From positions 1-64,000 of the forward strand of contig CAMYMU010000025.1 of assembly GCA_947259575.1 (NCBI GenBank): a stretch of 64,000 bases of DNA, read 5' to 3'. Made by a program: the position numbers and the translations under genes. Source of the DNA: an uncultured Ectothiorhodospiraceae bacterium (lineage in GTDB: Bacteria > Pseudomonadota > Gammaproteobacteria > UBA6429 > Thiohalophilaceae). The notes under the pieces were generated by a model. It did not search any database. It saw only the letters and a list, made by a program, of their open reading frames with translations, and was not told where the DNA came from. Of this stretch, positions 1 through 64,000 are shown one piece after another (position 1 is the first letter of the stretch; the number at the start of each line of letters is the position of its first letter).

Positions 1-93
1 ATTTTTTCGGACCTCGGTAGCGGCATTCTTTGTCTCTCGCTGTAGGATTTTTCTGATCTTTTTATTTTTGTGACCCTTTGCGAGCTTGAGTCA

Positions 94-274
94 AATAACT
101 ATATATAGGTAACCGAACTGCTACATAACACCCCGGCTTTTCCTTTTGATTCGAAAATATGTTTTTCATTATCAGTCTCTTATGCCCTATAAACTTCCTA
201 ATTTCAAGGGGATACTAGTCTGCAAACTGCCACTTAGTTTTTTAATTGCTAGTAAAAACAACTGGTTACAGCAT
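94..274 (-). other. attI: attI-like element A beside intI
   Basis: Non-coding segment of 181 bp just 5' of the integrase gene, where attI lies in integrons. It is clearly related to 39428-39609: the block around 166-226 differs there at only a few positions, and both ends match. A more diverged relative is at 53020-53200. On the minus strand the array-side end reads CTATATATAGTTATTTG, giving a GTT-type crossover triplet at 97-99. Cassettes would extend left, off the window. A conserved TTGAAA (202-207), 17 bp and CATAAG (179-184) on the minus strand could be a cassette promoter. Identification as attI is an inference from position and repetition. Confidence 0.65.
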
Positions 275-384
275 CTGAGTCGCAATTATTACACTTTGTA
301 GGATTTTCCCTATATATAAATTTAGCTTATTTGCGTAAAGTCTATTATCACAATTTGTTAATTTCCAAGGATGGGAGTTGAGTT

Positions 385-1371
385 ATGGATAACACAGAAT
401 CACCTGTGGCCAATAAGCCACGCCTTCTCGAGCGAGTACGCCAATCACTTCGTGTACAACATTACAGCCTTAGAACAGAAGAATCGTATCTTTATTGGAT
501 CCGATACTACATACGCTTTCATAAAAAAAGACACCCTGAAACAATGTCTCAAAAAGAGATTGAATGCTTTTTAACGCACCTAGCCGTCAATAAAAAAGTT
601 TCTCCGAGCACTCAGAATCAAGCATTAAGCGCAATCCTTTACCTTTACAAAAAGGTATTAAAAATTGAATTACCGTGGCTTAAGAATGTTGTACGTGCTA
701 AACGCAAAAAATATATACCCGTCGTCTTTACTCGAGAAGAGGTAAAACATTTGCTTGCACAATTCGATGGTACTTACTGGTTACTCTTCTCACTTATCTA
801 TGGTGCTGGACTTCGCGTATCAGAATGCGCACGTTTGCGCGTAAAAGACATTGATTTCCATTATAAACAGTTACTCATTCGCGACAGCAAAGGCAGCAAG
901 GATAGAGTAACGGTTTTGCCTGGTCCATTAATCGAGCCACTAAGAAATCACCTGGCTCGGGTTCAAGAGCTCCATCAACAGGATTTGAAGAATGGTTATG
1001 GTGACGTCTACTTACCTTATGCTCTGAAACGTAAATATCCTAACGCAGACAAAGAATGGTATTGGCAATACGTCTTTCCTTCCCGTGATATTGCTACCGA
1101 TCCCCGCAGTGGTAAACGACGCCGACATCATATTTATGAAAAATCGTTAAGTCGCAATATTAAAAAAGCTATGCGAAAAGCGAATATTTATAAGCCGGCG
1201 AGTACGCATACTTTACGCCACTCTTTTGCGACTCATTTGCTTGAGGATGGCTATGACATTCGAACCGTACAGGAATTGTTAGGTCATAAGGATGTCAAAA
1301 CAACACAGATTTATACTCATGTTTTACAAAAAGGCGGCGCTGCAGTAAGGAGTCCACTTGAAAGAATATAA
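385..1371 (+). CDS. intI: Integron integrase IntI (tyrosine recombinase)
   Basis: Site-specific recombinase that inserts and excises gene cassettes at attI and attC sites. The 328-residue length is typical. The N-terminal SAM-like core-binding domain covers about residues 15-100. The catalytic domain shows GAGLRVSEC (first Arg), [12 protein letters not shown] (His and second Arg), [15 protein letters not shown], and the nucleophile Tyr near residue 310. The insert typical of IntI rather than XerC/D is present around [10 protein letters not shown] and WYWQYVFPS. The ATG at 385 follows AAGGATGGGAG. No LexA-type operator was seen upstream. The frame is intact, so it is probably functional; it is the only integrase in the window and could serve both cassette arrays in trans. 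Confidence 0.95.
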
Positions 1372-1444
1372 AACAGTAAGAATATAGACCAGTAAAGAAT
1401 TTAAACAGACAACGCATATTGCTGATTTTATTAAAGCCATAAAA

Positions 1445-1466
1445 AACGCCCCGACAAAGGGGCGTT
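1445..1466. terminator. Bidirectional terminator between intI and glnA
   Basis: Perfect GC-rich hairpin AACGCCCC-GACAAA-GGGGCGTT between the convergent intI and glnA genes. It has an A-run on the left and T residues on the right, so it can stop transcription from either side. Confidence 0.8.
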
Positions 1467-1492
1467 TATCTTGCTACCTGTAAGACGTTGTT

Positions 1493-2899
1493 TTACAAGC
1501 TGTAGTACATATCGAACTCAACGGGGTGAGTGGTCATACGCAGGCGTGTGACTTCTTCCATCTTCAGTTCAATGTAGGCATCGATGACGTCATCGGTGAA
1601 TACACCACCGGCTGTTAAGTACGCGCGGTCCGCATCCAATGCAGCCAGTGCTTCATCGAGTGAGCTACAAACGGTGGGGATGTCTGCCAATTCTTCGGGT
1701 GGCAGGTCATACAGGTTCTTGTCCATCGCATCGCCTGGGTGGATCTTGTTCTGGATACCATCAAGACCTGCCATCATCATGCCGGCAAAAGCCAGGTATG
1801 GGTTGGCGGTTGGATCGGGGAAACGAATTTCAATACGACGCCCTTTCGGGTTGGCAACGTAAGGAATACGAATGGAAGCAGAACGGTTACGGGCTGAGTA
1901 AGCGAGTAACACAGGTGCTTCGAATCCAGGTACCAGGCGCTTGTAAGAGTTTGTCGAGGCATTGGTTAATGCATTCAGTGATTGCGCGTGTTTGATGATA
2001 CCACCAATATAATAGAGCGCCGTCTCAGAAAGCCCCGCATAGCCGTCACCGGCAAAGATGTTAGTACCGTCTTTTGATAAAGACTGGTGACAGTGCATAC
2101 CTGAACCATTATCACCAACAATGGGCTTAGGCATAAAGGTTGCGGTCTTGCCATAGGCATGGGCCACATTTTGAATAACGTACTTCATACGCTGGTTCCA
2201 GTCGGCACGCTCCACCAGGGTGCTAAACATGGTACCGATCTCACACTGGCCTGCCGTTGCGACTTCGTGGTGATGTACTTCAACAGGTACGCCCATTTCT
2301 TCCAGCGCCAGACACATGGCTGAACGAATGTCGTGGAGTGAGTCAACTGGAGGAACAGGGAAGTAACCACCTTTAATGCCAGGACGGTGACCAATGTTAC
2401 CTTCTTCAAATACTTTCTCTGAGTTCCATTCGGCTTCTTCTGAGTCAACCTTTACAAACGATCCACTCATGTCTGTGCCCCAACGCACGTCGTCAAGAAT
2501 GAAGAATTCAGGCTCTGGACCAATGAAACAGGTGTCAGCAATACCGGTCGATTTTAGATAGGCTTCTGCGCGCTTGGCGATGGAACGTGGGTCACGCTCA
2601 TAACCTTCGCCGGTGGATGGCTCAAGCACGTCGCAGCTAATAATCAGGGTGGGCTCATCGGTAAATGGGTCCATGATCGCGGTAGCATCTTCCGGCATCA
2701 ACAACATGTCAGAGGCTTCAATGCCCTTCCAGCCATTAATTGAGGAGCCGTCGAAGGGCTTGCCGTCTTTAAACATATCTTCATCGATTTGTGAGCTAGG
2801 CATCGTAACGTGCTGTTCCTGGCCACGAGTATCGGTGAATCGGAAATCAACAAACTTAACGTTGTTGTCCTTCATCAACTTCATTGTATTGCTAGACAT
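1493..2899 (-). CDS. glnA: Glutamine synthetase type I (GSI-beta)
   Basis: Makes glutamine from glutamate, ammonia and ATP as a cytosolic dodecamer. It is 468 residues, the size of the gammaproteobacterial enzyme. Visible landmarks are the N-terminal DFRFTDTRG, the active-site segment GPEPEFF, the ATP/metal segment [26 protein letters not shown], and the adenylylation segment NLYDLPPEE with the Tyr modified by GlnE. A ribosome-binding GGAGG lies just before the ATG. No glnL/glnG (ntrBC) genes follow in the window; convergent intI lies downstream. Confidence 0.97.
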
Positions 2900-2944
2900 T
2901 GGGTTTCCTCCAAATCCTAAGTGTTAATTTTGCCCTCAGCTTAT

Positions 2945-2987
2945 GGCTTTAAGAGAGCCAACAAGGTCTGTGCTTGTTTTCAGCACA
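2945..2987 (-). promoter_or_regulatory. Possible glnA promoter region (sigma54-like, with dyad)
   Basis: Upstream of glnA on the minus strand, TTGGCTCTCTTAAAGCC (2945-2961) has the GG-N10-GC spacing of a sigma54 -24/-12 element, though the flanking bases are poor. Just beyond it is a dyad, TGTGCT-N7-AGCACA (2969-2987). glnA is often under NtrC/sigma54 control, but the dyad does not match the NtrC consensus well. Confidence 0.3.
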
Positions 2988-3065
2988 CCAATTATGCCAC
3001 TAGCTAAGTTATTGAAATTATTGAATTGTTGTCTCTATTGACGCCACACATGCTAAAATATATCA

Positions 3066-4256
3066 CTACTGGTAATACACCACGATGGCGTCGACATCAG
3101 CCAGTTGGCCGACCAGGTCATCGAATTGACTGGCAATGCGATCCCGGGCAATAAGCGGCTCATTCTCTAACAAGGTGAGCGGTAATACCAGATCTATTCG
3201 CAGCTTTCCTTCGAGATAGTGCAGGGTAATATCCCGATCACGAATAAGGCTAGTTCCCTCGATCCCTGACCAGGCGGCTTTTAACTGCTTCAATACATCC
3301 TGGCGCAGCGGTAAGTGCTTACTCGGGGCCACCACCTCATCATCTTCTGGGTCGATGTGCACCATGACATCAGATACTTCTTCGACATCTTTCATTACCC
3401 GTTCACGCACTGACTCACTAATATGGTGACCCTCAGAAACACTGAGGTTAGGCTCGACCTGGATGTGAACATCCACCAGGGCATCACCGCCCATGCGACG
3501 CGTGCGCAAGACATGCAGGTTCTTTACGCCATGCACTTCATTAATCTTGTTACGAATCAACTCAACCCGTTCTGGATCCAGGCCGGTATCAATCAACTCG
3601 CGCAGACTTGAGAACACCAGGTCCCAACCTATCTTGGCGATCATCACCGCAACAAACACGGCGGCAATCGCATCCAGGTAATCCAGACCGGACATGCTGC
3701 CCACTACACCGATGGCAACGATAATCGAAGAAATTGCATCGGTTCGTGAGTGCCAGGCATTGGCCTTCAACATATCGGAGCGGAACTTGCGCGCAATGCG
3801 CATCGAGTAATGATAAATAAATTCTTTTGCGACAACGGAAGCAAGTGCGATGTAGAGCGCCAGTATCGTTGGCTGCAATAAGCGCTCAACATTGAACAGG
3901 CGATCAACGGCATCGATTCCAATCCCGATGGACACCGCAACCAGTCCTACACCAAGGATAACGGTAGCAAGCGTCTCGATGCGACCATGTCCGTATGGAT
4001 GTTCTTCATCGGCTTCACGGTGTGCATGTTTGGCGGCGTACAGGACAATGATGTCGGTAGCCAGATCAGATAAGGAATGAACACCGTCAGCGATTAACGC
4101 CTGTGATGATGCAACGATACCACCAAAGATTTTTGCCACACCTAATGACAGATCAACAACCGAACCTATCAAGGTAACATTACGAATCTCTTTGTAACGC
4201 ATGGCTTTGGAATCAAGGTGATGATGTCCATGTGGGTGTGAGTGACTATGCCCCAT
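3066..4256 (-). CDS. Cation diffusion facilitator family transporter
   Basis: Predicted inner-membrane divalent-metal/proton antiporter (Zn, Fe or Mn). From the ATG at 4256 the protein starts with a His-rich metal-binding stretch (GHSHSHPHGHHH). Six membrane helices follow, with the site-A motif LIADGVHSLSDLATD, then HPYGHGRIETL in the helix 2/3 loop. The cytoplasmic cation-efflux dimerisation domain (HVLRTRRMGGDALVDVHIQV) and an extra C-terminal segment of about 100 residues complete it. A start eight codons upstream is possible. It overlaps the end of the TusA-like gene by 11 nt, so the two are translationally coupled. The metal cannot be told from sequence. Confidence 0.88.
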   Translation of the reverse strand: MGHSHSHPHGHHHLDSKAMRYKEIRNVTLIGSVVDLSLGVAKIFGGIVASSQALIADGVHSLSDLATDIIVLYAAKHAHREADEEHPYGHGRIETLATVILGVGLVAVSIGIGIDAVDRLFNVERLLQPTILALYIALASVVAKEFIYHYSMRIARKFRSDMLKANAWHSRTDAISSIIVAIGVVGSMSGLDYLDAIAAVFVAVMIAKIGWDLVFSSLRELIDTGLDPERVELIRNKINEVHGVKNLHVLRTRRMGGDALVDVHIQVEPNLSVSEGHHISESVRERVMKDVEEVSDVMVHIDPEDDEVVAPSKHLPLRQDVLKQLKAAWSGIEGTSLIRDRDITLHYLEGKLRIDLVLPLTLLENEPLIARDRIASQFDDLVGQLADVDAIVVYYQ

Positions 4257-4488
4257 TGCCCACCTCAATCACAACAATCACCTCATCCTCTGCTTCTTTC
4301 GTTTCTAACACTTTATGTCCATTGATACGACACCATGCTGGAATATCATTTAATGCACCAGGGTCAGTACAAATCACGGTTAACTTATCGCCTTTTTCAA
4401 GGGTTTTTATCTTGTCCTGTGTGCGTATAACTGGCATTGGACAAAGTAAGCGGCGTGCCTCGAGAGTGTGCTCGCTCAAACGTACCAC
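4246..4488 (-). CDS. TusA-family sulfur-carrier protein
   Basis: An 80-residue protein of the TusA/SirA/YeeD fold. The signature RRLLCPMPVIRTQDKI near the N terminus holds the Cys that carries persulfide sulfur. TusA proteins relay sulfur to thiolation enzymes or in sulfur metabolism. It overlaps the upstream PP-loop sulfurtransferase by 13 nt and the downstream transporter by 11 nt, so it is probably the sulfur donor or acceptor for the PP-loop enzyme. It need not be the MnmA-pathway TusA, as other TusA-like paralogues exist. Confidence 0.88.
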   Translation of the reverse strand: MVRLSEHTLEARRLLCPMPVIRTQDKIKTLEKGDKLTVICTDPGALNDIPAWCRINGHKVLETKEAEDEVIVVIEVGNGA

Positions 4489-5519
4489 TCCTCTTTCAAC
4501 TGACTAGGTGGCAAAGGCTCGACCTGCAATTCTTTTACACTGCCATCCGTAAACGTTGCTTCGATAGTGACTTCGTCCGCAGTCTTACCGCGACCAAAAC
4601 GTGCAGTTAAACGCGCGGCTAATTCAAGATCGTCATCATTCACTTTACCATCGATTAACACAAGTGGACCCGTATGACTGGTGCTACGTAAATAAGTAAA
4701 TTGTTTCTTATAACCTTCAAGGTATTTATTCTCGCCTTCTTCACGGCCAACAATCATTTTAAAGTTTGGACGCGGACGGATGTGTCGGCCGACTTTTAAT
4801 AACATAATGTCATCGAGATCGTACTCGCGATCTGAACGGGCCTGCCACATATCAACTAACTTGCGCGAATAGGTTTCGTCCGTTAAAAAGCAACAACCAC
4901 CGGCGGGGGTGGCATAGTCTTTAAAATTATATTGTTCTGCCAGTGCCATTTGTGGTTTACGGGTACGGCCGCTGAACTCAAACATTTTTTCCCGATCGAT
5001 CCAGCCTTCACGTTCAGGCAGCGTGGGCGGTAATTTTTTTGCGCATAAAGGGCGTACTAATAAATCACCCGCGCCGGATTCTTCTTGCACAATCGGCATC
5101 GTCTCGGCCCGTTGTGACTTGGGCCGCTGTCCGACAACTTCGCCTGTTATTATGAAATCAAAGTCGTTCTCTTTGATCCATTGCAATGCCTGACCCACCA
5201 TAAAACATTTACAGTCCAGACAAGGGTTCATATTGGCACCATAGCCATGCTTTGGATTGAGCAGCACATCTTTATAGGGTTCGATTACATCGACGATGTG
5301 CAACTTGATACCCAGCTGTTCGGCAACCCAAAGCGCGTTATTGCGTTTCGGCTTTTCCTTATCCTTTTTGCGAATCGCGTGGGTATGACCTTCCACACAA
5401 AACCCGGTGAAAAAGTTGATTCCCTCAACATGCACACCTTGCTCCATGATCGCCTTGGTCGCCAGCATGGAATCCAGTCCACCGGAGATAAGGGAAATAG
5501 CTTTGCGTTGTCTGCTCAT
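4476..5519 (-). CDS. PP-loop ATPase, tRNA-thiolation-like sulfurtransferase
   Basis: About 347 residues from MSRQRKAI; a start 12 codons upstream is possible. The PP-loop SGGLDSMLA near the N terminus binds ATP, as in MnmA and ThiI. Two cysteine clusters follow: CLDCKCFMVG near residue 120 and GGCCFLTDE near 220. The C-terminal part resembles the NFACT-R/DUF814-like region seen in ThiI/MnmA-like proteins of unassigned role. The overlap with a TusA-like gene supports sulfur relay. The target (tRNA position or another acceptor) is unknown. It is not canonical MnmA or ThiI: the THUMP domain is absent and the C-terminal half differs. Confidence 0.75.
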   Translation of the reverse strand: MSRQRKAISLISGGLDSMLATKAIMEQGVHVEGINFFTGFCVEGHTHAIRKKDKEKPKRNNALWVAEQLGIKLHIVDVIEPYKDVLLNPKHGYGANMNPCLDCKCFMVGQALQWIKENDFDFIITGEVVGQRPKSQRAETMPIVQEESGAGDLLVRPLCAKKLPPTLPEREGWIDREKMFEFSGRTRKPQMALAEQYNFKDYATPAGGCCFLTDETYSRKLVDMWQARSDREYDLDDIMLLKVGRHIRPRPNFKMIVGREEGENKYLEGYKKQFTYLRSTSHTGPLVLIDGKVNDDDLELAARLTARFGRGKTADEVTIEATFTDGSVKELQVEPLPPSQLKEEWYV

Positions 5520-5776
5520 AGTTAACTTATATAGTATTTTGTACCTGACAAACACGCAGATTTGGTCACAAACTGCTTTTTGTCCAGGAAATCACCTAAT
5601 ATTTAGGTGGCAATAGGAAATTGACCGAATGACATGGCTATCAAAAACCATTCAGATATAAAGTATTTCATCCAGGCACCGATTATACAGAAACAGGATT
5701 TCATAGAAAATGGCTGAAATTCACCACCAAACCTCACTTTCTGGGACAAGATACAATCCTTTACTAGTATTTTAAT

Positions 5777-6865
5777 ATGAGTAGTCAACCTGAAGACGGC
5801 ACCAATCCTGGCTTTACCCTGTGCGAGCAGTGCGGGTTTGATCGGACCGCTATCCAGGACCGACTGCAACAGATGAACTTGGGTGATATCGATCGTGATA
5901 TGGCACACACCGTGAGGGACAAAATCATTGAACCCCAGCACGAGCAGATCATGGACGCGTTTTATGAATTTGTCTTCAGCCAGGAATATATGCAGCCTTT
6001 CATTGGCTCTGAGAAAAATATCCCTGGCTTAAAGCAGACTCAGACCGAATACCTGCTGAGCCTCGGTATTGGCTTTGATACCTCTGAGTACTTTGAGCAT
6101 CGCTTAAGAATTGGCATTGCCCACGCGCGCATTGAGATGCCGATGAATATTTATATTGCCGCCTACAGTAAAATGCAGTGCTTACTGCATGAGGCTGTCC
6201 GTAATTCAAGTATTGATGATCATGATCTGCTCATGGCATGTCATCAGTTCATTAATAAAATTGTTTTTCTTGATATATCACTGGCTACTGACGCCTATAA
6301 TTTTGCAACACTCAACAACTTGTCTGAATCCGTCAGCCAGCTGAAAAAAGAAAAGAACAAACTATCAAATCAGCTAATGCATGACGCGCTGACGGGTTCT
6401 CTTAGTCGTGCATATATTATGGATGTACTGGACAAACATGTGGCGAAACACAGTCGCGCCAATTCACAAAACCTTTCGGTTGCACTGTTTGATATTGATC
6501 ACTTTAAAAACGTCAACGATACCTATGGTCATCAAGTCGGCGATGCCTTGCTGGTTAAGTTTGTTGAAACTATCAACTTTGCAATACGTACACAGGATTA
6601 TCTAGGTCGATATGGTGGGGAAGAGTTTCTATTTTTAGTCACTGATACTAGCCCGAAAAAGATTTACAACCTGGTCGAACGTATTCGCAAGTCTATAGAG
6701 AAAACCGTTTACAATATTAGTGGGTATGATATTACAATGACGATCAGTATCGGCCTGGCACATATCCGTCCTGGTGATGATACCGAGTCTATTATACAGC
6801 GTGCAGATGAAGCCCTGTATCAGGCTAAAAATTCAGGTCGCAACCAAACCGTAGAAAGTAAGTAA
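5777..6865 (+). CDS. Globin-coupled diguanylate cyclase
   Basis: A 362-residue cytosolic signalling enzyme that makes cyclic di-GMP. Residues 30-175 form a globin-coupled sensor domain (all helical, with likely haem-ligand His in RIGIAHARIEMP), as in the oxygen sensor DosC/YddV. A short coiled coil (SQLKKEKNKLSNQLMHDALTG) leads into the GGDEF domain: FDIDHFKNVNDTYGH, then GRYGGEEF. An inhibitory I-site RTQD sits five residues before GGEEF, so product inhibition is likely. No clear ribosome-binding site precedes the ATG. The gene is monocistronic. Because the chromosome also codes an MSHA pilus, a surface-attachment role is plausible but unproven. Confidence 0.9.
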   Translation: MSSQPEDGTNPGFTLCEQCGFDRTAIQDRLQQMNLGDIDRDMAHTVRDKIIEPQHEQIMDAFYEFVFSQEYMQPFIGSEKNIPGLKQTQTEYLLSLGIGFDTSEYFEHRLRIGIAHARIEMPMNIYIAAYSKMQCLLHEAVRNSSIDDHDLLMACHQFINKIVFLDISLATDAYNFATLNNLSESVSQLKKEKNKLSNQLMHDALTGSLSRAYIMDVLDKHVAKHSRANSQNLSVALFDIDHFKNVNDTYGHQVGDALLVKFVETINFAIRTQDYLGRYGGEEFLFLVTDTSPKKIYNLVERIRKSIEKTVYNISGYDITMTISIGLAHIRPGDDTESIIQRADEALYQAKNSGRNQTVESK

Positions 6866-6909
6866 AATAGAAAGCAAGTAAACTCGCAGCCAGTAAATTT
6901 GCTCAGGAA

Positions 6910-7782
6910 TTATGGATTTTCTTGTACGGGTTCTGGCAACTCAATGCCGGGTAAAAGCTGACCTTCTGGAACAGACTCGGGTGAGGTAGTGGTCGCTGAA
7001 TCTTCTTTCGGCTTGGCTTCGTTATCCGCTGTTGGTTCCTCGCTTGTCTCTTCAAGTTTTTCAGGGCGCGGTGCGACGCTAAACTCTTCAACGCATTTTA
7101 TATTTTTATAGTAATGGCCGATATTGCGAATGCTCACACTATATATGCTCATGTAATCATCATCATACTTGTCACGAATCGTATGCAGGGTGACTTCATG
7201 TGGTTTTGGTTTGCAGCGAATGAAAAAACTGAAACTATTCTCCGGCAGTAAAATCGTAGATTTGCTCTTACGGCTTTCAACAAATTCATAAAAAGTCAGC
7301 GTGCCATCCAGCTCAACACCATCTAGCTCTAATCTGCCAGGAAAGGGGTGAACAGGTTCATGTGAATATTTTTTCTCGCGCTCTGGATAAGGGTTATATT
7401 TACGCACAAACAATGTAATTGAATCGATGTAGCCCTGGCCCTTAACTCCTTTCTTTTCATCCTCGGTCATGAATTCAAATTCTTCGGGTGTCTTCTCCTG
7501 CTGCTGACAACCATAGCATGTCAACCCCAGCTCATCCCAAATGACAACGGTACCGGCCGGGTTATAGATCTCGCGGCTGGGTTTTCCGAATACCTTGATT
7601 AACTTTTCGCGTGTATAGGGGACAGAAACGGACTTGCCCTTGAAGACCAGCCGATCATGCTGAATCTTTATAAGCTCCTCAACCAGCGGGCCAGAAAATG
7701 CTTCGTCTTCAGCCTTTGCAGATAAAGCCGCCACCAGCAAAAGTGAGATTGTCAGTAATTGAGCTGTTTTTATCACCGTCAT
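6910..7782 (-). CDS. Exported protein of unknown function (DUF7738-like)
   Basis: 290 residues with a signal peptide (LLTISLLLVAALSAKA, cleavage near AKA-ED), so periplasmic or secreted. The body has VPYTREKLIKVFGKPSRE followed by VVIWDELGLTCYG, a pattern found in DUF7738-type proteins of unknown function; this assignment rests on memory of the family. The C-terminal 50 residues are low-complexity and rich in Pro, Glu, Thr and Ser. It is convergent with the diguanylate cyclase, and nothing nearby suggests a function. Confidence 0.65.
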   Translation of the reverse strand: MTVIKTAQLLTISLLLVAALSAKAEDEAFSGPLVEELIKIQHDRLVFKGKSVSVPYTREKLIKVFGKPSREIYNPAGTVVIWDELGLTCYGCQQQEKTPEEFEFMTEDEKKGVKGQGYIDSITLFVRKYNPYPEREKKYSHEPVHPFPGRLELDGVELDGTLTFYEFVESRKSKSTILLPENSFSFFIRCKPKPHEVTLHTIRDKYDDDYMSIYSVSIRNIGHYYKNIKCVEEFSVAPRPEKLEETSEEPTADNEAKPKEDSATTTSPESVPEGQLLPGIELPEPVQENP

Positions 7783-7875
7783 AAACAGGATTTTGTTATT
7801 AAGATTGTTTTAGTATAAACCATAAAATTTCATTGCGTATGCGAACGAAACATCAGAATGACTTATTTTATTGAT

Positions 7876-8253
7876 TCAAACCACGAGTAGCGACAAAGTC
7901 TCTTTTAAGAGTTTCATATCTAGGGGTTTAGTCATAAAGGCATCCATTCCCGCCTCTAGACAGGTATTTTCATCCTCATCCAGGGCATTGGCTGTCAGCG
8001 CAATAATGGGTTGGTGCATATCGGGCTTTTCCAGCGAACGGATAATTTTAGTCGCCTCGATGCCATTCATGATTGGCATTTGTAGATCCATAAAGATAAT
8101 GTCGTAATCCTCTTGCTTCCACATCTCAACGCCTTGCTCACCATTGGCGGCAATATCGAGCTGATAGCCAAGCTGCGTGAGCATGCCTTCAAACACGATC
8201 TGGTTGACCTCATTGTCTTCGACCAACAATATCTTGCCCATTTTTTTATTCAC
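7876..8253 (-). CDS. Single-domain response regulator (CheY-like receiver)
   Basis: 125 residues forming only a receiver domain: acidic pair LLVEDNEVN, phospho-acceptor Asp in FMDLQMPIMNG, the Thr of ALTANALDED, and the conserved Lys of FMTKPLD. The sequence is closest to receivers of hybrid histidine kinases. There is no output domain and no kinase nearby. It follows the gene at 8266-8850 by 12 nt and is probably co-transcribed with it. Confidence 0.92.
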   Translation of the reverse strand: MNKKMGKILLVEDNEVNQIVFEGMLTQLGYQLDIAANGEQGVEMWKQEDYDIIFMDLQMPIMNGIEATKIIRSLEKPDMHQPIIALTANALDEDENTCLEAGMDAFMTKPLDMKLLKETLSLLVV

Positions 8254-8265
8254 TGACAGGGACTC

Positions 8266-8850
8266 TTAGTGTTGAATAGGTTTGTCTGAATCAACAAAGA
8301 CTGCACTATCGATATTACAGCCAGATTGACTAAGCGCATGTTGTGCTTGTTTGCTATGCGTGTCTTGCCACAACTCATAGGCCGCCAGTGGTTTCATCAG
8401 CATCGCATTATTGTTCATGTTGCGAATGGCCTGCAGTGTATCCATCAAAACCACGAAAGAATGCGATAAATTATTGTACATACTTGCCAGGGCCGCCTGG
8501 GTTAATTCCGATAAATTTAAATACGCGCTGCGCCCGATGTTGACATAGTAACTAATCTTAACCAGACGGCGTTCTGCCAGATTGGGGAACAGGCCGGAAA
8601 ACAATAAACACTGATCACCTACATCACGCATCATTTCTTCACGCTCTGCTCCCTGCGCCTGCGCACTCTGTAAATATTCCAGTGCAACAACTTTAGAAGC
8701 TAATAAAGGCTGTTGCATATAACGCATCAATAAAAACACAAGGTAACTTTCCAGCTCTTCGTCCAGGTTTACCCCATTGAACGAAGCCGCTTCCCTGACC
8801 AGGCTTTGCCACTGCTGGGTGGCGGTGTTTTCCGTCTGCACTTGTGACAT
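8266..8850 (-). CDS. Conserved hypothetical helical protein
   Basis: 194 residues from MSQVQTEN, where GGGAGC precedes the ATG; a longer in-frame start exists at 8928 but has less support. It is predicted mostly helical and soluble, with no signal peptide. No family was recognised. Its tight spacing with the receiver gene downstream suggests a shared signalling role, but that is context only. Confidence 0.6.
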   Translation of the reverse strand: MSQVQTENTATQQWQSLVREAASFNGVNLDEELESYLVFLLMRYMQQPLLASKVVALEYLQSAQAQGAEREEMMRDVGDQCLLFSGLFPNLAERRLVKISYYVNIGRSAYLNLSELTQAALASMYNNLSHSFVVLMDTLQAIRNMNNNAMLMKPLAAYELWQDTHSKQAQHALSQSGCNIDSAVFVDSDKPIQH

Positions 8851-9047
8851 CTCATGCTCCCTATTACTGACATTCCTAATTATATAGAATCGACTCAGAT
8901 TCTTGCGAACTTGAGAGTTTCTTACCAAAATCGTGAATATGGTAGTTATTTCATTGATCTGCCCAAATCGGATATTTCCCTATCTACGAAAGATATCCCT
9001 GATATAGCCAAAATATATTTCCAGCTAAATCCTGAATAATCCTGCCC

Positions 9048-9092
9048 TGCCTGTCTACAACGGCTTACAGGCAGAGTATTCAAGGGTATAAT
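9048..9092 (+). promoter_or_regulatory. Likely glyQS promoter with a hairpin
   Basis: TATAAT at 9087-9092 with TTACAG 16 bp upstream (9065-9070) makes a plausible sigma70 promoter for glyQ. An inverted repeat TGCCTGT / ACAGGCA (9048-9054, 9067-9073) overlaps the -35 region. The remaining intergenic sequence 8851-9040 holds nothing recognised. Confidence 0.45.
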
Positions 9093-9132
9093 CCGCTGTT
9101 TTCCGGCCAGATGGACTATTTTGAGGCATATT

Positions 9133-10065
9133 TTGAGTCAAACTACACCACAGACATTTCAGGATTTAATCCTCAGCCTTCAGCACTATTGGGCTGAAAA
9201 AGGCTGCGTACTGCAACAGCCCTATGACAAGGAAATGGGCGCCGGGACATTCCATCCTGCGACATTTTTGCGCTCGATCGGCCCTGAGCCCTGGTCTGCC
9301 GCCTATGTCCAGCCTTGCCGACGCCCGACAGACGGCCGTTATGGCGAAAATCCGAACCGTTTGCAGCACTATTACCAATTTCAGGTGGTGATCAAGCCAT
9401 CGCCACTGGATATTCAGGAGCTCTATCTGGATTCATTGCGGGTGCTGGGGATTGATCCGCTAGTACACGATATTCGTTTCGTTGAGGATAACTGGGAATC
9501 ACCCACCCTTGGTGCCTGGGGTCTAGGTTGGGAAGTGTGGCTAAATGGTATGGAAGTCACACAGTTTACTTACTTCCAACAGGTTGGCGGTATCGACTGC
9601 AAGCCCGTGACCGGTGAGATCACCTACGGTCTTGAGCGCATCGCGATGTACCTGCAAGCAAAAGAAAGTCTGTTTGATCTGGTCTGGGCCGATGGTCCCC
9701 TTGGACGAGTCACTTATGGCGATGTCTTTCATCAAAATGAAGTGGAACAGTCTACTTATAATTTTGAGAAGGCCAACACCGAACTCTTGTTTGCTGAATT
9801 CGATCAATGTGAATCAGAAAGCACATCATTAATTGAAAACAATTTACCCTTACCTGCCTACGAGCAGGTCATGCGCGCCTCCCATGCTTTTAATTTATTA
9901 GATGCGCGTCATGCAATTTCGGTCACCGAACGACAACATTATATTTTACGCATTCGTAATTTATCCCGCGATGTTGCTAAAGCCTATTATGAAGCTCGCG
10001 AGGCACTGGGTTTTCCTATGTGCGAATCGGTTGCAAAACCAGCGGCTAAAGGAGGCAAGGCATGA
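9133..10065 (+). CDS. glyQ: Glycyl-tRNA synthetase alpha subunit
   Basis: Catalytic subunit of the bacterial alpha2beta2 glycyl-tRNA synthetase; charges tRNA-Gly. 310 residues from the TTG at 9133, chosen because GAGG lies six bases before it; a TTG at 9121 is also in frame. The sequence matches the family through [56 protein letters not shown] and [13 protein letters not shown]. It overlaps glyS by 4 nt (ATGA), so translation is coupled. Confidence 0.96.
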
Positions 10066-12143
10066 GCAAAGTACGTGACTTGCTGATCGAGATTGGCACC
10101 GAAGAGTTACCGCCTAAGGCCTTATTGAAGCTAATTAATGCGTTCAACCAAAATGTCGCTGCTGAGTTACAAAAAGCAGAACTGTCATTTTCTAAAATAG
10201 AACAATTTGCTTCACCGCGCCGCCTTGCCCTGATCATTTCTGATCTTGAAGAGCAACAGGCCGATAAACAAATCGATCGGCGCGGTCCAGCCTTGCAAGC
10301 TGCCTTTGATGAAAATGGTGAGCCGACGCAAGCGGCTTTAGGCTTCGCAAAGTCCTGTGGTATCGATATTAACGAAGTAGAAAAGATTGAAAACGAGAAA
10401 GGCGCCTGGTTATATTTTCAGATCACGCAAAAGGGCCTTGAAACAAAGGACTTAATCGCTGACATCGTCCAAACTGCCTTACACAAACTGCCCATTCCAA
10501 AACGTATGCGCTGGGCAGATCTCGATGCGCAATTTGTTCGCCCTGTACACTGGGCGGTATTGTTGTTTGGTAAAGAACTTATTGATGCCGAAATACTAAG
10601 TGTTACAAGCGGACCACTCACTTATGGCCATCGTTTTCATCACCCGGCTGCAATTAAACTTAAAAGCGCCGCTGATTACACGAGTAAGCTTAATGATAAA
10701 GGCAAAGTTATTGTCGACTTTGAGCAACGTAAACAGACTATCGTTAAACAAATTGAAAAGATTGCGAGTGATAAAAGTGCCAAGGCCGTTATTGATCAGG
10801 ACCTGTTAAACGAAGTGACTTCAATGGTCGAATGGCCCGTCGCAATTTTAGGTAACTTTGAAAAACGCTTTTTAGATGTGCCGCAAGAAGCACTGATATC
10901 GACGATGTCGGCACATCAAAAATATTTTCATTTGATAGACCGGGAAGGAAAATTACTACCGCACTTCATAACCATTGCAAATATCAAGAGCAAGGACATG
11001 CAAAAAGTTATTGAAGGCAACGAGCGTGTTATCCGTCCGCGTTTTTCTGATGCAGAATTTTTCTGGAACCAGGATCGCAAGCACAGCCTGGCTAGTCATG
11101 TTGGGTCAACAAAAACGGTCGTCTTCCAGAAACAAATGGGTAGCCTGCATGACAAGACGGAACGTACCGCACAACTCGCCAGTCGTATCGCCGATCAGAT
11201 TGGCGGAAATCAAAAACAGGCTGCACGGGCTGCATCGTTATCAAAGTGTGATCTGATGAGTGAGATGGTCTACGAGTTCCCGGAACTACAGGGCGTCATG
11301 GGTCGTTACTACGCCACTCACGACAAAGAACCTGCTGAAGTGGCCCAGGCCATTGATGAACACTACATGCCACGTTTTGCCGGCGACGAACTGCCACAAA
11401 GCAAAACGGGCCAGGCCGTCGCCCTTGCCGATCGCCTCGATACTCTATTAGGCATTATCGCTGCGGGCCAAATGCCCACCGGCGACAAAGACCCCTATGG
11501 CCTGCGACGCGCTGCCCTGGGTGTGCTGCGCATCATGATCGAAGAGAATTTATCATTAGATCTCAATGAGTTACTGTCAGAACACGCTTCCAGCCTACCG
11601 GCTGAACTCAACGCTGCTGATGCCGTGGCCAGCACCATCGACTTCATCCTGGAACGACTCAAGACTTATTACTTAAATAAGAATATCAAAGTGGATGTGT
11701 TCGATGCGGTGAAATCTCAGCGTCCTACCCAGCCCAACGATTTCGATGCGCGTATTCAGGCCGTTACCGAATTCCAGTCAGAAGCCGCCGCCACAAGTCT
11801 TGCCGCAGCCAATAAGCGCATCTCTAACATCCTGAAAAAATCAAAGGATGCTGTACCCGATCAAATCGATCCTGCCCTGTTAACCGAAGAAGCTGAGAAC
11901 AAGTTGGCTAACCAGGTACTTGATCTGACTTCACAGGTAACACCTTTGATTGCATCGCGTGATTACACAGCAATATTACGCTTGCTGGCCGCACTTCGTG
12001 ACAACGTCGATACCTTTTTTGATAACGTGATGGTCAATGTAGATGATGACAAGTTACGCCAAAATCGTCTTGCCCTGTTGAACCAGCTTCGAAACTTGTT
12101 TTTAGATGTCGCAGACATCTCTAAGTTACAGGCGCCTAATTAA
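10062..12143 (+). CDS. glyS: Glycyl-tRNA synthetase beta subunit
   Basis: Non-catalytic, tRNA-binding subunit of glycyl-tRNA synthetase, 693 residues, the normal length. Family features are [15 protein letters not shown] at the N terminus, [29 protein letters not shown], and the anticodon-binding C-terminal region. It is translationally coupled to glyQ and followed after 3 nt by the MazG-like gene. Confidence 0.96.
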
Positions 12144-12146
12144 CCG

Positions 12147-12491
12147 ATGGCAACTAAACCCGATTCCGACTCCTATCAAACCATGCTAGCTGCGGTACAG
12201 GCATTTCATGATAAGCATGATTTTAAAAATACCGGCGGTGAAGAGTTAACCTATCGCATTGCTTTGATGACCGAAGAACTGGGTGAAGTCTCTGAGTGTG
12301 TCACTAAAGGCAAACCGGTTGAAGAATTATCTGAAGAGGTCGCGGACTTGCTTATTTTATTAATGGGTACAGCCATCGCCGCTGATTTCGATCTAAACGA
12401 GGCATTCTGGAATAAAATGGATAAACTTATGCAGCGCCAGTCAAAAATGATCGACGGGCGAATCAGGGTCTCAGAATTTCGAGAAAAATAA
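12147..12491 (+). CDS. MazG-like nucleotide pyrophosphohydrolase
   Basis: 114 residues of the all-alpha NTP-PPase superfamily. Metal-binding acidic residues are in LMTEELGEVSECVTKG and LSEEVADLLILL (the EExxE / ExxD pattern). Such enzymes hydrolyse non-canonical or excess NTPs; the substrate is unknown here. It lies between glyS and gmhB with gaps of only 2-3 nt, so it belongs to the same operon. Confidence 0.85.
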   Translation: MATKPDSDSYQTMLAAVQAFHDKHDFKNTGGEELTYRIALMTEELGEVSECVTKGKPVEELSEEVADLLILLMGTAIAADFDLNEAFWNKMDKLMQRQSKMIDGRIRVSEFREK

Positions 12492-12493
12492 AA

Positions 12494-13048
12494 ATGAAGT
12501 TAATCATCCTCGACAGAGATGGTGTCATCAATCAAGACTCCGATGCGTTTATTAAATCACCTGACGAGTTTATTCCTATTCCAGGATCATTAGAGGCGAT
12601 TGCTAAATTAAATAACGCCGGCTATACCGTTATGGTAGCAACCAATCAATCCGGTATTGCCCGGGGCCTTTATAGCGTTGATGTACTCAACGCTATGCAT
12701 GAAAAATTAGCTAGCCTGTTGCAGGATGTCGGCGGCAAAATTGAAGGTATCCTGTTTTGTCCGCATGGCCCTGATGACAACTGTGACTGTCGTAAACCCA
12801 AAGCAGGTATGCTCAAGGAAATTGGCAAGCGTACTGGTACAAGCCTGCAAGGGGTTCCTGCCGTGGGTGATTCCTTGCGCGATCTGCAAGCTGCCCTCGA
12901 AGTTGGCGCCCAACCTGTTTTAGTCAAAACCGGAAAAGGTCCACGCACCCTTACCGCCATTTCTGAACTCAAAAACGAACCCAAATTATCATCAGTGCCC
13001 GTTTATGATAATCTTGCAGCCTATGTTGACGATTTACTAGCAAACTAA
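12494..13048 (+). CDS. gmhB: D-glycero-beta-D-manno-heptose-1,7-bisphosphate 7-phosphatase
   Basis: HAD phosphatase of LPS heptose synthesis, 184 residues. The nucleophile motif is ILDRDGVINQDSDAFIKS. The zinc-binding loop CPHGPDDNCDCRKP carries the Cys/His ligands typical of GmhB, and the late HAD Asp is in AVGDSLRDLQAA. The glyQ-glyS-gmhB-plsC order is common in gammaproteobacteria. Confidence 0.93.
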   Translation: MKLIILDRDGVINQDSDAFIKSPDEFIPIPGSLEAIAKLNNAGYTVMVATNQSGIARGLYSVDVLNAMHEKLASLLQDVGGKIEGILFCPHGPDDNCDCRKPKAGMLKEIGKRTGTSLQGVPAVGDSLRDLQAALEVGAQPVLVKTGKGPRTLTAISELKNEPKLSSVPVYDNLAAYVDDLLAN

Positions 13049-13059
13049 ATTAAAACGTT

Positions 13060-13785
13060 ATGCGATTTATTACTTCAGTACTGTTCAGCACTTACACCAT
13101 ATTTTCCACCGTGGTTATTGGTGTGATCAGCATCGTGCTATTTCCTTTTCCATACAAGTACCGCTATTTTTTTATCAACATGTACGCCAACTCCGTGATA
13201 AAGGCACTAAGTTTACTCTGTGGTATTAAGTATCACCTCGAAGGTAAGGAAAACATCCCTGACGAACCGGTGATCATCTTTTGTAAACACCAGTCTACCT
13301 GGGAGACTTATGCCGTACAGATCATCTTCAACAAAATCAGCTTTGTATTTAAGAACGAACTGCTCTGGATACCTTTTTTTGGCTGGGGTCTGGCCGCTAT
13401 GAAACCTATCGCCATCAAGCGAGGCTCTGGTAAAAAAGCGGTGAAGCAACTTGTTACTGGTGGCATAAAACGATTACAAGAAGGTATTTGTGTCGTTATT
13501 TTCCCGGAAGGCACTCGTACTAAGGCAACTGGGCCAGGACGCTATCGAATCGGCGGTGCCGTACTTGCTGCAGAAAGCGGTTATCCGGTTATTCCCGTTG
13601 CCCATCACGCCGGTGAATTCTGGGGAAGAAAAGAGTTTGTCAAAAAGCCCGGTGAGATCACCGTACGCGTCGGCCCCAAAATCGAGACAAAAGGCAAAAC
13701 CCCCGAGGCCATTCTTGCCGAAGCTAAAGAGTGGATCGAGGCGCAAATGCCGGAAATCACCCAGGGCGAGTACAAAGCAAAGTAG
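13060..13785 (+). CDS. plsC: 1-acyl-sn-glycerol-3-phosphate acyltransferase
   Basis: Inner-membrane enzyme that acylates lysophosphatidic acid to phosphatidic acid. 241 residues with an N-terminal membrane helix (VVIGVISIVLFPFPY). The active-site His is in CKHQSTWET, a variant of the HX4D motif in which Glu replaces Asp, common in this subgroup. The block FPEGTRTKATGPGRYRIGG is the glycerophosphate-binding motif. It is the last gene of the glyQS operon and is convergent with the radical SAM gene. Confidence 0.92.
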   Translation: MRFITSVLFSTYTIFSTVVIGVISIVLFPFPYKYRYFFINMYANSVIKALSLLCGIKYHLEGKENIPDEPVIIFCKHQSTWETYAVQIIFNKISFVFKNELLWIPFFGWGLAAMKPIAIKRGSGKKAVKQLVTGGIKRLQEGICVVIFPEGTRTKATGPGRYRIGGAVLAAESGYPVIPVAHHAGEFWGRKEFVKKPGEITVRVGPKIETKGKTPEAILAEAKEWIEAQMPEITQGEYKAK

Positions 13786-13799
13786 TTACCGCAAGATGA

Positions 13800-15293
13800 T
13801 CACTGAATATGATCGAGATGGGGTTCATGCTCTTTGATCAACAGGCCTTTACGACCCGATAAGAAGCTCACGAGTTTAGCCTTTAAAAATCCTAAGCCAA
13901 ATCGTAATAAACGATAAAAGTGATTCGGGTAAGAGAATGTCAGCTTGGTAAAGTACCAGCCAATCTGTGGCCGCTTATAAAAGGCCTTTAATATTTCCTG
14001 ATAGTGACGATCGAGTTCTTTAACGGTAATCCCTTCCGGTGCCCAAACAAAGTTCATGCCGTTCATTTTTTCCCAGTGATCATCGCGAATGTTGGTGCCA
14101 TAAATATCACGATAGATCGGTGAACCAGGGTAGGGCGTAAATTTGGTCAGGTTCATGATGGTCATCGGTATATTACGAATAAAGTCTTTCGTTTGCTCAA
14201 TAGTATGTTCGTCTTCGCCGGGGAAGCCGAGCATAAATAAACCTTTCGTTCGAATACCTGCATCATAAGTCCACTTGACCGCCTGTGCAGATTTCTCTAC
14301 TTCGGCAAGCTTGTCCATTTTCTTAAGTAGATCATTGGAACCGGTTTCAAGCCCGAAACTAATCTCCCAGCAACCGGCTTTTTTCATAAGCGCTAAAACA
14401 TCGGGTTTTACTGTGTCGACACGTGCGGTACAACTCCAGGTCATCTCCAGACCGTCTTCTAAAATATAATTACACAACTCTTCGACGCGGACCTTACTTG
14501 CTAAAAATAAATCATCTACGAAACCGATATGGCGAACGCCATATTTGCTATTTAAATGCTTCATCATCTTGAAAACGATCTTGGGTGAGTAATGTCTCAC
14601 TCGCGCGCCAAAAGTTGAGGTATCACAAAACTTACAATGAAACGGACAACCCCGTGAGGCGGCAATGGTCGCGACCGGTCCACGTGGGAAATCATAAATA
14701 GCTGGTTTATAGGCCTTGGGAAAATCTGGCAACAAGTCCCACGCAGGGAAGGGAAGCTCGTCGAGAATTTTATTAATCGGTTTACCCGGCGTTTTGCGCA
14801 CAAAGGTTCTATCGCGATAAATAATACCCGGCACATCAAACAGGTTAGTGTCTTGCTCCAAGGCCTCGAGTAATTCCATCAGTACCTTTTCGCCTTCACC
14901 ATCGACAGCATAATCAAATTCTTTGAAGCGGGTGATGGTCTCAGTGCCCATGGATGAAATATGCGGACCACCAACGATGATAGTGCACTCGGGTAAGGCC
15001 TGTTTAATCTGTCGCGCGATATCCGCGGCACCCCAAACACCAACCGTGAATAAAGTAATACCAACGTATTGTGGTTTTTGTTTAATGACTTTTTGTGCGA
15101 CCTGACTGGTCGTCATGTTGAAGATGTCACTTTCGATAATTGAGGGCTTGTAGCCGTGCTCGCGCACTTCGGCCGCGAGGTGTAGCAAACCAAGCGAGGG
15201 GGAGTTGTTGGTAATATGCTTTACAAATTCATAACCCGGCGCAATCCGCTCGTAGGGTGGGTTAATAAAGACAATCTCTTTCTCGGCTAACAC
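13800..15293 (-). CDS. B12-binding-domain radical SAM protein
   Basis: 497 residues. An N-terminal cobalamin-binding Rossmann domain spans about residues 8-150 (GITLFTVGVWGAADIARQIK, IIVGGPHISSMG). The radical SAM core follows, with the iron-sulfur motif CPFHCKFC near residue 218 and GFVDDLFLASK. The C-terminal region of about 100 residues is probably membrane-associated. This architecture is shared by BchE-like cyclases, hopanoid and lipid methylases, and other class B enzymes. The substrate cannot be deduced; the gene is alone in its orientation here. Confidence 0.85.
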   Translation of the reverse strand: MLAEKEIVFINPPYERIAPGYEFVKHITNNSPSLGLLHLAAEVREHGYKPSIIESDIFNMTTSQVAQKVIKQKPQYVGITLFTVGVWGAADIARQIKQALPECTIIVGGPHISSMGTETITRFKEFDYAVDGEGEKVLMELLEALEQDTNLFDVPGIIYRDRTFVRKTPGKPINKILDELPFPAWDLLPDFPKAYKPAIYDFPRGPVATIAASRGCPFHCKFCDTSTFGARVRHYSPKIVFKMMKHLNSKYGVRHIGFVDDLFLASKVRVEELCNYILEDGLEMTWSCTARVDTVKPDVLALMKKAGCWEISFGLETGSNDLLKKMDKLAEVEKSAQAVKWTYDAGIRTKGLFMLGFPGEDEHTIEQTKDFIRNIPMTIMNLTKFTPYPGSPIYRDIYGTNIRDDHWEKMNGMNFVWAPEGITVKELDRHYQEILKAFYKRPQIGWYFTKLTFSYPNHFYRLLRFGLGFLKAKLVSFLSGRKGLLIKEHEPHLDHIQ

Positions 15294-15504
15294 GCTTTAC
15301 TCTTCCTCAAACTATCCTGACAATCTCGGCCAATTCTACTGCATCTTAATATCGCTCGTTATTATATGATCGATCGAAGCTATGTATGAGTGAAATACTC
15401 AATTATTGACAGAATTTAGTCTCGTGCGGCTAAAAGGCAAAATAGGCGGCAGCCATCAGAATCCTAAAAATAAACAATCCCTTTTAGAAAATTGGATCCA
15501 TAGG

Positions 15505-15600
15505 ATCGGATCTGAGGCAGGAATCCTGTGCCAGCCAGGTTAAGGCCTGGCTAAACCAATCGACGCTGAGACAGGATCTGGATCGGGCTGATCCGAGTTA
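15505..15600. repeat. Cluster of short palindromes downstream of gyrB
   Basis: The 379-bp stretch 15294-15672 has no gene. Its middle holds three dyads in a row: CAGGA-A-TCCTG (15518-15528), AGCCAGG-N6-CCTGGCT (15533-15552) and GGATC-GGGCT-GATCC (15582-15596), with extra GGATC/GATCC motifs around 15495-15510. There is no T-run of a normal terminator. It could be a structured RNA, a mRNA-end structure or a chromosomal repeat. Confidence 0.4.
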
Positions 15601-15672
15601 TGAAAAGCCAAGATTATATGTCGTCAAAATACGTTAAAATCATCAATATTGGTTCTAAAGTGCGTAATATTA

Positions 15673-18096
<2,424 letters not shown>

Positions 18097-18108
18097 CTAA
18101 GCCCAGCA

Positions 18109-19173
18109 TTATACCACTTCCTGGAAAGAACCATGTTCCACGTGGAACATTTTGCTCCCTTCCCATACAGATACATCAATCAGGTTCGGCTCTGTGGCCG
18201 TTACCATCACCTGGGCCCCCGTCTCTTTCATAGCCTCAATGAGACAGGCCCTTTTTTCCGGATCCAGCTCGGCGGGCAGGTCGTCCACCAGCAAAATACA
18301 GTCCTGGTTCAACCGCTTTAATTGGGCCAGGGTCATGGCGCAGATCAATAACTTTTGCTGCCCCCTCGAAAACACGTTCTGGACCTGTTTGCCTGCTACC
18401 TTGATCTTAATATCCGCCCGATGGGGCCCAAGTCGACTAAAACCACGCTCCATATCATTATCGAGCTTTGCTGCAAGCTGGTCTTTGAGTGAGCCAGCAG
18501 ACTCATCCCAACCAGGCTGATAATCAAAGTTTGGTGCTACCCCAATCAGCTGCTCGCCATATTTCGATAAGATTGGCGCTAGCTCGGACAGATATTGCTG
18601 TCGATAGTAATGGAGCTGTTCCGCCTTCTCGACCATTGGTCCATCCCAGGCCTGAATCTCCTGACGGGATAACTGCCTGCGCAAACAACTGTTACGCTGG
18701 CGCAATATTCGGTGGTATTTCTGCCAGATTTCCAGATAACGATGTTCCACGTGGAACACGCCCCAATCCAGATACTGGCGCCGCATCTTGGGGCCTGAAT
18801 CTAATAGCTCATGGGATTCCGGAGTCAGAACGAATACCGCCACCCTTCCTACCAATTCGGTGGTTTTCGCAATACGCTCGCCATTGATCTTTACCTGGGT
18901 CTTCTTTGCCTCTCTGGAAAGACCAATAATCTGGTTTTCGTTGCCTATTTTCAGCCGGGCCACGACCAACATAGTTTTTGCATCGTGCTTTACGAGTTGG
19001 TCAATCCGCGGAGTTCGAAAGGAACGTCCCTGGCAGGCTAAGGAGATGGCCTCGAGCAGGCTTGTTTTACCACTCGCATTTGGACCAATAATCACGTTGA
19101 GGCCCGAACCAAATTGAACCTGCGCTTGCCCAATATTGCGCAAATTCTCGATATTAATCTGTACGAGTGCCAT
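18109..19173 (-). CDS. recF: DNA replication and repair protein RecF
   Basis: ABC/SMC-like ATPase that helps load RecA at gaps with RecO and RecR. 354 residues. Walker A is GPNASGKTSLLEAI, the signature is NVFSRGQQKLLICAMTLAQ, and Walker B is CILLVDDLPAELD. It lies between dnaN and gyrB as usual. Two perfect 16-bp parS palindromes are embedded in the coding sequence (separate entries), one near each end of the gene. Confidence 0.96.
   Translation of the reverse strand: MALVQINIENLRNIGQAQVQFGSGLNVIIGPNASGKTSLLEAISLACQGRSFRTPRIDQLVKHDAKTMLVVARLKIGNENQIIGLSREAKKTQVKINGERIAKTTELVGRVAVFVLTPESHELLDSGPKMRRQYLDWGVFHVEHRYLEIWQKYHRILRQRNSCLRRQLSRQEIQAWDGPMVEKAEQLHYYRQQYLSELAPILSKYGEQLIGVAPNFDYQPGWDESAGSLKDQLAAKLDNDMERGFSRLGPHRADIKIKVAGKQVQNVFSRGQQKLLICAMTLAQLKRLNQDCILLVDDLPAELDPEKRACLIEAMKETGAQVMVTATEPNLIDVSVWEGSKMFHVEHGSFQEVV
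18134..18149. other. parS: parS centromere site 1
   Basis: Perfect palindrome TGTTCCACGTGGAACA, inside the 3' end of recF. It matches the chromosomal ParB-binding consensus of gammaproteobacteria such as Pseudomonas. Its position near the origin fits chromosome segregation. The parAB genes are not in the window. Confidence 0.85.
18743..18758. other. parS: parS centromere site 2
   Basis: Second exact copy of TGTTCCACGTGGAACA, 609 bp from the first and also inside recF. Two identical 16-bp perfect palindromes in one gene are very unlikely by chance. Together they would nucleate ParB spreading close to oriC. Confidence 0.85.
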
Positions 19174-19202
19174 ACCGGCGCTGGGCCACCTTCGCCTGTG
19201 GG

Positions 19203-20303
19203 CTAGAGCCGCATTGGCATAATGACGTACTTGGAGGCGTCATCGTTCACGCCTTTCACCAGACAGGAATGATTAGAGTCTTTAAGGTGGACCGATACTT
19301 CTTCTGTCTTTATCACAGACAGGGCATCCATAAAATAGCCGATATTAAAGCCGATCTCGAAGCCCTCAGAATCGTAGTTAACCTCGATTTCTTCCTCGGC
19401 TTCCTCCTGTTCTGGATTATTCACGCTGGCGCGGATTAAATTGGGCTCAAGCTGGATGCGCATACCGCGGAATTTCTCATTTGATAATACAGAGATACGG
19501 TTAAAGGCTTGCAACAGCGCATCTCGACTACAGACCAGTTCTTTATCGGGATCTGCGGGAATGACTTGCTGATAATCCGGGAACTTGCCATCAATCAATT
19601 TCGATGTGAATGTCACATGAGAAAGCACCACACGAATATGATTATTGCTGATCTGTATCTCAACAGGATCATCACTGCTCTCAAGCAGTCTTGATAACTC
19701 AATAATACCCTTTCTTGGGATGATCACCTGGCGATCTTCGCTGACACCGGTATCTGCAGCAATACGACAAAATGCCAGACGGTGTCCATCGGTTGCCACG
19801 CAGGTAACGGCGTTGGCGGTTACTTCAAACATCAAGCCATTCAGGTAATAGCGAACATCCTGTTGTGCCATCGCGAATTGAGTTTGATCGAAGAGTTGTT
19901 TTAATTGGGCCTGAGTAAGTTTGAAACTAAGGGCCTCATCTACAGGTTCAATATTTGGAAACTCTGCAGCTGGTAATAATGCCAGGGTAAATCGGCTCCG
20001 GCCTGAACGTATCACAGCACGTTCTTCTTCAATTTGGATTGTAATGTTGGCGCCTTCTGGTAATGACTTGCACAAGTCCATCAGCTTACGCGCAGGCAAA
20101 GTAATATCGCCATCTTCATCTGATTGCACTTCGGCTTTAGCAACCATTTCTACTTCCAGATCTGTGCCGGTTAGTGTCATTTGGTTACCAACAACACTGA
20201 CTAAGGTATTCGCTAAGATTGGAGATTGTTGACGACGTTCTACAACACTACTAACGACTTGAAGAGGTTTTAGTAGGTTTTCCCTAAGTGCTGTGATTTT
20301 CAT
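19203..20303 (-). CDS. dnaN: DNA polymerase III sliding clamp (beta)
   Basis: 366-residue beta clamp that tethers polymerase III to DNA. Three clamp-fold domains are recognisable: MKITALRENLLKPLQVVSSV at the start, YYLNGLMFEVTANAVTCVATDGHRLA in the middle, and the C-terminal YVIMPMRL that lines the clamp-binding groove. It is downstream of dnaA and 29 nt upstream of recF. Confidence 0.97.
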   Translation of the reverse strand: MKITALRENLLKPLQVVSSVVERRQQSPILANTLVSVVGNQMTLTGTDLEVEMVAKAEVQSDEDGDITLPARKLMDLCKSLPEGANITIQIEEERAVIRSGRSRFTLALLPAAEFPNIEPVDEALSFKLTQAQLKQLFDQTQFAMAQQDVRYYLNGLMFEVTANAVTCVATDGHRLAFCRIAADTGVSEDRQVIIPRKGIIELSRLLESSDDPVEIQISNNHIRVVLSHVTFTSKLIDGKFPDYQQVIPADPDKELVCSRDALLQAFNRISVLSNEKFRGMRIQLEPNLIRASVNNPEQEEAEEEIEVNYDSEGFEIGFNIGYFMDALSVIKTEEVSVHLKDSNHSCLVKGVNDDASKYVIMPMRL

Positions 20304-20555
20304 TCGGTTCCTTCTCTTATACTTATTATTTATTTATATTTATTACTGTTATTATTAGGCAGCGGTAAATCTGTGTATAACTGCAATTTTATCTTTTATA
20401 TCAAAAAGTTACTAAAAGTAAAAGCGTCTTCGTAAATGCCCTTGGTTCTCTGTATGGGCTGTGGATAATATGTGTTTAACTAGAGGCAGCAAAGTTAGCC
20501 ACAACATTATTCACAAGCTTTCCACAGACTTTATTGACGTTCCTTACCCCTATTA
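20304..20555. other. oriC: dnaA-dnaN intergenic region, candidate oriC
   Basis: 252 bp without a gene. It has an AT-rich stretch (about 20318-20357) and several DnaA-box-like 9-mers: TGTGTATAA (20372-20380), TGTGGATAA (20460-20468) and TTATTCACA (20507-20515), plus a weaker CTTTCCACA at 20518-20526. The combination resembles an origin unwinding region with DnaA boxes. It also carries the dnaN promoter. The other side of dnaA has only one clear box, so this side is favoured, without proof. Confidence 0.55.
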
Positions 20556-21917
20556 TTAGCTACTTAGCGTTCGCAGTAAATTTGCATAATCTTCGTTGAT
20601 TCTCGAGTTCTCGTCGCGAAGTTCTTTTATCTTACGACAAGCATGTAGCACCGTTGTATGGTCTCGACCACCAAAGGCATCACCAATTTCGGGCAAGCTG
20701 TGGTTGGTCAACTCTTTACATAATGCCATCGCCAGTTGGCGTGGTCGCGCAATAGAACGATTACGACGTTTCGATAATAAATCGGCGACACGGATTTTAT
20801 AATACTCGGCGACCGTCTTTTGAATATTTTCGATGGTAACCAGTTTGTCTTGCAAGGCGAGCAAATCACGCAGAGCTTCTTTAGCAAAATCCAGCGTGAT
20901 CGGTCTGCCGGTGAATTGTGAGTTAGCGATTACTCGCCTCAAAGCGCCCTCAATTTCACGGATGTTGGAACGAATCCGTTTAGCTATAAAAAAGGCAACC
21001 TCATTAGGCAGTTCGACACCCGAGAGTTGGGCCTTGTTCATCAGAATCGCGACACGGGTTTCAAGTTCAGGGGGTTCAATGGCGACGGTTAATCCCCAGC
21101 CGAAACGCGACTTGAGACGTTCTTCCAGGCCGTCGACCTCCTTCGGGTAGCGATCACAGGTCATGATGACCTGTTGCTCACCTTCAAGCAGTGCATTGAA
21201 GGTGTGAAAAAATTCTTCCTGGGAGCGTTCCTTACCGGCAAAGAACTGGATATCGTCGATCAGTAAGGCATCAACAGAGCGGTAGTATCGCTTAAATTCA
21301 TCGATCTTGTTGTGCTGTAGGCCTTTAACCATGTCTGCCACAAAACGCTCGGAATGCAGGTAGACGACTTTGGCCTTGGGTTTGTTTTTGACAATCTCGT
21401 TGCCGACCGCATGCATCAGGTGAGTCTTGCCTAAACCAACACCACCGTAAATGAAAAGTGGGTTGTAAGCACCACCCGGATTGGTTGCGACCTGGCTGGA
21501 GGCTGCCCTGGCCAACTGGTTGGATTTACCTTCGACAAAACTGTCAAAGGTGTAATTGGGATTCAGGCTAACGTTTTTACTATTCTGTGGATTCTGGCCA
21601 GTGCTTGCAGTGGCGACCCCAGGATTTGCTGTCTCGGTTTGGGGCCTGGCTGGCGCTACGCTTTCAGCTTGATGTTCACCAATCTCAACCGTCAGATTTG
21701 GGCGAGGTTGGTGGATATTATCGAGTATTTCGCCGATACGGCTCAAAAAACGTTCGTCTATCCAGTCTTTTACAAATCGGTTGGGGGCTAACAGGCGTAG
21801 TTCGTCATCGTCACCCACTACATGCAGAGGACGGATCCAGGTATTAAATTGCTGAGGAGAAAGTTCTCTCTCCAGGTGAGCAAGACATTGATCCCAAAGC
21901 GCTTGCGACACGCGCAT
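20556..21917 (-). CDS. dnaA: Chromosomal replication initiator DnaA
   Basis: 453-residue AAA+ initiator. Domain I ([25 protein letters not shown]), a short Gln/Pro/Ala-rich domain II near residues 85-125, domain III with Walker [14 protein letters not shown] and Walker [12 protein letters not shown], and domain IV with the DnaA-box-binding signature [15 protein letters not shown]. Divergent from rpmH, as in other gammaproteobacteria. Confidence 0.98.
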
Positions 21918-22046
21918 GACCTCTTGTAAAAATTTGGTTAGATTGAAGGTTCCGCGGCCTGTTTTTTACATATTTGTCGTCTAGCCAGATACGTTTTATT
22001 AAACATTTTTCAACGCGGACGGTGAGTCTACGCCTTCTTTTTAAAG

Positions 22047-22151
22047 TTATCCACAACTTTGCGACTTCTTCGCTAAGCCCCTGTTTGGCCTTGGTTTAAT
22101 GGTTAAAGTCCCAGAATTTATGTTGACAGGACCCCGCCAAGACAGTAATCT
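22047..22151 (+). promoter_or_regulatory. DnaA box and rpmH promoter in the dnaA-rpmH gap
   Basis: The 321-bp dnaA-rpmH gap contains one perfect DnaA box TTATCCACA (22047-22055). A strong sigma70 promoter for rpmH has TTGACA (22123-22128), 17 bp, then TAATCT (22146-22151). The box may serve dnaA autoregulation or belong to the origin. Nothing else was recognised in the gap. Confidence 0.6.
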
Positions 22152-22238
22152 TGCCGCCTTTTCCGCCAGAGCCGACCCCATCTGAATTGGGCACGAATCC
22201 GGTGGACCATTTTAACGAGATAAATAGCGGTAGCGGCC

Positions 22239-22373
22239 ATGAAGAGACCATTTCAGCCAAGTAATATTAAGCGTAAGCGCACCCACGGTTTCCGTGCACG
22301 TATGAGCACACGTGGTGGTCGCAAAGTACTGAATGCCCGGCGCGCAAAAGGCCGTAAACGCCTAAGCGTATAA
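22239..22373 (+). CDS. rpmH: 50S ribosomal protein L34
   Basis: 44 residues, very basic, starting [20 protein letters not shown] and continuing [20 protein letters not shown]: the standard L34. It is the first gene of the rpmH-rnpA-yidD-yidC-mnmE cluster, divergent from dnaA. The promoter is at 22123-22151. Confidence 0.97.
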
Positions 22374-22379
22374 ACAGCC

Positions 22380-22757
22380 ATTGATAGGCAATTACCAGTC
22401 AGCCAGAAAACGGGGCGATTCACTCGGCACCAACGGCTGATTCGGCCAGAACAGTTCAAGCGTGTTTTTACCAAGCCTATTCGTGTGGGCGATGATTATT
22501 TCTCGGTTCTCGGGCAAAATAACAATAAGCCAGTGGCGCGACTTGGTTTAGCGATTGCGCGCAAGCATATAAAAAAAGCCGTCGGTCGAAACCGGATAAA
22601 ACGTTTAACGCGAGAAAGTTTTCGACAAAACCAGCAACTGTTAGCCGGTTTTGATATCGTTGTCACTTTACGCAAAGATGCGAGTCGACTGGATAACGAG
22701 ACGATTCGCCAAAGTTTAACAAAACACTGGCATAGTCTGACTAAGAAAAAACTTTAA
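22380..22757 (+). CDS. rnpA: Ribonuclease P protein component, probable ATT start
   Basis: Protein subunit of RNase P, which matures tRNA 5' ends. The conserved core is clear: RFTRHQRLIRPEQFKRVF, ARLGLAIARKHIKKAVGRNR and IKRLTRESFRQNQQ. The frame has no ATG, GTG or TTG upstream of that first block. The first GTG is at 22485 and would delete about 35 residues including conserved ones. The only sensible initiator is ATT at 22380, six bases after the rpmH stop, giving 125 residues, a normal RnpA length. A CTG at 22437 is a weaker option. ATT starts are rare but known (E. coli infC). Confidence 0.85.
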   Translation: MDRQLPVSQKTGRFTRHQRLIRPEQFKRVFTKPIRVGDDYFSVLGQNNNKPVARLGLAIARKHIKKAVGRNRIKRLTRESFRQNQQLLAGFDIVVTLRKDASRLDNETIRQSLTKHWHSLTKKKL

Positions 22758-22760
22758 ATA

Positions 22761-23042
22761 ATGCGAAAAATACTCATAGCACTTATCAAGGTTTATCGCT
22801 TTACGTTGAGCCCTTTCATTGGCCAACATTGTCGCTTTACGCCAACGTGTTCACAGTACGCAACCGAAGCAATCGAACAGTACGGATCATTGAAGGGAAG
22901 CTGGATGGCGGTGAGACGTTTATCGAAGTGTCATCCTTTTCATACCGGTGGTTGGGATCCTGTGCCTGAAAATGCAGGGTCACAAAACATTCCGCAATCA
23001 ATGACCAGTCAAAATGAACTTAACCAGAATAAAGATAAATAA
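22761..23042 (+). CDS. yidD: Membrane protein insertion efficiency factor YidD
   Basis: 93 residues with the family core LIALIKVYRFTLSPFIGQHC, RFTPTCSQYATEAI and CHPFHTGGWDPVP. A small amphipathic membrane-associated protein that aids YidC-dependent insertion. It starts 3 nt after rnpA and ends 14 nt before yidC. The C-terminal 25 residues are polar and variable. Confidence 0.95.
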   Translation: MRKILIALIKVYRFTLSPFIGQHCRFTPTCSQYATEAIEQYGSLKGSWMAVRRLSKCHPFHTGGWDPVPENAGSQNIPQSMTSQNELNQNKDK

Positions 23043-23056
23043 GTAGTTAAAAAATT

Positions 23057-24793
23057 ATGGAACAACAACGCATTTTTCTCATTCTTCTCCTCGGTATGCT
23101 CACTGTGATGATGTATTTTCAGTGGCAGGAAGATTATGCTCCGAAACCAGCAACAACTGTTTCGCAGAGTGGAACCAGTGCTACTGATTTACCACCGACA
23201 CCAGGACAGCGGCAAGATGCCGGTGATGATTCGGCAATGCCAGTCCCAACCACACAATCAGGACCGGAAACAGTAACCAGTCAACCAGGACCAGAGGCAA
23301 CCACGACAACAAGTGGAAAAATCATTAGCGTTGAAACCGATGTCTATAAAATCTTAATCGACACACAGGGCGGTACGATCAAACAGGTCGACCTGGTGAA
23401 GTATCCTGTCTCTGTTGAACAACCTGACATGCCCTTCCGTTTAATGGACACATCGCGCGAGCGTAATTTTAATGCCCAGCAAGGCTTTCACATTTCACGC
23501 AATGATCCACAGTTAAAGTCACTGACCCCAACTTCTAGCACGGTCTATTCTACTTCTCAGGATAGTTACACAATGGACGGTGATGAGCTGGTTGTGGATT
23601 TAAACTGGACGAATAAACTGGGTATGACCTTTACCGAGCGTTTCAAATTTACTCGAGCAAGTTATGCCATTGAAGTAAGCCATGAGATCAACAACCCTAC
23701 TGATTTAACCTGGACTGGACATTCATTTGTACGTTTGGAGCGTTCGCCATCGGAAGATGAAGGTGGCGGTTTGGAAATGCTGCCAACCTACACGGGTGCC
23801 GTTTATTACAGCCCGGAAAATAAATATGACAAAGTCGATTTTGATGACATCGATGACAGTCGTGCCCCAGGACAAAAAGGTTACTTCGATGCGATTAATA
23901 GCGAATTTCCTGGTGGCTGGATTGCCATGATCGAACATTATTTTGTTGGTGCCTTTGTTCCACCAAAAGATGATGTCTATCGCTATTTCACGCACAGAAA
24001 ATCAAACTCACGCTATTGGATTGGCATGATGTCGACAGAAAAGACGATCAAGCCAAGAGAAAAACTGACCACAAGTTTACAGCTATATATCGGTCCAAAA
24101 ATCCAGAAAGATCTGGAAGTCCTCGCACCTGGTCTTGAGTTGTCGGTCGATTTTGGTTGGTTAACATTTTTATCCAAACCATTGTTCTGGTTACTCGATA
24201 TGATTCACAGCTTCGTTGGTAACTGGGGTTGGTCGATTATCCTGTTAACATTATTAATTAAGTTAGTGTTCTATAAGCTTTCAGAGACAAGTTATAAATC
24301 AATGGCGCGCATGAAGAAACTGGCGCCGCGCATGAAACAGATCAGTGAACGATATGCTGATGATCGCCAACGTAAGGGTCAGGCGATCATGGAGCTGTAT
24401 AAGAAAGAGAAGGTCAACCCGATGGGTGGCTGTTTACCTATTCTGATCCAGATCCCGGTGTTTATCGCACTATATTATGTATTGCTCGAAAGTGTCGAGT
24501 TACGCCAGGCACCGTTTATGTTCTGGTTGAATGATCTGTCGTTAAAAGATCCATATTTTGTTCTGCCGTTGATCATGGGTGCCTCGATGTTCTTCCAGCA
24601 GAAACTCAACCCACCGCCACCTGATCCGATGCAGGCAAAAATGATGATGATGTTGCCGTTTGTCTTCACCGTCTTGTTCCTGTTCTTCCCATCAGGGTTG
24701 GTTCTGTACTGGGTCGTCAACAACCTGCTTTCTATCGCGCAGCAGTGGTATATCACGCGCGTAGTGATGGACGAGAAACGAGCCAGAGACTAA
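23057..24793 (+). CDS. yidC: Membrane protein insertase YidC
   Basis: 578 residues of the long gram-negative type. An N-terminal signal anchor (ILLLGMLTVMMYFQWQ) is followed by a Ser/Thr/Pro-rich linker, a large periplasmic domain (about residues 90-340), and the conserved five-helix C-terminal region. That region contains WGWSIILLTLLIKLVFY and MGGCLPILIQIPVFIALYY. It inserts and folds inner-membrane proteins, with or without SecYEG. Confidence 0.97.
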   Translation: MEQQRIFLILLLGMLTVMMYFQWQEDYAPKPATTVSQSGTSATDLPPTPGQRQDAGDDSAMPVPTTQSGPETVTSQPGPEATTTTSGKIISVETDVYKILIDTQGGTIKQVDLVKYPVSVEQPDMPFRLMDTSRERNFNAQQGFHISRNDPQLKSLTPTSSTVYSTSQDSYTMDGDELVVDLNWTNKLGMTFTERFKFTRASYAIEVSHEINNPTDLTWTGHSFVRLERSPSEDEGGGLEMLPTYTGAVYYSPENKYDKVDFDDIDDSRAPGQKGYFDAINSEFPGGWIAMIEHYFVGAFVPPKDDVYRYFTHRKSNSRYWIGMMSTEKTIKPREKLTTSLQLYIGPKIQKDLEVLAPGLELSVDFGWLTFLSKPLFWLLDMIHSFVGNWGWSIILLTLLIKLVFYKLSETSYKSMARMKKLAPRMKQISERYADDRQRKGQAIMELYKKEKVNPMGGCLPILIQIPVFIALYYVLLESVELRQAPFMFWLNDLSLKDPYFVLPLIMGASMFFQQKLNPPPPDPMQAKMMMMLPFVFTVLFLFFPSGLVLYWVVNNLLSIAQQWYITRVVMDEKRARD

Positions 24794-24845
24794 TAAGCCA
24801 GGAAGAACCGCTCTATTTAACTGTTACACTTGTTGCTAACTAGGT

Positions 24846-26243
24846 ATGACAGTGATGACCGTTAACGCTAAGCAACCAGAGACGACAAATTTAGAAACGA
24901 TTGCTGCCCTGGCAACCCCAGTTGGCCGTGGTGGCGTAGGAATCGTCCGTGTTTCAGGTCAACAGGCGGCTAAAATAGCCGAACACATCCTGGGCCGCTG
25001 CCCCCAACCCCGATTGGCAGAATATTTACCCTTTAAAAATGCCGAAGGCGAGGTTATCGACCAGGGCATCGCCCTCTTTTTCAAAGGCCCTCATTCTTTT
25101 ACCGGCGAAGATGTTCTCGAGTTGCAGGGCCATGGCGGACCTGTGGTTATGGATATGCTCCTGCATGCAGTGACCCATTTTGGTGCCAGGCTGGCACGAA
25201 GCGGCGAATTCAGCGAACGGGCCTTTTTGAATGACAAAATGGACCTGACCCAGGCCGAGGCCATCGCCGATTTAATCGATGCCGGTTCTGAACAAGCAGC
25301 CCGGACCGCAATGCGCTCACTGCAAGGTGCGTTTTCGACCGAAGTCCATGATCTGGTCAAGCAAGTGACCGAATTAAGGATTTATGTCGAAGCGGCGATG
25401 GATTTTCCCGAAGAAGAGATTGATTTCATCTCTGAGGGCAAAATCAGCGAAAAAATTGCTGAGCAACAGCAAACCCTGGATTCCATCTTCGAACGCGCAG
25501 CACAGGGGAGTTTGATTCGGGAAGGGATAAATCTGGTACTAGTCGGCCGGCCTAATGCAGGTAAGTCCTCACTACTGAATGCCCTGGCCCAGCGGGAAGC
25601 GGCGATTGTCACAGATGTGCCAGGCACAACCCGGGATATCGTCAAAGAAGTCATTATGCTCGATGGCCTGCCGGTGCATTTGCTGGATACGGCCGGATTG
25701 CGTGAAACGGAAGATGTGGTCGAAAAAGAAGGCATGCGGCGTACCTGGGATGCCATTTCACAGGCCGATGTGATGATCCTCCTCATCGATGATACCGATG
25801 GGTTTAGCAGTATTGAGCAGGATATTATTGATCAGTGCCCGGATTCGGTGTCGATTGTCATTCTATTCAATAAATGCGATCAGTCTGGCCAGGCGCCAGG
25901 GGTGCTGACCGAACTTGATCCGGATTTGGCAAAACATACCAGCCTGGCAATTTCTGCCAAAACCGGGGCTGGCGTGGATGAGTTGATAAGTTGTATCAAA
26001 CAACTGGCGGGGATGCAGGCAACGGGCGAAGGTGCTTACATGGCCCGCCGCCGACATCTGCTAGAGTTAACTAACGCACAATCCCATTTGGAACTGGCAC
26101 AACAACAGGCCCAGCAAAATGAGGGTGAGCTGATTGCCGAGGAACTGAAACTGGTGCAGCAGGCATTAGGTCAGATTACCGGTGAAGTCACCAGCGATGA
26201 CCTGTTGGGAAAAATCTTCAGCGAATTTTGTATCGGTAAATAG
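24846..26243 (+). CDS. mnmE: tRNA modification GTPase MnmE
   Basis: 465 residues. The N-terminal folate-binding domain has ETIAALATPVGRGGVGIVRV. The G domain within the helical domain shows GRPNAGKSSLLNAL (G1), DVPGTTRDIV (G2), DTAGLRE (G3) and NKCD (G4). The C terminus is FCIGK, whose Cys is typical. With MnmG it modifies the wobble uridine of several tRNAs. mnmG does not follow here, unlike in some relatives. Confidence 0.97.
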   Translation: MTVMTVNAKQPETTNLETIAALATPVGRGGVGIVRVSGQQAAKIAEHILGRCPQPRLAEYLPFKNAEGEVIDQGIALFFKGPHSFTGEDVLELQGHGGPVVMDMLLHAVTHFGARLARSGEFSERAFLNDKMDLTQAEAIADLIDAGSEQAARTAMRSLQGAFSTEVHDLVKQVTELRIYVEAAMDFPEEEIDFISEGKISEKIAEQQQTLDSIFERAAQGSLIREGINLVLVGRPNAGKSSLLNALAQREAAIVTDVPGTTRDIVKEVIMLDGLPVHLLDTAGLRETEDVVEKEGMRRTWDAISQADVMILLIDDTDGFSSIEQDIIDQCPDSVSIVILFNKCDQSGQAPGVLTELDPDLAKHTSLAISAKTGAGVDELISCIKQLAGMQATGEGAYMARRRHLLELTNAQSHLELAQQQAQQNEGELIAEELKLVQQALGQITGEVTSDDLLGKIFSEFCIGK

Positions 26244-26252
26244 CTAAATATT

Positions 26253-27359
26253 ATGGTGAGTTCTCAATTACAGTTTAAGCTCATTTTCGTGTTTTCACTA
26301 TTAGTGCTGCTTCCAGCTTGCTCAACGCTTAGCTATTACGGCCAGGCAATTTCGGGTCATATGGATTTAATCTCTAAACAGCGTCCGATCGAAGATGTCA
26401 TTGAAGACAAAACCGCAGCAACGACATTAAAGCAAAAACTGATTTTATCCTTGCGCGCAAGACAATTTGCCACGCAAGAGCTGCATTTACCCGATAACGA
26501 AAGTTATTCGCAATATGCTGATCTTGAACGTCCCTATGTTGTCTGGAATGTGGTTGCTACCCCGCCTTATTCAATCAAACCCCAAGAGTGGTGTTATTTA
26601 TTTGTTGGCTGTCTAAGTTACCGTGGTGTGTTTGATAAAACCGAAGCGGAACAACTTGCCGCTGAACTCAGGCAGGCAGGACAGGATGTCTCAGTGTTTG
26701 GTAGCGCAGCCTATTCGACCTTGGGTTATTTTGATGACCCGCTATTAAACACAATGATGCGTCACGGCGATGCAAATTTAATTGGTGTGATTTTCCATGA
26801 GCTCGCTCATCAAACGGTGTATGTTGAAAGCGATACCGCCTTTAATGAAGCCTTTGCCTCTACGGTCGAACAAGAAGGCCTGCGTCGCTGGTTTAATAAA
26901 GTGGGTAATCCCGACGAATATGAAAAATATTTGCAAAAGAAACAATTGCGCCATGAATTTTATGCGTTGATTACACGCACCCGAGAAGCATTGGAAAATG
27001 CTTTCGAGATATCAGAGCCAGAAAAAGAAAAGCAGCGGCAAAAGACGGCAATCTATAATGCCTTCAAGCAGGAATATAAAACCTGGAGTGAGAGCCGTGG
27101 ATATCATGCCTTTGATAACTGGATGCAAAGGGATCTCAATAACTCACACCTGGCCTTGATTGCCACTTACCAGGACCTGGTTCCAACGTTTATTAATATG
27201 CTTGACTCAGTAGACGGTGATTTAAAAAAGTTTTATGAAATGGTCGAGACAATTGGTGAAAAAGATAAAGAAACACGTGAGACACTTTTAGCCTTGTATA
27301 AAGGCATAAAAACGACATCACGTGAGAATGTAAATTACGACACCCTAAGCAAGAAGTAG
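26253..27359 (+). CDS. Putative lipoprotein metallopeptidase (COG4324 type)
   Basis: 368 residues. The signal peptide ends in a lipobox-like VLLPACSTL, so an envelope lipoprotein is likely. Zinc-protease motif HELAHQ with a downstream Glu in FNEAFAS, as in the predicted aminopeptidase family COG4324. The next region is helical and charged. It starts 9 nt after mnmE and may be co-transcribed. The substrate is unknown. Confidence 0.85.
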   Translation: MVSSQLQFKLIFVFSLLVLLPACSTLSYYGQAISGHMDLISKQRPIEDVIEDKTAATTLKQKLILSLRARQFATQELHLPDNESYSQYADLERPYVVWNVVATPPYSIKPQEWCYLFVGCLSYRGVFDKTEAEQLAAELRQAGQDVSVFGSAAYSTLGYFDDPLLNTMMRHGDANLIGVIFHELAHQTVYVESDTAFNEAFASTVEQEGLRRWFNKVGNPDEYEKYLQKKQLRHEFYALITRTREALENAFEISEPEKEKQRQKTAIYNAFKQEYKTWSESRGYHAFDNWMQRDLNNSHLALIATYQDLVPTFINMLDSVDGDLKKFYEMVETIGEKDKETRETLLALYKGIKTTSRENVNYDTLSKK

Positions 27360-27372
27360 TGAGATCAATACA

Positions 27373-27912
27373 ATGGCTAATCCTTTACAAGAGCAACTTA
27401 TTAAAGCTGGTTTAGCCAGCAAACAGCAAGTACACAATGCTAAAAAAGATAAGAACAAACAGAAAAAACAACAGGGCTCTAAAAAGCTAAAAGTAGATGA
27501 GACTAAACTAAAGGCACAACAGGCGGCAAAAGAAAAAGCCGAGCGTGATCGTGAACTCAATAAGCGAAAAGAAGAGGAGGCGCGAAAAAAAGCAATCTCC
27601 GCCGAGATTAATGATCTTATTATTAAAAATGCATTAAAACGCAGTGACGATTATGAAATAGCTTATAACTTCGAACACCGAGGTAAAGTAAAGCGAATAT
27701 ATATAAATGAAGAATTAAAGCAGAGAATTATAAATGGTGAGTTAGGTATCGCACGCATAGAGGGTCGCTATGAACTGGTGCCGAAACTGATAGCAGAGAA
27801 GATACAACAAAGAAACGAAAAGCGAATAGTGTTATTCACAGAAGAAGAAAAGCGCGAAGATGAAAATGACCCTTATGCTGAGTTCAAGATCCCCGATGAT
27901 TTGACCTGGTAA
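27373..27912 (+). CDS. DUF2058 family protein (YaiL-like)
   Basis: 179 residues, cytosolic. Starts NPLQEQLIKAGLASKQQV, then a highly charged Lys/Gln-rich coiled-coil region (residues 25-75), then a C-terminal domain with YNFEHRGKVKRIYI. This matches the nucleoprotein/polynucleotide-associated family that includes E. coli YaiL. Function is unsettled. Confidence 0.85.
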   Translation: MANPLQEQLIKAGLASKQQVHNAKKDKNKQKKQQGSKKLKVDETKLKAQQAAKEKAERDRELNKRKEEEARKKAISAEINDLIIKNALKRSDDYEIAYNFEHRGKVKRIYINEELKQRIINGELGIARIEGRYELVPKLIAEKIQQRNEKRIVLFTEEEKREDENDPYAEFKIPDDLTW

Positions 27913-27916
27913 GCGA

Positions 27917-28189
27917 CTACTTCATGTAATCAACAATACCGTGCCATAGTCGTCCAATAACGGTTGCGCAGAAATTTTCTAACATGAAAAACCCTGATAG
28001 CGCCATTATCCCTGTAAAAATATAAACTAATTTGAAAGAAGAAAATATATAAGCCCCTTCGAAAGAAAAGGCGGCCACGATCAAAAACCATATAACAAGC
28101 CCGGTAAAGAAACTAATTAAGGCAGATAAGAATGCAACAGCAATTCTATCTGTAAGCGTAACTTTTTCTTGTTTGCTGATGATGGATAC
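27917..28189 (-). pseudogene. Small membrane ORF without a canonical start
   Basis: A 90-codon open frame on the minus strand with two to three hydrophobic helices, such as LISFFTGLVIWFLIVAAFSF and LVYIFTGIMALSGFF, ending DYMK. The coding character is good. The only ATGs are deep inside the frame; no ATG or GTG is found at the 5' end, where a GTA codon occupies the expected start. It is either a gene that lost its start or one using a rare initiator. It lies 8 nt after the YCII-like gene. Family unknown. Confidence 0.4.
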
Positions 28190-28197
28190 CTTACTTG

Positions 28198-28518
28198 TTA
28201 CTGAGCAGGCATTTCCATCATCTCAGACACCTCTAGTGAACCACCAATCTCAAGAAAGGGGCAATCCTGTGCAATCGCGAGCGCGGCCTCAATGGATTCT
28301 GCTTTAAGAATCGAGAAGCCAGACATGGCACTACTTCCGCCTTCTCTTACCGTTCCATCAGAGCTTACTGTATTTGTATCTTTTAATGGGATAGTAGGGA
28401 TGACAACCGAGTCACCGAGCGATTTTAGCCAGCCCATATATTTTTCAAAATGCTGACTAGCTTCCTCTGGGCTGGATGGCTGATTACCGCCTAGATAAAC
28501 AAGTACGAATTGCTTCAT
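28198..28518 (-). CDS. YCII-related (DGPF) domain protein
   Basis: 106 residues with the YCII fold pattern: MKQFVLVYLGG, SPEEASQHFEKYMGWLKSLG, GFSILKAESIEAALAIAQDC and PFLEIGGSLEV. The family is small and dimeric with unclear roles. Its start overlaps the end of the GNAT gene by 4 nt, so the two form an operon. Confidence 0.85.
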   Translation of the reverse strand: MKQFVLVYLGGNQPSSPEEASQHFEKYMGWLKSLGDSVVIPTIPLKDTNTVSSDGTVREGGSSAMSGFSILKAESIEAALAIAQDCPFLEIGGSLEVSEMMEMPAQ

Positions 28519-29612
28519 TTTATTTTCCTCTTACATTTCCTCATGATCCCCACGGGGGATAATAATTCGACCAACTGTTCAACCCAGCCTGCGGGCTTCA
28601 CCCTTGTCACACAACTCAATGCGAAACGTTCCCTGCGCTCAGACATCCAGTCCTGCTTGTAACGATCGTTACCCGTCAGAAAGTCGATCTCATCGACCTG
28701 ATCCGTATCGATCACATATTCCATCAGGAAACTGGTCAGTATTGAACCCGGTGAATATTGCTTCCACGCCTCATCATACGCCAGCCTGAATATACTCGCT
28801 TTAGCGTCAAGTACAAACCAGAGCTGTGCCGCGATTGGCTGCCCCTTTACATAAAGAACCGCGAGTCTTGACCAGCCCTGGCCAGATGATCCCCTAGCAG
28901 AAGATTTAGTATTGGAAAATCCCTCAACGATGCCATCCAGAAAGTTTGTATACTGTTCATTCGCCTTCCAACTAGCGGTATAGACCGCATAATAATCAGG
29001 CATGGCCGCTGGTACTTCGTCGCCTGTATAAAGACGAATCTGGTAACCGTGCTCTCGATCAAGTTTACGCCTCTTACGAGATATCGTATTCCGCAGCCTG
29101 GCAGGACGGCCTGCCATATAGTCCTTAAAAGACTGACCCTGGACGCGATAAATCCAGTTATAAAACCGAAAATAGCGTTCACAGCGATATCCGGCGGATT
29201 CCAGAGTTCGTTGCAAACCAACTATTCCATTGTCATTGTCAGCGACCGGCTCCAATAGTAATGAATCAACAGGCAATAGACTCAGGCCCTGCACCAGGCA
29301 CGTAAGAATCTGCTCTTGATCATGTTCTGGGTCGGCAAGTAGAAGACTATAATGGGTGGTGTATCGGTGCTTGAGCGAGACAAAGTTATTCCCTCCACTT
29401 CGTATCAGAGGCAGAATTGCCAGCACTTTATTTTCCGGCTCTAGACTATCAACGACACAGGCCAGCAGCATAGTCTCATCACCTTCAAGTGCCCGGGTCA
29501 AATTTTGAAACCAGGGGCGCGAGTAAAAGAGACTGTGTTTCTCTGCTTGCGCAAAGAGTGCATTAGCACGGTCGGATAACTGGTCCCAGTCGGCGTAACA
29601 AGCGAACTTCAT
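28515..29612 (-). CDS. GNAT acetyltransferase, BioF2/CelD-like
   Basis: 365 residues resembling the double-GNAT CelD/BioF2-like family (COG5653). Features are LFYSRPWFQNLTRAL near the N terminus, RPARLRNTISRKRRKLDRE in the middle, and the acyl-CoA-binding-like IAAQLWFVLDAKASIFRLAY and PGSILTSFLMEYVI. Family members often act in polysaccharide or cell-envelope synthesis. The acceptor is unknown. Confidence 0.75.
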   Translation of the reverse strand: MKFACYADWDQLSDRANALFAQAEKHSLFYSRPWFQNLTRALEGDETMLLACVVDSLEPENKVLAILPLIRSGGNNFVSLKHRYTTHYSLLLADPEHDQEQILTCLVQGLSLLPVDSLLLEPVADNDNGIVGLQRTLESAGYRCERYFRFYNWIYRVQGQSFKDYMAGRPARLRNTISRKRRKLDREHGYQIRLYTGDEVPAAMPDYYAVYTASWKANEQYTNFLDGIVEGFSNTKSSARGSSGQGWSRLAVLYVKGQPIAAQLWFVLDAKASIFRLAYDEAWKQYSPGSILTSFLMEYVIDTDQVDEIDFLTGNDRYKQDWMSERRERFALSCVTRVKPAGWVEQLVELLSPVGIMRKCKRKIK

Positions 29613-29627
29613 TAACTAGAAAAAAGC

Positions 29628-29930
29628 TTAATCATCGGCGAACGGATCATCAGAGACAAAGATGTTGAGATAGGGCGCATAGGTTAGTACTGCGCCTTGC
29701 ATGAACCCCAGGTTATCGAAGGCGTCTATTACTTGTATCTGAAAGTCTTCATTTTGTGTGTCTGTTTTTAGTGTTTCCAGGGCAGATAGTAAAGGTTCGA
29801 TTTCCTGGTTATCTAGATACGTATTGAGCATCTGGAGTGCGATGTCGATATCAGCAACTTGAATGATTTGCCCTTTGTTTTTTATTTTATCGACGGTATT
29901 CTTCGACTTGTCATTTGTTTTACCAACCAA
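29628..29930 (-). CDS. Hypothetical protein
   Basis: 100 residues, acidic in the C-terminal part (VSDDPFADD). Helical, soluble, with a Lys-rich N terminus. No family was recognised; it has the look of a small regulatory protein but no function is claimed. It lies 15 nt upstream of the GNAT gene and is probably in the same operon. Confidence 0.55.
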   Translation of the reverse strand: MVGKTNDKSKNTVDKIKNKGQIIQVADIDIALQMLNTYLDNQEIEPLLSALETLKTDTQNEDFQIQVIDAFDNLGFMQGAVLTYAPYLNIFVSDDPFADD

Positions 29931-30043
29931 TGTGAATTACTCCGAGGGCTGTAGCGGCTGGGTGTTCCGCACCATGAATGTACCCATGCTTATGTGTTTT
30001 GCATTGATTTCAGCATATTTTAAGGTTAAATCACTATATCAGA

Positions 30044-30919
30044 TTAATTTAAGTGCTTGCCTTCAAACAAATCTTTTTTTTGATTAATCGCACTAATCAT
30101 ATGATCGCGAAAAGTTAGTACTCGCGCGGTACGTTTTAAGTCGGGATGTAGTAAAACCCAGAGTCCCAAGTCGTAAGCGGGGTCTGGCTCACAGTAGCGG
30201 ACTAGTTCTTGATCAGCATCACCCATAAAGCAGGGAAGGATGGAAACCCCCAGGTCTTCTTTTATTGCTGCGATTGTTAATAAGGTATCATCACTAATAA
30301 AGTTATGTGGTTGTTCACCACAGGCCTGTTTTGTCCAGGCTTTATGAAATCCGCAACAATCCACACCAATCCATTTGGGTTCGCGATGTTGCTGTCGAAG
30401 TTTTTCTATATAGGTACGACTGCCATAGATCGTTGAAGCCACGGTAACAACTCGTTTACCGATTAAGGTATCAGGCGGTGAGTTGGTCAGGCGGATCGCC
30501 ACATCCGCATCACGCTGGGAAAGACTGGCGTCCAGATTGGAAACGACAATATGCAGTTTTACCAATGGATGTTGATTGCTGAACTGAGCAAACATGGGCA
30601 TCAGAACGGTAGAGGCCATATTGTTGATCGCCGTGACCCGCAATGGCCCAATCAGCTGGGTATCTTTTCCGATCAGCGCACCATCCACGCCGAGTACTTC
30701 ACGCTCAATATTGGTCGCGGCTTCCTTAACGTGCTCACCTGCCTGGGTGAGTTCATAGCCGCCGGTTTTGCGTTCAATCAGGCGGGCACCCAGATTCAGT
30801 TCGAATTGGCGCATGCGCCGGGAGATAGTCGAGTGCTGAACGCCCAGCTGTTTGGCCGCGCCGCTGATAGAACCGCTACGGGCCACGGCCAGAAAGAGTC
30901 TCAGATCATCCCAGTTCAT
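30044..30919 (-). CDS. LysR-family transcriptional regulator
   Basis: About 291 residues from MNWDDLRLFL, with AAGGAG 12 bases upstream; a start ten codons earlier is possible. N-terminal winged helix: FLAVARSGSISGAAKQLGVQ and HSTISRRMRQFELNLGARL. The C-terminal part is the periplasmic-binding-like effector domain. Divergent from the nitrilase gene across 127 bp, a classic LysR target arrangement, so it likely controls the nitrilase. Confidence 0.92.
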   Translation of the reverse strand: MNWDDLRLFLAVARSGSISGAAKQLGVQHSTISRRMRQFELNLGARLIERKTGGYELTQAGEHVKEAATNIEREVLGVDGALIGKDTQLIGPLRVTAINNMASTVLMPMFAQFSNQHPLVKLHIVVSNLDASLSQRDADVAIRLTNSPPDTLIGKRVVTVASTIYGSRTYIEKLRQQHREPKWIGVDCCGFHKAWTKQACGEQPHNFISDDTLLTIAAIKEDLGVSILPCFMGDADQELVRYCEPDPAYDLGLWVLLHPDLKRTARVLTFRDHMISAINQKKDLFEGKHLN

Positions 30920-31046
30920 CTCAGCGCACATCTCCTTGTTTCTGTGCATTTTTGCACATTATGTTTCGTTTTATTGCCAATTGTAAGTAAAAATAATCAA
31001 TATAGACTGTTTATTAAACAAGTCATCACATATTTGGAGCAGTGAC

Positions 31047-31985
31047 ATGAAAAAAATCGGCATCGTACAAAAGGCACCGGTCTTTCTGGACAAAGAAAAA
31101 ACCATCGAATCGGCTGTTGCCATGGTAGAGGAAGCCGCAACGAATGGCGCACAGCTAGTGGTTTTCACCGAAGCCTTTATCCCGGGTTATCCCGCCTGGG
31201 TGTGGCGACTCCGACCAGGGGGTGACTGGAATACCTCCGAAGCCTTGCATCATCGCCTGCTGAAAAATGCCGTTAATGTCGAGAGTGATGACCTAGCGCC
31301 ACTCTATGCAGCAGCGAAAAAACACAACGTCACTATCGTCTGCGGGATTGAAGAACGTGATGGCAAGTTAAGCCAGGCAACGTTATATAACACCGTGGTC
31401 ACGATTGGTCCGGACGGCACCTTACTAAATAAACATCGCAAACTGATGCCAACCAATCCTGAACGCATGGTTTGGGGGTTTGGTGATGCAACAGGATTAA
31501 AAGTGGTTGATAGCCCGGCGGGTCGCATCGGCGCATTATTGTGTTGGGATAATTTCATGCCGTTGGCGCGTTATGCCATGTATGCACAGGGTATCGAAAT
31601 CTACATTGCACCGACCTATGATAGTGGCGATAACTGGCTGGGCAGTTTGCAACACATCGCGCGCGAAGGTTGCTGCTGGGTGGTCGGCTGCGGCAACCTC
31701 ATGCAAGGCAGCGATATTCCCGAAGACTTTCCTGAAAAAGAAACCTTATATCCAGATCAAGATGAGTGGGTGAACCCAGGTGACTCTGTGGTGATTGCAC
31801 CGGGGGGTGAAATTGTTGCCGGTCCGATGAATAAACAAGCGGGCATCCTGTACTACGACATTGACCTGGAAAAGGTAGCCATTGCTAAACGGGCCTTTGA
31901 TGTTGTCGGCCACTATTCACGACCAGATATTTTTCAATTACACATTAATACGCAAGCACAATCACCAGCCGTATTTGAAAAATAA
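31047..31985 (+). CDS. Nitrilase
   Basis: 312-residue carbon-nitrogen hydrolase of the nitrilase branch. Catalytic Glu in VVFTEAFIPGYPAWVW, Lys in LLNKHRKLMPTNPERM, and Cys in GALLCWDNFMPLARYAMY. The ERMVWGFGD and IAPTYDSGDNW segments are typical of true aliphatic/aryl nitrilases, which convert nitriles to acids and ammonia. GGAGC precedes the ATG. Divergent LysR upstream, GFA-domain gene 31 nt downstream: a small nitrile-response operon. Confidence 0.93.
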   Translation: MKKIGIVQKAPVFLDKEKTIESAVAMVEEAATNGAQLVVFTEAFIPGYPAWVWRLRPGGDWNTSEALHHRLLKNAVNVESDDLAPLYAAAKKHNVTIVCGIEERDGKLSQATLYNTVVTIGPDGTLLNKHRKLMPTNPERMVWGFGDATGLKVVDSPAGRIGALLCWDNFMPLARYAMYAQGIEIYIAPTYDSGDNWLGSLQHIAREGCCWVVGCGNLMQGSDIPEDFPEKETLYPDQDEWVNPGDSVVIAPGGEIVAGPMNKQAGILYYDIDLEKVAIAKRAFDVVGHYSRPDIFQLHINTQAQSPAVFEK

Positions 31986-32016
31986 ACGCAAAAAAGAAAT
32001 TCATAAGGAGATAAGC

Positions 32017-32472
32017 ATGAACAACAATTCCAATCATACTGGCCATTGTTTCTGTGGAGAGGTTGAATTTAGTTTAAGCGGTCATCCAGAAGTGATGGCG
32101 TATTGTCATTGTGACTCCTGTCGACAATGGTCAGCCAGTCCCGTTAGTGGTTTTACTCTTTGGAAACCAGAATATATCCAAATTACAAAGGGTAAAGAAA
32201 ATATAGATGGTTATAGCGGTAACCCACTTACGAGTGAGAAAAAAATAGTGAGTCATCGTGCATGGTGTAAAAAGTGTGGCGGTCATCTTTATACAGATCA
32301 CCCAACAATGGGGTTAATCGATATTCCCTCCGCCGTGATTAAGGACTTTATGTTTAGGCCTGGTTTTCATGTGCATTATCAAGAGTCGGTACACCCAATG
32401 AAAGATGGTTTACCCAAATTCAAGGACCTTCCAGAAGAAGCGGGGGGAACAGGGGAACAATTAGCTGAGTAG
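32017..32472 (+). CDS. GFA-family (glutathione-dependent formaldehyde-activating-like) protein
   Basis: 151 residues from the ATG at 32017, which follows AAGGAG. Zinc-binding motifs of the GFA fold: GHCFCGEVEF, AYCHCDSCRQWS and WCKKCGGHLY. GFA proteins are glutathione or zinc-linked lyase-like proteins, many unassigned. It follows the nitrilase and may handle an aldehyde or cyanide-derived by-product, which is an inference from context only. Confidence 0.85.
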   Translation: MNNNSNHTGHCFCGEVEFSLSGHPEVMAYCHCDSCRQWSASPVSGFTLWKPEYIQITKGKENIDGYSGNPLTSEKKIVSHRAWCKKCGGHLYTDHPTMGLIDIPSAVIKDFMFRPGFHVHYQESVHPMKDGLPKFKDLPEEAGGTGEQLAE

Positions 32473-32637
32473 ATATCGTACAGTTTCCGCAAATATAGGT
32501 GGGTACTGTCGTCATAGAATTGATTTGCATAGCGTTGTTGACAGAGTTTCACATTTGGCTTGATAACTGGATGAGAATTATAATTTTGCTCATCATTTGA
32601 GTACATAAATGTTGTTTTCAGCTTCCTGTTATTAATA

Positions 32638-33166
32638 TTATATTTTGACAGGTGATCCAATTCTGCACATTTGTACCATATCTTCAACCTTATCTGTTAA
32701 AAACCTGTTTTTTGCGGCTCTTTCTACACCTATATAAATATTAGAAGCGACATTGAGGCACTTGTATAGCGAAATTGTTTGCGCCATAAGATTATCTTTT
32801 GTGTAATTTCGTTTTTGCGACTTTTGTTTCATTGCATTAGACATAACCTCATTCCGTCTAAGCGTAGATTCAACGATAAACGAAAACGCTAATCGGCGCT
32901 TTGCTGACAAGTTCTGCCATTCAGACACATGAAATGAAAGTATAATGTTATCAACCTCATGCAAATGACTCCCTTTTTTTATAGGAAATTCGTCGTCAAT
33001 AACTTTATGAATTAGGGTTAAAAATTCCGTGGTAGGTAAAAGCATCTACTGATGCAGGATAATAATGTACATAGTTCTTCGCATAAATAGTTGCTGGTAT
33101 ATTAAGTATGCCTATCACTATAAAAGACCGAATTAAAAATTTAAATAAACTCCTTTTGCTACTCAT
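32638..33166 (-). pseudogene. Frameshifted exported protein at the array end
   Basis: Two minus-strand frames overlap by 41 nt. The first (33166 to 33005, after GGAGG) begins with a signal peptide, FLIRSFIVIGILNIPATIYA, and stops after about 53 codons. The second (33045 to 32638) continues with FLTLIHKVIDDEFP and a 130-residue soluble domain, and starts directly after a TAG. Joined by one frameshift around 33035-33045 they would give a normal exported protein of about 175 residues. This may be a decayed end cassette of array 1; no attC was found on its left. It could also be two overlapping genes. Confidence 0.45.
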
Positions 33167-33260
33167 ATAGTGTTCCTCCCTTATTTTGGTTTTACGCAAA
33201 TATTAGTTTGCTTATCGTGCCTGTTCACACCATCCAGATGAATATAAATTTCCTCTTTAT

Positions 33261-33280
33261 TAGTTGAACGATTTGTTATG
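33261..33280 (-). other. attC: Half attC site at the left end of array 1
   Basis: AGTTGAACGATTTGTTATG matches the right arm of the site at 51396-51471 nearly base for base. No matching left arm (CATAACG or similar) was found in the 100 bases to its left. This marks a truncated attC and the eroded end of array 1. Confidence 0.5.
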
Positions 33281-33617
33281 TGCAGGCATGTTGTATTTCT
33301 AAAAGTAAAAATGCTGCCACAGCAGAAACGCCAATCGCACCTGCAACACCAATTTCCAATATTTCAATATGCCACCGTTTTATTTCACTTGATTTTCTGA
33401 TGGCAAATGTCATTGCTATTGTACTGAGTGAAACCACCAAAACGAACAAGAAAAGCACCGGTTGGAGGTTGGATCCATCGCCATAAATTAGCATAACCAC
33501 AAGTATTGCTACACCACAGACAGAGAAAAACGACATCAAGAAATTGCTTACTATGCGTCTCCACCTTCGTGTTTCAGATTCATTGTACCAAGCAATTTTT
33601 TCAGATAGTGTCTTCAT
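33276..33617 (-). CDS. Cassette-encoded membrane protein
   Basis: 113 residues from MKTLSEKIAWYNESE; the longer frame from 33647 would start inside the attC to its right. Two central hydrophobic helices (SFFSVCGVAILVVMLIYG, LFLFVLVVSLSTIAMTF) and a third at the C terminus. No known family; the stop codon lies in the half attC. Last recognisable attC-linked cassette of array 1. Confidence 0.65.
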   Translation of the reverse strand: MKTLSEKIAWYNESETRRWRRIVSNFLMSFFSVCGVAILVVMLIYGDGSNLQPVLFLFVLVVSLSTIAMTFAIRKSSEIKRWHIEILEIGVAGAIGVSAVAAFLLLEIQHACT

Positions 33618-33630
33618 TTTGCTTTTTACA

Positions 33631-33715
33631 CATAACGCTTGAAACAAGCGGCCGACAAACAGTAGAGCGGATTGGCGGTGCGGCGCGTTAGCACAAACTT
33701 TGTTGACTTGTTATG
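33631..33715 (-). other. attC: attC site (85 bp)
   Basis: Imperfect inverted repeat bounded by CATAAC and GTTATG, with inner arms CGCTTGAAACAAGCGG and GTTGACTTG. It belongs to the cassette at 33724-33975. Same type as the site at 37061-37145. Confidence 0.8.
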
Positions 33716-33723
33716 TGATTCCA

Positions 33724-33975
33724 TTATTTACTAAAATAAAATATAAAAAGCATTATCACAGCCGCAATAATTAGATTCATTATATTATTCCTCATATAGT
33801 TAAAGCCTTCAGCGTTCCCTTTTTTAGAAAAACAGGCCTTATCTTTTTTTATTGATTTAGTGAATTTTGTAGCTACTCGGTTATATTGTTTGTATTTGCT
33901 TATCTGTGTAATGACAAATGCTACTATCATTAAAACCAATATAGGTACCAGAATATATAATTCAGTATTTGTCAT
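33724..33975 (-). CDS. Cassette-encoded small membrane protein
   Basis: 83 residues with a hydrophobic helix at each end (LYILVPILVLMIVAFVI and IMNLIIAAVIMLFIFYF) and a basic loop between them. No family recognised. Single-gene cassette with attC at 33631-33715. Confidence 0.6.
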   Translation of the reverse strand: MTNTELYILVPILVLMIVAFVITQISKYKQYNRVATKFTKSIKKDKACFSKKGNAEGFNYMRNNIMNLIIAAVIMLFIFYFSK

Positions 33976-33988
33976 CTTTAATAATTCA

Positions 33989-34093
33989 CATAACGCTCAG
34001 GCTGAGGGGCTTGCCGGAGCGGTGTGAGGCTTGTGGCATTTAGCCACAACGAAACACTGCGGAGAGCAAGTCCCTCTCAAGCCAATTGTTATG
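33989..34093 (-). other. attC: attC site (105 bp)
   Basis: Long imperfect inverted repeat bounded by CATAAC and GTTATG; inner arms GGCTGAGGGGCTTGC and GCAAGTCCCTCTCAAGCC are nearly complementary. It terminates the two-gene cassette to its right. Confidence 0.85.
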
Positions 34094-34101
34094 AGTCGTA
34101 A

Positions 34102-34452
34102 TCAAGTAATACCGTCAGCGATTTCAACTACGTCATCTATGAAACCAACCAGCTTAACAACGTTCCCAGCCACATTTACACTGTTATTTATATCATTAAT
34201 TGAACGTTGAACTTTTTTGTTTATCAGCTTTACATCGCTGATAATCTTATCTGCATTTCCTGTCCAGTCAGTCATGGTTTCTGCTATTAGATTATCAATC
34301 TTTCTGGATAGTTCTTTTCCATGCTTCTTTATTTCATTGGCCTCGGTAGGTTTTCTCTTTAACAATAATTTAACTTCCGCTTGATACGACTTTGTTTTTG
34401 ATGCCAACAACTGCTGAATTATTTCTTGCTTCTTTGTCATGGAAATAGGCAT
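34102..34452 (-). CDS. Cassette-encoded helical protein, partner of the lipoprotein
   Basis: 116 residues, predicted helical and basic at the N terminus, with a mildly hydrophobic C terminus (NVVKLVGFIDDVVEIADGIT). There is no signal peptide. It starts 11 nt after the lipoprotein gene at 34464-35732 with no attC between, so the two travel as one cassette and may act together. The family is unknown. Confidence 0.65.
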   Translation of the reverse strand: MPISMTKKQEIIQQLLASKTKSYQAEVKLLLKRKPTEANEIKKHGKELSRKIDNLIAETMTDWTGNADKIISDVKLINKKVQRSINDINNSVNVAGNVVKLVGFIDDVVEIADGIT

Positions 34453-34463
34453 CTTTTTACTCC

Positions 34464-35732
34464 TTAATTATTGATAATGCTGTATTGGACGTCGTTTGCA
34501 CTTTCTTGTATAGCCGTCGCAGCTGCTCTTAAGGCTTCTGAAGATTCTTTTAGACTATCAGCCTCCAACTTAAGCTCTTCAGCTAATTTCTTTTTATCTT
34601 CTGCATCTTTCTTTTTAGCATCGTTATCAGGATCTTCATTTAAAGCATTTTGTGCCAGCTTATATTCAAATTGAGCTCGAGTATATTTAAGCTTGGCCTG
34701 CTGATATGTGAATTCTGCGATTGTAGCTTCACTATTCGCAGCATCTGCTTTTGCTTGTACTAGTTCTGCTTTATTTACTTTTGCCTTCGACTCATAAGAA
34801 GTATGAAGCTGGACTCCTTTTTCTAGTAAATCAGTTATAGCAGCTATAGATGAATCTGATTTAGCCAAACGTTTTGCCAGTGCTTTATGTGCATCAGGTA
34901 TTTTTTCATAAGCAGTATGTAACGCATGTAGAGATACCATTTGGTCTGAATGCGTAGTTTTGACATCGATCATATCCCCAATAAACTTTTGTATTTTCGC
35001 ATCATTCTTACCATTCTCATTGTTGGCCACTAAGCTTATAAGATCTCTGGTTAAATTTTGCTGTTTCTCTGAATGCTCTTGAGTACTGCTTTGCGCCATT
35101 GTTACTATTGCACTTTGCATATGCTCAACATAGGCGCTTATGGCTTCTTGGTTGTTAATTATAGATTCCATAAGCTTTTCCTTCTGCTCTGTTCTTATGT
35201 ACTCTTTTGCCATTGTAATAGCCAGCTCTGAGAACAGCGCTGTATTTTTTGCGGACGCATCACTTGGATCATCTTTTAATGACTGAACCGCATCAAAGGC
35301 ATTTTTATTGAGTTCATCTGATAGCTTCGAAAATTTCTCATCATCTACAAACTCTTTGGAAGAAAGCTGGAGCAGAAGTTTCGAATATTCCAACCAGACT
35401 AAGTTAGTTTTCGAAATCCCTAATTTAAATTTCTTTGCCTGAAGAAAAACCGGAGGCTTAGATATAAAGAATGGATTATCTGGATTAGCCTGTATAAAAA
35501 GCTTCTGCAATAGCTGATCATTTCCATTTGTCAGGTCAGTCTCGAGTTCATTTCGGTAACGACCTTCCGCCAGAGGGATAGTCACATCAAGTGATGATAC
35601 TGCACCTTTATTTAGCTCTATTAGTGATGAGTTAAATTTTTCAAAAGGTTTAGTATCAATAGTGGTACACCCTGACATTATGACAAATGTAACCACAAAA
35701 ATAATATTCCTTGTTCCCACCCATAAATACAT
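34464..35732 (-). CDS. Cassette-encoded coiled-coil lipoprotein
   Basis: 422 residues from MYLWVGTRN; lipobox in FVIMSGCTT. The mature part is almost wholly helical, with a long Ala/Lys/Glu-rich coiled coil in the last 130 residues (AELVQAKADAANSEATIAEF, then KKKDAEDKKKLAEELKLEAD). It is unusually large for a cassette protein. No family recognised. A surface or periplasm-spanning role is plausible from the architecture only. Confidence 0.7.
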   Translation of the reverse strand: MYLWVGTRNIIFVVTFVIMSGCTTIDTKPFEKFNSSLIELNKGAVSSLDVTIPLAEGRYRNELETDLTNGNDQLLQKLFIQANPDNPFFISKPPVFLQAKKFKLGISKTNLVWLEYSKLLLQLSSKEFVDDEKFSKLSDELNKNAFDAVQSLKDDPSDASAKNTALFSELAITMAKEYIRTEQKEKLMESIINNQEAISAYVEHMQSAIVTMAQSSTQEHSEKQQNLTRDLISLVANNENGKNDAKIQKFIGDMIDVKTTHSDQMVSLHALHTAYEKIPDAHKALAKRLAKSDSSIAAITDLLEKGVQLHTSYESKAKVNKAELVQAKADAANSEATIAEFTYQQAKLKYTRAQFEYKLAQNALNEDPDNDAKKKDAEDKKKLAEELKLEADSLKESSEALRAAATAIQESANDVQYSIINN

Positions 35733-35802
35733 ATCTTTAGACCCTCCAAAGATCAATTAAGATACTTCCTGTTGAATAAACTATTTACACACCCCAGAGA
35801 CT

Positions 35803-35860
35803 CATAACGTTTGAATTGAGGGGCGCTGTTTACAGCGTCCCGCTCGAATGATTTGTTAGG
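35803..35860 (-). other. attC: attC site (58 bp)
   Basis: Short site bounded by CATAAC and GTTAGG. Inner arms TTGAATTGAGGGGCGCTG and CAGCGTCCCGCTCGAATG pair well, with the loop GTTTACAGC. Belongs to the cytochrome b561 cassette. Confidence 0.85.
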
Positions 35861-35869
35861 TTTTCATTA

Positions 35870-36637
35870 TTATTCATTGGCGTCATAATCAATAGGTTTC
35901 TTTCTGAATACTTTTTTACCAGTAAACATTGCTGAAACTAGTCCGCATTTTTCTTTTAATTCTGTAACAATAACACCCATAATATGGATCAGTATTGCTA
36001 TTACAAGTATATAGAATACATATACATGAACCATAATAAATGGCTTTCTGAATTCCCTCATTTCCTTGTAACCTTCCGGGTCCACTCCTTCTTTTGAGCC
36101 CGGCTTAAGATCGGCCAGTTTACTATGATCTTCACCTGAACCTGTTACCCATTCGGCTATTTCATGTCCAAAAGGTGGAAGGTACAGATCAGTTCCAGCG
36201 AGTATTAGCCCGGTAGTGGCCTGCGTTATTAGAAATGCGAATAGTAAACTAACCATTAATTTTGCGATTGGGTTATGGCCTGCATAAGGTGGCGGATTAT
36301 TCTCAACTACTCCCTTTGCATATGATTTGAATAATTTAACATATCCTTTTCTAAATGGTAGAATCGCTTTCCATCTTGAATATTTATTTCCGACAAACCC
36401 CCATACCAGTCGCCACGCAATATTAATAACAAAAACATAACCAAAGTATGCATGCAGGGTTTTTAGCAGTATCTTGCCATCAGCACTCACACCAAAACTT
36501 TTATTATTCAAAAGTATGAGTCCCAGGCATATCAATCCAATAATACATATCACATTTACCCAGTGAAATATTCTTACCGAGCGATCCCATACATAATAAG
36601 AGTGAAGACATTCCTCAGTGCTTTTAGAAGGATTCAT
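35870..36637 (-). CDS. Cassette-encoded cytochrome b561-type membrane protein
   Basis: 255 residues of the cytochrome b561 / Ni,Fe-hydrogenase b-subunit type. Four helices carry His ligand candidates: VRIFHWVNVICIIGLICLG, LLKTLHAYFGYVFVINIAWR, LFAFLITQATTGLILAGTDL, and VHVYVFYILVIAILIHIMGV. It would pass electrons between quinones and a periplasmic or thiol partner. Redox proteins of defined family are uncommon in cassettes. It stands alone between two attC sites. Confidence 0.85.
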   Translation of the reverse strand: MNPSKSTEECLHSYYVWDRSVRIFHWVNVICIIGLICLGLILLNNKSFGVSADGKILLKTLHAYFGYVFVINIAWRLVWGFVGNKYSRWKAILPFRKGYVKLFKSYAKGVVENNPPPYAGHNPIAKLMVSLLFAFLITQATTGLILAGTDLYLPPFGHEIAEWVTGSGEDHSKLADLKPGSKEGVDPEGYKEMREFRKPFIMVHVYVFYILVIAILIHIMGVIVTELKEKCGLVSAMFTGKKVFRKKPIDYDANE

Positions 36638-36667
36638 ATGGTCTCCTTTGATGTGCGTATTAATAAA

Positions 36668-36723
36668 CCTAACGACTAAGCTCAGCCGCCGCGTTCAGTG
36701 GTCTGCTGGAGTGCTTAGTTATG
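36668..36723 (-). other. attC: attC site (56 bp)
   Basis: Bounded by CCTAAC and GTTATG; arms GACTAAGCTCAGCCGCC and GTCTGCTGGAGTGCTTAG are partly complementary. It overlaps the stop codon of the cassette gene at 36715-37041. Confidence 0.75.
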
Positions 36724-37041
36724 TGATTCCTGGTTTTTTACTCGATTTAATATTTTAATTCTTGTTAAGAAATACAAAACAATTAGCGTAAGGTTTAAAA
36801 GACAAAAAAATATGATTATGAGTCTGTCCGTATCACTATAACTCCCATGCATTTTTAAAAATGGCAGGGAGGTAAGAGCTGTTGTAACCCCTAATATCAA
36901 CAAATACAAGATTGATGTAATAGAACGAACATACATTTTTTTAACTATATATATCACCGAACATATAACCCCAAATAGAATGCTTAAGGCATATGCGCAT
37001 AACATAAATATTAGTAAAGATATGCCGATCTCTCCTAACAT
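36715..37041 (-). CDS. Cassette-encoded membrane protein
   Basis: 108 residues with three hydrophobic helices (LLIFMLCAYALSILFGVICS, ITSILYLLILGVTTALTSL, LIIIFFCLLNLTLIVLYFLT). Its last codons run into the attC. No family recognised. Confidence 0.6.
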   Translation of the reverse strand: MLGEIGISLLIFMLCAYALSILFGVICSVIYIVKKMYVRSITSILYLLILGVTTALTSLPFLKMHGSYSDTDRLIIIFFCLLNLTLIVLYFLTRIKILNRVKNQESHN

Positions 37042-37060
37042 AAATCTTTCTCTTTTATCA

Positions 37061-37145
37061 CATAACGATTGAAATAAATGGCCTACAAACCGCGGAGCGG
37101 GTTGGCGGTCCAGCGCGTAAGCGCGTATTTGGTTGATTTTTTATA
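37061..37145 (-). other. attC: attC site (85 bp), slightly degenerate
   Basis: Starts CATAACGATTGAAATAAATG and shares its central GGAGCGGGTTGGCGGT-like block with the site at 33631-33715. The right crossover triplet reads TTT instead of GTT, which may reduce recombination. Confidence 0.75.
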
Positions 37146-37150
37146 CAGTT

Positions 37151-37612
37151 TTATTGGGCGGTATTGCATTCCATAAATGCCATCGCTGTCGTTACTCGAG
37201 TCTCTACGCGAATACTTGCAGTTGTTCTATTTTCGCCTGCAAATACTATTTCAATTATCACACTACCGCCTCGTTCATGTTCAGAAACCATTTGAATTGA
37301 GCTGGGTTTTCCATTTGTGTAGTAGAATGTCTTACTGATTCTAAATGGTGACGGATATGGAATATATATGAAAGTCGATCCACTATCTGCAGCGAATTCT
37401 ATTCGACCTCCTTTACTTTTTAATATTGCAAAATCTAGGCGTGTATTATCTCCTGCTTCTGGAGGTGGAGAATACCCTAAGAAATGACCGTATGCAGAAA
37501 CCACTCTGCATTCCAAAGGCATATCTAATGCATTTCCAAGATTACCAGCTCGCACCGCATTCGGTAACGCGCCTACCAAAACCATCAACAATATATAAAT
37601 TCTTCTAAACAT
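37151..37612 (-). CDS. Cassette-encoded exported protein
   Basis: 153 residues. A cleavable signal peptide (IYILLMVLVGALPNAVRAG) precedes a soluble, beta-rich domain with two Cys (CRVVSAYGHF, MECNTAQ) near the two ends, which could form a disulfide in the periplasm. No family recognised. Confidence 0.65.
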   Translation of the reverse strand: MFRRIYILLMVLVGALPNAVRAGNLGNALDMPLECRVVSAYGHFLGYSPPPEAGDNTRLDFAILKSKGGRIEFAADSGSTFIYIPYPSPFRISKTFYYTNGKPSSIQMVSEHERGGSVIIEIVFAGENRTTASIRVETRVTTAMAFMECNTAQ

Positions 37613-37630
37613 ATTTAAACCAGTACACGG

Positions 37631-37676
37631 TATAACATCGAAATCACTCGCTTGTCGGGTACATTGCTTTGTTAGC
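37631..37676 (-). other. attC: Probable short attC site (46 bp)
   Basis: Bounded by TATAAC and GTTAGC. It overlaps the 3' end of the cassette gene, whose C terminus ANKAMYPTSE is read from the attC arm itself, a pattern I associate with other cassette proteins. The inner symmetry is weak, so the call depends on position. Confidence 0.5.
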
Positions 37677-38063
37677 TACAGTATCTTTATATCTTAAAAT
37701 AGCCCATACGATTATAAAACTTATAGATACTAATGAGCTTACGATAGAACTAAAGTTGTCATAACCAGAAGTTGCGCATATATAGATAAATGTAGAACAA
37801 TTGATAATAGCGGTTGCTGGTATGATGAAAATAAATAATTGTTTTTTAGCCTTTACAAAAATATATGATATCGCCAAGATGAATAAAACTGGGTACATTA
37901 CTGCACCAAATAACAAAAGAACTTCTTCCGCGCTGTTTATGGGCCATGACAGAACAACGACATATATGGAAAGTAAAGCATTTGGCAGATTGTGCACTAT
38001 ATATATGTCGACTGGACTTATACCAAGTATAAAAACACCGATCCAAAGTAATATCGATTTCAT
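37644..38063 (-). CDS. Cassette-encoded membrane protein
   Basis: 139 residues with four hydrophobic helices (ILLWIGVFILGISPV, EEVLLLFGAVMYPVLFILAI, LFIFIIPATAIINCSTFIYI, IVSSLVSISFIIVWAIL). The C-terminal ten residues are attC-derived. No family recognised. Confidence 0.6.
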   Translation of the reverse strand: MKSILLWIGVFILGISPVDIYIVHNLPNALLSIYVVVLSWPINSAEEVLLLFGAVMYPVLFILAISYIFVKAKKQLFIFIIPATAIINCSTFIYICATSGYDNFSSIVSSLVSISFIIVWAILRYKDTVANKAMYPTSE

Positions 38064-38151
38064 TTTATTTATCGCTAACTTATATATAACAGTCTTAATA
38101 CAGAATTAATTAGCATATTAACACCACACCAGTCGTAATTATCTTATTGCA

Positions 38152-38225
38152 CATAACGGTTGAGCTAAGGGCCAGCAGAAAACCGCGCAGCGGTTTTGCT
38201 GTCCCTGCTTGAGCGCAATGTTAGG
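38152..38225 (-). other. attC: attC site (74 bp)
   Basis: Bounded by CATAAC and GTTAGG. A strong inner hairpin AAAACCGC / GCGGTTTT lies in the centre, with outer arms GGTTGAGCTAAGGGCCAGC and GCTGTCCCTGCTTGAGC. Belongs to the RraB-like cassette. Confidence 0.85.
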
Positions 38226-38239
38226 CATTAAACATTTAA

Positions 38240-38953
38240 TTAATATTTTTCCTCTGCATTAATAATCTCATCAAAAGTCAGCGCCTTAATTGAACAATAA
38301 TAACAATCATTCATTTTCTCTAAATATTGAACTGAGTTTAAGAAATTTATGTTATTAGAATAAATATTTTTATTGCCCTTCACATATTCGATTGATTCTA
38401 CTTTACCATCGTCGTTAGTTTTTATTATTATAGTAACCTCTTTGTAGTGGAGATTTTTGTTAATAATTTCCGGGGGTTCTAGACCAGATTTTCTTCTTTT
38501 TGGATCAATAGGTTTGCCATCGCAAGTTTTATAATAATATGCATACCGTATAGGCGGACTAATCTCAACTGCCTCCCAACCATCATATTCCGCACCTTCG
38601 TAGTTTCTGACTAATTTCCTTAACTGTTTAGTACGGATCTGTAATGACTCTGGTGTATGTATCTCTATTTTATAGGCTTGAAACCAATAAATTCCGTTTT
38701 TGTCTATTTCACCTTTTAGAAATTCATAACCCTTTGCAACCAAAGTGTCCATAATACTTTTTGCTTTAGGTTCATCAGGAGCACTGAAAAAAAATACCCA
38801 CTTCAGATTATTTCCTGTGTCCAGATTTGGTGCTTTTCGCATTTCTTCAAATGCGACCTTCAAGCGTAATAATTCTTCTGTACTTCCAGCAACTTCATTT
38901 GCGAGAGAAAACTGGGAGAAAATAATTAATAATGTGACAAAAATTCGTTGCAT
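38240..38953 (-). CDS. Cassette-encoded exported protein with RraB-like domain
   Basis: 237 residues from MQRIFVTLL, since the longer frame starts in the neighbouring attC. A signal peptide (VTLLIIFSQFSLANE) is followed, at about residues 45-130, by a region with the pattern of the RNase E inhibitor RraB family: FFFSAPDEPKAKSIMDTL, GYEFLKGEIDKNGIYWFQ, and the hallmark GAEYDGWEAVE. The C-terminal 100 residues are unassigned and Cys-containing. RraB binds cytoplasmic RNase E, so an exported copy would need a different role. The RraB match is pattern-based. Confidence 0.65.
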   Translation of the reverse strand: MQRIFVTLLIIFSQFSLANEVAGSTEELLRLKVAFEEMRKAPNLDTGNNLKWVFFFSAPDEPKAKSIMDTLVAKGYEFLKGEIDKNGIYWFQAYKIEIHTPESLQIRTKQLRKLVRNYEGAEYDGWEAVEISPPIRYAYYYKTCDGKPIDPKRRKSGLEPPEIINKNLHYKEVTIIIKTNDDGKVESIEYVKGNKNIYSNNINFLNSVQYLEKMNDCYYCSIKALTFDEIINAEEKY

Positions 38954-38962
38954 ATTTTTATG

Positions 38963-39038
38963 CCTAACGTTTGAAGCCACGGGCGACTCCAGCGTGGCGA
39001 AGCCGCGGTGAGGCGTCCCAGTGGGCTGATTTGTTAGC
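38963..39038 (-). other. attC: attC site (76 bp) of the first cassette of array 1
   Basis: Bounded by CCTAAC and GTTAGC. About 69 of 76 bases match the site at 52157-52232, which belongs to the first cassette of array 2. The centre holds GCGTGGCGAAGCCGCGGTG; arms GAAGCCACGGGCGACTCC and GTCCCAGTGGGCTGATTT pair imperfectly. Confidence 0.9.
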
Positions 39039-39040
39039 TT

Positions 39041-39412
39041 CTACTTATCTATTTTTTGTCCTAATAGTTTAAAATCCGTATCTATTGACACTACACCTTT
39101 GCCATTACGAATATCGATAGCACCGTACATATTCATTCCTTGAGCAGATTCTGCTTGAATTATTACTACTTTTGATTTTTGGTTTGTTTCGCCATCAGTA
39201 TAAATAGCGTACTGAGGGAGCACGATTTTAATAGGTGTACCAATATATTTTCCTTCATTTTTTAACACAAAAATAGCGGATTGATTTGATATATCAGCTT
39301 CCTTTGCTACTCGACCAGATACATATTTGAATGTACTCAAATCTGGCCATTCTATTTCTTGCGCCAAAAGGCTGATTGGAATGAATAACAGTATTATGGT
39401 TAGTATTCTCAT
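39041..39412 (-). CDS. First cassette of array 1: exported hypothetical protein
   Basis: 123 residues with a signal peptide (ILTIILLFIPISLLAQE). The mature part is beta-rich, for example KYIGTPIKIVLPQYAIYTDG. It lies directly next to the crossover end of attI-like element B, so it would be the most recently inserted and best expressed cassette if the element is active. No family recognised. Confidence 0.65.
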   Translation of the reverse strand: MRILTIILLFIPISLLAQEIEWPDLSTFKYVSGRVAKEADISNQSAIFVLKNEGKYIGTPIKIVLPQYAIYTDGETNQKSKVVIIQAESAQGMNMYGAIDIRNGKGVVSIDTDFKLLGQKIDK

Positions 39413-39427
39413 GACTTATTTCCTGAA

Positions 39428-39609
39428 GCTAACTATATATAGATGGCCAAAATGCCATATAACACTCTGGTTTATTTGGTTCGACTTCTAAATTGTTTTT
39501 TATTATCAATCTCTTATGCCTTATAAACTGCCTAATTTCAAGGGGATATTAGTCTGCAAAAGTGCCATATAATTAATTTAATTACATTAAAATCAGTAGC
39601 TTATAGCAT
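39428..39609 (-). other. attI: attI-like element B (no integrase beside it)
   Basis: 182 bp related along its length to 94-274. Shared blocks include CTATATATAGTTA at the array end, the 60-bp block near 39500-39565, and TTAATT...AGCAT at the far end. The crossover end reads GTTAGC on the minus strand (39428-39433) and abuts the first cassette. The element ends 11 bp before the stop of the hydrolase gene. TTGAAA (39536-39541), 17 bp, CATAAG (39513-39518) on the minus strand repeats the putative cassette promoter of element A. Confidence 0.65.
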
Positions 39610-39620
39610 TTAAACGTGGT

Positions 39621-40544
39621 TCATTTAATCTGTTTAATGGCGGTGCTCACGGCTTCTGGATCTTTGTATTGTAGGTAATGTCCCGCACCTGTAATGAGTC
39701 TAAGTTGTGCTCCGGGAATGGCAACGGAAAGTTCCTGGGAGCCAACATAGATATCTTCATGGGTTTCTTCTTCACCAAGTAATATCGTTGTTGGTAGTTT
39801 TATCGAAGCGTATTGTGATTGCATATCGCTGAGTTCATTTGTTACTACCGCGGTTTGTTGTGTGCGTGTATAGAGTGTGCCCGAGTTGTTCCACAAGCTA
39901 AGTCGTGTCTCGACAAAGTTATCGGGTACATTTTCAAGATTGGGTTTTAACGAGTTAAGCAGGCCGTCACGTAACATGTCTTCTGCGATGAAGGGCCTTA
40001 AGATGCGCAATAACCCCAGTCCATAAAACTTATTCTCAAACAGATGTTCAATGGCACGTGTTTCATCGGGTTTGCTGGCGGGAGCGATCAACACGAGTGC
40101 TTTGATATTGGGTGTTTGCTCAATGGCCATCTTCAAGGCCACAGAACCACCGTAAGAGTGTCCTACTACAATGACATTTTTTAGTTGCAGTGTTTTGATT
40201 AAGGCCGCGGTATACTTTGCGTTGCTGGCAATATTTGCCGATTCAGCTGGCATATCGCTATAGCCGTGACCAATACGATCAAACAGGGTGACGCGATAGC
40301 CTTTTAATAAGGGTAAAACGGTTTCGAAATCTTCAAGGCTACCTATCGATCCGTGGACAAATAATACATCCGGTCCCGTGCCGACTTGATGTACACGGAG
40401 TTTGACACCGTTGACGAGCACATGTTTACCGCTGGCAGTGTCTGGCAGTTCGATATCTTTTGAATAGGTAAAATTTAGAACAAGTACCAGTGCCGCAAAC
40501 GCTACACAGACAATAAATAAATATTTAAACATCCTTGTTAACAT
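39621..40544 (-). CDS. Alpha/beta hydrolase
   Basis: 307 residues. An N-terminal membrane anchor (YLFIVCVAFAALVLVLNF) and a canonical hydrolase fold: VLFVHGSIGSLEDF (oxyanion), FDRIGHGYSD, nucleophile VVGHSYGGSVAL, and catalytic His in ITGAGHYLQY. The substrate is unknown. It occupies the place where an intI would stand relative to element B. It is 16 nt downstream of the ParB-like gene and may be co-transcribed. Confidence 0.88.
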   Translation of the reverse strand: MLTRMFKYLFIVCVAFAALVLVLNFTYSKDIELPDTASGKHVLVNGVKLRVHQVGTGPDVLFVHGSIGSLEDFETVLPLLKGYRVTLFDRIGHGYSDMPAESANIASNAKYTAALIKTLQLKNVIVVGHSYGGSVALKMAIEQTPNIKALVLIAPASKPDETRAIEHLFENKFYGLGLLRILRPFIAEDMLRDGLLNSLKPNLENVPDNFVETRLSLWNNSGTLYTRTQQTAVVTNELSDMQSQYASIKLPTTILLGEEETHEDIYVGSQELSVAIPGAQLRLITGAGHYLQYKDPEAVSTAIKQIK

Positions 40545-40560
40545 TGTCTTAACCTATGTA

Positions 40561-41634
40561 TTAACTCATGGCGGCAACGATGGCGAGCTCGCCGCGTTTA
40601 ACAGAATCGACATCGAATTTTTTCGCGGCACTGGCCATGCGCGTTAGTGCAGACTTGATTGGCATCGCCGGTCCGGTCTCACCTTTCTTGGCGCGGTGAA
40701 AACGCACGGGGTTTATGCGGGCGACCACATAGGTGCGTAGGTAAGGTGACTTGAAGCCCTTCTTCTGTAGCTTATCAATAATCTTTTTAACTTGTACGTC
40801 GATCTCTATTAAACGTGCAGCATAGTCTTCACGCTGACGGAGGCTAACCGGTAAGCTGCGGTCACTGAAGCGATCGACCTTTTTCAAAAAGGATGTATAG
40901 GCACCACCGGCAAACCGTTTGTTTTGTTCGTAGATGATTCCCAGGGTGAGAAACTCGGCAGCCTCAAAATGCTCAGCAAAGCTGGATTCTTTGGTGCGTG
41001 GCCGGGTTTCGGCGAGATTTCGGGCCATACGGATGACCTCGAGACTACGGTCCTTAACGTTATGAGCCTTTTCCGTATTCAGGGCAAGAATTCTGTATGC
41101 GAGTGCCTCATCAGGCGAGATCAGTGCGGTAATTTGTTGTAATCCAAGGACTTTTGCCGCGGCGAGGCGATGTCGGCCATTGGGGGTCCAGAGCCTGCCG
41201 TCTTCACCCAGGACTACAATCAGGGGATCAAGGAAGGAACCTGCCTCATCAATTTTCTCTGCCAGGCGTTTAGTGTGGGTCGGCGATAAGTCCCGTTGAA
41301 AAGGCGTGGGTTGTACGGCCTTGAGCGGAATCGAGGCAATCAAGACCGGTTTGCCGGATAACGGTTCGGCATAAGCACCGATGGCCGCCCCGCCCACGGC
41401 CTTGATCTCTTCTACCAGGGGCGCCAGGGCGCGATCATCCAGGCCGAGTACGATTTCAGAGGCCTTTAAACCACGCTTGGTTTTTGCCGGGGCGAGCTTA
41501 CCAACTTTTTTCTTTTTGGCCTTTTTCTTTTTAGCCGGTTTCTTGCGAGCGGTTTTATTTTTTGCAGCAGCCTTCTTTTTGCTCGCTGCCGTTTTCCTTA
41601 CCGTCTTCTTCTGGGCTTTTTTCTTTGCAGCCAT
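40561..41634 (-). CDS. ParB-domain protein with histone-H1-like N terminus
   Basis: 357 residues. The first 50 are a Lys/Ala-rich tail of the KKPAKKKKAKKKK type, like histone H1 or bacterial Hc1-like tails. Residues about 95-190 form a ParB/Srx nuclease-fold domain: VQPTPFQRDLSPTHTKRLAE, then LWTPNGRHRLAAAKVLG, which holds the ParB-box-like GRHR. The C-terminal part is helical and ends with RGELAIVAAMS. This is not the canonical segregation ParB, which has a different linker and dimer domain. It likely binds DNA or RNA nonspecifically; function unknown. Confidence 0.7.
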   Translation of the reverse strand: MAAKKKAQKKTVRKTAASKKKAAAKNKTARKKPAKKKKAKKKKVGKLAPAKTKRGLKASEIVLGLDDRALAPLVEEIKAVGGAAIGAYAEPLSGKPVLIASIPLKAVQPTPFQRDLSPTHTKRLAEKIDEAGSFLDPLIVVLGEDGRLWTPNGRHRLAAAKVLGLQQITALISPDEALAYRILALNTEKAHNVKDRSLEVIRMARNLAETRPRTKESSFAEHFEAAEFLTLGIIYEQNKRFAGGAYTSFLKKVDRFSDRSLPVSLRQREDYAARLIEIDVQVKKIIDKLQKKGFKSPYLRTYVVARINPVRFHRAKKGETGPAMPIKSALTRMASAAKKFDVDSVKRGELAIVAAMS

Positions 41635-41701
41635 ATAATTCCTGCTCGATTTTTTTAAGAACTATCTTAATTTTAAATAAGTGTTATCAAGTCCACAGGA
41701 A

Positions 41702-41812
41702 TTAATAACAGAAATCATTTTTTTGTTCGCCTGAATCGAGATGAGGCCGCAGTTGTACCATCACGGTGAAACAGTCGCGCAGGTCTTGCTCAGTTTCGGC
41801 AATTTTTATCAT
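41702..41812 (-). pseudogene. 5' fragment of a GNAT acetyltransferase gene
   Basis: A 36-codon frame whose first 26 residues, ending CFTVMVQLRPHLDSGE, look like the start of a GNAT N-acetyltransferase (the CFxVMxQLRPHL pattern is common there). It then stops. The rest of a GNAT domain is not found in the following bases. It is either a remnant or an unrelated small ORF. Confidence 0.45.
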
Positions 41813-41831
41813 ACTTATATATAGTCTCTAA

Positions 41832-42218
41832 TTATTCAGGTACACCCTGCCAGAGCATCTCGTAGCCTATTTCATAGGTCTCTTCGCAGTATTCCTGAAG
41901 GGCGGTAAATTTCTGATTGAAGGTTTCATCGGCGTGGGATTCTTCATGTTGTTCAAAGGATTTCCAGTAGGTCATGATCACGATATGGTCTTCGGTCATT
42001 TTCTTTGAATCAAACGAACCTTCATCTGAGATAAAGCCTGTAAATTTATACACCTGACCGCCAATGAAGCCGCCCTCTTCGTCGCCATAGGTGTTTTTAA
42101 CGACATTACACATTTCGCCCAGTGCGAGTTCGACGTCTTGTACGGTAACGCCTTCTTTGAGTTTAACGACATTGAATAGCATGACGCAGCCAAAAGGAAT
42201 AGTAATCGGGTGAAACAT
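41832..42218 (-). CDS. Small ABM-like (ferredoxin-fold) protein
   Basis: 128 residues; GGAGGACATT precedes the ATG. Sequence such as MLFNVVKLKEGVTVQDVELA and DHIVIMTYWKSFEQHEESHA suggests a dimeric alpha-beta barrel of the antibiotic-biosynthesis-monooxygenase-like type. That assignment is by pattern and the substrate is unknown. A single gene between the GNAT remnant and the App1-like gene. Confidence 0.55.
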   Translation of the reverse strand: MFHPITIPFGCVMLFNVVKLKEGVTVQDVELALGEMCNVVKNTYGDEEGGFIGGQVYKFTGFISDEGSFDSKKMTEDHIVIMTYWKSFEQHEESHADETFNQKFTALQEYCEETYEIGYEMLWQGVPE

Positions 42219-42243
42219 AATGTCCTCCAGTTAAAGTAGTACT

Positions 42244-43584
42244 TTAGTGTTTAGCTGCCGGGTTGAGTAAGGCATGCTGGTTAAGTATTTCGCTGGTATC
42301 GGTAAATACCACCCATTGTTGTTTAGGTAAATTAGATAGTATTTTTTCTATGCGTTCTTTATCGCCGGTAACATTATGGATATAGATTTTAATGATCCGG
42401 CCAGGATATTTTCGCGCAATTGAAGCATAGATATCCGCATCTTTCTCGCCTGAATCACCGACTAATATAAAACGTCGCTTTGGGTAGGTATCAAGTAAGG
42501 TCGTGATGGTCGGTAGTTTACCCTCTTGCGGGGTGGCCATTAAACTAAAGATACTACTATCTTTCACGCGAATCAGTTTGAGGTGCATACTACCACGTGG
42601 AAATGATTTCTTATCAATAAATTCGCTTAGCACTGGATATAATTGCCAGGGCGAGGATGAGACATAGTGAAACGAATAACCAAGCTGGTGCCAATGCTGA
42701 TAGAGTGTTGACATACCTTTAATAGCGCTGAACTCTTTCAAGAAAGTCTTTTTAAGAAGTTTCTTTTTATCCAGCACGTTCGAGTCTTTAATGGTGTCAT
42801 CAATATCCGAAATAACTGAGATGCCCTCATGAGCCAGGCACTGTACTTGCCCCTGTAATTTTCGATTGTCGCCGCCATTGGTTCTGACCTTCAAGTTTAA
42901 CCATTGACTGCATTGTGACTGGCCCGGAAACAGCGTTGCATTAAATTCGAAGTGGCCATTTGCACCTGTAGTCGGCGCTGAAAAATGTTGAGCCGGTGCA
43001 TTCTTGTCTGCGCTTAACACAATGTTTTTGCTACGTTCATTGTCCACCAGGAACATTGCGGTGCGTTTCTTAAAGCGCGTTTCATCGGGGGTATTTTCTT
43101 TCACGCCGACAAACAGGGCCAGACTCTTGATCAGGCCTTTTCGCCAGACAGAGTCAGTTTCGGGTTCATATACCCAGCCATGTATGTTTAACCTCCAACG
43201 TTGGGTGTTTTTATCGAACACGGCATTGGTAGGAAACATCAACACATGTTCATCTGTTTTTAAATTGGTTTCAGGTACGGGCTGCGATTTGGGTACAGGT
43301 TTAGAGTCAGGTTTTGGCACGGGCACGGGCACTGGCACAGGTTTGGGTGCTGGAGCTGAAATTGGATCGGGCTTGTTTGGATTGGATTCCTGCGGATCGG
43401 GTTTTTGTGGATCACGTGTCGGCGGAATCGGTACCGGTTTGGATTCAGGTGCAGGGGCTTGTGCAATCGACGGTGCTTGAGTCTGCGTTTCTTTTTTTGG
43501 AACACTACAACTGATCAACAGAACGCAGAGGCAGATCAATCCAGCCGTGTTAAATGCAGTCCACCTGTCACTGAGGTGCCGCAT
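42244..43584 (-). CDS. App1-family (DUF2183) phosphatidate phosphatase-like lipoprotein
   Basis: 446 residues from MRHLSDRW; starts at 43614 and 43644 are also in frame. The signal sequence ends in a lipobox (CLCVLLISCSV). A Pro-rich linker of about 80 residues (many KPVPxP repeats) separates it from an N-terminal beta domain. The C-terminal HAD-like phosphatase domain shows the DxDxT motif in VISDIDDTIKDSN and FILVGDSGEKDADIY. Bacterial App1-like proteins are little studied. The gene overlaps the small lipoprotein gene upstream by about 17 nt. Confidence 0.8.
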   Translation of the reverse strand: MRHLSDRWTAFNTAGLICLCVLLISCSVPKKETQTQAPSIAQAPAPESKPVPIPPTRDPQKPDPQESNPNKPDPISAPAPKPVPVPVPVPKPDSKPVPKSQPVPETNLKTDEHVLMFPTNAVFDKNTQRWRLNIHGWVYEPETDSVWRKGLIKSLALFVGVKENTPDETRFKKRTAMFLVDNERSKNIVLSADKNAPAQHFSAPTTGANGHFEFNATLFPGQSQCSQWLNLKVRTNGGDNRKLQGQVQCLAHEGISVISDIDDTIKDSNVLDKKKLLKKTFLKEFSAIKGMSTLYQHWHQLGYSFHYVSSSPWQLYPVLSEFIDKKSFPRGSMHLKLIRVKDSSIFSLMATPQEGKLPTITTLLDTYPKRRFILVGDSGEKDADIYASIARKYPGRIIKIYIHNVTGDKERIEKILSNLPKQQWVVFTDTSEILNQHALLNPAAKH

Positions 43585-43729
43585 CTTGCTGCTGTTTTTT
43601 GTCGCGCTCTTCATTAATCCAGTCCTTTGTGCTGTCGATGGCATCGCCCACCGGGATCTCGACCGTAATACAGCCCGTTAAAAGTGTGCCGACCAAGATG
43701 ATACTGATTATATGAATATTCACTCTCAT
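43568..43729 (-). CDS. Small lipoprotein (53 residues)
   Basis: Short gene. Signal peptide MRVNIHIISIILVGTLLTGC with lipobox LTGC and the modified Cys at residue 20; the 33-residue mature part ends in a charged EERDKKQQQD tail. Its 3' end overlaps the start of the App1-like gene, so the two are likely translated together. No family recognised. Confidence 0.7.
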   Translation of the reverse strand: MRVNIHIISIILVGTLLTGCITVEIPVGDAIDSTKDWINEERDKKQQQDAAPQ

Positions 43730-43894
43730 TGTAAGGCCCTCCTCTGCGTAACTGGTTCTGATTAGATTAGGAGGACAGGCGTGAACCAGGCCTTAATCAC
43801 ATCGAATTAATATGGCGGCGCCAATGTGATTCGCTGGGACGCGGACGGCTATGCTATAGTATAGGCTGCATTGCATGTTAAGTGATTGATAGTT

Positions 43895-44620
43895 ATGGAT
43901 ATATTCTTAAAAGGACTGCGTATTGTCGGCCTCTTACTGTGTCTGCCGCTTGCTGGTTGTATCGATATCACACAGGAACTGTGGGTCTATGAGGACGGCA
44001 GTGGCCGCATGAAGACCGTGCTGGGTCTGCATGAAGAGCTCTTAATAATGCAGGGTCACAAACAGGATCAATCGGCGTGCGGCAATTTTTTCAAAGACAA
44101 GCAGGTTCTGGTAGAGCGCGAAGGCGTTGAATCGGTAGAATACAAGTCCTATATAGAAGGTGGCGTGGTATTTTGCGAAGCAGATATCAAGGTTTCTGAC
44201 TTCACCCTGCTCGCCAAATTGCAGGATGAGGCATTAGCCGATCCCGAGCTGGTTGCGACAAAAAATGATTACCAGGTGGAGTTTAGTGTAAAAACACCGG
44301 CTACAGGCTCGGGTACATTTCGCCAGCACATTCGTAACCCAACCAGCGCTGAAGGCAGGCACAAGCTACTGGCACAGGCAGAGCAATTTACCAATGTGCT
44401 GCGGGCGCGTTTAATGGCGGGTCGTTACTGGAATGTGACTTTACATGCACCAAAAATTACTGAGTCCAACAATGGACTTAGTGATAACGAAACAACGGTG
44501 AGCTGGCGAGTGCCGTTATATGATTTATTGAATGATGAGCAATATGCCTTCGATATGCAGGCGACGTTTGAAGTGGATGTGCCATGGTATAAAAAATTAT
44601 GGGACATGATTATATTTTGA
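43895..44620 (+). CDS. Hypothetical lipoprotein
   Basis: 241 residues from the ATG at 43895. The lipobox is in LLLCLPLAGCID. The mature part contains ITQELWVYEDGSGRMKTVLG near the start and ends with a Trp/Lys-rich motif, VPWYKKLWDMIIF, possibly membrane-associating. This LppM-like layout (a lipoprotein with a hydrophobic end) is only a resemblance. The gene is followed after 16 nt by 44637-45023. Confidence 0.6.
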   Translation: MDIFLKGLRIVGLLLCLPLAGCIDITQELWVYEDGSGRMKTVLGLHEELLIMQGHKQDQSACGNFFKDKQVLVEREGVESVEYKSYIEGGVVFCEADIKVSDFTLLAKLQDEALADPELVATKNDYQVEFSVKTPATGSGTFRQHIRNPTSAEGRHKLLAQAEQFTNVLRARLMAGRYWNVTLHAPKITESNNGLSDNETTVSWRVPLYDLLNDEQYAFDMQATFEVDVPWYKKLWDMIIF

Positions 44621-44636
44621 ATTGGATGAAATAATT

Positions 44637-45023
44637 ATGAGCGAAGAAAATAAAGTAGACATTAGATTAGACACAGAGTCGATGTATAAGGAAGAAGTCT
44701 TTACTGATCGGAAAATGGGTTCGATTCGTATAATGACGCCGGTTAATAAAGATGGCAGCGTCGACGCTGATCGCACAGTCTTATATGTTGGTCAGGCACA
44801 GTTAATGACACCGATGGGTGCATTACCGTTGGTGTTTGATATCGAGGCGACTTCGTTAGATGATGCATTAGAAAAGTATCCTGAGAATGCACAAGTCGCA
44901 TTGGATAAGACCATGGAAGAGCTAAAAGAAATGCGTCGTCAACAAGCTTCGTCGATTGTGATGCCCGGTGATCAAGGTATACCTGGTGGTGGTGCGCCCG
45001 GCGGCGGCATCCAGATGCCATAA
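44637..45023 (+). CDS. Hypothetical protein with Gly/Pro-rich tail
   Basis: 128 residues, cytosolic, start ATG at 44637. A compact domain (VLYVGQAQLMTPMGALPLVF, then DALEKYPENAQVALDKTMEE) is followed by a Gly/Pro-rich C terminus. No family recognised. Probably co-transcribed with the lipoprotein gene upstream; terminator at 45075-45105. Confidence 0.6.
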   Translation: MSEENKVDIRLDTESMYKEEVFTDRKMGSIRIMTPVNKDGSVDADRTVLYVGQAQLMTPMGALPLVFDIEATSLDDALEKYPENAQVALDKTMEELKEMRRQQASSIVMPGDQGIPGGGAPGGGIQMP

Positions 45024-45074
45024 GTATGCTTGCTTAGGCTTTTCTGGCTCTTAGCTCTCAACTAAAGATAAAAA

Positions 45075-45105
45075 ACATTACAGGGCATCCTTGCCCTGTA
45101 GTGTT
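45075..45105. terminator. Bidirectional terminator
   Basis: Hairpin ACATTACAGGGCA-TCCT-TGCCCTGTAGTGT between convergent genes, with A and T runs on the two sides. Confidence 0.75.
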
Positions 45106-45177
45106 TTCCCCACCCTGCGTTATTCATGCTTTAATTTATGGTTCCTAATCTATGGTGCTTAATTTATGACTCTTAAT

Positions 45178-48066
45178 CTAAGGTTCCAGGGCCTGCTTAT
45201 TGACATTGAGTTCATGTTTGCGAAGTGTCTGTAGTGCCTGGGCATATTCAATTTCATTTTCTTGTTCGACAGACTGAATCAATAAATCAAATCCATCCAC
45301 TGAACTGTAGACACTGGGATACATATTCATCAGATAGTAGCCTTCATTGCCAAAATCATGTTTGAGTAATTGTTTCGTCAACTTGATGCGCGCAGTTGTA
45401 CTTGTGTTCTCAAATTCCATAATAGAACTCATGGCACGCAAGCCGGCGATTTTATTTTTCCTGGCAATTAAATCAGAGCCAAGCTCGAGTATGGCGTCTG
45501 CTTGATGATCGGAATAGCCACCATAAAAACGTCCGTAACCACGGTAGTAATTATGATAAATACTACGATCAAGCTGCAGAGGTTTATGTTCGATCGCCGC
45601 TTTTGTTGCCAAATGAGACAAGTTTAATTCGGCCAGGTAATGACCGGGTAATCGACAGACGGAGTAATCAGTCATGTATTGCGCGATGGTTTCGAGTTGA
45701 TTACTCGCTATAGGCGGCAATGTATACTCAAAACGCGTTTCCTTGGGTGGGGTTAAGTTTGCAATCACCTCAGCAACGGGTTGTTGTATTACCTGTTGGG
45801 CGTAATTGACATGATTATTGATCTTGAACCGATCATAGTCCTTTTGTGTTTCCAGCATTAATAGCGATACGGTTTGACGTGGAATACGAAAGTGTGTTGC
45901 ATAGATTAAGGCTAAATCTGTATGGTCATCTGAATAGTCCTCAAGTTTTCGCACCACCGCTTCGGCATAGATCCTGGGTGCCAATGGTGTGTTGATTTTG
46001 GTCTGTGGTACTTGAACTTGTAGGTTGCGGGTTTGCTCGCCATTTTCCAATGTTAATTCGATGGCTTGTTGGGGTTTACCGCGGCCGACGATTGTAAGTT
46101 CCTGATTGTTATAGGCATAAAAACTGGCATTGGCGAGAAATATATCATCAGCATCCTCTGCCTGTGCTGTCAGTACACGCCAGTTTGTCGTACGGTGAGC
46201 GTAAACGATGGGATCAGTGGCCAGTGCTTTTTGGTTAGCATGGATGGGTAAGTCAAATACTGCACCGTAAGTCTCATGGCTGAGTAAATCGAGCAGGTCT
46301 CGGTCTGTGTTGGTACGTTGATTTACGTAGGCAAACAGACGACCGATATGGTCAGATTGTTTTAGCGCATTGACCAGTGACTGTGGTCGGGTATCGCCCC
46401 AGGTTGCCCTACCATCAGTTAGTAAAAATACATCCCACTGCGTTGCAGGATCGACTTCCTGTTCCTTCAGCCAATGCGGGTTGGCAACTTCTCTCAAGGC
46501 ACGATGTAAATCTGTTGCGCCTGCCAGGTTAATCCTGCTGATGGAGTTTTTTAACGCGTTACGACTTTTTTCAGTATTTCTAACAAAATACGGTAGCCAC
46601 CAGTGGGTGCCGACATCGAAGTAAAGTACAGCAAAATGTTTTATGTCATCTTGATTGGCTTCTAACAATGCGTGTAATAAGTTCACCTGTTCTGAAAAAT
46701 TATTACCATAAGAGGTAGCCGATGTATCAAGCGCGAACACGGCATGTGAACGGCTGTTCTCGGCAAAGCTGGACGGTAAAGATAGTTTGTGTTTAAAGGC
46801 AAAGTAGTTGCCGGTTTCTTTGTCGTTACCATATAGCATCCGCTCATGGGTGTTAGTGAATTGAAATTTAATTTCTTCTCCCTTGCCCGGCTTAAACTGG
46901 TAAAGTCGCGGCTTGCCACGGCTGACGAGAACAGGATTGGCACTTAGGTGATTCATTAGATCCGCGGTTTTGTCATCTATATGTACATAGACGTCGGTTG
47001 GCACATCATTAGCAGGTGCCTTGAAAAGATATTCGAGTTTTCCATTTACTATTGGCAGCTCCATATCATAAGCCAGCACAACACGATGCATTGCATAAGC
47101 TTGTAATGGAAAGACGTTCACCGAGTAGATACCATTGCCTTGCCATTCGACCAGCGCCGGGTCTCTTCGATTGCCGACGATGGTTTGATAAGCATCGCGT
47201 GCCTGCTTTCGTGGCACCATCACGGCTTCTTTTAATTTTGCTTGATGCTGATAGCGATCGAAGCTTAGTTCTTTTTTTGTAAAGCCTGATGTTTCACTCG
47301 GTAGGTGTTGAAAGGATTCTTCTTTATTCATATAGACAACATCGCCGAAGGCGACATAATAAGGCGTCGCTGACTCTGGCAGGCGTAATTGAAAGCGTCC
47401 TTCATTCTGTCTTTTGAAAGGATTGTAAAACTCCATGTTAAGCATAACCCGTGCGCGAAAACCGTTTATTTTTACATCCGTGCGCATCGACTTAAGCTCA
47501 AGCCGACGGTTATTGTTTGTGATCAGGCGTGTTGCGTTATAGGGCAGTGTTGATTTAACCCAGGTACGTGTATGTTGGTTAATGGCATCAGACGGTGTAG
47601 AGGCATCGGCAATCGGTGGAGCAGAGTAGCCACTACCTCCCCCGCAGCCTCCCATTGTGACCTTACTTGTATGTGATGCGTGAACAAACTCACCTGTATT
47701 TAAGGTTGCAAGGGCAAATATTTTGTCGGTCTTGTTTAGCTTGATCCGTGTTTTATAGAAATTAACTGGACGATGAAATTCCATGGTCTGAATGGGACGA
47801 AAACCCATGTGACAGACAAACAATTGAAGTTTTTTCACATACAACGACTCGCTATCGAGTCCAAACATATCAACGTTGACACTGACCACGGCGCCATTTT
47901 CGGCGATGTCGGGTGCTCGAATCGTAATTCCATAGTGTCGATTAGTAGCCTGTGCGGAGGCAAATAAGCTTGTTTCGGTGTGTGCGTGAAGGTGCGTCTG
48001 GGTGATGCTGAGTAATGTAACTGTTAAAACGAAACTGATTAGGCTGGTGGTGTATCCTGGCTTCAT
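45178..48066 (-). CDS. VIT and von Willebrand A domain exported protein
   Basis: 962 residues from the ATG at 48066, which follows GGGAGAGACGAC; a longer start is at 48099. The signal peptide contains FVLTVTLLSITQTHLHA. A VIT (inter-alpha-trypsin) domain follows, with VMLNMEFYNPFKRQNEGRF and EAVMVPRKQARDAYQTIVG. A vWA domain shows the metal site DTSATS and FLLTDGRATWGDTRPQSL. The C-terminal 250 residues are helical. A glycine-rich GGCGGGSGYS lies near residue 150. VIT-vWA proteins often act in the envelope or in ATPase-linked systems; no partner is nearby. A 12-bp palindrome TGTTTATAAACA lies upstream (48084-48095). Confidence 0.85.
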   Translation of the reverse strand: MKPGYTTSLISFVLTVTLLSITQTHLHAHTETSLFASAQATNRHYGITIRAPDIAENGAVVSVNVDMFGLDSESLYVKKLQLFVCHMGFRPIQTMEFHRPVNFYKTRIKLNKTDKIFALATLNTGEFVHASHTSKVTMGGCGGGSGYSAPPIADASTPSDAINQHTRTWVKSTLPYNATRLITNNNRRLELKSMRTDVKINGFRARVMLNMEFYNPFKRQNEGRFQLRLPESATPYYVAFGDVVYMNKEESFQHLPSETSGFTKKELSFDRYQHQAKLKEAVMVPRKQARDAYQTIVGNRRDPALVEWQGNGIYSVNVFPLQAYAMHRVVLAYDMELPIVNGKLEYLFKAPANDVPTDVYVHIDDKTADLMNHLSANPVLVSRGKPRLYQFKPGKGEEIKFQFTNTHERMLYGNDKETGNYFAFKHKLSLPSSFAENSRSHAVFALDTSATSYGNNFSEQVNLLHALLEANQDDIKHFAVLYFDVGTHWWLPYFVRNTEKSRNALKNSISRINLAGATDLHRALREVANPHWLKEQEVDPATQWDVFLLTDGRATWGDTRPQSLVNALKQSDHIGRLFAYVNQRTNTDRDLLDLLSHETYGAVFDLPIHANQKALATDPIVYAHRTTNWRVLTAQAEDADDIFLANASFYAYNNQELTIVGRGKPQQAIELTLENGEQTRNLQVQVPQTKINTPLAPRIYAEAVVRKLEDYSDDHTDLALIYATHFRIPRQTVSLLMLETQKDYDRFKINNHVNYAQQVIQQPVAEVIANLTPPKETRFEYTLPPIASNQLETIAQYMTDYSVCRLPGHYLAELNLSHLATKAAIEHKPLQLDRSIYHNYYRGYGRFYGGYSDHQADAILELGSDLIARKNKIAGLRAMSSIMEFENTSTTARIKLTKQLLKHDFGNEGYYLMNMYPSVYSSVDGFDLLIQSVEQENEIEYAQALQTLRKHELNVNKQALEP

Positions 48067-48150
48067 GTCGTCTCTCCCCTTTGTGTTTATAAACAACACA
48101 TCGCAAGAGCTGTGCCAAGGGCATTAGTGCTATGTAATCAATGAGTTAGT

Positions 48151-48420
48151 TTAATTGAGACTTTTTGATATGGCTGCGCAATGCAGAACCATCGTGCAGT
48201 TTGCAAGCGCTTTACCAGAAAAAAAGATAGGTAAGATAGGCGATGCTGGATAGAGTGAGGCCCCGCCCCAAAATGCCAGCCAATATTGTTTGCCGCGTAT
48301 ACCGGCAATAACGAAGCCGATTCCGATTAATAATCCAAAAACAGTCGCACCAATAAATATATTCTGGGTGAGAACATCGCCTCCTGTTTCCGGCGTTTCA
48401 CCAATACGATATCGTGCCAT
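48151..48420 (-). CDS. Small membrane protein
   Basis: 89 residues with a central hydrophobic region (FIGATVFGLLIGIGFVIAG and YWLAFWGGASLYPASPILPI). No family recognised. Single gene, 85 nt upstream of the VIT-vWA gene. Confidence 0.5.
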   Translation of the reverse strand: MARYRIGETPETGGDVLTQNIFIGATVFGLLIGIGFVIAGIRGKQYWLAFWGGASLYPASPILPIFFSGKALANCTMVLHCAAISKSLN

Positions 48421-48460
48421 AACTTCTCCGACTTAATTTATATAGAAATACTATCAAACC

Positions 48461-48826
48461 TTAACCAGAACTGCTCGTTGTGGTAGCAGGCGTTCGCCAG
48501 ATATAAAGATACCAAAACACAGGAAAGACAAATATACCGAAAAAGAAAAGCAGAAGCGTCCAGAGTATTTTCATGTTCTGTTCAATAGATTCAGTTTTGA
48601 ATACTAAGACAATGTAGTAGATGAGCAGGCCAATGCTGATGAGTGTCACGATGAGGTGACTAGTAAAAAGCAGGATAAACCAGCCTACTTCTGGATCGCC
48701 CGCGTCTGCAAAGTTTGGGTTGCTCATATTCAAGAACATAAAAATAAAAACGATAAAGAATCCGATCATATGTATGATTGGAATTATGGAGCCAATACCA
48801 AGCAGGATTTTTAAAGATTTCTTCAT
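48461..48826 (-). CDS. Membrane protein, four helices
   Basis: 121 residues with about four hydrophobic segments (ILLGIGSIIPIIHMIGFFIV, WFILLFTSHLIVTLISIGLL, ILWTLLLFFFGIFVFPVFWY). Ends WYLYIWRTPATTTSSSG. It resembles short DUF-type membrane proteins without known role. It follows the VOC gene by 3 nt. Confidence 0.6.
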   Translation of the reverse strand: MKKSLKILLGIGSIIPIIHMIGFFIVFIFMFLNMSNPNFADAGDPEVGWFILLFTSHLIVTLISIGLLIYYIVLVFKTESIEQNMKILWTLLLFFFGIFVFPVFWYLYIWRTPATTTSSSG

Positions 48827-48829
48827 ACG

Positions 48830-49195
48830 TTATTCTGGTTGATCGGTCCAAATAGCGTATTCATTATTACTCAGATCAGTAAAATGAAAACGGCGTCCGC
48901 CAGGAAAAGAGAAAATGTCTTTGGTGATCACACCTGAGAGTGAAATAACTTTGTCTTTTATTGTATCGATATCATAATAATAAAATACTATCAGTGGGCA
49001 CTGCTCTGATCGAAAGCCGTCATTGTCTGACTTGTAAAAACCGCCATCAATACCTGCATCGAGAAAACAGGTGTAGTCAGGACCATAGTCGACAAATTTC
49101 CAGCCGAATAACTTCGAAAAGAAATCTTTGCTAGCCGCAATATCCTTTACAGGAATCTCGAGGTAGTTAATCGTATTTTCGCGTGGATCAGACAT
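48830..49195 (-). CDS. VOC (glyoxalase/bleomycin-resistance) family protein
   Basis: 121 residues with the VOC beta-alpha-beta-beta-beta pattern: NYLEIPVKDIAASKDFFSKL, FGWKFVDYG, and FHFTDLSNNEYAIWTDQPE at the C terminus. Such proteins bind metal and small molecules (lyases, dioxygenases, resistance proteins). The exact activity is unknown. It overlaps no neighbour and ends 3 nt before the next gene. Confidence 0.85.
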   Translation of the reverse strand: MSDPRENTINYLEIPVKDIAASKDFFSKLFGWKFVDYGPDYTCFLDAGIDGGFYKSDNDGFRSEQCPLIVFYYYDIDTIKDKVISLSGVITKDIFSFPGGRRFHFTDLSNNEYAIWTDQPE

Positions 49196-49226
49196 ATAAA
49201 TACCTCCCTGCTGTATTGAGTCTATT

Positions 49227-49568
49227 TTACACTAGAAATGTGCCGACGAGATTTAATACAAAAAGTATAATAGGTGCACAGTTAACAAAATATAGTATGC
49301 GGGCAAAAGTAACATGGCCACTGGAGTCAGATTTTTTTGCATTTCGTAAATATCTTTCGGATGAGCCAATCGCAATAAACAACATGACTAGCGTGTATGT
49401 TGATAAAAAGATAAAGACAAACATGCTTATCTCAATGTTAAACAGAGCGACCACCGCTGCCCATAGTGCAGCACTAAAGGCAATAGCCCAATTTCGAGAT
49501 TTATCTGGCGTGATAACTTCCACCGTAACATCGGTGGTCGTTGGTGATTCGTATGGGTTTTGGCTCAT
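49227..49568 (-). CDS. NPYxSP-type small membrane protein
   Basis: 113 residues starting MSQNPYESPTTTD, the NPYxSP start common among small membrane proteins. Then three hydrophobic helices (AIAFSAALWAAVVALFNIEI, FVFIFLSTYTLVMLFIAI, ILYFVNCAPIILFVLNLV). Its start abuts the stop of the LysM gene, so the two share an operon. The cassette gene at 51520-52035 has a similar N terminus. Confidence 0.65.
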   Translation of the reverse strand: MSQNPYESPTTTDVTVEVITPDKSRNWAIAFSAALWAAVVALFNIEISMFVFIFLSTYTLVMLFIAIGSSERYLRNAKKSDSSGHVTFARILYFVNCAPIILFVLNLVGTFLV

Positions 49569-50240
49569 TTAAGTTTGAATGCGAACGATATCACCAGGGT
49601 AGATTAGATCGGGCGTTACGATATCACTCAGCTTTGCCACTTCAGGATAACGGAAGGGATCGTTTACATAAAATTCAGTGATATCCCACAAGGTATCACC
49701 TTTAACCACGATATGAGTAATAATTTTAGATTCATCAACGGGCTTGTTAGTTAAGTTTATAAGTATGGTTTGTTGATTATTAGTATCCAGTTTCGTATCG
49801 ATAGTATCTTTTTGAGGAGTGACACTTGCTAAGTCTGTTACTATTTCTTCATCATTAGAAACGGCTTGTACACTATTAGCTGCAAAACTTTCATTGCCTT
49901 TAAGAGTAATTTGATCTTCAAACTTGGTTAAGCTGAGCAGCATTCCCGCCATAATAAGTAATAAAATAGCAACTGGCTGAACAACGGTTCGTGTTTTATA
50001 TTTAGAAAAATCTTTTGCACACTGTGAGATATTCTGTGCTTTTTCACTTAGACTTTTGACTAATTGATTTTTATAAAAATCATTAGCGATCGAGCTAGCT
50101 TTTTTGGTTGTGCTTCCGTTGCTAGTTGGATAGTCATCTTCTTCTGACTCAACAGGATACAGGCGAGAGTTGCCAGGAACATCGCCTGGAATTTTCCACC
50201 GGGCGGTTGACTGTATTTGATATTTGTTGTCTTCTGGCAT
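49569..50240 (-). CDS. LysM-domain membrane protein
   Basis: 223 residues. A cytosolic N-terminal region, one membrane helix (VVQPVAILLLIMAGMLLSL near residue 108), then a linker and a C-terminal LysM domain: HIVVKGDTLWDITEFYVND, YPEVAKLSDIV and YPGDIVRI. It probably binds peptidoglycan in the periplasm. The 345 bases upstream (50241-50585) hold no recognisable gene. Confidence 0.82.
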   Translation of the reverse strand: MPEDNKYQIQSTARWKIPGDVPGNSRLYPVESEEDDYPTSNGSTTKKASSIANDFYKNQLVKSLSEKAQNISQCAKDFSKYKTRTVVQPVAILLLIMAGMLLSLTKFEDQITLKGNESFAANSVQAVSNDEEIVTDLASVTPQKDTIDTKLDTNNQQTILINLTNKPVDESKIITHIVVKGDTLWDITEFYVNDPFRYPEVAKLSDIVTPDLIYPGDIVRIQT

Positions 50241-50585
50241 TTTAACCTATTCTCGACGAACCAATACAAAATTGAAATGCTTGTTCTCAAATATACTGAA
50301 AATAGAAATAAAGTACACTTCATCATGTCTCACTAATCTGAATTTGTACGATAATTTTTAATATCAGTTAATTCTAAATATCTAATTGTTACTTTTTTTA
50401 GACATCGCATTACGGAAGTCGAAGAAACGTTACGGGGGTGATTAAATTTTAAACAAACCCATTTATTGGCTACTTGCACCTTATCTGGCAAAGCTTAACC
50501 ACAAGCTCCGTTTCCGTAGCTGCTAGCCGACAATAACCTAATCAGGTTTCTATTATGAAAAAAACTTTTGGTATTTATTGTTAAA

Positions 50586-50641
50586 TACAACGTTTGAGTT
50601 AAGTGGTGCACCAACAGCGAGAACTTGAACGATTCGTTAGA
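50586..50641 (-). other. attC: attC site (56 bp)
   Basis: Bounded by TACAAC and GTTAGA. Arms CGTTTGAGTTAAGTGGTGC and GCGAGAACTTGAACGATTC are partly complementary. It terminates array 2 on the left and overlaps the stop of the HTH-like gene. Confidence 0.8.
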
Positions 50642-50870
50642 CAGCACTTCGTCTCTTATAAAGTATTACGTTACTATTTGTTTTAACTTCAGCGAGTACA
50701 CCTTCATCTACTAGATGTTTTATGGCATATGCGAGCGTCTCCATTGATACTTGAGTGTTGTCCAGCAACCACCACTTAGCAATACCTTCCATTGAGTCAA
50801 CGGCCTCCGGATTTGAATCTAGATGCCTGATTATTTCCACGCTTAATTGAGGCAACTGGTCACGTTTCAT
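50637..50870 (-). CDS. Cassette-encoded small winged-helix-like protein
   Basis: 77 residues, soluble. RDQLPQLSVEIIRHLDSNPE, MEGIAKWWLLDNTQVSMETL and LVDEGVLAEVKTNSNVILY give the helix-helix-wing layout of a small winged helix. It may bind DNA or a protein. One of the few non-envelope cassette products here. Confidence 0.6.
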   Translation of the reverse strand: MKRDQLPQLSVEIIRHLDSNPEAVDSMEGIAKWWLLDNTQVSMETLAYAIKHLVDEGVLAEVKTNSNVILYKRRSAV

Positions 50871-50889
50871 TTGGCACCTTTATGTGCTG

Positions 50890-50985
50890 TCTAACGCGAA
50901 GCTAACTTGCGCTTGATGGTCACGGCCTTTAGCGGCAGCGAAAAGCTCGTGGCTGTCGCGTGTCAAAGTTAAGCACCTTGTTATG
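50890..50985 (-). other. attC: attC site (96 bp)
   Basis: Bounded by TCTAAC and GTTATG. Outer arms CGCGAAGCTAACTTGCGC and GTGTCAAAGTTAAGCACC and a central CACGGCC / AGCTCGTGGCTGT fold. Confidence 0.8.
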
Positions 50986-51007
50986 TATGAATGACATATT
51001 TTTTTGT

Positions 51008-51358
51008 TTATTGCTTTAATCGGATGTAAGCAATAGGCGCATATGAAGTATTAGGCCATACAGGAATACAACCAGCCCCAACATATATATCAACAGTTTT
51101 CTTGGCCATGTAGGCAGACAGTAATGTTGCAAACCGTGTTTTTTGAGTGGTTGGATTGATAATCACATCACCATCACCATTAGTTAAGCATGAATCAGGG
51201 TTTGAGAAACTTGATAGTTTTATGAGAACACTTTCTTCCCCAATAACAAATATACCTGTTATAGTCGCTTTACCTGACCAGCCTTCACCTGCATAAGTGT
51301 TATTTGAAAATACAAATAAACTGCAAGTTACGAATATATTGATAAATATTTTTTTCAT
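51008..51358 (-). CDS. Cassette-encoded exported protein
   Basis: 116 residues. A signal peptide (INIFVTCSLFVFSNNTYAGE) precedes a beta-rich domain with Cys in SCLTNGDGDV and GCIPVWPN, a possible disulfide. Secreted or periplasmic; no family recognised. Confidence 0.65.
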   Translation of the reverse strand: MKKIFINIFVTCSLFVFSNNTYAGEGWSGKATITGIFVIGEESVLIKLSSFSNPDSCLTNGDGDVIINPTTQKTRFATLLSAYMAKKTVDIYVGAGCIPVWPNTSYAPIAYIRLKQ

Positions 51359-51395
51359 TTCTGCTCCCTAATAATTTGTTTAACCAGTGCGAACA

Positions 51396-51471
51396 TATAA
51401 CGTTTGAGTTAAGTGGCGCCAGAAAACCGCACAGCAGTTTTGGTTTCAACGGATTTGAACGATTTGTTATG
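51396..51471 (-). other. attC: attC site (76 bp)
   Basis: Bounded by TATAAC and GTTATG. Its left arm matches that of the site at 50586, and its inner AGAAAACCGCACAGC / GCAGTTTTGG resembles the centre of the site at 38152-38225. Confidence 0.85.
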
Positions 51472-51519
51472 TGTTTTTGTACTCATCTATTAATGAAATA
51501 GTATTTAGTTTAATGCCAA

Positions 51520-52035
51520 TCATGTTGACATAGGAATAAAGTAGCTTTTTACTTTCTTGGAAAATCCCAGAATTAGCATCAAAACGAATGCCAACAATAT
51601 TGAAATTGTGAGATACACAATAATATATGATCGAGTCATACGAGGAATTTCGGAGTTGAGAAACCCGCTTTCTGGGTTTGCGATAAGGCCTATCGCGGCA
51701 AAGGCAAGTAACGAGTAAGCTAACAATAAAAACATACCAATCCAACGGGCATGCATTTTGCGCTTATAGATTCCAATAAATGCGTATAGATACAGACCAA
51801 ACAGTACAAAGCTTAATATAAATATATACGTCCAGGTATTTTCTTGGGTAAATGAGTTAGCAATAAACTGATAAAGCAGGTTTATCACTTCGTAGCCTGA
51901 AAGCATTATTACCGCTAAGAAGATAGTTTGAGTAAACCACACTGTTAAACCTGCACGTGTTCGATAGTTAGGTACAGTCTGTGCTACCTCGTCGGCTAGA
52001 ATCGTTGATTGATATGGGTTGTTGTTATTGGACAT
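51520..52035 (-). CDS. Cassette-encoded membrane protein, NPYxS start
   Basis: 171 residues starting MSNNNNPYQSTILADEV, then four hydrophobic helices (TQTIFLAVIMLSGYEVINL, YIFILSFVLFGLYLYAFIGI, WIGMFLLLAYSLLAFAAIGL, IIVYLTISILLAFVLMLI). The N terminus resembles that of the chromosomal gene at 49227-49568. No attC-derived residues at its C terminus; the attC lies 48 bp further. Confidence 0.7.
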   Translation of the reverse strand: MSNNNNPYQSTILADEVAQTVPNYRTRAGLTVWFTQTIFLAVIMLSGYEVINLLYQFIANSFTQENTWTYIFILSFVLFGLYLYAFIGIYKRKMHARWIGMFLLLAYSLLAFAAIGLIANPESGFLNSEIPRMTRSYIIVYLTISILLAFVLMLILGFSKKVKSYFIPMST

Positions 52036-52156
52036 AACCTATTATTTACCTCAAATAATCCGACACGTAGTGTTATCAGGATATGCATTATTTTCGAAAA
52101 TATTTGCCAACCTCTTTCTTGTACTTCTCAAAATATTCTTATCTTTCTAGTACGCA

Positions 52157-52232
52157 CATAACGTTTGAAGCCACGGGCGGCTCCAGCGCGGCAATGCCGC
52201 GGTGAGGTGTCCCAGTGGGCTGATTTGTTAGT
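52157..52232 (-). other. attC: attC site (76 bp) of the first cassette of array 2
   Basis: Bounded by CATAAC and GTTAGT, differing at about 7 of 76 positions from 38963-39038. The centre GCGCGGCAATGCCGCG is a stable hairpin. Confidence 0.9.
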
Positions 52233-52365
52233 GGTTATAGATTTTATTTAACTCTTCACCGGGTGTCTTTATTATTCCTTAGCAGGTCATACTTATTACA
52301 TAATTATAGCTAGACAACACTCGAGCAGTTGAATCTAACAATATATTCATTGTAGTTGTTAATAT

Positions 52366-53004
52366 TTAATCACATCGATCATACAATTCGTCTAAATACT
52401 CTTTAACAGACACTTTGCGCGATGAAACAAGTTCTAGTTTTTTCAGTTTTTCGTCTCTATATGGCCAGTATTGGTAGTACATTTGCGTTTCATAATTGTT
52501 ATAAGTTTCTTGCCCATCAGTATTAAAAGTTAGTAATTGAGCTTCGCTAAACCGAAATATGAATTCAGAATCTTTCCTTTTCAACTTTCCTATAAAACCT
52601 ATACTTTCGCCAATTATCCAATTAGCTTCCCGAGTCCAGAGTTTTTCAATAAAAATTTGTGTACCTTTAGGTAAAATTACGACATCTGTATAACTATAAT
52701 TATTTGGGTTAGCACATATTATGCCTTCGGGAGGTTTTCTATTTTCGTAACGTTCTTTTTCTTCTAGCAAATAGTTTACATGTTTTTGACCGTAGTATCT
52801 CAGTGACCACATACGTTTTTGTTCAGTATAAATTGGACCATAGCAATAGCTGATTTCCTGAATCAATAGTGAGTTGTACTTTGTTTTTAAGCATTTGTAT
52901 TTACTTAACGTATCATCGTTAGATGTATCATATTGTATGATGCTTTGCGCGCATGAGCTAAGCAAAATACAACTCCAAATAAAAATCAACTTTTTCAACT
53001 TCAT
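52366..53004 (-). CDS. First cassette of array 2: lipoprotein
   Basis: 212 residues, lipobox in CILLSSCAQSI. The mature part contains CYGPIYTEQKRMWSLRYYGQ and EAQLLTFNTDGQETYNNYET, rich in aromatic residues; no family recognised. The 133 bases between its stop and the attC are non-coding. It sits directly next to the crossover end of element C. Confidence 0.65.
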   Translation of the reverse strand: MKLKKLIFIWSCILLSSCAQSIIQYDTSNDDTLSKYKCLKTKYNSLLIQEISYCYGPIYTEQKRMWSLRYYGQKHVNYLLEEKERYENRKPPEGIICANPNNYSYTDVVILPKGTQIFIEKLWTREANWIIGESIGFIGKLKRKDSEFIFRFSEAQLLTFNTDGQETYNNYETQMYYQYWPYRDEKLKKLELVSSRKVSVKEYLDELYDRCD

Positions 53005-53019
53005 CTTGTACTTTCTGAC

Positions 53020-53200
53020 GCTAACTATTATATAAATGGCATAAAGCAGAGTTAATCATGCATGTTAACTCCCCTCAATTAAATAGCACTATCTAGTTCA
53101 GCACCTTAGTACGGTAACCCTGTTAATTACAAGTAGGTGCTAACAAGCAAAATTGCATGTTATCATTACAAATACTTGAAATATCAGTAAGTTACAGCAT
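53020..53200 (-). other. attI: attI-like element C (no integrase beside it)
   Basis: 181 bp, the most diverged of the three. Its array end matches element B (plus strand GCTAACTATTATATAAATGG) and its far end matches both others (CAGTAAGTTACAGCAT at 53185-53200, with a related 40-bp stretch before it). The middle differs and contains an inverted repeat AGCACCT / AGGTGCT (53100-53106, 53136-53142). The crossover reads GTTAGC on the minus strand (53020-53025). Confidence 0.55.
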
Positions 53201-53285
53201 AGATGATCGGGCTTGTTGTTCTGTGATGTGACGTTTACGCGTTTCTGTTATTAAAAATCAATATGATTCGGGTGACACTAAAATC

Positions 53286-53314
53286 TTGACAATAGTCCTA
53301 ATAAGTACTATTAT
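53286..53314 (+). promoter_or_regulatory. marR promoter with MarR operator
   Basis: TTGACA (53286-53291), a 17-bp spacer and TATTAT (53309-53314). An imperfect palindrome TAGTCCTAATAAGTACTA (53293-53310) fills the spacer and resembles the perfect one at 53804-53821, so bound MarR would block RNA polymerase. Confidence 0.7.
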
Positions 53315-53342
53315 TGGTTCTAGTTAGTACAAAGGTGTGGAC

Positions 53343-53786
53343 ATGATTACAGCGTCAAATGCAGCAAAACAGGACTTTTTACCCGTCATGCGGGAGTTAG
53401 TGCGGGCCTATCAGGCTTTTGCCAGCCTTGACGCCAGGGGTCATGAGGGCAGTGGCCTGACGGTTTCCCAGGCCGATGTTCTGTTCACCCTGGGTAATAC
53501 CGATGGTCTTAGTTTCAAGGAAATTGGAGAACTGGCGTTGATCACCAAAGGGACCTTAACCGGTGTGATTGATCGAATGGAAGCAAAGGGACTGGTGAAG
53601 CGTAAGATGTCACCACAGGATCGAAGGATTACCCTGGTGCGTTTAACTAAACAGGGGGAACGTTTGTTCGAAAAGGAATTTCCAAGACAGATCATTTATA
53701 TCAAGCAACGCTTTGATCGTTTATCCAAGACTGAGCTAAAGGAAATTATGAAGTCGTTGAGTCGACTGCGTGAAATATTCAGCTGA
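53343..53786 (+). CDS. MarR-family transcriptional regulator
   Basis: 147 residues from ATG 53343 (AAGGTG five bases upstream); GTG at 53337 is also in frame. Winged-helix core: FKEIGELALITKGTLTGVID (recognition region) and PQDRRITLVRLTKQGERLFE (wing). It probably represses itself and the doxX gene from the matching palindromes at 53293-53310 and 53804-53821. Such regulators usually respond to phenolic, quinone or oxidative signals. Confidence 0.92.
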   Translation: MITASNAAKQDFLPVMRELVRAYQAFASLDARGHEGSGLTVSQADVLFTLGNTDGLSFKEIGELALITKGTLTGVIDRMEAKGLVKRKMSPQDRRITLVRLTKQGERLFEKEFPRQIIYIKQRFDRLSKTELKEIMKSLSRLREIFS

Positions 53787-53803
53787 GTATTTTTTTAATT
53801 AAA

Positions 53804-53821
53804 TAGTCCTAATTAGGACTA
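53804..53821. promoter_or_regulatory. Perfect 18-bp palindrome, MarR operator before doxX
   Basis: TAGTCCTAATTAGGACTA, immediately before the doxX ribosome-binding site (AAAGGAG). It is the symmetrical form of the operator in the marR promoter. Confidence 0.75.
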
Positions 53822-53834
53822 AAGGAGTGAAAAC

Positions 53835-54254
53835 ATGAATCAATCAAATACCAATATTGCGGCACTATTGTTAAGAGTCACGATGGGCGTCATGTTAATT
53901 GCACATGGCCTGCTAAAGGTGATGGTGTTTACCATGGCAGGAACAGCACAGTTTTTCGAACAGGTTGGGTTTTTTGCCTGGATGGCTTATCCCGTTACCT
54001 TTATCGAAATCATCGGTGGCGCGTTATTAATTGTCGGCTTTTATAGTCGTCAGGTCGCTCTGTTAGTGATCCCGGTCTTGCTAGGTGCGCTTTATGTGCA
54101 TTTAGGTAATGGTTGGTTATTCACCGCAGCCAATGGTGGTTGGGAGTACCCAGCGTTTTTAGTGATGACCGCTATCGTGGTTGCCTTATTAGGTGACGGG
54201 GAATACTCGATTCGTAACGTAATGGTCAAAAAGAATCAGATTGCCAACGCATAA
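53835..54254 (+). CDS. DoxX-family membrane protein
   Basis: 139 residues with four helices: LLLRVTMGVMLIAHGLLKVM, AYPVTFIEIIGGALLIVGFY, ALLVIPVLLGALYVHLGNGW and LVMTAIVVALLGDGEYSIRN. DoxX/SURF4-like proteins are linked to redox or thiosulfate:quinone reactions. Under MarR control here, probably a stress-induced membrane redox component. Confidence 0.9.
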   Translation: MNQSNTNIAALLLRVTMGVMLIAHGLLKVMVFTMAGTAQFFEQVGFFAWMAYPVTFIEIIGGALLIVGFYSRQVALLVIPVLLGALYVHLGNGWLFTAANGGWEYPAFLVMTAIVVALLGDGEYSIRNVMVKKNQIANA

Positions 54255-54266
54255 AGTACTTAGCTA

Positions 54267-54294
54267 AAAGGGCCAGAAATGTTTCTGGCCCTTT
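54267..54294 (+). terminator. Terminator of the marR-doxX unit
   Basis: Perfect 13-bp stem AAAGGGCCAGAAA / TTTCTGGCCCTTT with a 2-base loop, followed by ATATTTTTT. Confidence 0.9.
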
Positions 54295-54319
54295 ATATTT
54301 TTTCTTTGCTATGATGTTC

Positions 54320-54526
54320 TCAACTCGGTTTTTTAGTAAATAACATATTAGAAAAAATCATACCTGGGCAAATGCCTGTAACAGCCGCAAATATAAAAAA
54401 TACGGCGGGGATGTAGAGAAGCCAGTGTACGGTATTAAAGCCAGTTAACCAGATACCTAACCAAATTGTAGCGCCTGCAACTAGCATGAAAAAGCGAAGT
54501 GGTGCGCTAATCATAAGACTCTTCAT
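54320..54526 (-). CDS. YgaP-like transmembrane (DUF2892) protein
   Basis: 68 residues from MKSLMISAPL, preceded by GGGGAGAATCGAA. Two hydrophobic helices (FFMLVAGATIWLGIWLTGF and LLYIPAVFFIFAAVTGI) followed by CPGMIF, the usual end of DUF2892 membrane modules joined to rhodanese domains in YgaP. No rhodanese is present here. Confidence 0.75.
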   Translation of the reverse strand: MKSLMISAPLRFFMLVAGATIWLGIWLTGFNTVHWLLYIPAVFFIFAAVTGICPGMIFSNMLFTKKPS

Positions 54527-54647
54527 TTCGATTCTCCCCAAATATTGATAGATCAAAAGTATACGATGAAATGATCAGCCTGAATGTAACGTTCGGTACA
54601 CAAGTTAGAAAATTAGCCATAGCGGCATGTTTGATAGCAGAAATGAA

Positions 54648-54670
54648 AAAGCCGGCTAACTGCCGGCTTT
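54648..54670 (-). terminator. Terminator of the small membrane gene
   Basis: Hairpin AAAGCCGGC-TAACT-GCCGGCTTT followed on the minus strand by a short T-run, downstream of the gene at 54694-54891. Confidence 0.85.
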
Positions 54671-54693
54671 AGATATTCTTATATGGATAATGA

Positions 54694-54891
54694 CTAGATG
54701 CTATGACCACCATTAACAGCATCTTGATCATTACCTAAATCTGTATAGTGGCGATAAATCATAAGGACGCTAGCAACGAGCAAACCGACGCCGGAAATCA
54801 AGGCGATAGGGTGATGTACGAAGGCAATCAGTAACAAACTGAGGGTGATAATCACAATCGGTAGTGTTTCAAAAATTGGTTTCGTGAACAT
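54694..54891 (-). CDS. Small membrane protein
   Basis: 65 residues from MFTKPIFETL, with GAGGATATAACA before the ATG. Two helices (LPIVIITLSLLLIAFV and LISGVGLLVASVLMIYR), then an acidic polar tail. No family recognised. The upstream gap 54892-55168 holds only short imperfect repeats (see below). Confidence 0.6.
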   Translation of the reverse strand: MFTKPIFETLPIVIITLSLLLIAFVHHPIALISGVGLLVASVLMIYRHYTDLGNDQDAVNGGHSI

Positions 54892-54933
54892 TGTTATATC
54901 CTCATAATTAGTGAGCGTAAATCGCCAGTTCCC

Positions 54934-54980
54934 TGCTAAGATCCGGGGCAAGATCCCGGCTAAGCTCCGGTGTGAACACC
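54934..54980. repeat. Short imperfect tandem repeat and dyad
   Basis: Three degenerate copies of a 12-13-bp unit (GCTAAGATCCGGG, GCAAGATCCCGG, GCTAAGCTCCGG) from about 54934, followed by a 12-bp dyad GGTGTGAACACC (54969-54980). It may bind a regulator of the small gene, or be neutral. Confidence 0.35.
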
Positions 54981-55168
54981 GTCACAGTTTTGTGATTTAT
55001 AGCCTTTTCGATAGGATCTGTCAATATGCTAATATAGTAAGATATTCAATATGTTACAAGTATTAGCTAAAGTATGATCTGCAGATAGGCTGATAATTAA
55101 CAAATATTCACCAAAATGGCCGATCTGAGGCTTAGATTTAGCTTACGTGGATGAAGATTAGGGCTGAT

Positions 55169-58100
55169 CTACTCGAGAATTTCTCGCCAGAAGATAATCC
55201 GGTCATCACCTCTGAATTCACCGAATGACGCAACGCCATCAACATGAAGCAGATAGGGGTGTACCGAGGTGTCGGTGCTAAATGGGAACTGGAATGGAAT
55301 CGTGAAGTCACCACCATTACCCCCAGCGGTATAAAATAGACGCCAGCCTGCGCTGTGATTGTTGGTATCGGGGACATGCACGCGGGCGTAACTGGCGGCC
55401 GCGCCATCATCATTAAAGTCAAACACGGATGAAGTGACCGTTGCACTGGCGCGTTGGTAATAACCGGGCGTGCCTATGCTGCCGGGATTTGCACCCAGCT
55501 GAACACCAGCAGGTGGGTTTATATTATATAGAGTGCAACTATCATCGGTTTTGTGTTGCCAATCATTGCACACGCCACCATTAACAGCGTTACAAAATTC
55601 TGTACGCGCATACATGTCTAAACCAACATCGGTTTGATCCGTACCAAAGGCATTCTCGGCAAACAGCCGGCCAAGGTAGAGTTCGGTGTTACCCACCTCA
55701 CGATAAGTATCTGTCCCAATGGTCAGGCTGGTGGAGTCCATCGCCACGTTGTCGGTATCAATCGGATTAATTGCAACCCGGACATCGGCAAAGGGTGCTT
55801 CGGCTGTATAGCCAGGTGCGGTACCACTGCGATTGATATTCATGGTGGCCGTGACTACGGCCTCACCGCTAGTAAAGATAGTGGGCGAACTGGCGGTAGT
55901 ATTGATACTGATGCGCGTGTTCAGATTGGTTGCTGTGCCCGCGGGATCGTTAACTGCGCCAAAATTCCATTTGCCGAGTTCATTGGCATCACTGGTGTCA
56001 TCATTAAACGGCGTTGTAAATTTAGACCAGGTGTTATCGTAATTTACAGTAGAGGTGCCGTCACCACAGACTGTGTTCAATGCCTGTGCAGTTAGAGTAA
56101 AGCGCGCATCAAATTCTTCATCGAGATAACTAAACCCATCTGTGCAGCTCGATGCTGTATTTGGGTCTGTCCTGTTTACAATTGAGTTTGCAGATAAACA
56201 GAAATGACCGGGATAAAAGCGGCCGATTGGGCTACTGGTATTGAGAGTAGCATCGCCAATCGTTTCACCAAAATAACCGCCGACTGGCAGTGTTGCCATG
56301 AATGTATATGCGCCAACTTCGGAAACCGTTTGGCTGATGGTGGCTTCACCATTGTCCGCAGTGAGAACATCAAAGCCTGCTGTGCCTAATGTTCCTTGAG
56401 CTATGGCCGGTGCGGTATTGGTGTGCGTTATCGTTAATCCGCTTAATTCAAAGTTTGGTGTTACCGAATTATCAGCACAGGCTCCCCTAACTTTTAGATT
56501 AAATGTATCACCGGCAGCCTTAAAAGCTGAACATGTAGCTAAAGAGCCAGGACAAGCAGAGTTGGCTTCATCAGCAAAGACATAGAGTTTAGCAGGCTTG
56601 GTAACGAATGTGGCGGCGCCGTTCATAGACAAACCTGCATCTCCGGTACCTGCACTGCCTGTATATAAACTGTTGAGAGTGATCTGTCCGGCATCGGGAT
56701 AAGTAACAGTAAACGTCGCCTGGCCACTACCATCAAAGTTTATGGGTACCGTTTGACTGGTGACATTATTTATTGGTGTATAGTCGGTACCACTATAATT
56801 TAAGGTTAAATCGCGTGTACCACTATTCGGATTAACATAGGTTAATGAAAAATCGAGATCACGTGCCTGATTCACGAAGGTAGGTACGCATGCCTGAGTG
56901 GTATTATCAAGCCGTACCGCGCTAATCGTGATCGGCGCAGATGTTGTGCAGGATGTCTGAGTAGGAATCGTATAAATGAAACCCGTGTCATAGAAAGTTT
57001 GTGAGCAACTATTTGATGAGTCTGCAGTGTTTAGACATACGAGTGCGCTACTGGCTGATGGCGCCGAGCTACTTACACCATAATTAACCGTTGTGGCGGA
57101 GGTATTTCTAAATTGAAATGTAGTTTGACCATTAAGGATTGTTTGTGTGGTCCCGCCAACCCATCCTGATGGTGTAAAGGTAGCATTCACGTCGCTTGTA
57201 TATAAGCTACTACAACTACTGTTTGCACAAGCGCGCACGGTAATAGTTTCCGGCTCGCATGTTAGTCCTATGCCATCATGTTGTATCTCGATATGATGCA
57301 GGCCCGCTCCTGGACAGGTACGGGCTGCGCCATTCCAGCTTAGACCACTTTGATAATTATTGTACATTCGTTGAATGCCAGTAGCGGGTAGTGCAGACTG
57401 AAATACAAGCACTTCGTCGATACGGCCACTAAAGAAATAGGTACTATTTGGGTAGCGTTTACTTATCATCAGCGGATCGGTGTTTTGCACTAAAGTCGTT
57501 GTTGAAAAAGTATCTGTATCTCTCAACACACCGTTTGTATAGAGTCGTAATGAAGTACCATTAAAGACAAGTGAAACATGAGTCCACTGCCCTGTGCCAG
57601 GTAGACTAGTTGTAACCTCGTAACGGCCACCATTGGTTTCGGCCCGACCTTTTAAAACGCCGCTTTCAGAGAAAATACCCATTTGCGCACGGCCACTGCC
57701 ACCACCATGGACAGATTTAGACATGATTTGATCAACGCCGGTCCAGCTTTGCGGATTGATCCAGGCAGAGTAAGTCAGCTCACTACTACCATTAAGGGAA
57801 CTGTCATGAGGAATTTCAATGTAATCATTGCTGCCGTCAAAATTGCCACCATTACATAAATAAGCAATGGTGTTAGCAAGGTTATTGTATGTCGTACCAT
57901 TATTAGTATTACTAGAACTATCAACAACCTCACCGGTTGCACCCGTCCAGGTGGTTTCATCCATCTGCCAGTCACCAGTTGGATTTGCCAATATAGTGCC
58001 AATCGGATAATGGTTGTTAACCGTCCCGTTGACCGGGTTTGACAGATAAAGATAAAAAGTCACTTCACCTGATGGGCTGCCTGCGATAGTGGCAACATCG

Positions 58101-58921
58101 ACGGTGGTTGAGGTGTTGCCCGCAGTAATCGTCGCTGTGCCAGAAACGGCAGTATAATCGGTTCCGGCAACCGCAGTAATGTCTTGCGTTGTGTATGTCA
58201 CACTAATGTCATAGGCCTGCGCACTTGCGATGGACAGAGTGAAAGTAGCCGTCTCGCCTTTGAAGACAGTTGGATTAGTAGCCGAAATAGCCGGGGCCGG
58301 ATTACCACTCGGGTCTTCATCGTTGGTATCGTCTTCAGTGGGCGGTTCAGAGGCAGATGGCGCATCATCCCAATCGCCAGTACCATCAGGTAAACGGAAA
58401 ATGAATTTATCACTAGCACCGGGAGCACTCGCCTGGTAATCGAAAGGTAAGGCCGCTCCAGTACAGCTTCCATCTTCTTGAGGGTTGTAGCCATCAACTG
58501 TTAAGTAGTCTATGACATCACCATTTTGATCGAGAAGAATCGTGTCAAAACCACTTTTAAAATTAATGTAACGGCCGATGTTGCCCTTTAAAACAATCCA
58601 GGGCGGGTTCTTATCAGTAAAGGTATTAACAGAAATAACACCACTACAACCATCATTATCATTCAGATTTCCAGCAACGTTTTGTTCGCATGCTTGGATG
58701 GTCCAGGTATCGAATATGGTTGCATCAATAGCTTCGTTTAATATCTTGACCTCAACAAAATCATCAGAATCAGTAGCCTGGTTCGTCCTGTCCTTAAAAA
58801 ATTCATTAAGACTGGCCATACCCAGGTAGGGAGAACAGGCAGCATTAACGAATTGTGCCGGTAAAATGATACACGCAAGTGTAATGAAAACGAGAAGTTG
58901 TGTTTGTAAAGTTTTCATCAC
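55169..58921 (-). CDS. mshQ: MSHA pilus biogenesis protein MshQ
   Basis: 1250-residue exported protein. A signal peptide (LLVFITLACIILPAQFVNA) precedes a lamin-tail-like domain (residues 30-160). A Calx-beta-like repeat follows near 215-310 (FKGETATFTLSIASAQAYDI, then AGTDYTAVSGTATITAG). A LamG-like domain lies near 325-510 (STNNGTTYNNLANTIAYL onward). The long C-terminal region is the DUF6701 type and shows repeated Cys-rich Ig-like strands. It is the last gene of the MSHA run and the probable surface or tip component of the pilus. Confidence 0.85.
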   Translation of the reverse strand: MMKTLQTQLLVFITLACIILPAQFVNAACSPYLGMASLNEFFKDRTNQATDSDDFVEVKILNEAIDATIFDTWTIQACEQNVAGNLNDNDGCSGVISVNTFTDKNPPWIVLKGNIGRYINFKSGFDTILLDQNGDVIDYLTVDGYNPQEDGSCTGAALPFDYQASAPGASDKFIFRLPDGTGDWDDAPSASEPPTEDDTNDEDPSGNPAPAISATNPTVFKGETATFTLSIASAQAYDISVTYTTQDITAVAGTDYTAVSGTATITAGNTSTTVDVATIAGSPSGEVTFYLYLSNPVNGTVNNHYPIGTILANPTGDWQMDETTWTGATGEVVDSSSNTNNGTTYNNLANTIAYLCNGGNFDGSNDYIEIPHDSSLNGSSELTYSAWINPQSWTGVDQIMSKSVHGGGSGRAQMGIFSESGVLKGRAETNGGRYEVTTSLPGTGQWTHVSLVFNGTSLRLYTNGVLRDTDTFSTTTLVQNTDPLMISKRYPNSTYFFSGRIDEVLVFQSALPATGIQRMYNNYQSGLSWNGAARTCPGAGLHHIEIQHDGIGLTCEPETITVRACANSSCSSLYTSDVNATFTPSGWVGGTTQTILNGQTTFQFRNTSATTVNYGVSSSAPSASSALVCLNTADSSNSCSQTFYDTGFIYTIPTQTSCTTSAPITISAVRLDNTTQACVPTFVNQARDLDFSLTYVNPNSGTRDLTLNYSGTDYTPINNVTSQTVPINFDGSGQATFTVTYPDAGQITLNSLYTGSAGTGDAGLSMNGAATFVTKPAKLYVFADEANSACPGSLATCSAFKAAGDTFNLKVRGACADNSVTPNFELSGLTITHTNTAPAIAQGTLGTAGFDVLTADNGEATISQTVSEVGAYTFMATLPVGGYFGETIGDATLNTSSPIGRFYPGHFCLSANSIVNRTDPNTASSCTDGFSYLDEEFDARFTLTAQALNTVCGDGTSTVNYDNTWSKFTTPFNDDTSDANELGKWNFGAVNDPAGTATNLNTRISINTTASSPTIFTSGEAVVTATMNINRSGTAPGYTAEAPFADVRVAINPIDTDNVAMDSTSLTIGTDTYREVGNTELYLGRLFAENAFGTDQTDVGLDMYARTEFCNAVNGGVCNDWQHKTDDSCTLYNINPPAGVQLGANPGSIGTPGYYQRASATVTSSVFDFNDDGAAASYARVHVPDTNNHSAGWRLFYTAGGNGGDFTIPFQFPFSTDTSVHPYLLHVDGVASFGEFRGDDRIIFWREILE

Positions 58922-58936
58922 CTATTCATCACCACT

Positions 58937-59353
58937 TTATTGTTTAGCCATCACTTGGATTTGACGTACTGTCGTAGTATCGCCGGTGCTACAGGTGCCT
59001 GTACTTGAGATCGTATAAAAGGTTTCGCTACCAATGGTTGTGCTAGTACATGACATACTTGCCTGGCAGTTATTGAGTCCGGTGGTATTAAAAGTTAGAG
59101 ACGAATTAGCTGCACAATTCGCCGCGCCGCCATTGAGCGGGAACAATGCCGATAAGACATGCTGTGCACCGGACTCTGCTGAATAAAAGGCGCGCGTTGA
59201 TAACACCTCCTGGCTCACACCGGCAAGGCCTTTATTTAAGATATTGACTGCGCCCGCGGCGAGGAGCGCCATGATGATAATAATAAAGATGGCAACCGGC
59301 AGGCTAAAACCTTTTTGCCTTAGAATATTATACTTGTGCAAGTTAGAGGACAT
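58937..59353 (-). CDS. mshP: MSHA biogenesis protein MshP
   Basis: 138 residues from MSSNLHKYN; a longer start exists at 59371. N-terminal segment LPVAIFIIIIMALLAAGAVN is a PilX-like hydrophobic helix. It lies between mshO and mshQ in the usual order and overlaps the end of mshO by 11 nt. Minor pilin-like protein that helps assembly. Confidence 0.85.
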   Translation of the reverse strand: MSSNLHKYNILRQKGFSLPVAIFIIIIMALLAAGAVNILNKGLAGVSQEVLSTRAFYSAESGAQHVLSALFPLNGGAANCAANSSLTFNTTGLNNCQASMSCTSTTIGSETFYTISSTGTCSTGDTTTVRQIQVMAKQ

Positions 59354-60122
59354 TTCGTATTTGCACCTCATGACTCATGCGAATCCAGTCGCCATTTACC
59401 AAAAATCGGAAGTCTAAAGTAACGATGCCATTACGCTGTAGACTGCCGGGCGTATAACTAAACGGAGTTATTGCTCCGCCATCATTGGTTTGAATGTTCT
59501 CTGCCATTAAAGAGGCCGTACCACCAGGGGGTGTTGCCTGCGCACCATTTACGCCATAGTTTTCATACCGATTTAGATCAGTTCCGACGATGCAATAACT
59601 CACCGGATCTTCGGCAAGATAAAAACGGCGATGTGGAGCCGACTGGTTGAACTGATGACTGGAGATGCTTACCGTTGTAACTGGTGAGCCAGATATACCG
59701 GAAAAGCCGGCTCGTGGGCCGGGGTTTGCTGCGCTATACAATGCGGTTGTATTGTAAGGATAAACAATCACATGCTCGATATTCGAACCGGCGGGAATTG
59801 TGAAACTAGCAGCGGTGAAAGAAGTACTTGCAGCAGTAGTCGGTAAGCTTAGGTAAACGGAGCCTGCTTTTATCGGAAAAAACTCCAGGCAATTATTCTG
59901 AATACGAATACTATTGGGTAACGCGTTACGCAGTTCACGTGTAACGCGTTCTATAGTGATTCGTCCCAAGGTAGTAAGCTGATCATATTGCGCGACATTG
60001 GTATAAGCTACGGTACTATTGGTAATATAGGCAGCGGTACCTGCCATAATCGCACCGAGTACGACAATAGTGACGACCAGCTCTATCAGGCTAAACCCAG
60101 ACTGTTTATATAAACACTTCAT
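59343..60122 (-). CDS. mshO: MSHA biogenesis protein MshO
   Basis: 259 residues with a prepilin leader, KQSGFSLIELVVTIVVLG (cleavage G-F, Glu at +5). The globular part is typical of MshO/PilW-like minor pilins. Directly abuts mshD. Confidence 0.88.
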   Translation of the reverse strand: MKCLYKQSGFSLIELVVTIVVLGAIMAGTAAYITNSTVAYTNVAQYDQLTTLGRITIERVTRELRNALPNSIRIQNNCLEFFPIKAGSVYLSLPTTAASTSFTAASFTIPAGSNIEHVIVYPYNTTALYSAANPGPRAGFSGISGSPVTTVSISSHQFNQSAPHRRFYLAEDPVSYCIVGTDLNRYENYGVNGAQATPPGGTASLMAENIQTNDGGAITPFSYTPGSLQRNGIVTLDFRFLVNGDWIRMSHEVQIRNVL

Positions 60123-60662
60123 TTAAAAATTCACCCGGTAAGCGCTGACCGGTAGTGCCGTGCCCAATGGTGTCGTGATGGTAACGGTAATACGTTTGGC
60201 AGTGCGGTTAGCAAGTCCAAGATCAGCGCCGGCATAAGCCACCGTGACTTGCACGCGATAGTTATCAAAATTGCTTGGTGTGGCTCCGCTTGCCAATACT
60301 GGTGGCTGATTATCAAGTCCGTTGTAATCATCGACATCATCGAAAAGTAAACGGTTACCGCCTTCTTCATTTGCCAACGTATTACTACAGACTTGTGCTG
60401 CATTATCAGTCGAGTCACAACGCGGTAGTCCACCCTGGCCAGAAAGTTCATCAAAACGCTTGGGCAGGATCTCATCGAGATAAGTCTGTGCTAGCTCCAT
60501 TGCGCGGGTCTGTATCAAAGGCTTTGGGCTTTGTTTTACTGTTTCATTAATTACCAGGGTGACACCGGTTAAGGCCAGGGCAAGCACGACGATCACCACG
60601 ATCATTTCGATCAGACTAAAGCCGTTTTGTTTTGCACGAAATGAGGGTTGGCTAACAGGCAT
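60123..60662 (-). CDS. mshD: MSHA biogenesis protein MshD
   Basis: 179 residues from MPVSQPSFR. Prepilin signature KQNGFSLIEMIVVIVVLALA, then a region containing a CDSTDNAAQVC pair. PilV-like minor pilin; it overlaps mshC by 11 nt, so translation is coupled. Confidence 0.85.
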   Translation of the reverse strand: MPVSQPSFRAKQNGFSLIEMIVVIVVLALALTGVTLVINETVKQSPKPLIQTRAMELAQTYLDEILPKRFDELSGQGGLPRCDSTDNAAQVCSNTLANEEGGNRLLFDDVDDYNGLDNQPPVLASGATPSNFDNYRVQVTVAYAGADLGLANRTAKRITVTITTPLGTALPVSAYRVNF

Positions 60663-61080
60663 GAGCATACCCCGATGTTTCAACACAAACAGAGCGAGCG
60701 TTTGGGCTGATCGTTATAGTTTGTTGCCCACCAATGTTTGCGGCACCGCTTTTTAGAAAAGGGATAGTCGTTGCCGTGATCGTTATGTTTGCTGAAATGC
60801 TGACATCAATCGTTTGCGCACCACCTTCGGTGTAACTAATGCGAATGCGTTTGTTGCTGTTATCGGTCGTAATAGAGACATTGGCACTGGGCGCCTTGGT
60901 CATGGCTAGTTGTTGCGCCTGACGTAACGAACTTATCAGAGTGTCGGCGGTCGCACGCGAATCAAAATTACTGGGGGCAAGAAAACGCGGGATCATAACA
61001 ACAGCTAACAGGCCGAGAATGACGATCACCGTGACCATCTCGATTAGGGTGAAACCTGTTTGTTTACCGACTCTGTCCAT
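60652..61080 (-). CDS. mshC: MSHA pilin-like protein MshC
   Basis: 142 residues with the class III prepilin motif KQTGFTLIEMVTVIVILGLL and a C-terminal Cys pair (SVCVETSGYAHAC) that closes the D-region loop. It follows the pilin gene and precedes mshD, as in Vibrio. Confidence 0.87.
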   Translation of the reverse strand: MDRVGKQTGFTLIEMVTVIVILGLLAVVMIPRFLAPSNFDSRATADTLISSLRQAQQLAMTKAPSANVSITTDNSNKRIRISYTEGGAQTIDVSISANITITATTIPFLKSGAANIGGQQTITISPNARSVCVETSGYAHAC

Positions 61081-61109
61081 AATTTAAAACTAGTCCAGAA
61101 AACGCAAAA

Positions 61110-61127
61110 GGGCGGCCTAAGCCGCCC
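61110..61127 (-). terminator. Terminator-like hairpin after the major pilin gene
   Basis: GGGCGGC-CTAA-GCCGCCC followed on the minus strand by TTTTGCGTTTT. Between mshA and mshC it may attenuate the distal genes, favouring high major-pilin transcript. Confidence 0.75.
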
Positions 61128-61156
61128 CCATCAATCTAGCTAAAACGCCCGTTCGG

Positions 61157-61612
61157 TTAACAACCCGTTGAAGTCACGGCGACTGGGTCACCAAGGGCCG
61201 CTGCGGTATACACCACTTGGCAGGTTGCGCCACCACCATTGGTCGGCTGATAGGTCGCAGTCGCTGCAGCGTTAACTACGGTATAACCATCCGGATCCGG
61301 CATGGCGACGGAAATGCCAGTTGCAGCGCCGGTTGGTCTTCCACCACGTCCCGTATTTGCCGCTTCGGTTAGGACATCCACAGCTTGGCCATCCATCGTC
61401 ACCGTTGCGGCGGCATTGTTGCCCGTCACGATATATTCAGCGCGGGCTAATGAGGCCGCGGTACGCAGGCCACCCGCGATACCGTTCAGGCTCGCGATGC
61501 GCGCATCCTGGGTCACATTAATGAAACGTGGTAAGGCCGCCGCAGCCAGGAGGCCAAGAATCACAATCACCACGACCAATTCAATAAGGGTAAAACCAGC
61601 TTGCTTGTTCAT
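61157..61612 (-). CDS. mshA: MSHA major pilin MshA
   Basis: 151 residues. Prepilin leader KQAGFTLIELVVVIVILGLL with short positive leader, the hallmark of class IV prepilins. The D-region Cys pair is ATCQVVYTAAALGDPVAVTS followed by TGC at the C terminus. The Ala/Thr/Gly-rich body matches MSHA pilins, and the following hairpin suits a highly expressed subunit. It could be MshB instead, as both lie here in other species. Confidence 0.85.
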   Translation of the reverse strand: MNKQAGFTLIELVVVIVILGLLAAAALPRFINVTQDARIASLNGIAGGLRTAASLARAEYIVTGNNAAATVTMDGQAVDVLTEAANTGRGGRPTGAATGISVAMPDPDGYTVVNAAATATYQPTNGGGATCQVVYTAAALGDPVAVTSTGC

Positions 61613-61638
61613 AATACGTCCTCTAGTAAATCTGTTTT

Positions 61639-62226
61639 TTACTGACTCAAATAAGCCTCATTTTTATAGGTATTTGGGTCAATGGGTTCGTTAAGCCATT
61701 GGTAGCTTGCTGATGACTTCAGGCGTAGACCTTTAAGGACATCGCCTCTATCAAACCGTCCATTTCTATTGTTATCGTCGTACACCGCTAAGATCTTGAA
61801 TTTTATTGCACCTTTTTCTTTACCAGCGGTAGAAAAATAGTCGCGATTGGCGACCTGATAATAAAGATAGCGACTGCGTGTATCGAACCACCAACTGGCC
61901 GATTCTATGTTTTTGGGTTTCTCAGAAAAGCTTCCTTTATAGCTGAGAGGCTGGCTGGCCAGTAGCTCCATGGGGTTGCTGTTGATGTATTTTTTTAACT
62001 GCGGAATTCGGTCTTTGGCGATGTGTTCACTGATGGTGAGTGCAATGGAACTTTGCAGGGTGCCGATGATATTCTCTAGTGCGGAACGTTCTGCCTGTAC
62101 CTGTAGCTTCATGAGTTTATTGATGCCAATGGCGAGCAGTGCGCTAATGATAATAATGACCACAACCAGCTCAAGCATACTAAAGCCTGCTTGTGTGGTT
62201 TTTTTTATAGAATGAATCCGTTCCAT
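61639..62226 (-). CDS. Type IV pilin-like protein at the mshB/mshF position
   Basis: 195 residues from MERIHSIKK (longer frame to 62319). Prepilin leader QAGFSMLELVVVIIIISALL, a helix rich in hydrophobic residues, then a soluble domain ending SYQWLNEPIDPNTYKN. Between mshG and mshA, where Vibrio has mshF and mshB; which it equals cannot be told here. Confidence 0.75.
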   Translation of the reverse strand: MERIHSIKKTTQAGFSMLELVVVIIIISALLAIGINKLMKLQVQAERSALENIIGTLQSSIALTISEHIAKDRIPQLKKYINSNPMELLASQPLSYKGSFSEKPKNIESASWWFDTRSRYLYYQVANRDYFSTAGKEKGAIKFKILAVYDDNNRNGRFDRGDVLKGLRLKSSASYQWLNEPIDPNTYKNEAYLSQ

Positions 62227-62242
62227 TGTCGGCGTTGTTTGT

Positions 62243-63466
62243 TTACTTTTTGATAACGCTGCTGAGTTCCCACAGAGGCAGGAATACGCCGAGTGCAAGC
62301 ATGAAGACCATCGCACCAATAAGAATAATCATAATCGGTTCAATGGCGCTACTAAGATTCTTTAATTTGTAATCAACTTCACGATCGTAATAACCCGAGA
62401 CATTATCGAGCATGTCATCGACAGAACCGGTCTCTTCTCCGACCTGGATCATTTGGATAATTAGTGGTGTAAACATCTTGGTACTGGCAGAGGTGCGTGT
62501 CAGGCTATCGCCTTTTTCAATTCCGATACGCATTTGCTGGATCTTGTCACCGATGTAAACATTATCAACCGCATGCGAAGTAACATTTAATCCCTGGATC
62601 AGAGGCACACCACTACGAACGGTTAAGCCGAATGCAGTAGCAAAGCGGGCAAGTATCGCCTCATATAAAACTGTGCCGATCAACGGAATACGTAATTTAA
62701 GTCGATCCCATTTCATGCGGCCCCCCGCAGTAGTGAGGTAATGACGTAACCATAAAATTATGGCAGCACTGATAACCGCCATATGTGGCCAGTAGTTTTG
62801 CATGATATTAGACGAAGCGATTAATACTTTTGTTTGCCAGGGCAGGTCAGCACCAAAGCGACTGAAGATACCCTCGAACTGTGGAATTACAAATAAGTTA
62901 ATCACAACCACGGCGGCTATAATAAAAGTAAAGACGATGAACGGGTAACGCATTGCCTGTTTGATCTTGTCGCGTGTTTCTTTTTCGCGTTCAAGATACT
63001 CAGACAACTTTTGAAAAGCGCCATCTAACTCACCTGTACTCTCACCTACTTTAACCATACTGACAAATAAGTGGTTAAAGACTTTTGGGTGTTGTGACAT
63101 TGCCGCTGAGAGCTCACGACCAGACTCAAGACTATTGACTACATCTTTTAGTGTGTCAATAAGCATGGGGTTGGTCAGGTTGTCTGATAATCCATTGATC
63201 GCTCGAATAATGGGTACACCGGCTTTCATCAGGGTGTACATCTGCCGACTTAGGAAAATTAAATCCTGTAGCTTTGGTGGACGCGAACGTAGTTTACGGG
63301 CAATGATTTTTAAGTAGTCATTACCTTGCTTGAGTTCGTTGATTTCAATCGGGGTAATTCCGCTTTTAAGCAGTTGATTTGCTGCGGCATCCAGGGTGCC
63401 TGCTTCGAGTCGCCCCTTGAGTGAGTCACCAGAGCTATTGCGCGCTTTATACAGAAATAAAGCCAT
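62243..63466 (-). CDS. mshG: MSHA biogenesis protein MshG (PilC-like)
   Basis: 407-residue polytopic inner-membrane platform. Two repeats of the T2SF domain: FLSRQMYTLMKAGVPIIRAI and RFATAFGLTVRSGVPLIQGL, helices at FIVFTFIIAAVVVINLFVIP and IMIILIGAMVFMLALGVFL. Its start overlaps the mshE stop by one base (TAATG). Confidence 0.92.
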   Translation of the reverse strand: MALFLYKARNSSGDSLKGRLEAGTLDAAANQLLKSGITPIEINELKQGNDYLKIIARKLRSRPPKLQDLIFLSRQMYTLMKAGVPIIRAINGLSDNLTNPMLIDTLKDVVNSLESGRELSAAMSQHPKVFNHLFVSMVKVGESTGELDGAFQKLSEYLEREKETRDKIKQAMRYPFIVFTFIIAAVVVINLFVIPQFEGIFSRFGADLPWQTKVLIASSNIMQNYWPHMAVISAAIILWLRHYLTTAGGRMKWDRLKLRIPLIGTVLYEAILARFATAFGLTVRSGVPLIQGLNVTSHAVDNVYIGDKIQQMRIGIEKGDSLTRTSASTKMFTPLIIQMIQVGEETGSVDDMLDNVSGYYDREVDYKLKNLSSAIEPIMIILIGAMVFMLALGVFLPLWELSSVIKK

Positions 63467-64000
63467 TATTCATCGCCTTCAGGATGTATTTGGTCATCCT
63501 GATCAATTGTTTCATCATGAGCATGCTCAGCCTGGCTTTCCATGAATTCTTCAGCGGATTCGTCAATCGTACCAGCAACTCGAATCACTTCTTCGATCGA
63601 GGTGACACCCTTTAATGCATACTCGAGTGCATGTTCTGCAAATGAGCGAAATCCTTCACTATTGCGCGCATGAACGGCGAACTTACTTGCATCTGAAATG
63701 CGTAAGTCATCAGCAAGTTGATCATCAATTTCCAGGAATTCAAATACACCAATACGACCGCTATACCCGGTGTTGTTACAGTGTGTGCAGCCAGTGCCGT
63801 GTTGAAACGACGCTTTACTAGAATCGCTGCCCATTAAATTAGTGATAATGGCCTTTTCCTGGGCGATAGGTGTGTACGTTGATTTACAACTATCACAAAT
63901 TTTTCTAACCAGTCGTTGGGCAACCACTGCACGTAGAGCGCTGGCGACCAGATAACCTTGTGCACCCATATCGAGGATTCGGTTTACTGTCGAAATAGAA
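63466..64000 (-). CDS. mshE: MSHA assembly ATPase MshE (C-terminal part only)
   Basis: Partial: the 5' end lies beyond the window; the frame continues to base 64000 with NRILDMGAQGYLVASALRAV. About 177 C-terminal residues are visible, including VVAQRLVRKICDSCKSTY and CTHCNNTGYSGRIGVFEFLE, whose four Cys form the zinc knuckle of GspE/PilB ATPases. The tail is acidic. MshE drives pilus assembly and, in Vibrio, binds cyclic di-GMP through an N-terminal domain not visible here. Confidence 0.9.
   Translation of the reverse strand, partial: SISTVNRILDMGAQGYLVASALRAVVAQRLVRKICDSCKSTYTPIAQEKAIITNLMGSDSSKASFQHGTGCTHCNNTGYSGRIGVFEFLEIDDQLADDLRISDASKFAVHARNSEGFRSFAEHALEYALKGVTSIEEVIRVAGTIDESAEEFMESQAEHAHDETIDQDDQIHPEGDE

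Follow-up and report, generated by a model that had tools for sequence, protein, structure and literature searches.

Two identical 16-bp palindromes inside a single recF gene, which encodes a DNA-repair protein, very probably function as parS in a chromosomal ParABS system. They are the only such sites of this genome as represented by its draft assembly, they would place the chromosome's centromere within recF, and the second of them would form a composite with the −10 element of the predicted gyrB promoter. Judging from the sequence features described below, the bacterium most likely segregates its copied chromosomes by means of these two sites.

Two parS palindromes in recF near the predicted origin

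The window, by which we mean the whole 64-kb stretch of DNA that was analyzed, carries the minus-strand gene order dnaA, dnaN, recF, and gyrB (Table 1). The sequence TGTTCCACGTGGAACA is found there twice, both times exactly, at a separation of 609 bp and within the one recF open reading frame, just as the first-pass annotation had stated for two perfect palindromes in this gene. No further stretch with three or fewer mismatches to TGTTCCACGTGGAACA exists in the window. Shuffled versions of the window gave a mean of 0.29 matches at this threshold, and two or more matches arose in 5 of 100 shuffles. The two palindromes share one codon frame and are translated as V-FHV-EH (residues 139 to 144) and M-FHV-EH (residues 342 to 347).

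The AT-rich gap between dnaA and dnaN is likely part of oriC. Of the five exact DnaA-box matches in the window, three lie in this gap (20372 to 20515), and since the total is near the 3.27 expected window-wide, the clustering alone is suggestive. The parS pair is origin proximal, lying 1.5 to 2.4 kb from this gap.

Table 1. Coordinates of the parS sites and the surrounding features in the window
Feature	Coordinates	Strand	Description
gyrB	15673..18081	minus	802-aa ORF; name assigned by sequence and by gene order (dnaA-dnaN-recF-gyrB)
Extended −10 element	18108..18116	minus	TGGTATAAT; overlaps the recF stop codon; predicted gyrB promoter
recF	18109..19173	minus	354-aa ORF, host of both parS sites; TIGR00611, 352 bits (cut-off 172)
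parS site 2	18134..18149	none	Perfect palindrome TGTTCCACGTGGAACA; recF codons 342-347 (M FHV EH)
parS site 1	18743..18758	none	Perfect palindrome TGTTCCACGTGGAACA; recF codons 139-144 (V FHV EH)
dnaN	19203..20303	minus	
AT-rich dnaA-dnaN gap	20304..20555		Exact DnaA-box matches at 20372, 20460, and 20507
dnaA	20556..21917	minus	

Partition genes and parS count in the same genome

The genome to which the window belongs is a 3.45-Mb draft in 70 contigs (95.85% complete). A genome-wide parS search, which had been proposed as a check in the first-pass annotation, returned the recF pair as the only exact copies of TGTTCCACGTGGAACA in this draft. Genome-wide, there are zero copies with one mismatch and three places with two mismatches, none of which retains CACGTG. 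At three mismatches, 15 places in total compare with 10 for the reversed control, which is near background. The degenerate pattern TGTTYCACGTGRAACA again matches the recF pair alone genome-wide (control, 0). Because the genome is a draft, further parS sites may be missing from it.

One ParB protein, encoded on contig C2, scores above the family cut-off (TIGR00180, 198.9 bits). This model by itself is not specific to chromosomal ParB; the protein also matches the solved structure of Caulobacter ParB (6t1f) with an E value of 1.5e-54. The neighbors of parB on this contig are a ParA-family ORF and an rsmG-like ORF. The best NCBIfam model for the ParA ORF reaches 115 bits, under its cut-off of 180, and its name therefore rests on family likeness and position. 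SMC is encoded at full length (1125 bits). Both the 16-bp palindrome and the cognate ParB and ParA expected of a chromosomal ParABS system are present in the genome.

The window itself also contains an mnmE-like ORF (24846-26243), after which the sequence does not continue with mnmG-rsmG-parA-parB (24846-28000), rsmG-parA-parB being on the other contig. In another genome of the same genus (G003), parAB and recF share a single contig and are about 92 kb apart. A lysine-rich protein encoded at 40561-41634 has a weak, sub-cut-off match to a ParB domain (TIGR00180, 19 bits) and is not the chromosomal ParB.

Distribution of the sites among relatives

Presence in close relatives had been named beforehand as a check on the parS reading, and the sites are there. 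In a sample of 25 genomes of the window's family, its own included, exact parS sites occur in 20, and in 16 of these 20 every exact site falls within recF; counted by site, 35 of 41 are in this gene. The reversed control produced 0 matches in the 25 genomes. One genome (G010) has five exact sites within 1.8 kb (contig C47, 17315-19043), two of them in recF. Two others (G016 and G018) each have one additional exact site outside recF, and the sole exact site of G022 is elsewhere than in recF. On contig C86 of G022, a second ParB (9514-10338, 53% identical) is encoded about 3.4 kb from an exact parS (6062), and the two possibly belong to a plasmid or second replicon. Among the five family genomes lacking an exact site, G013 is one mismatch short of parS at each of the two places, the RecF search gave no match in G002, G005, and G007, and G001 has a partial RecF.

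We searched 40 genomes in total, in which RecF was matched in 34 and not in six; four of the 34 yielded no locus (G001 with its partial RecF, G027, G030, and G032). A ParB search succeeded in 39 of these 40 genomes; it gave no match in G011 and just a fragment in G007. A set of 30 loci (L017-L046) comprises the window's own and 29 from relatives in the family and class. Both places are occupied, with two or fewer mismatches, in 29 of these 30 loci, the exception (L045) lacking site 1, and the site-to-site spacing in the 29 is 606 to 636 bp. Extra parS-like palindromes are found just past recF site 2 in L045 (near 2587) and L038 (near 2586), with one and two mismatches, respectively.

A further 80 named loci are the best 80 of 539 confirmed stretches fetched by peptide patterns, one of which contains the FHV of site 1. 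Such a fetch is biased toward amino acids but unbiased for codons. With the 30 loci above, they make up a motif table of 110 loci. Within the best 80 of 539, taxa carrying both sites exactly include Pseudomonas saliphila, Halopseudomonas, Haliea, Pseudoalteromonas, Pseudidiomarina, and Oceanospirillum. The table also provides a wider set of 73 recF genes from outside Vibrionaceae, Shewanella, and the enterobacteria, 21 family genes included; drawn from the best 80 of 539 plus the 30, this set has two exact sites in 41 genes, one in 24, and none in 8.

Retention and loss of the sites with ParB

For 50 of the named loci (from the best 80 of 539), the genomes were searched for both ParB and parS, and two of these 50 genomes had a single match to the reversed control each. 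The 12 enterobacterial genomes among them all lack a strong ParB (weak matches in 5 of 12, best 74 bits), contain zero exact parS sites, and have FHV at neither RecF place. Chromosomal par genes are also absent from Escherichia coli K-12. The other 38 genomes of the 50 all encode ParB at 236 bits or more, and 36 of them have exact parS sites. For 15 of the 19 ParB genomes in this sample that are from neither Vibrionaceae nor Shewanella, the exact sites in recF account for the genome total.

The sites are thus conserved at the DNA level with ParB and lost without it, except that Vibrionaceae and Shewanella have lost the recF sites despite having ParB. All 19 tested genomes of these groups (of the 50) encode ParB and 17 have exact parS, but none of their 25 recF genes (from the best 80 of 539) contains an exact site, and 23 of the 25 have three or more mismatches at site 1. 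At site 2, FHV[EK] is kept in 21 of the 25 genes (from the best 80 of 539) and reads CATGTG, the His codon being CAT in 21 of 21, which shows that the protein sequence is possible without parS. In the same 21 genes, Val is GTG in 21 of 21 and the E/K codon ends in AA in 20 of 21 (e.g., L054-L057, L062, L066, L068, L071, and L075). Site 2 of these groups may be a parS broken by one base and otherwise fixed, as a weak site, for another function, or by inertia.

A sample of 274 gammaproteobacterial genomes was examined in the same regard. The site-1 motif is present in 133 of 256 ParB-positive versus 3 of 18 ParB-negative genomes (Fisher p = 0.006), where ParB negative means no match at an E value of 1e-30, the sample is of related genomes, and absence from a draft is not proof. 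This class-wide association between ParB and the motif has the expected direction and appears to be of moderate strength. The three motif-bearing ParB-negative genomes may reflect assembly gaps or a divergent ParB.

parS site 2 and a predicted gyrB promoter

The recF gene of the window ends with GAA-GTG-GTA-TAA-T, which contains TGGTATAAT (18116-18108), and the gyrB ATG starts 27 nt past the last base of this element. TGGTATAAT is likely the −10 of a gyrB promoter whose transcription start we infer to be near 18101. In the 110 loci (the best 80 of 539 plus 30), TGNTAYAMT stands 33 bases from the first parS base in 35, and in 19 of the 21 family loci. One locus with the composite is from Halothiobacillus (L106). 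When only the 72 loci with intact CACGTG are considered (again from the best 80 of 539 plus 30), TGNTAYAAT is found at offset 33 in 33 loci and at another offset once, with 0.005 occurrences expected at offset 33 from mononucleotide shuffles. A gyrB start follows the element in 33 of the 35 loci that have it (median distance from the parS start, 69 bases), and in six of the 35 the recF stop codon has moved downstream while the −10 is kept (all from the best 80 of 539 plus 30). The element is absent at offset 33 in the Pseudomonas, Vibrionaceae, Shewanella, and enterobacterial loci among the best 80 of 539.

This spacing was also evaluated in the 274 genomes by searching for TGNTAYAAT at 4 to 26 bases after the Gly codon that follows site 2. 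Matches were obtained in 71 genomes, one in each, with 0 for the reversed control. The gap is exactly 14 bases in 69 of the 71, which fall in 48 families; the exceptions are 15 bases in G161 and 22 in G345. A site-1 match 621 to 651 bases upstream on the same strand locates 52 of the 71 in recF, whereas the remaining 19 are not placed in recF by this test.

The fixed-distance element expected of a ParB-regulated gyrB promoter is therefore present, whereas a canonical −35 is not. Specifically, the consensus of the 35 loci (from the best 80 of 539 plus 30) has no −35 hexamer, and ACANGG (by majority base) occupies the position corresponding to a 17-base spacer. A sigma-70 scan of 18000-22600 returned five promoter-like sites against a shuffled mean of 6.2; its requirement for a −35 leaves the extended −10 unlisted. 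If transcription starts about 7 nt after the −10, as assumed here, then parS site 2 would be centered near −41 of the gyrB promoter. This is the position of class II activators at other promoters. ParB could activate the promoter, which lacks a −35, or it could block it.

We tentatively propose that site 2 and the gyrB promoter are a conserved composite through which ParB directly controls gyrB and couples gyrase supply to partition in many gammaproteobacterial families, a proposal that is clearly likelier to fail than to hold. A rival account, in which site 2 is mainly an operator, is in our view unlikely, if well short of far-fetched. According to this account, gyrase supply would track the state of the centromere through activation or repression of gyrB by ParB near −41, and segregation would proceed via site 1 or both sites. 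It gains from the 14-base gap where 4 to 26 bases were allowed, from the excess of the element at offset 33, from the missing −35 hexamer, and from the −10 elements that outlast a moved stop codon. In addition, excess ParB reduces gyrB in Pseudomonas aeruginosa, as stated in the available portions of one report (PMC5521831). Yet site 2 occurs without this −10 in 37 of the 72 core loci, including P. aeruginosa PA7, and it carries mismatches (one or two) at 13 of the 35 loci that have the promoter element versus 1 of 37 core loci that lack it (both from the best 80 of 539 plus 30). That report also describes no detectable effect of native ParB on the genes beside parS1 and parS2 (PMC5521831), in a species whose strain PA7 lacks this −10. 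The fixed gap could also reflect old elements and rare indels in the short RecF tail, and possibly the two are simply ancient neighbors in such a stretch.

Codon choice at the sites exceeds the needs of the protein

The conservation of synonymous positions in relatives had been suggested as another check, and it was tested here. In family recF genes, FHV[EK] is written CAC-GTG-RAA in 21 of 21 at each site. In the wider set of 73 genes (from the best 80 of 539 plus 30), this is true of 64 of 65 genes at site 1 and 72 of 72 at site 2, after exclusion of the genes without FHV[EK] (8 of 73 and 1 of 73, respectively). The remainder of the same genes uses CAC for His at a frequency of 0.42 to 0.45, GTG for Val at 0.31 to 0.34, and GAA for Glu at 0.52 to 0.58.

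A codon-neutral pattern, D-W-[GA]-x-F-H-V-[EK], was then applied to the 274 gammaproteobacterial genomes, giving 137 matches, which are spread over 136 genomes; the other 138 had none. Fully 133 of the 137 are written CAC-GTG-(G/A)AA, where about 10 are expected, and the parS-disrupting synonymous forms number 4 of 137. A Val before the F is encoded by GTG in 83 of 83 cases. This pattern ignores the end bases of the 16-mer, and the codon before the F does not end in TG in 4 of 137.

A scan that was not guided by the sites led to the same codons. Among 104 conserved degenerate columns in the 21 family recF genes, one codon accounts for at least 97% of the sequences at only six, residues 141-143 and 344-346, which are the two parS sites. 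With the 73 genes (from the best 80 of 539 plus 30) and 74 columns, this threshold is reached at 142, 344, 345, and 346 only, columns 141 (66 of 70) and 143 (60 of 63) being below it. Formal binomial p-values come out too low because the genomes are related, and the argument is instead the contrast within the same genes.

These contrasts indicate that selection on DNA fixes CAC-GTG-(G/A)AA beyond the needs of the protein. Some RecF residues, above all V142, even seem to be dictated by the DNA site. In recF genes with three or more mismatches at site 1, V142 is kept in 2 of 43, the others having S, N, A, T, H, R, I, C, Q, or L. The first-pass annotation had held that the protein tolerates the palindrome twice; both copies are indeed encoded in frame, but tolerance understates the relationship if V142 is set by the DNA.

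It is very improbable that RecF itself requires Phe-His-Val-Glu-His twice and that its codon choice produced the palindrome incidentally. Both motifs are at conserved RecF positions, and all 12 enterobacterial recF genes, which have no parS, still encode the F and H of motif 1 (from the best 80 of 539), but the synonymous codons are fixed far above usage and V142 is rarely kept once site 1 has decayed. We rejected this protein-only reading on the scarcity of parS-breaking synonymous changes in the class sample. Similarly rejected, and scarcely credible, is an RNA hairpin acting as an attenuator or terminator between recF and gyrB in place of a DNA site: the transcribed palindrome could fold, and site 2 is among the 9 terminator-like elements that a consensus scan reported for this stretch (4.5 expected), but the would-be loop (ACGT) varies no more than the arms do, the other copy is mid-gene, pair-breaking mixed forms (TTC with AAA) exist, e.g., in L026 and L027, although none is among the class 137, and T is only slightly enriched in the tail past site 2 (GGTTCTTTCC).

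The original suggestion for these palindromes, that they are under selection as ParB-binding sites close to the origin, is the best reading, given a pair unique in the draft genome, the codon fixation, and the loss in enterobacteria that lack a strong ParB.

Proposed partition mechanism

From the sites, their codon constraint, the genes for ParB, a ParA-family protein, and SMC, and the fixed spacing, we propose how ParB binding, segregation, SMC loading, and promoter activity might be connected. ParB dimers, produced from the gene beside rsmG and parA on contig C2, would load on both sites and then spread across dnaA-dnaN-recF-gyrB. The ParB-DNA complex would be the handle by which ParA separates newly copied origins, and the ParB-bound region would be a loading platform for SMC. 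Selection on the 16 bp of DNA would fix the codons CAC-GTG-(G/A)AA and, in part, RecF residues. Site 2 would double as a composite with the extended −10 over the recF stop codon, at about −41 from the likely gyrB start.

With this arrangement, a coding sequence would serve as the chromosome centromere in many gammaproteobacterial lineages, its codons and probably some residues being set by partition, which would account for the retention of FHVEH at two RecF positions. The constant spacing between parS and the gyrB promoter raises the question of whether a centromere protein sets gyrase supply, and this composite is the part most deserving of work.

Other features of the window

An integron integrase is encoded at 385-1371 (TIGR02249, 481 bits), near the start of contig C25, and a cassette array might extend beyond the contig end. 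The N-terminal part of a 973-aa protein (45178-48099) resembles SoxY (TIGR04488, 72 bits; cut-off 125), and the protein also matches a VIT-domain protein weakly (46 bits; cut-off 250), which is an unusual combination.

Comparison with known systems

The core arrangement of parS sites in recF is already known. According to the available text of two reports, P. aeruginosa has parS1 and parS2 within recF (PMC5521831, PMC3909081), and its parS sites closest to oriC are in this gene (PMC3909081). An excerpt of a third gives parS1 as TGTTCCACGTGGAACC and parS2 as TGTTCCACGTGGAACA (PMC4368675), and we find these same sequences at site 1 and site 2, respectively, of recF in P. aeruginosa PA7 (L084). 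The two sites therefore occupy the same two recF places in both organisms. As given in that excerpt, parS2 is identical letter for letter to site 2 of the window, whereas the last base of parS1 differs from site 1. It further states that any one of parS1 to parS4 is enough for segregation, that a strain with only parS2 has no par defect, and that the intragenic parS sites have been altered with the amino acids unchanged (PMC4368675).

Other differences concern the number of sites and their surroundings. P. aeruginosa is described in the same excerpt as also having parS3, parS4, and six weaker sites (PMC4368675), whereas none was found in the draft here. Its parAB genes would be about 11 kb from recF, a distance inferred from 7 kb to one side of oriC and about 4 kb to the other, whereas parAB is on a separate contig here. 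The extended −10 past site 2 is absent in P. aeruginosa PA7. The chromosomal parS sites of Vibrionaceae and Shewanella have the same consensus and a ParB, but exact parS is lacking in recF (25 genes; from the best 80 of 539).

One study of Caulobacter describes a region spanning recF and gyrB as a hot spot at which inserted parS sites are tolerated (PMC5815017). A gyrB promoter is located at the recF-gyrB junction in this organism, and the text of the source paper contains no mention of parS, CACGTG, a palindrome, or an inverted repeat. A literature search that covered few subscription journals yielded no description of parS in recF outside Pseudomonas and none of a composite of parS with the gyrB promoter. 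The homologous sites of P. aeruginosa make the window a further, well-supported case of a known arrangement, in which the recF pair is apparently the sole centromere.
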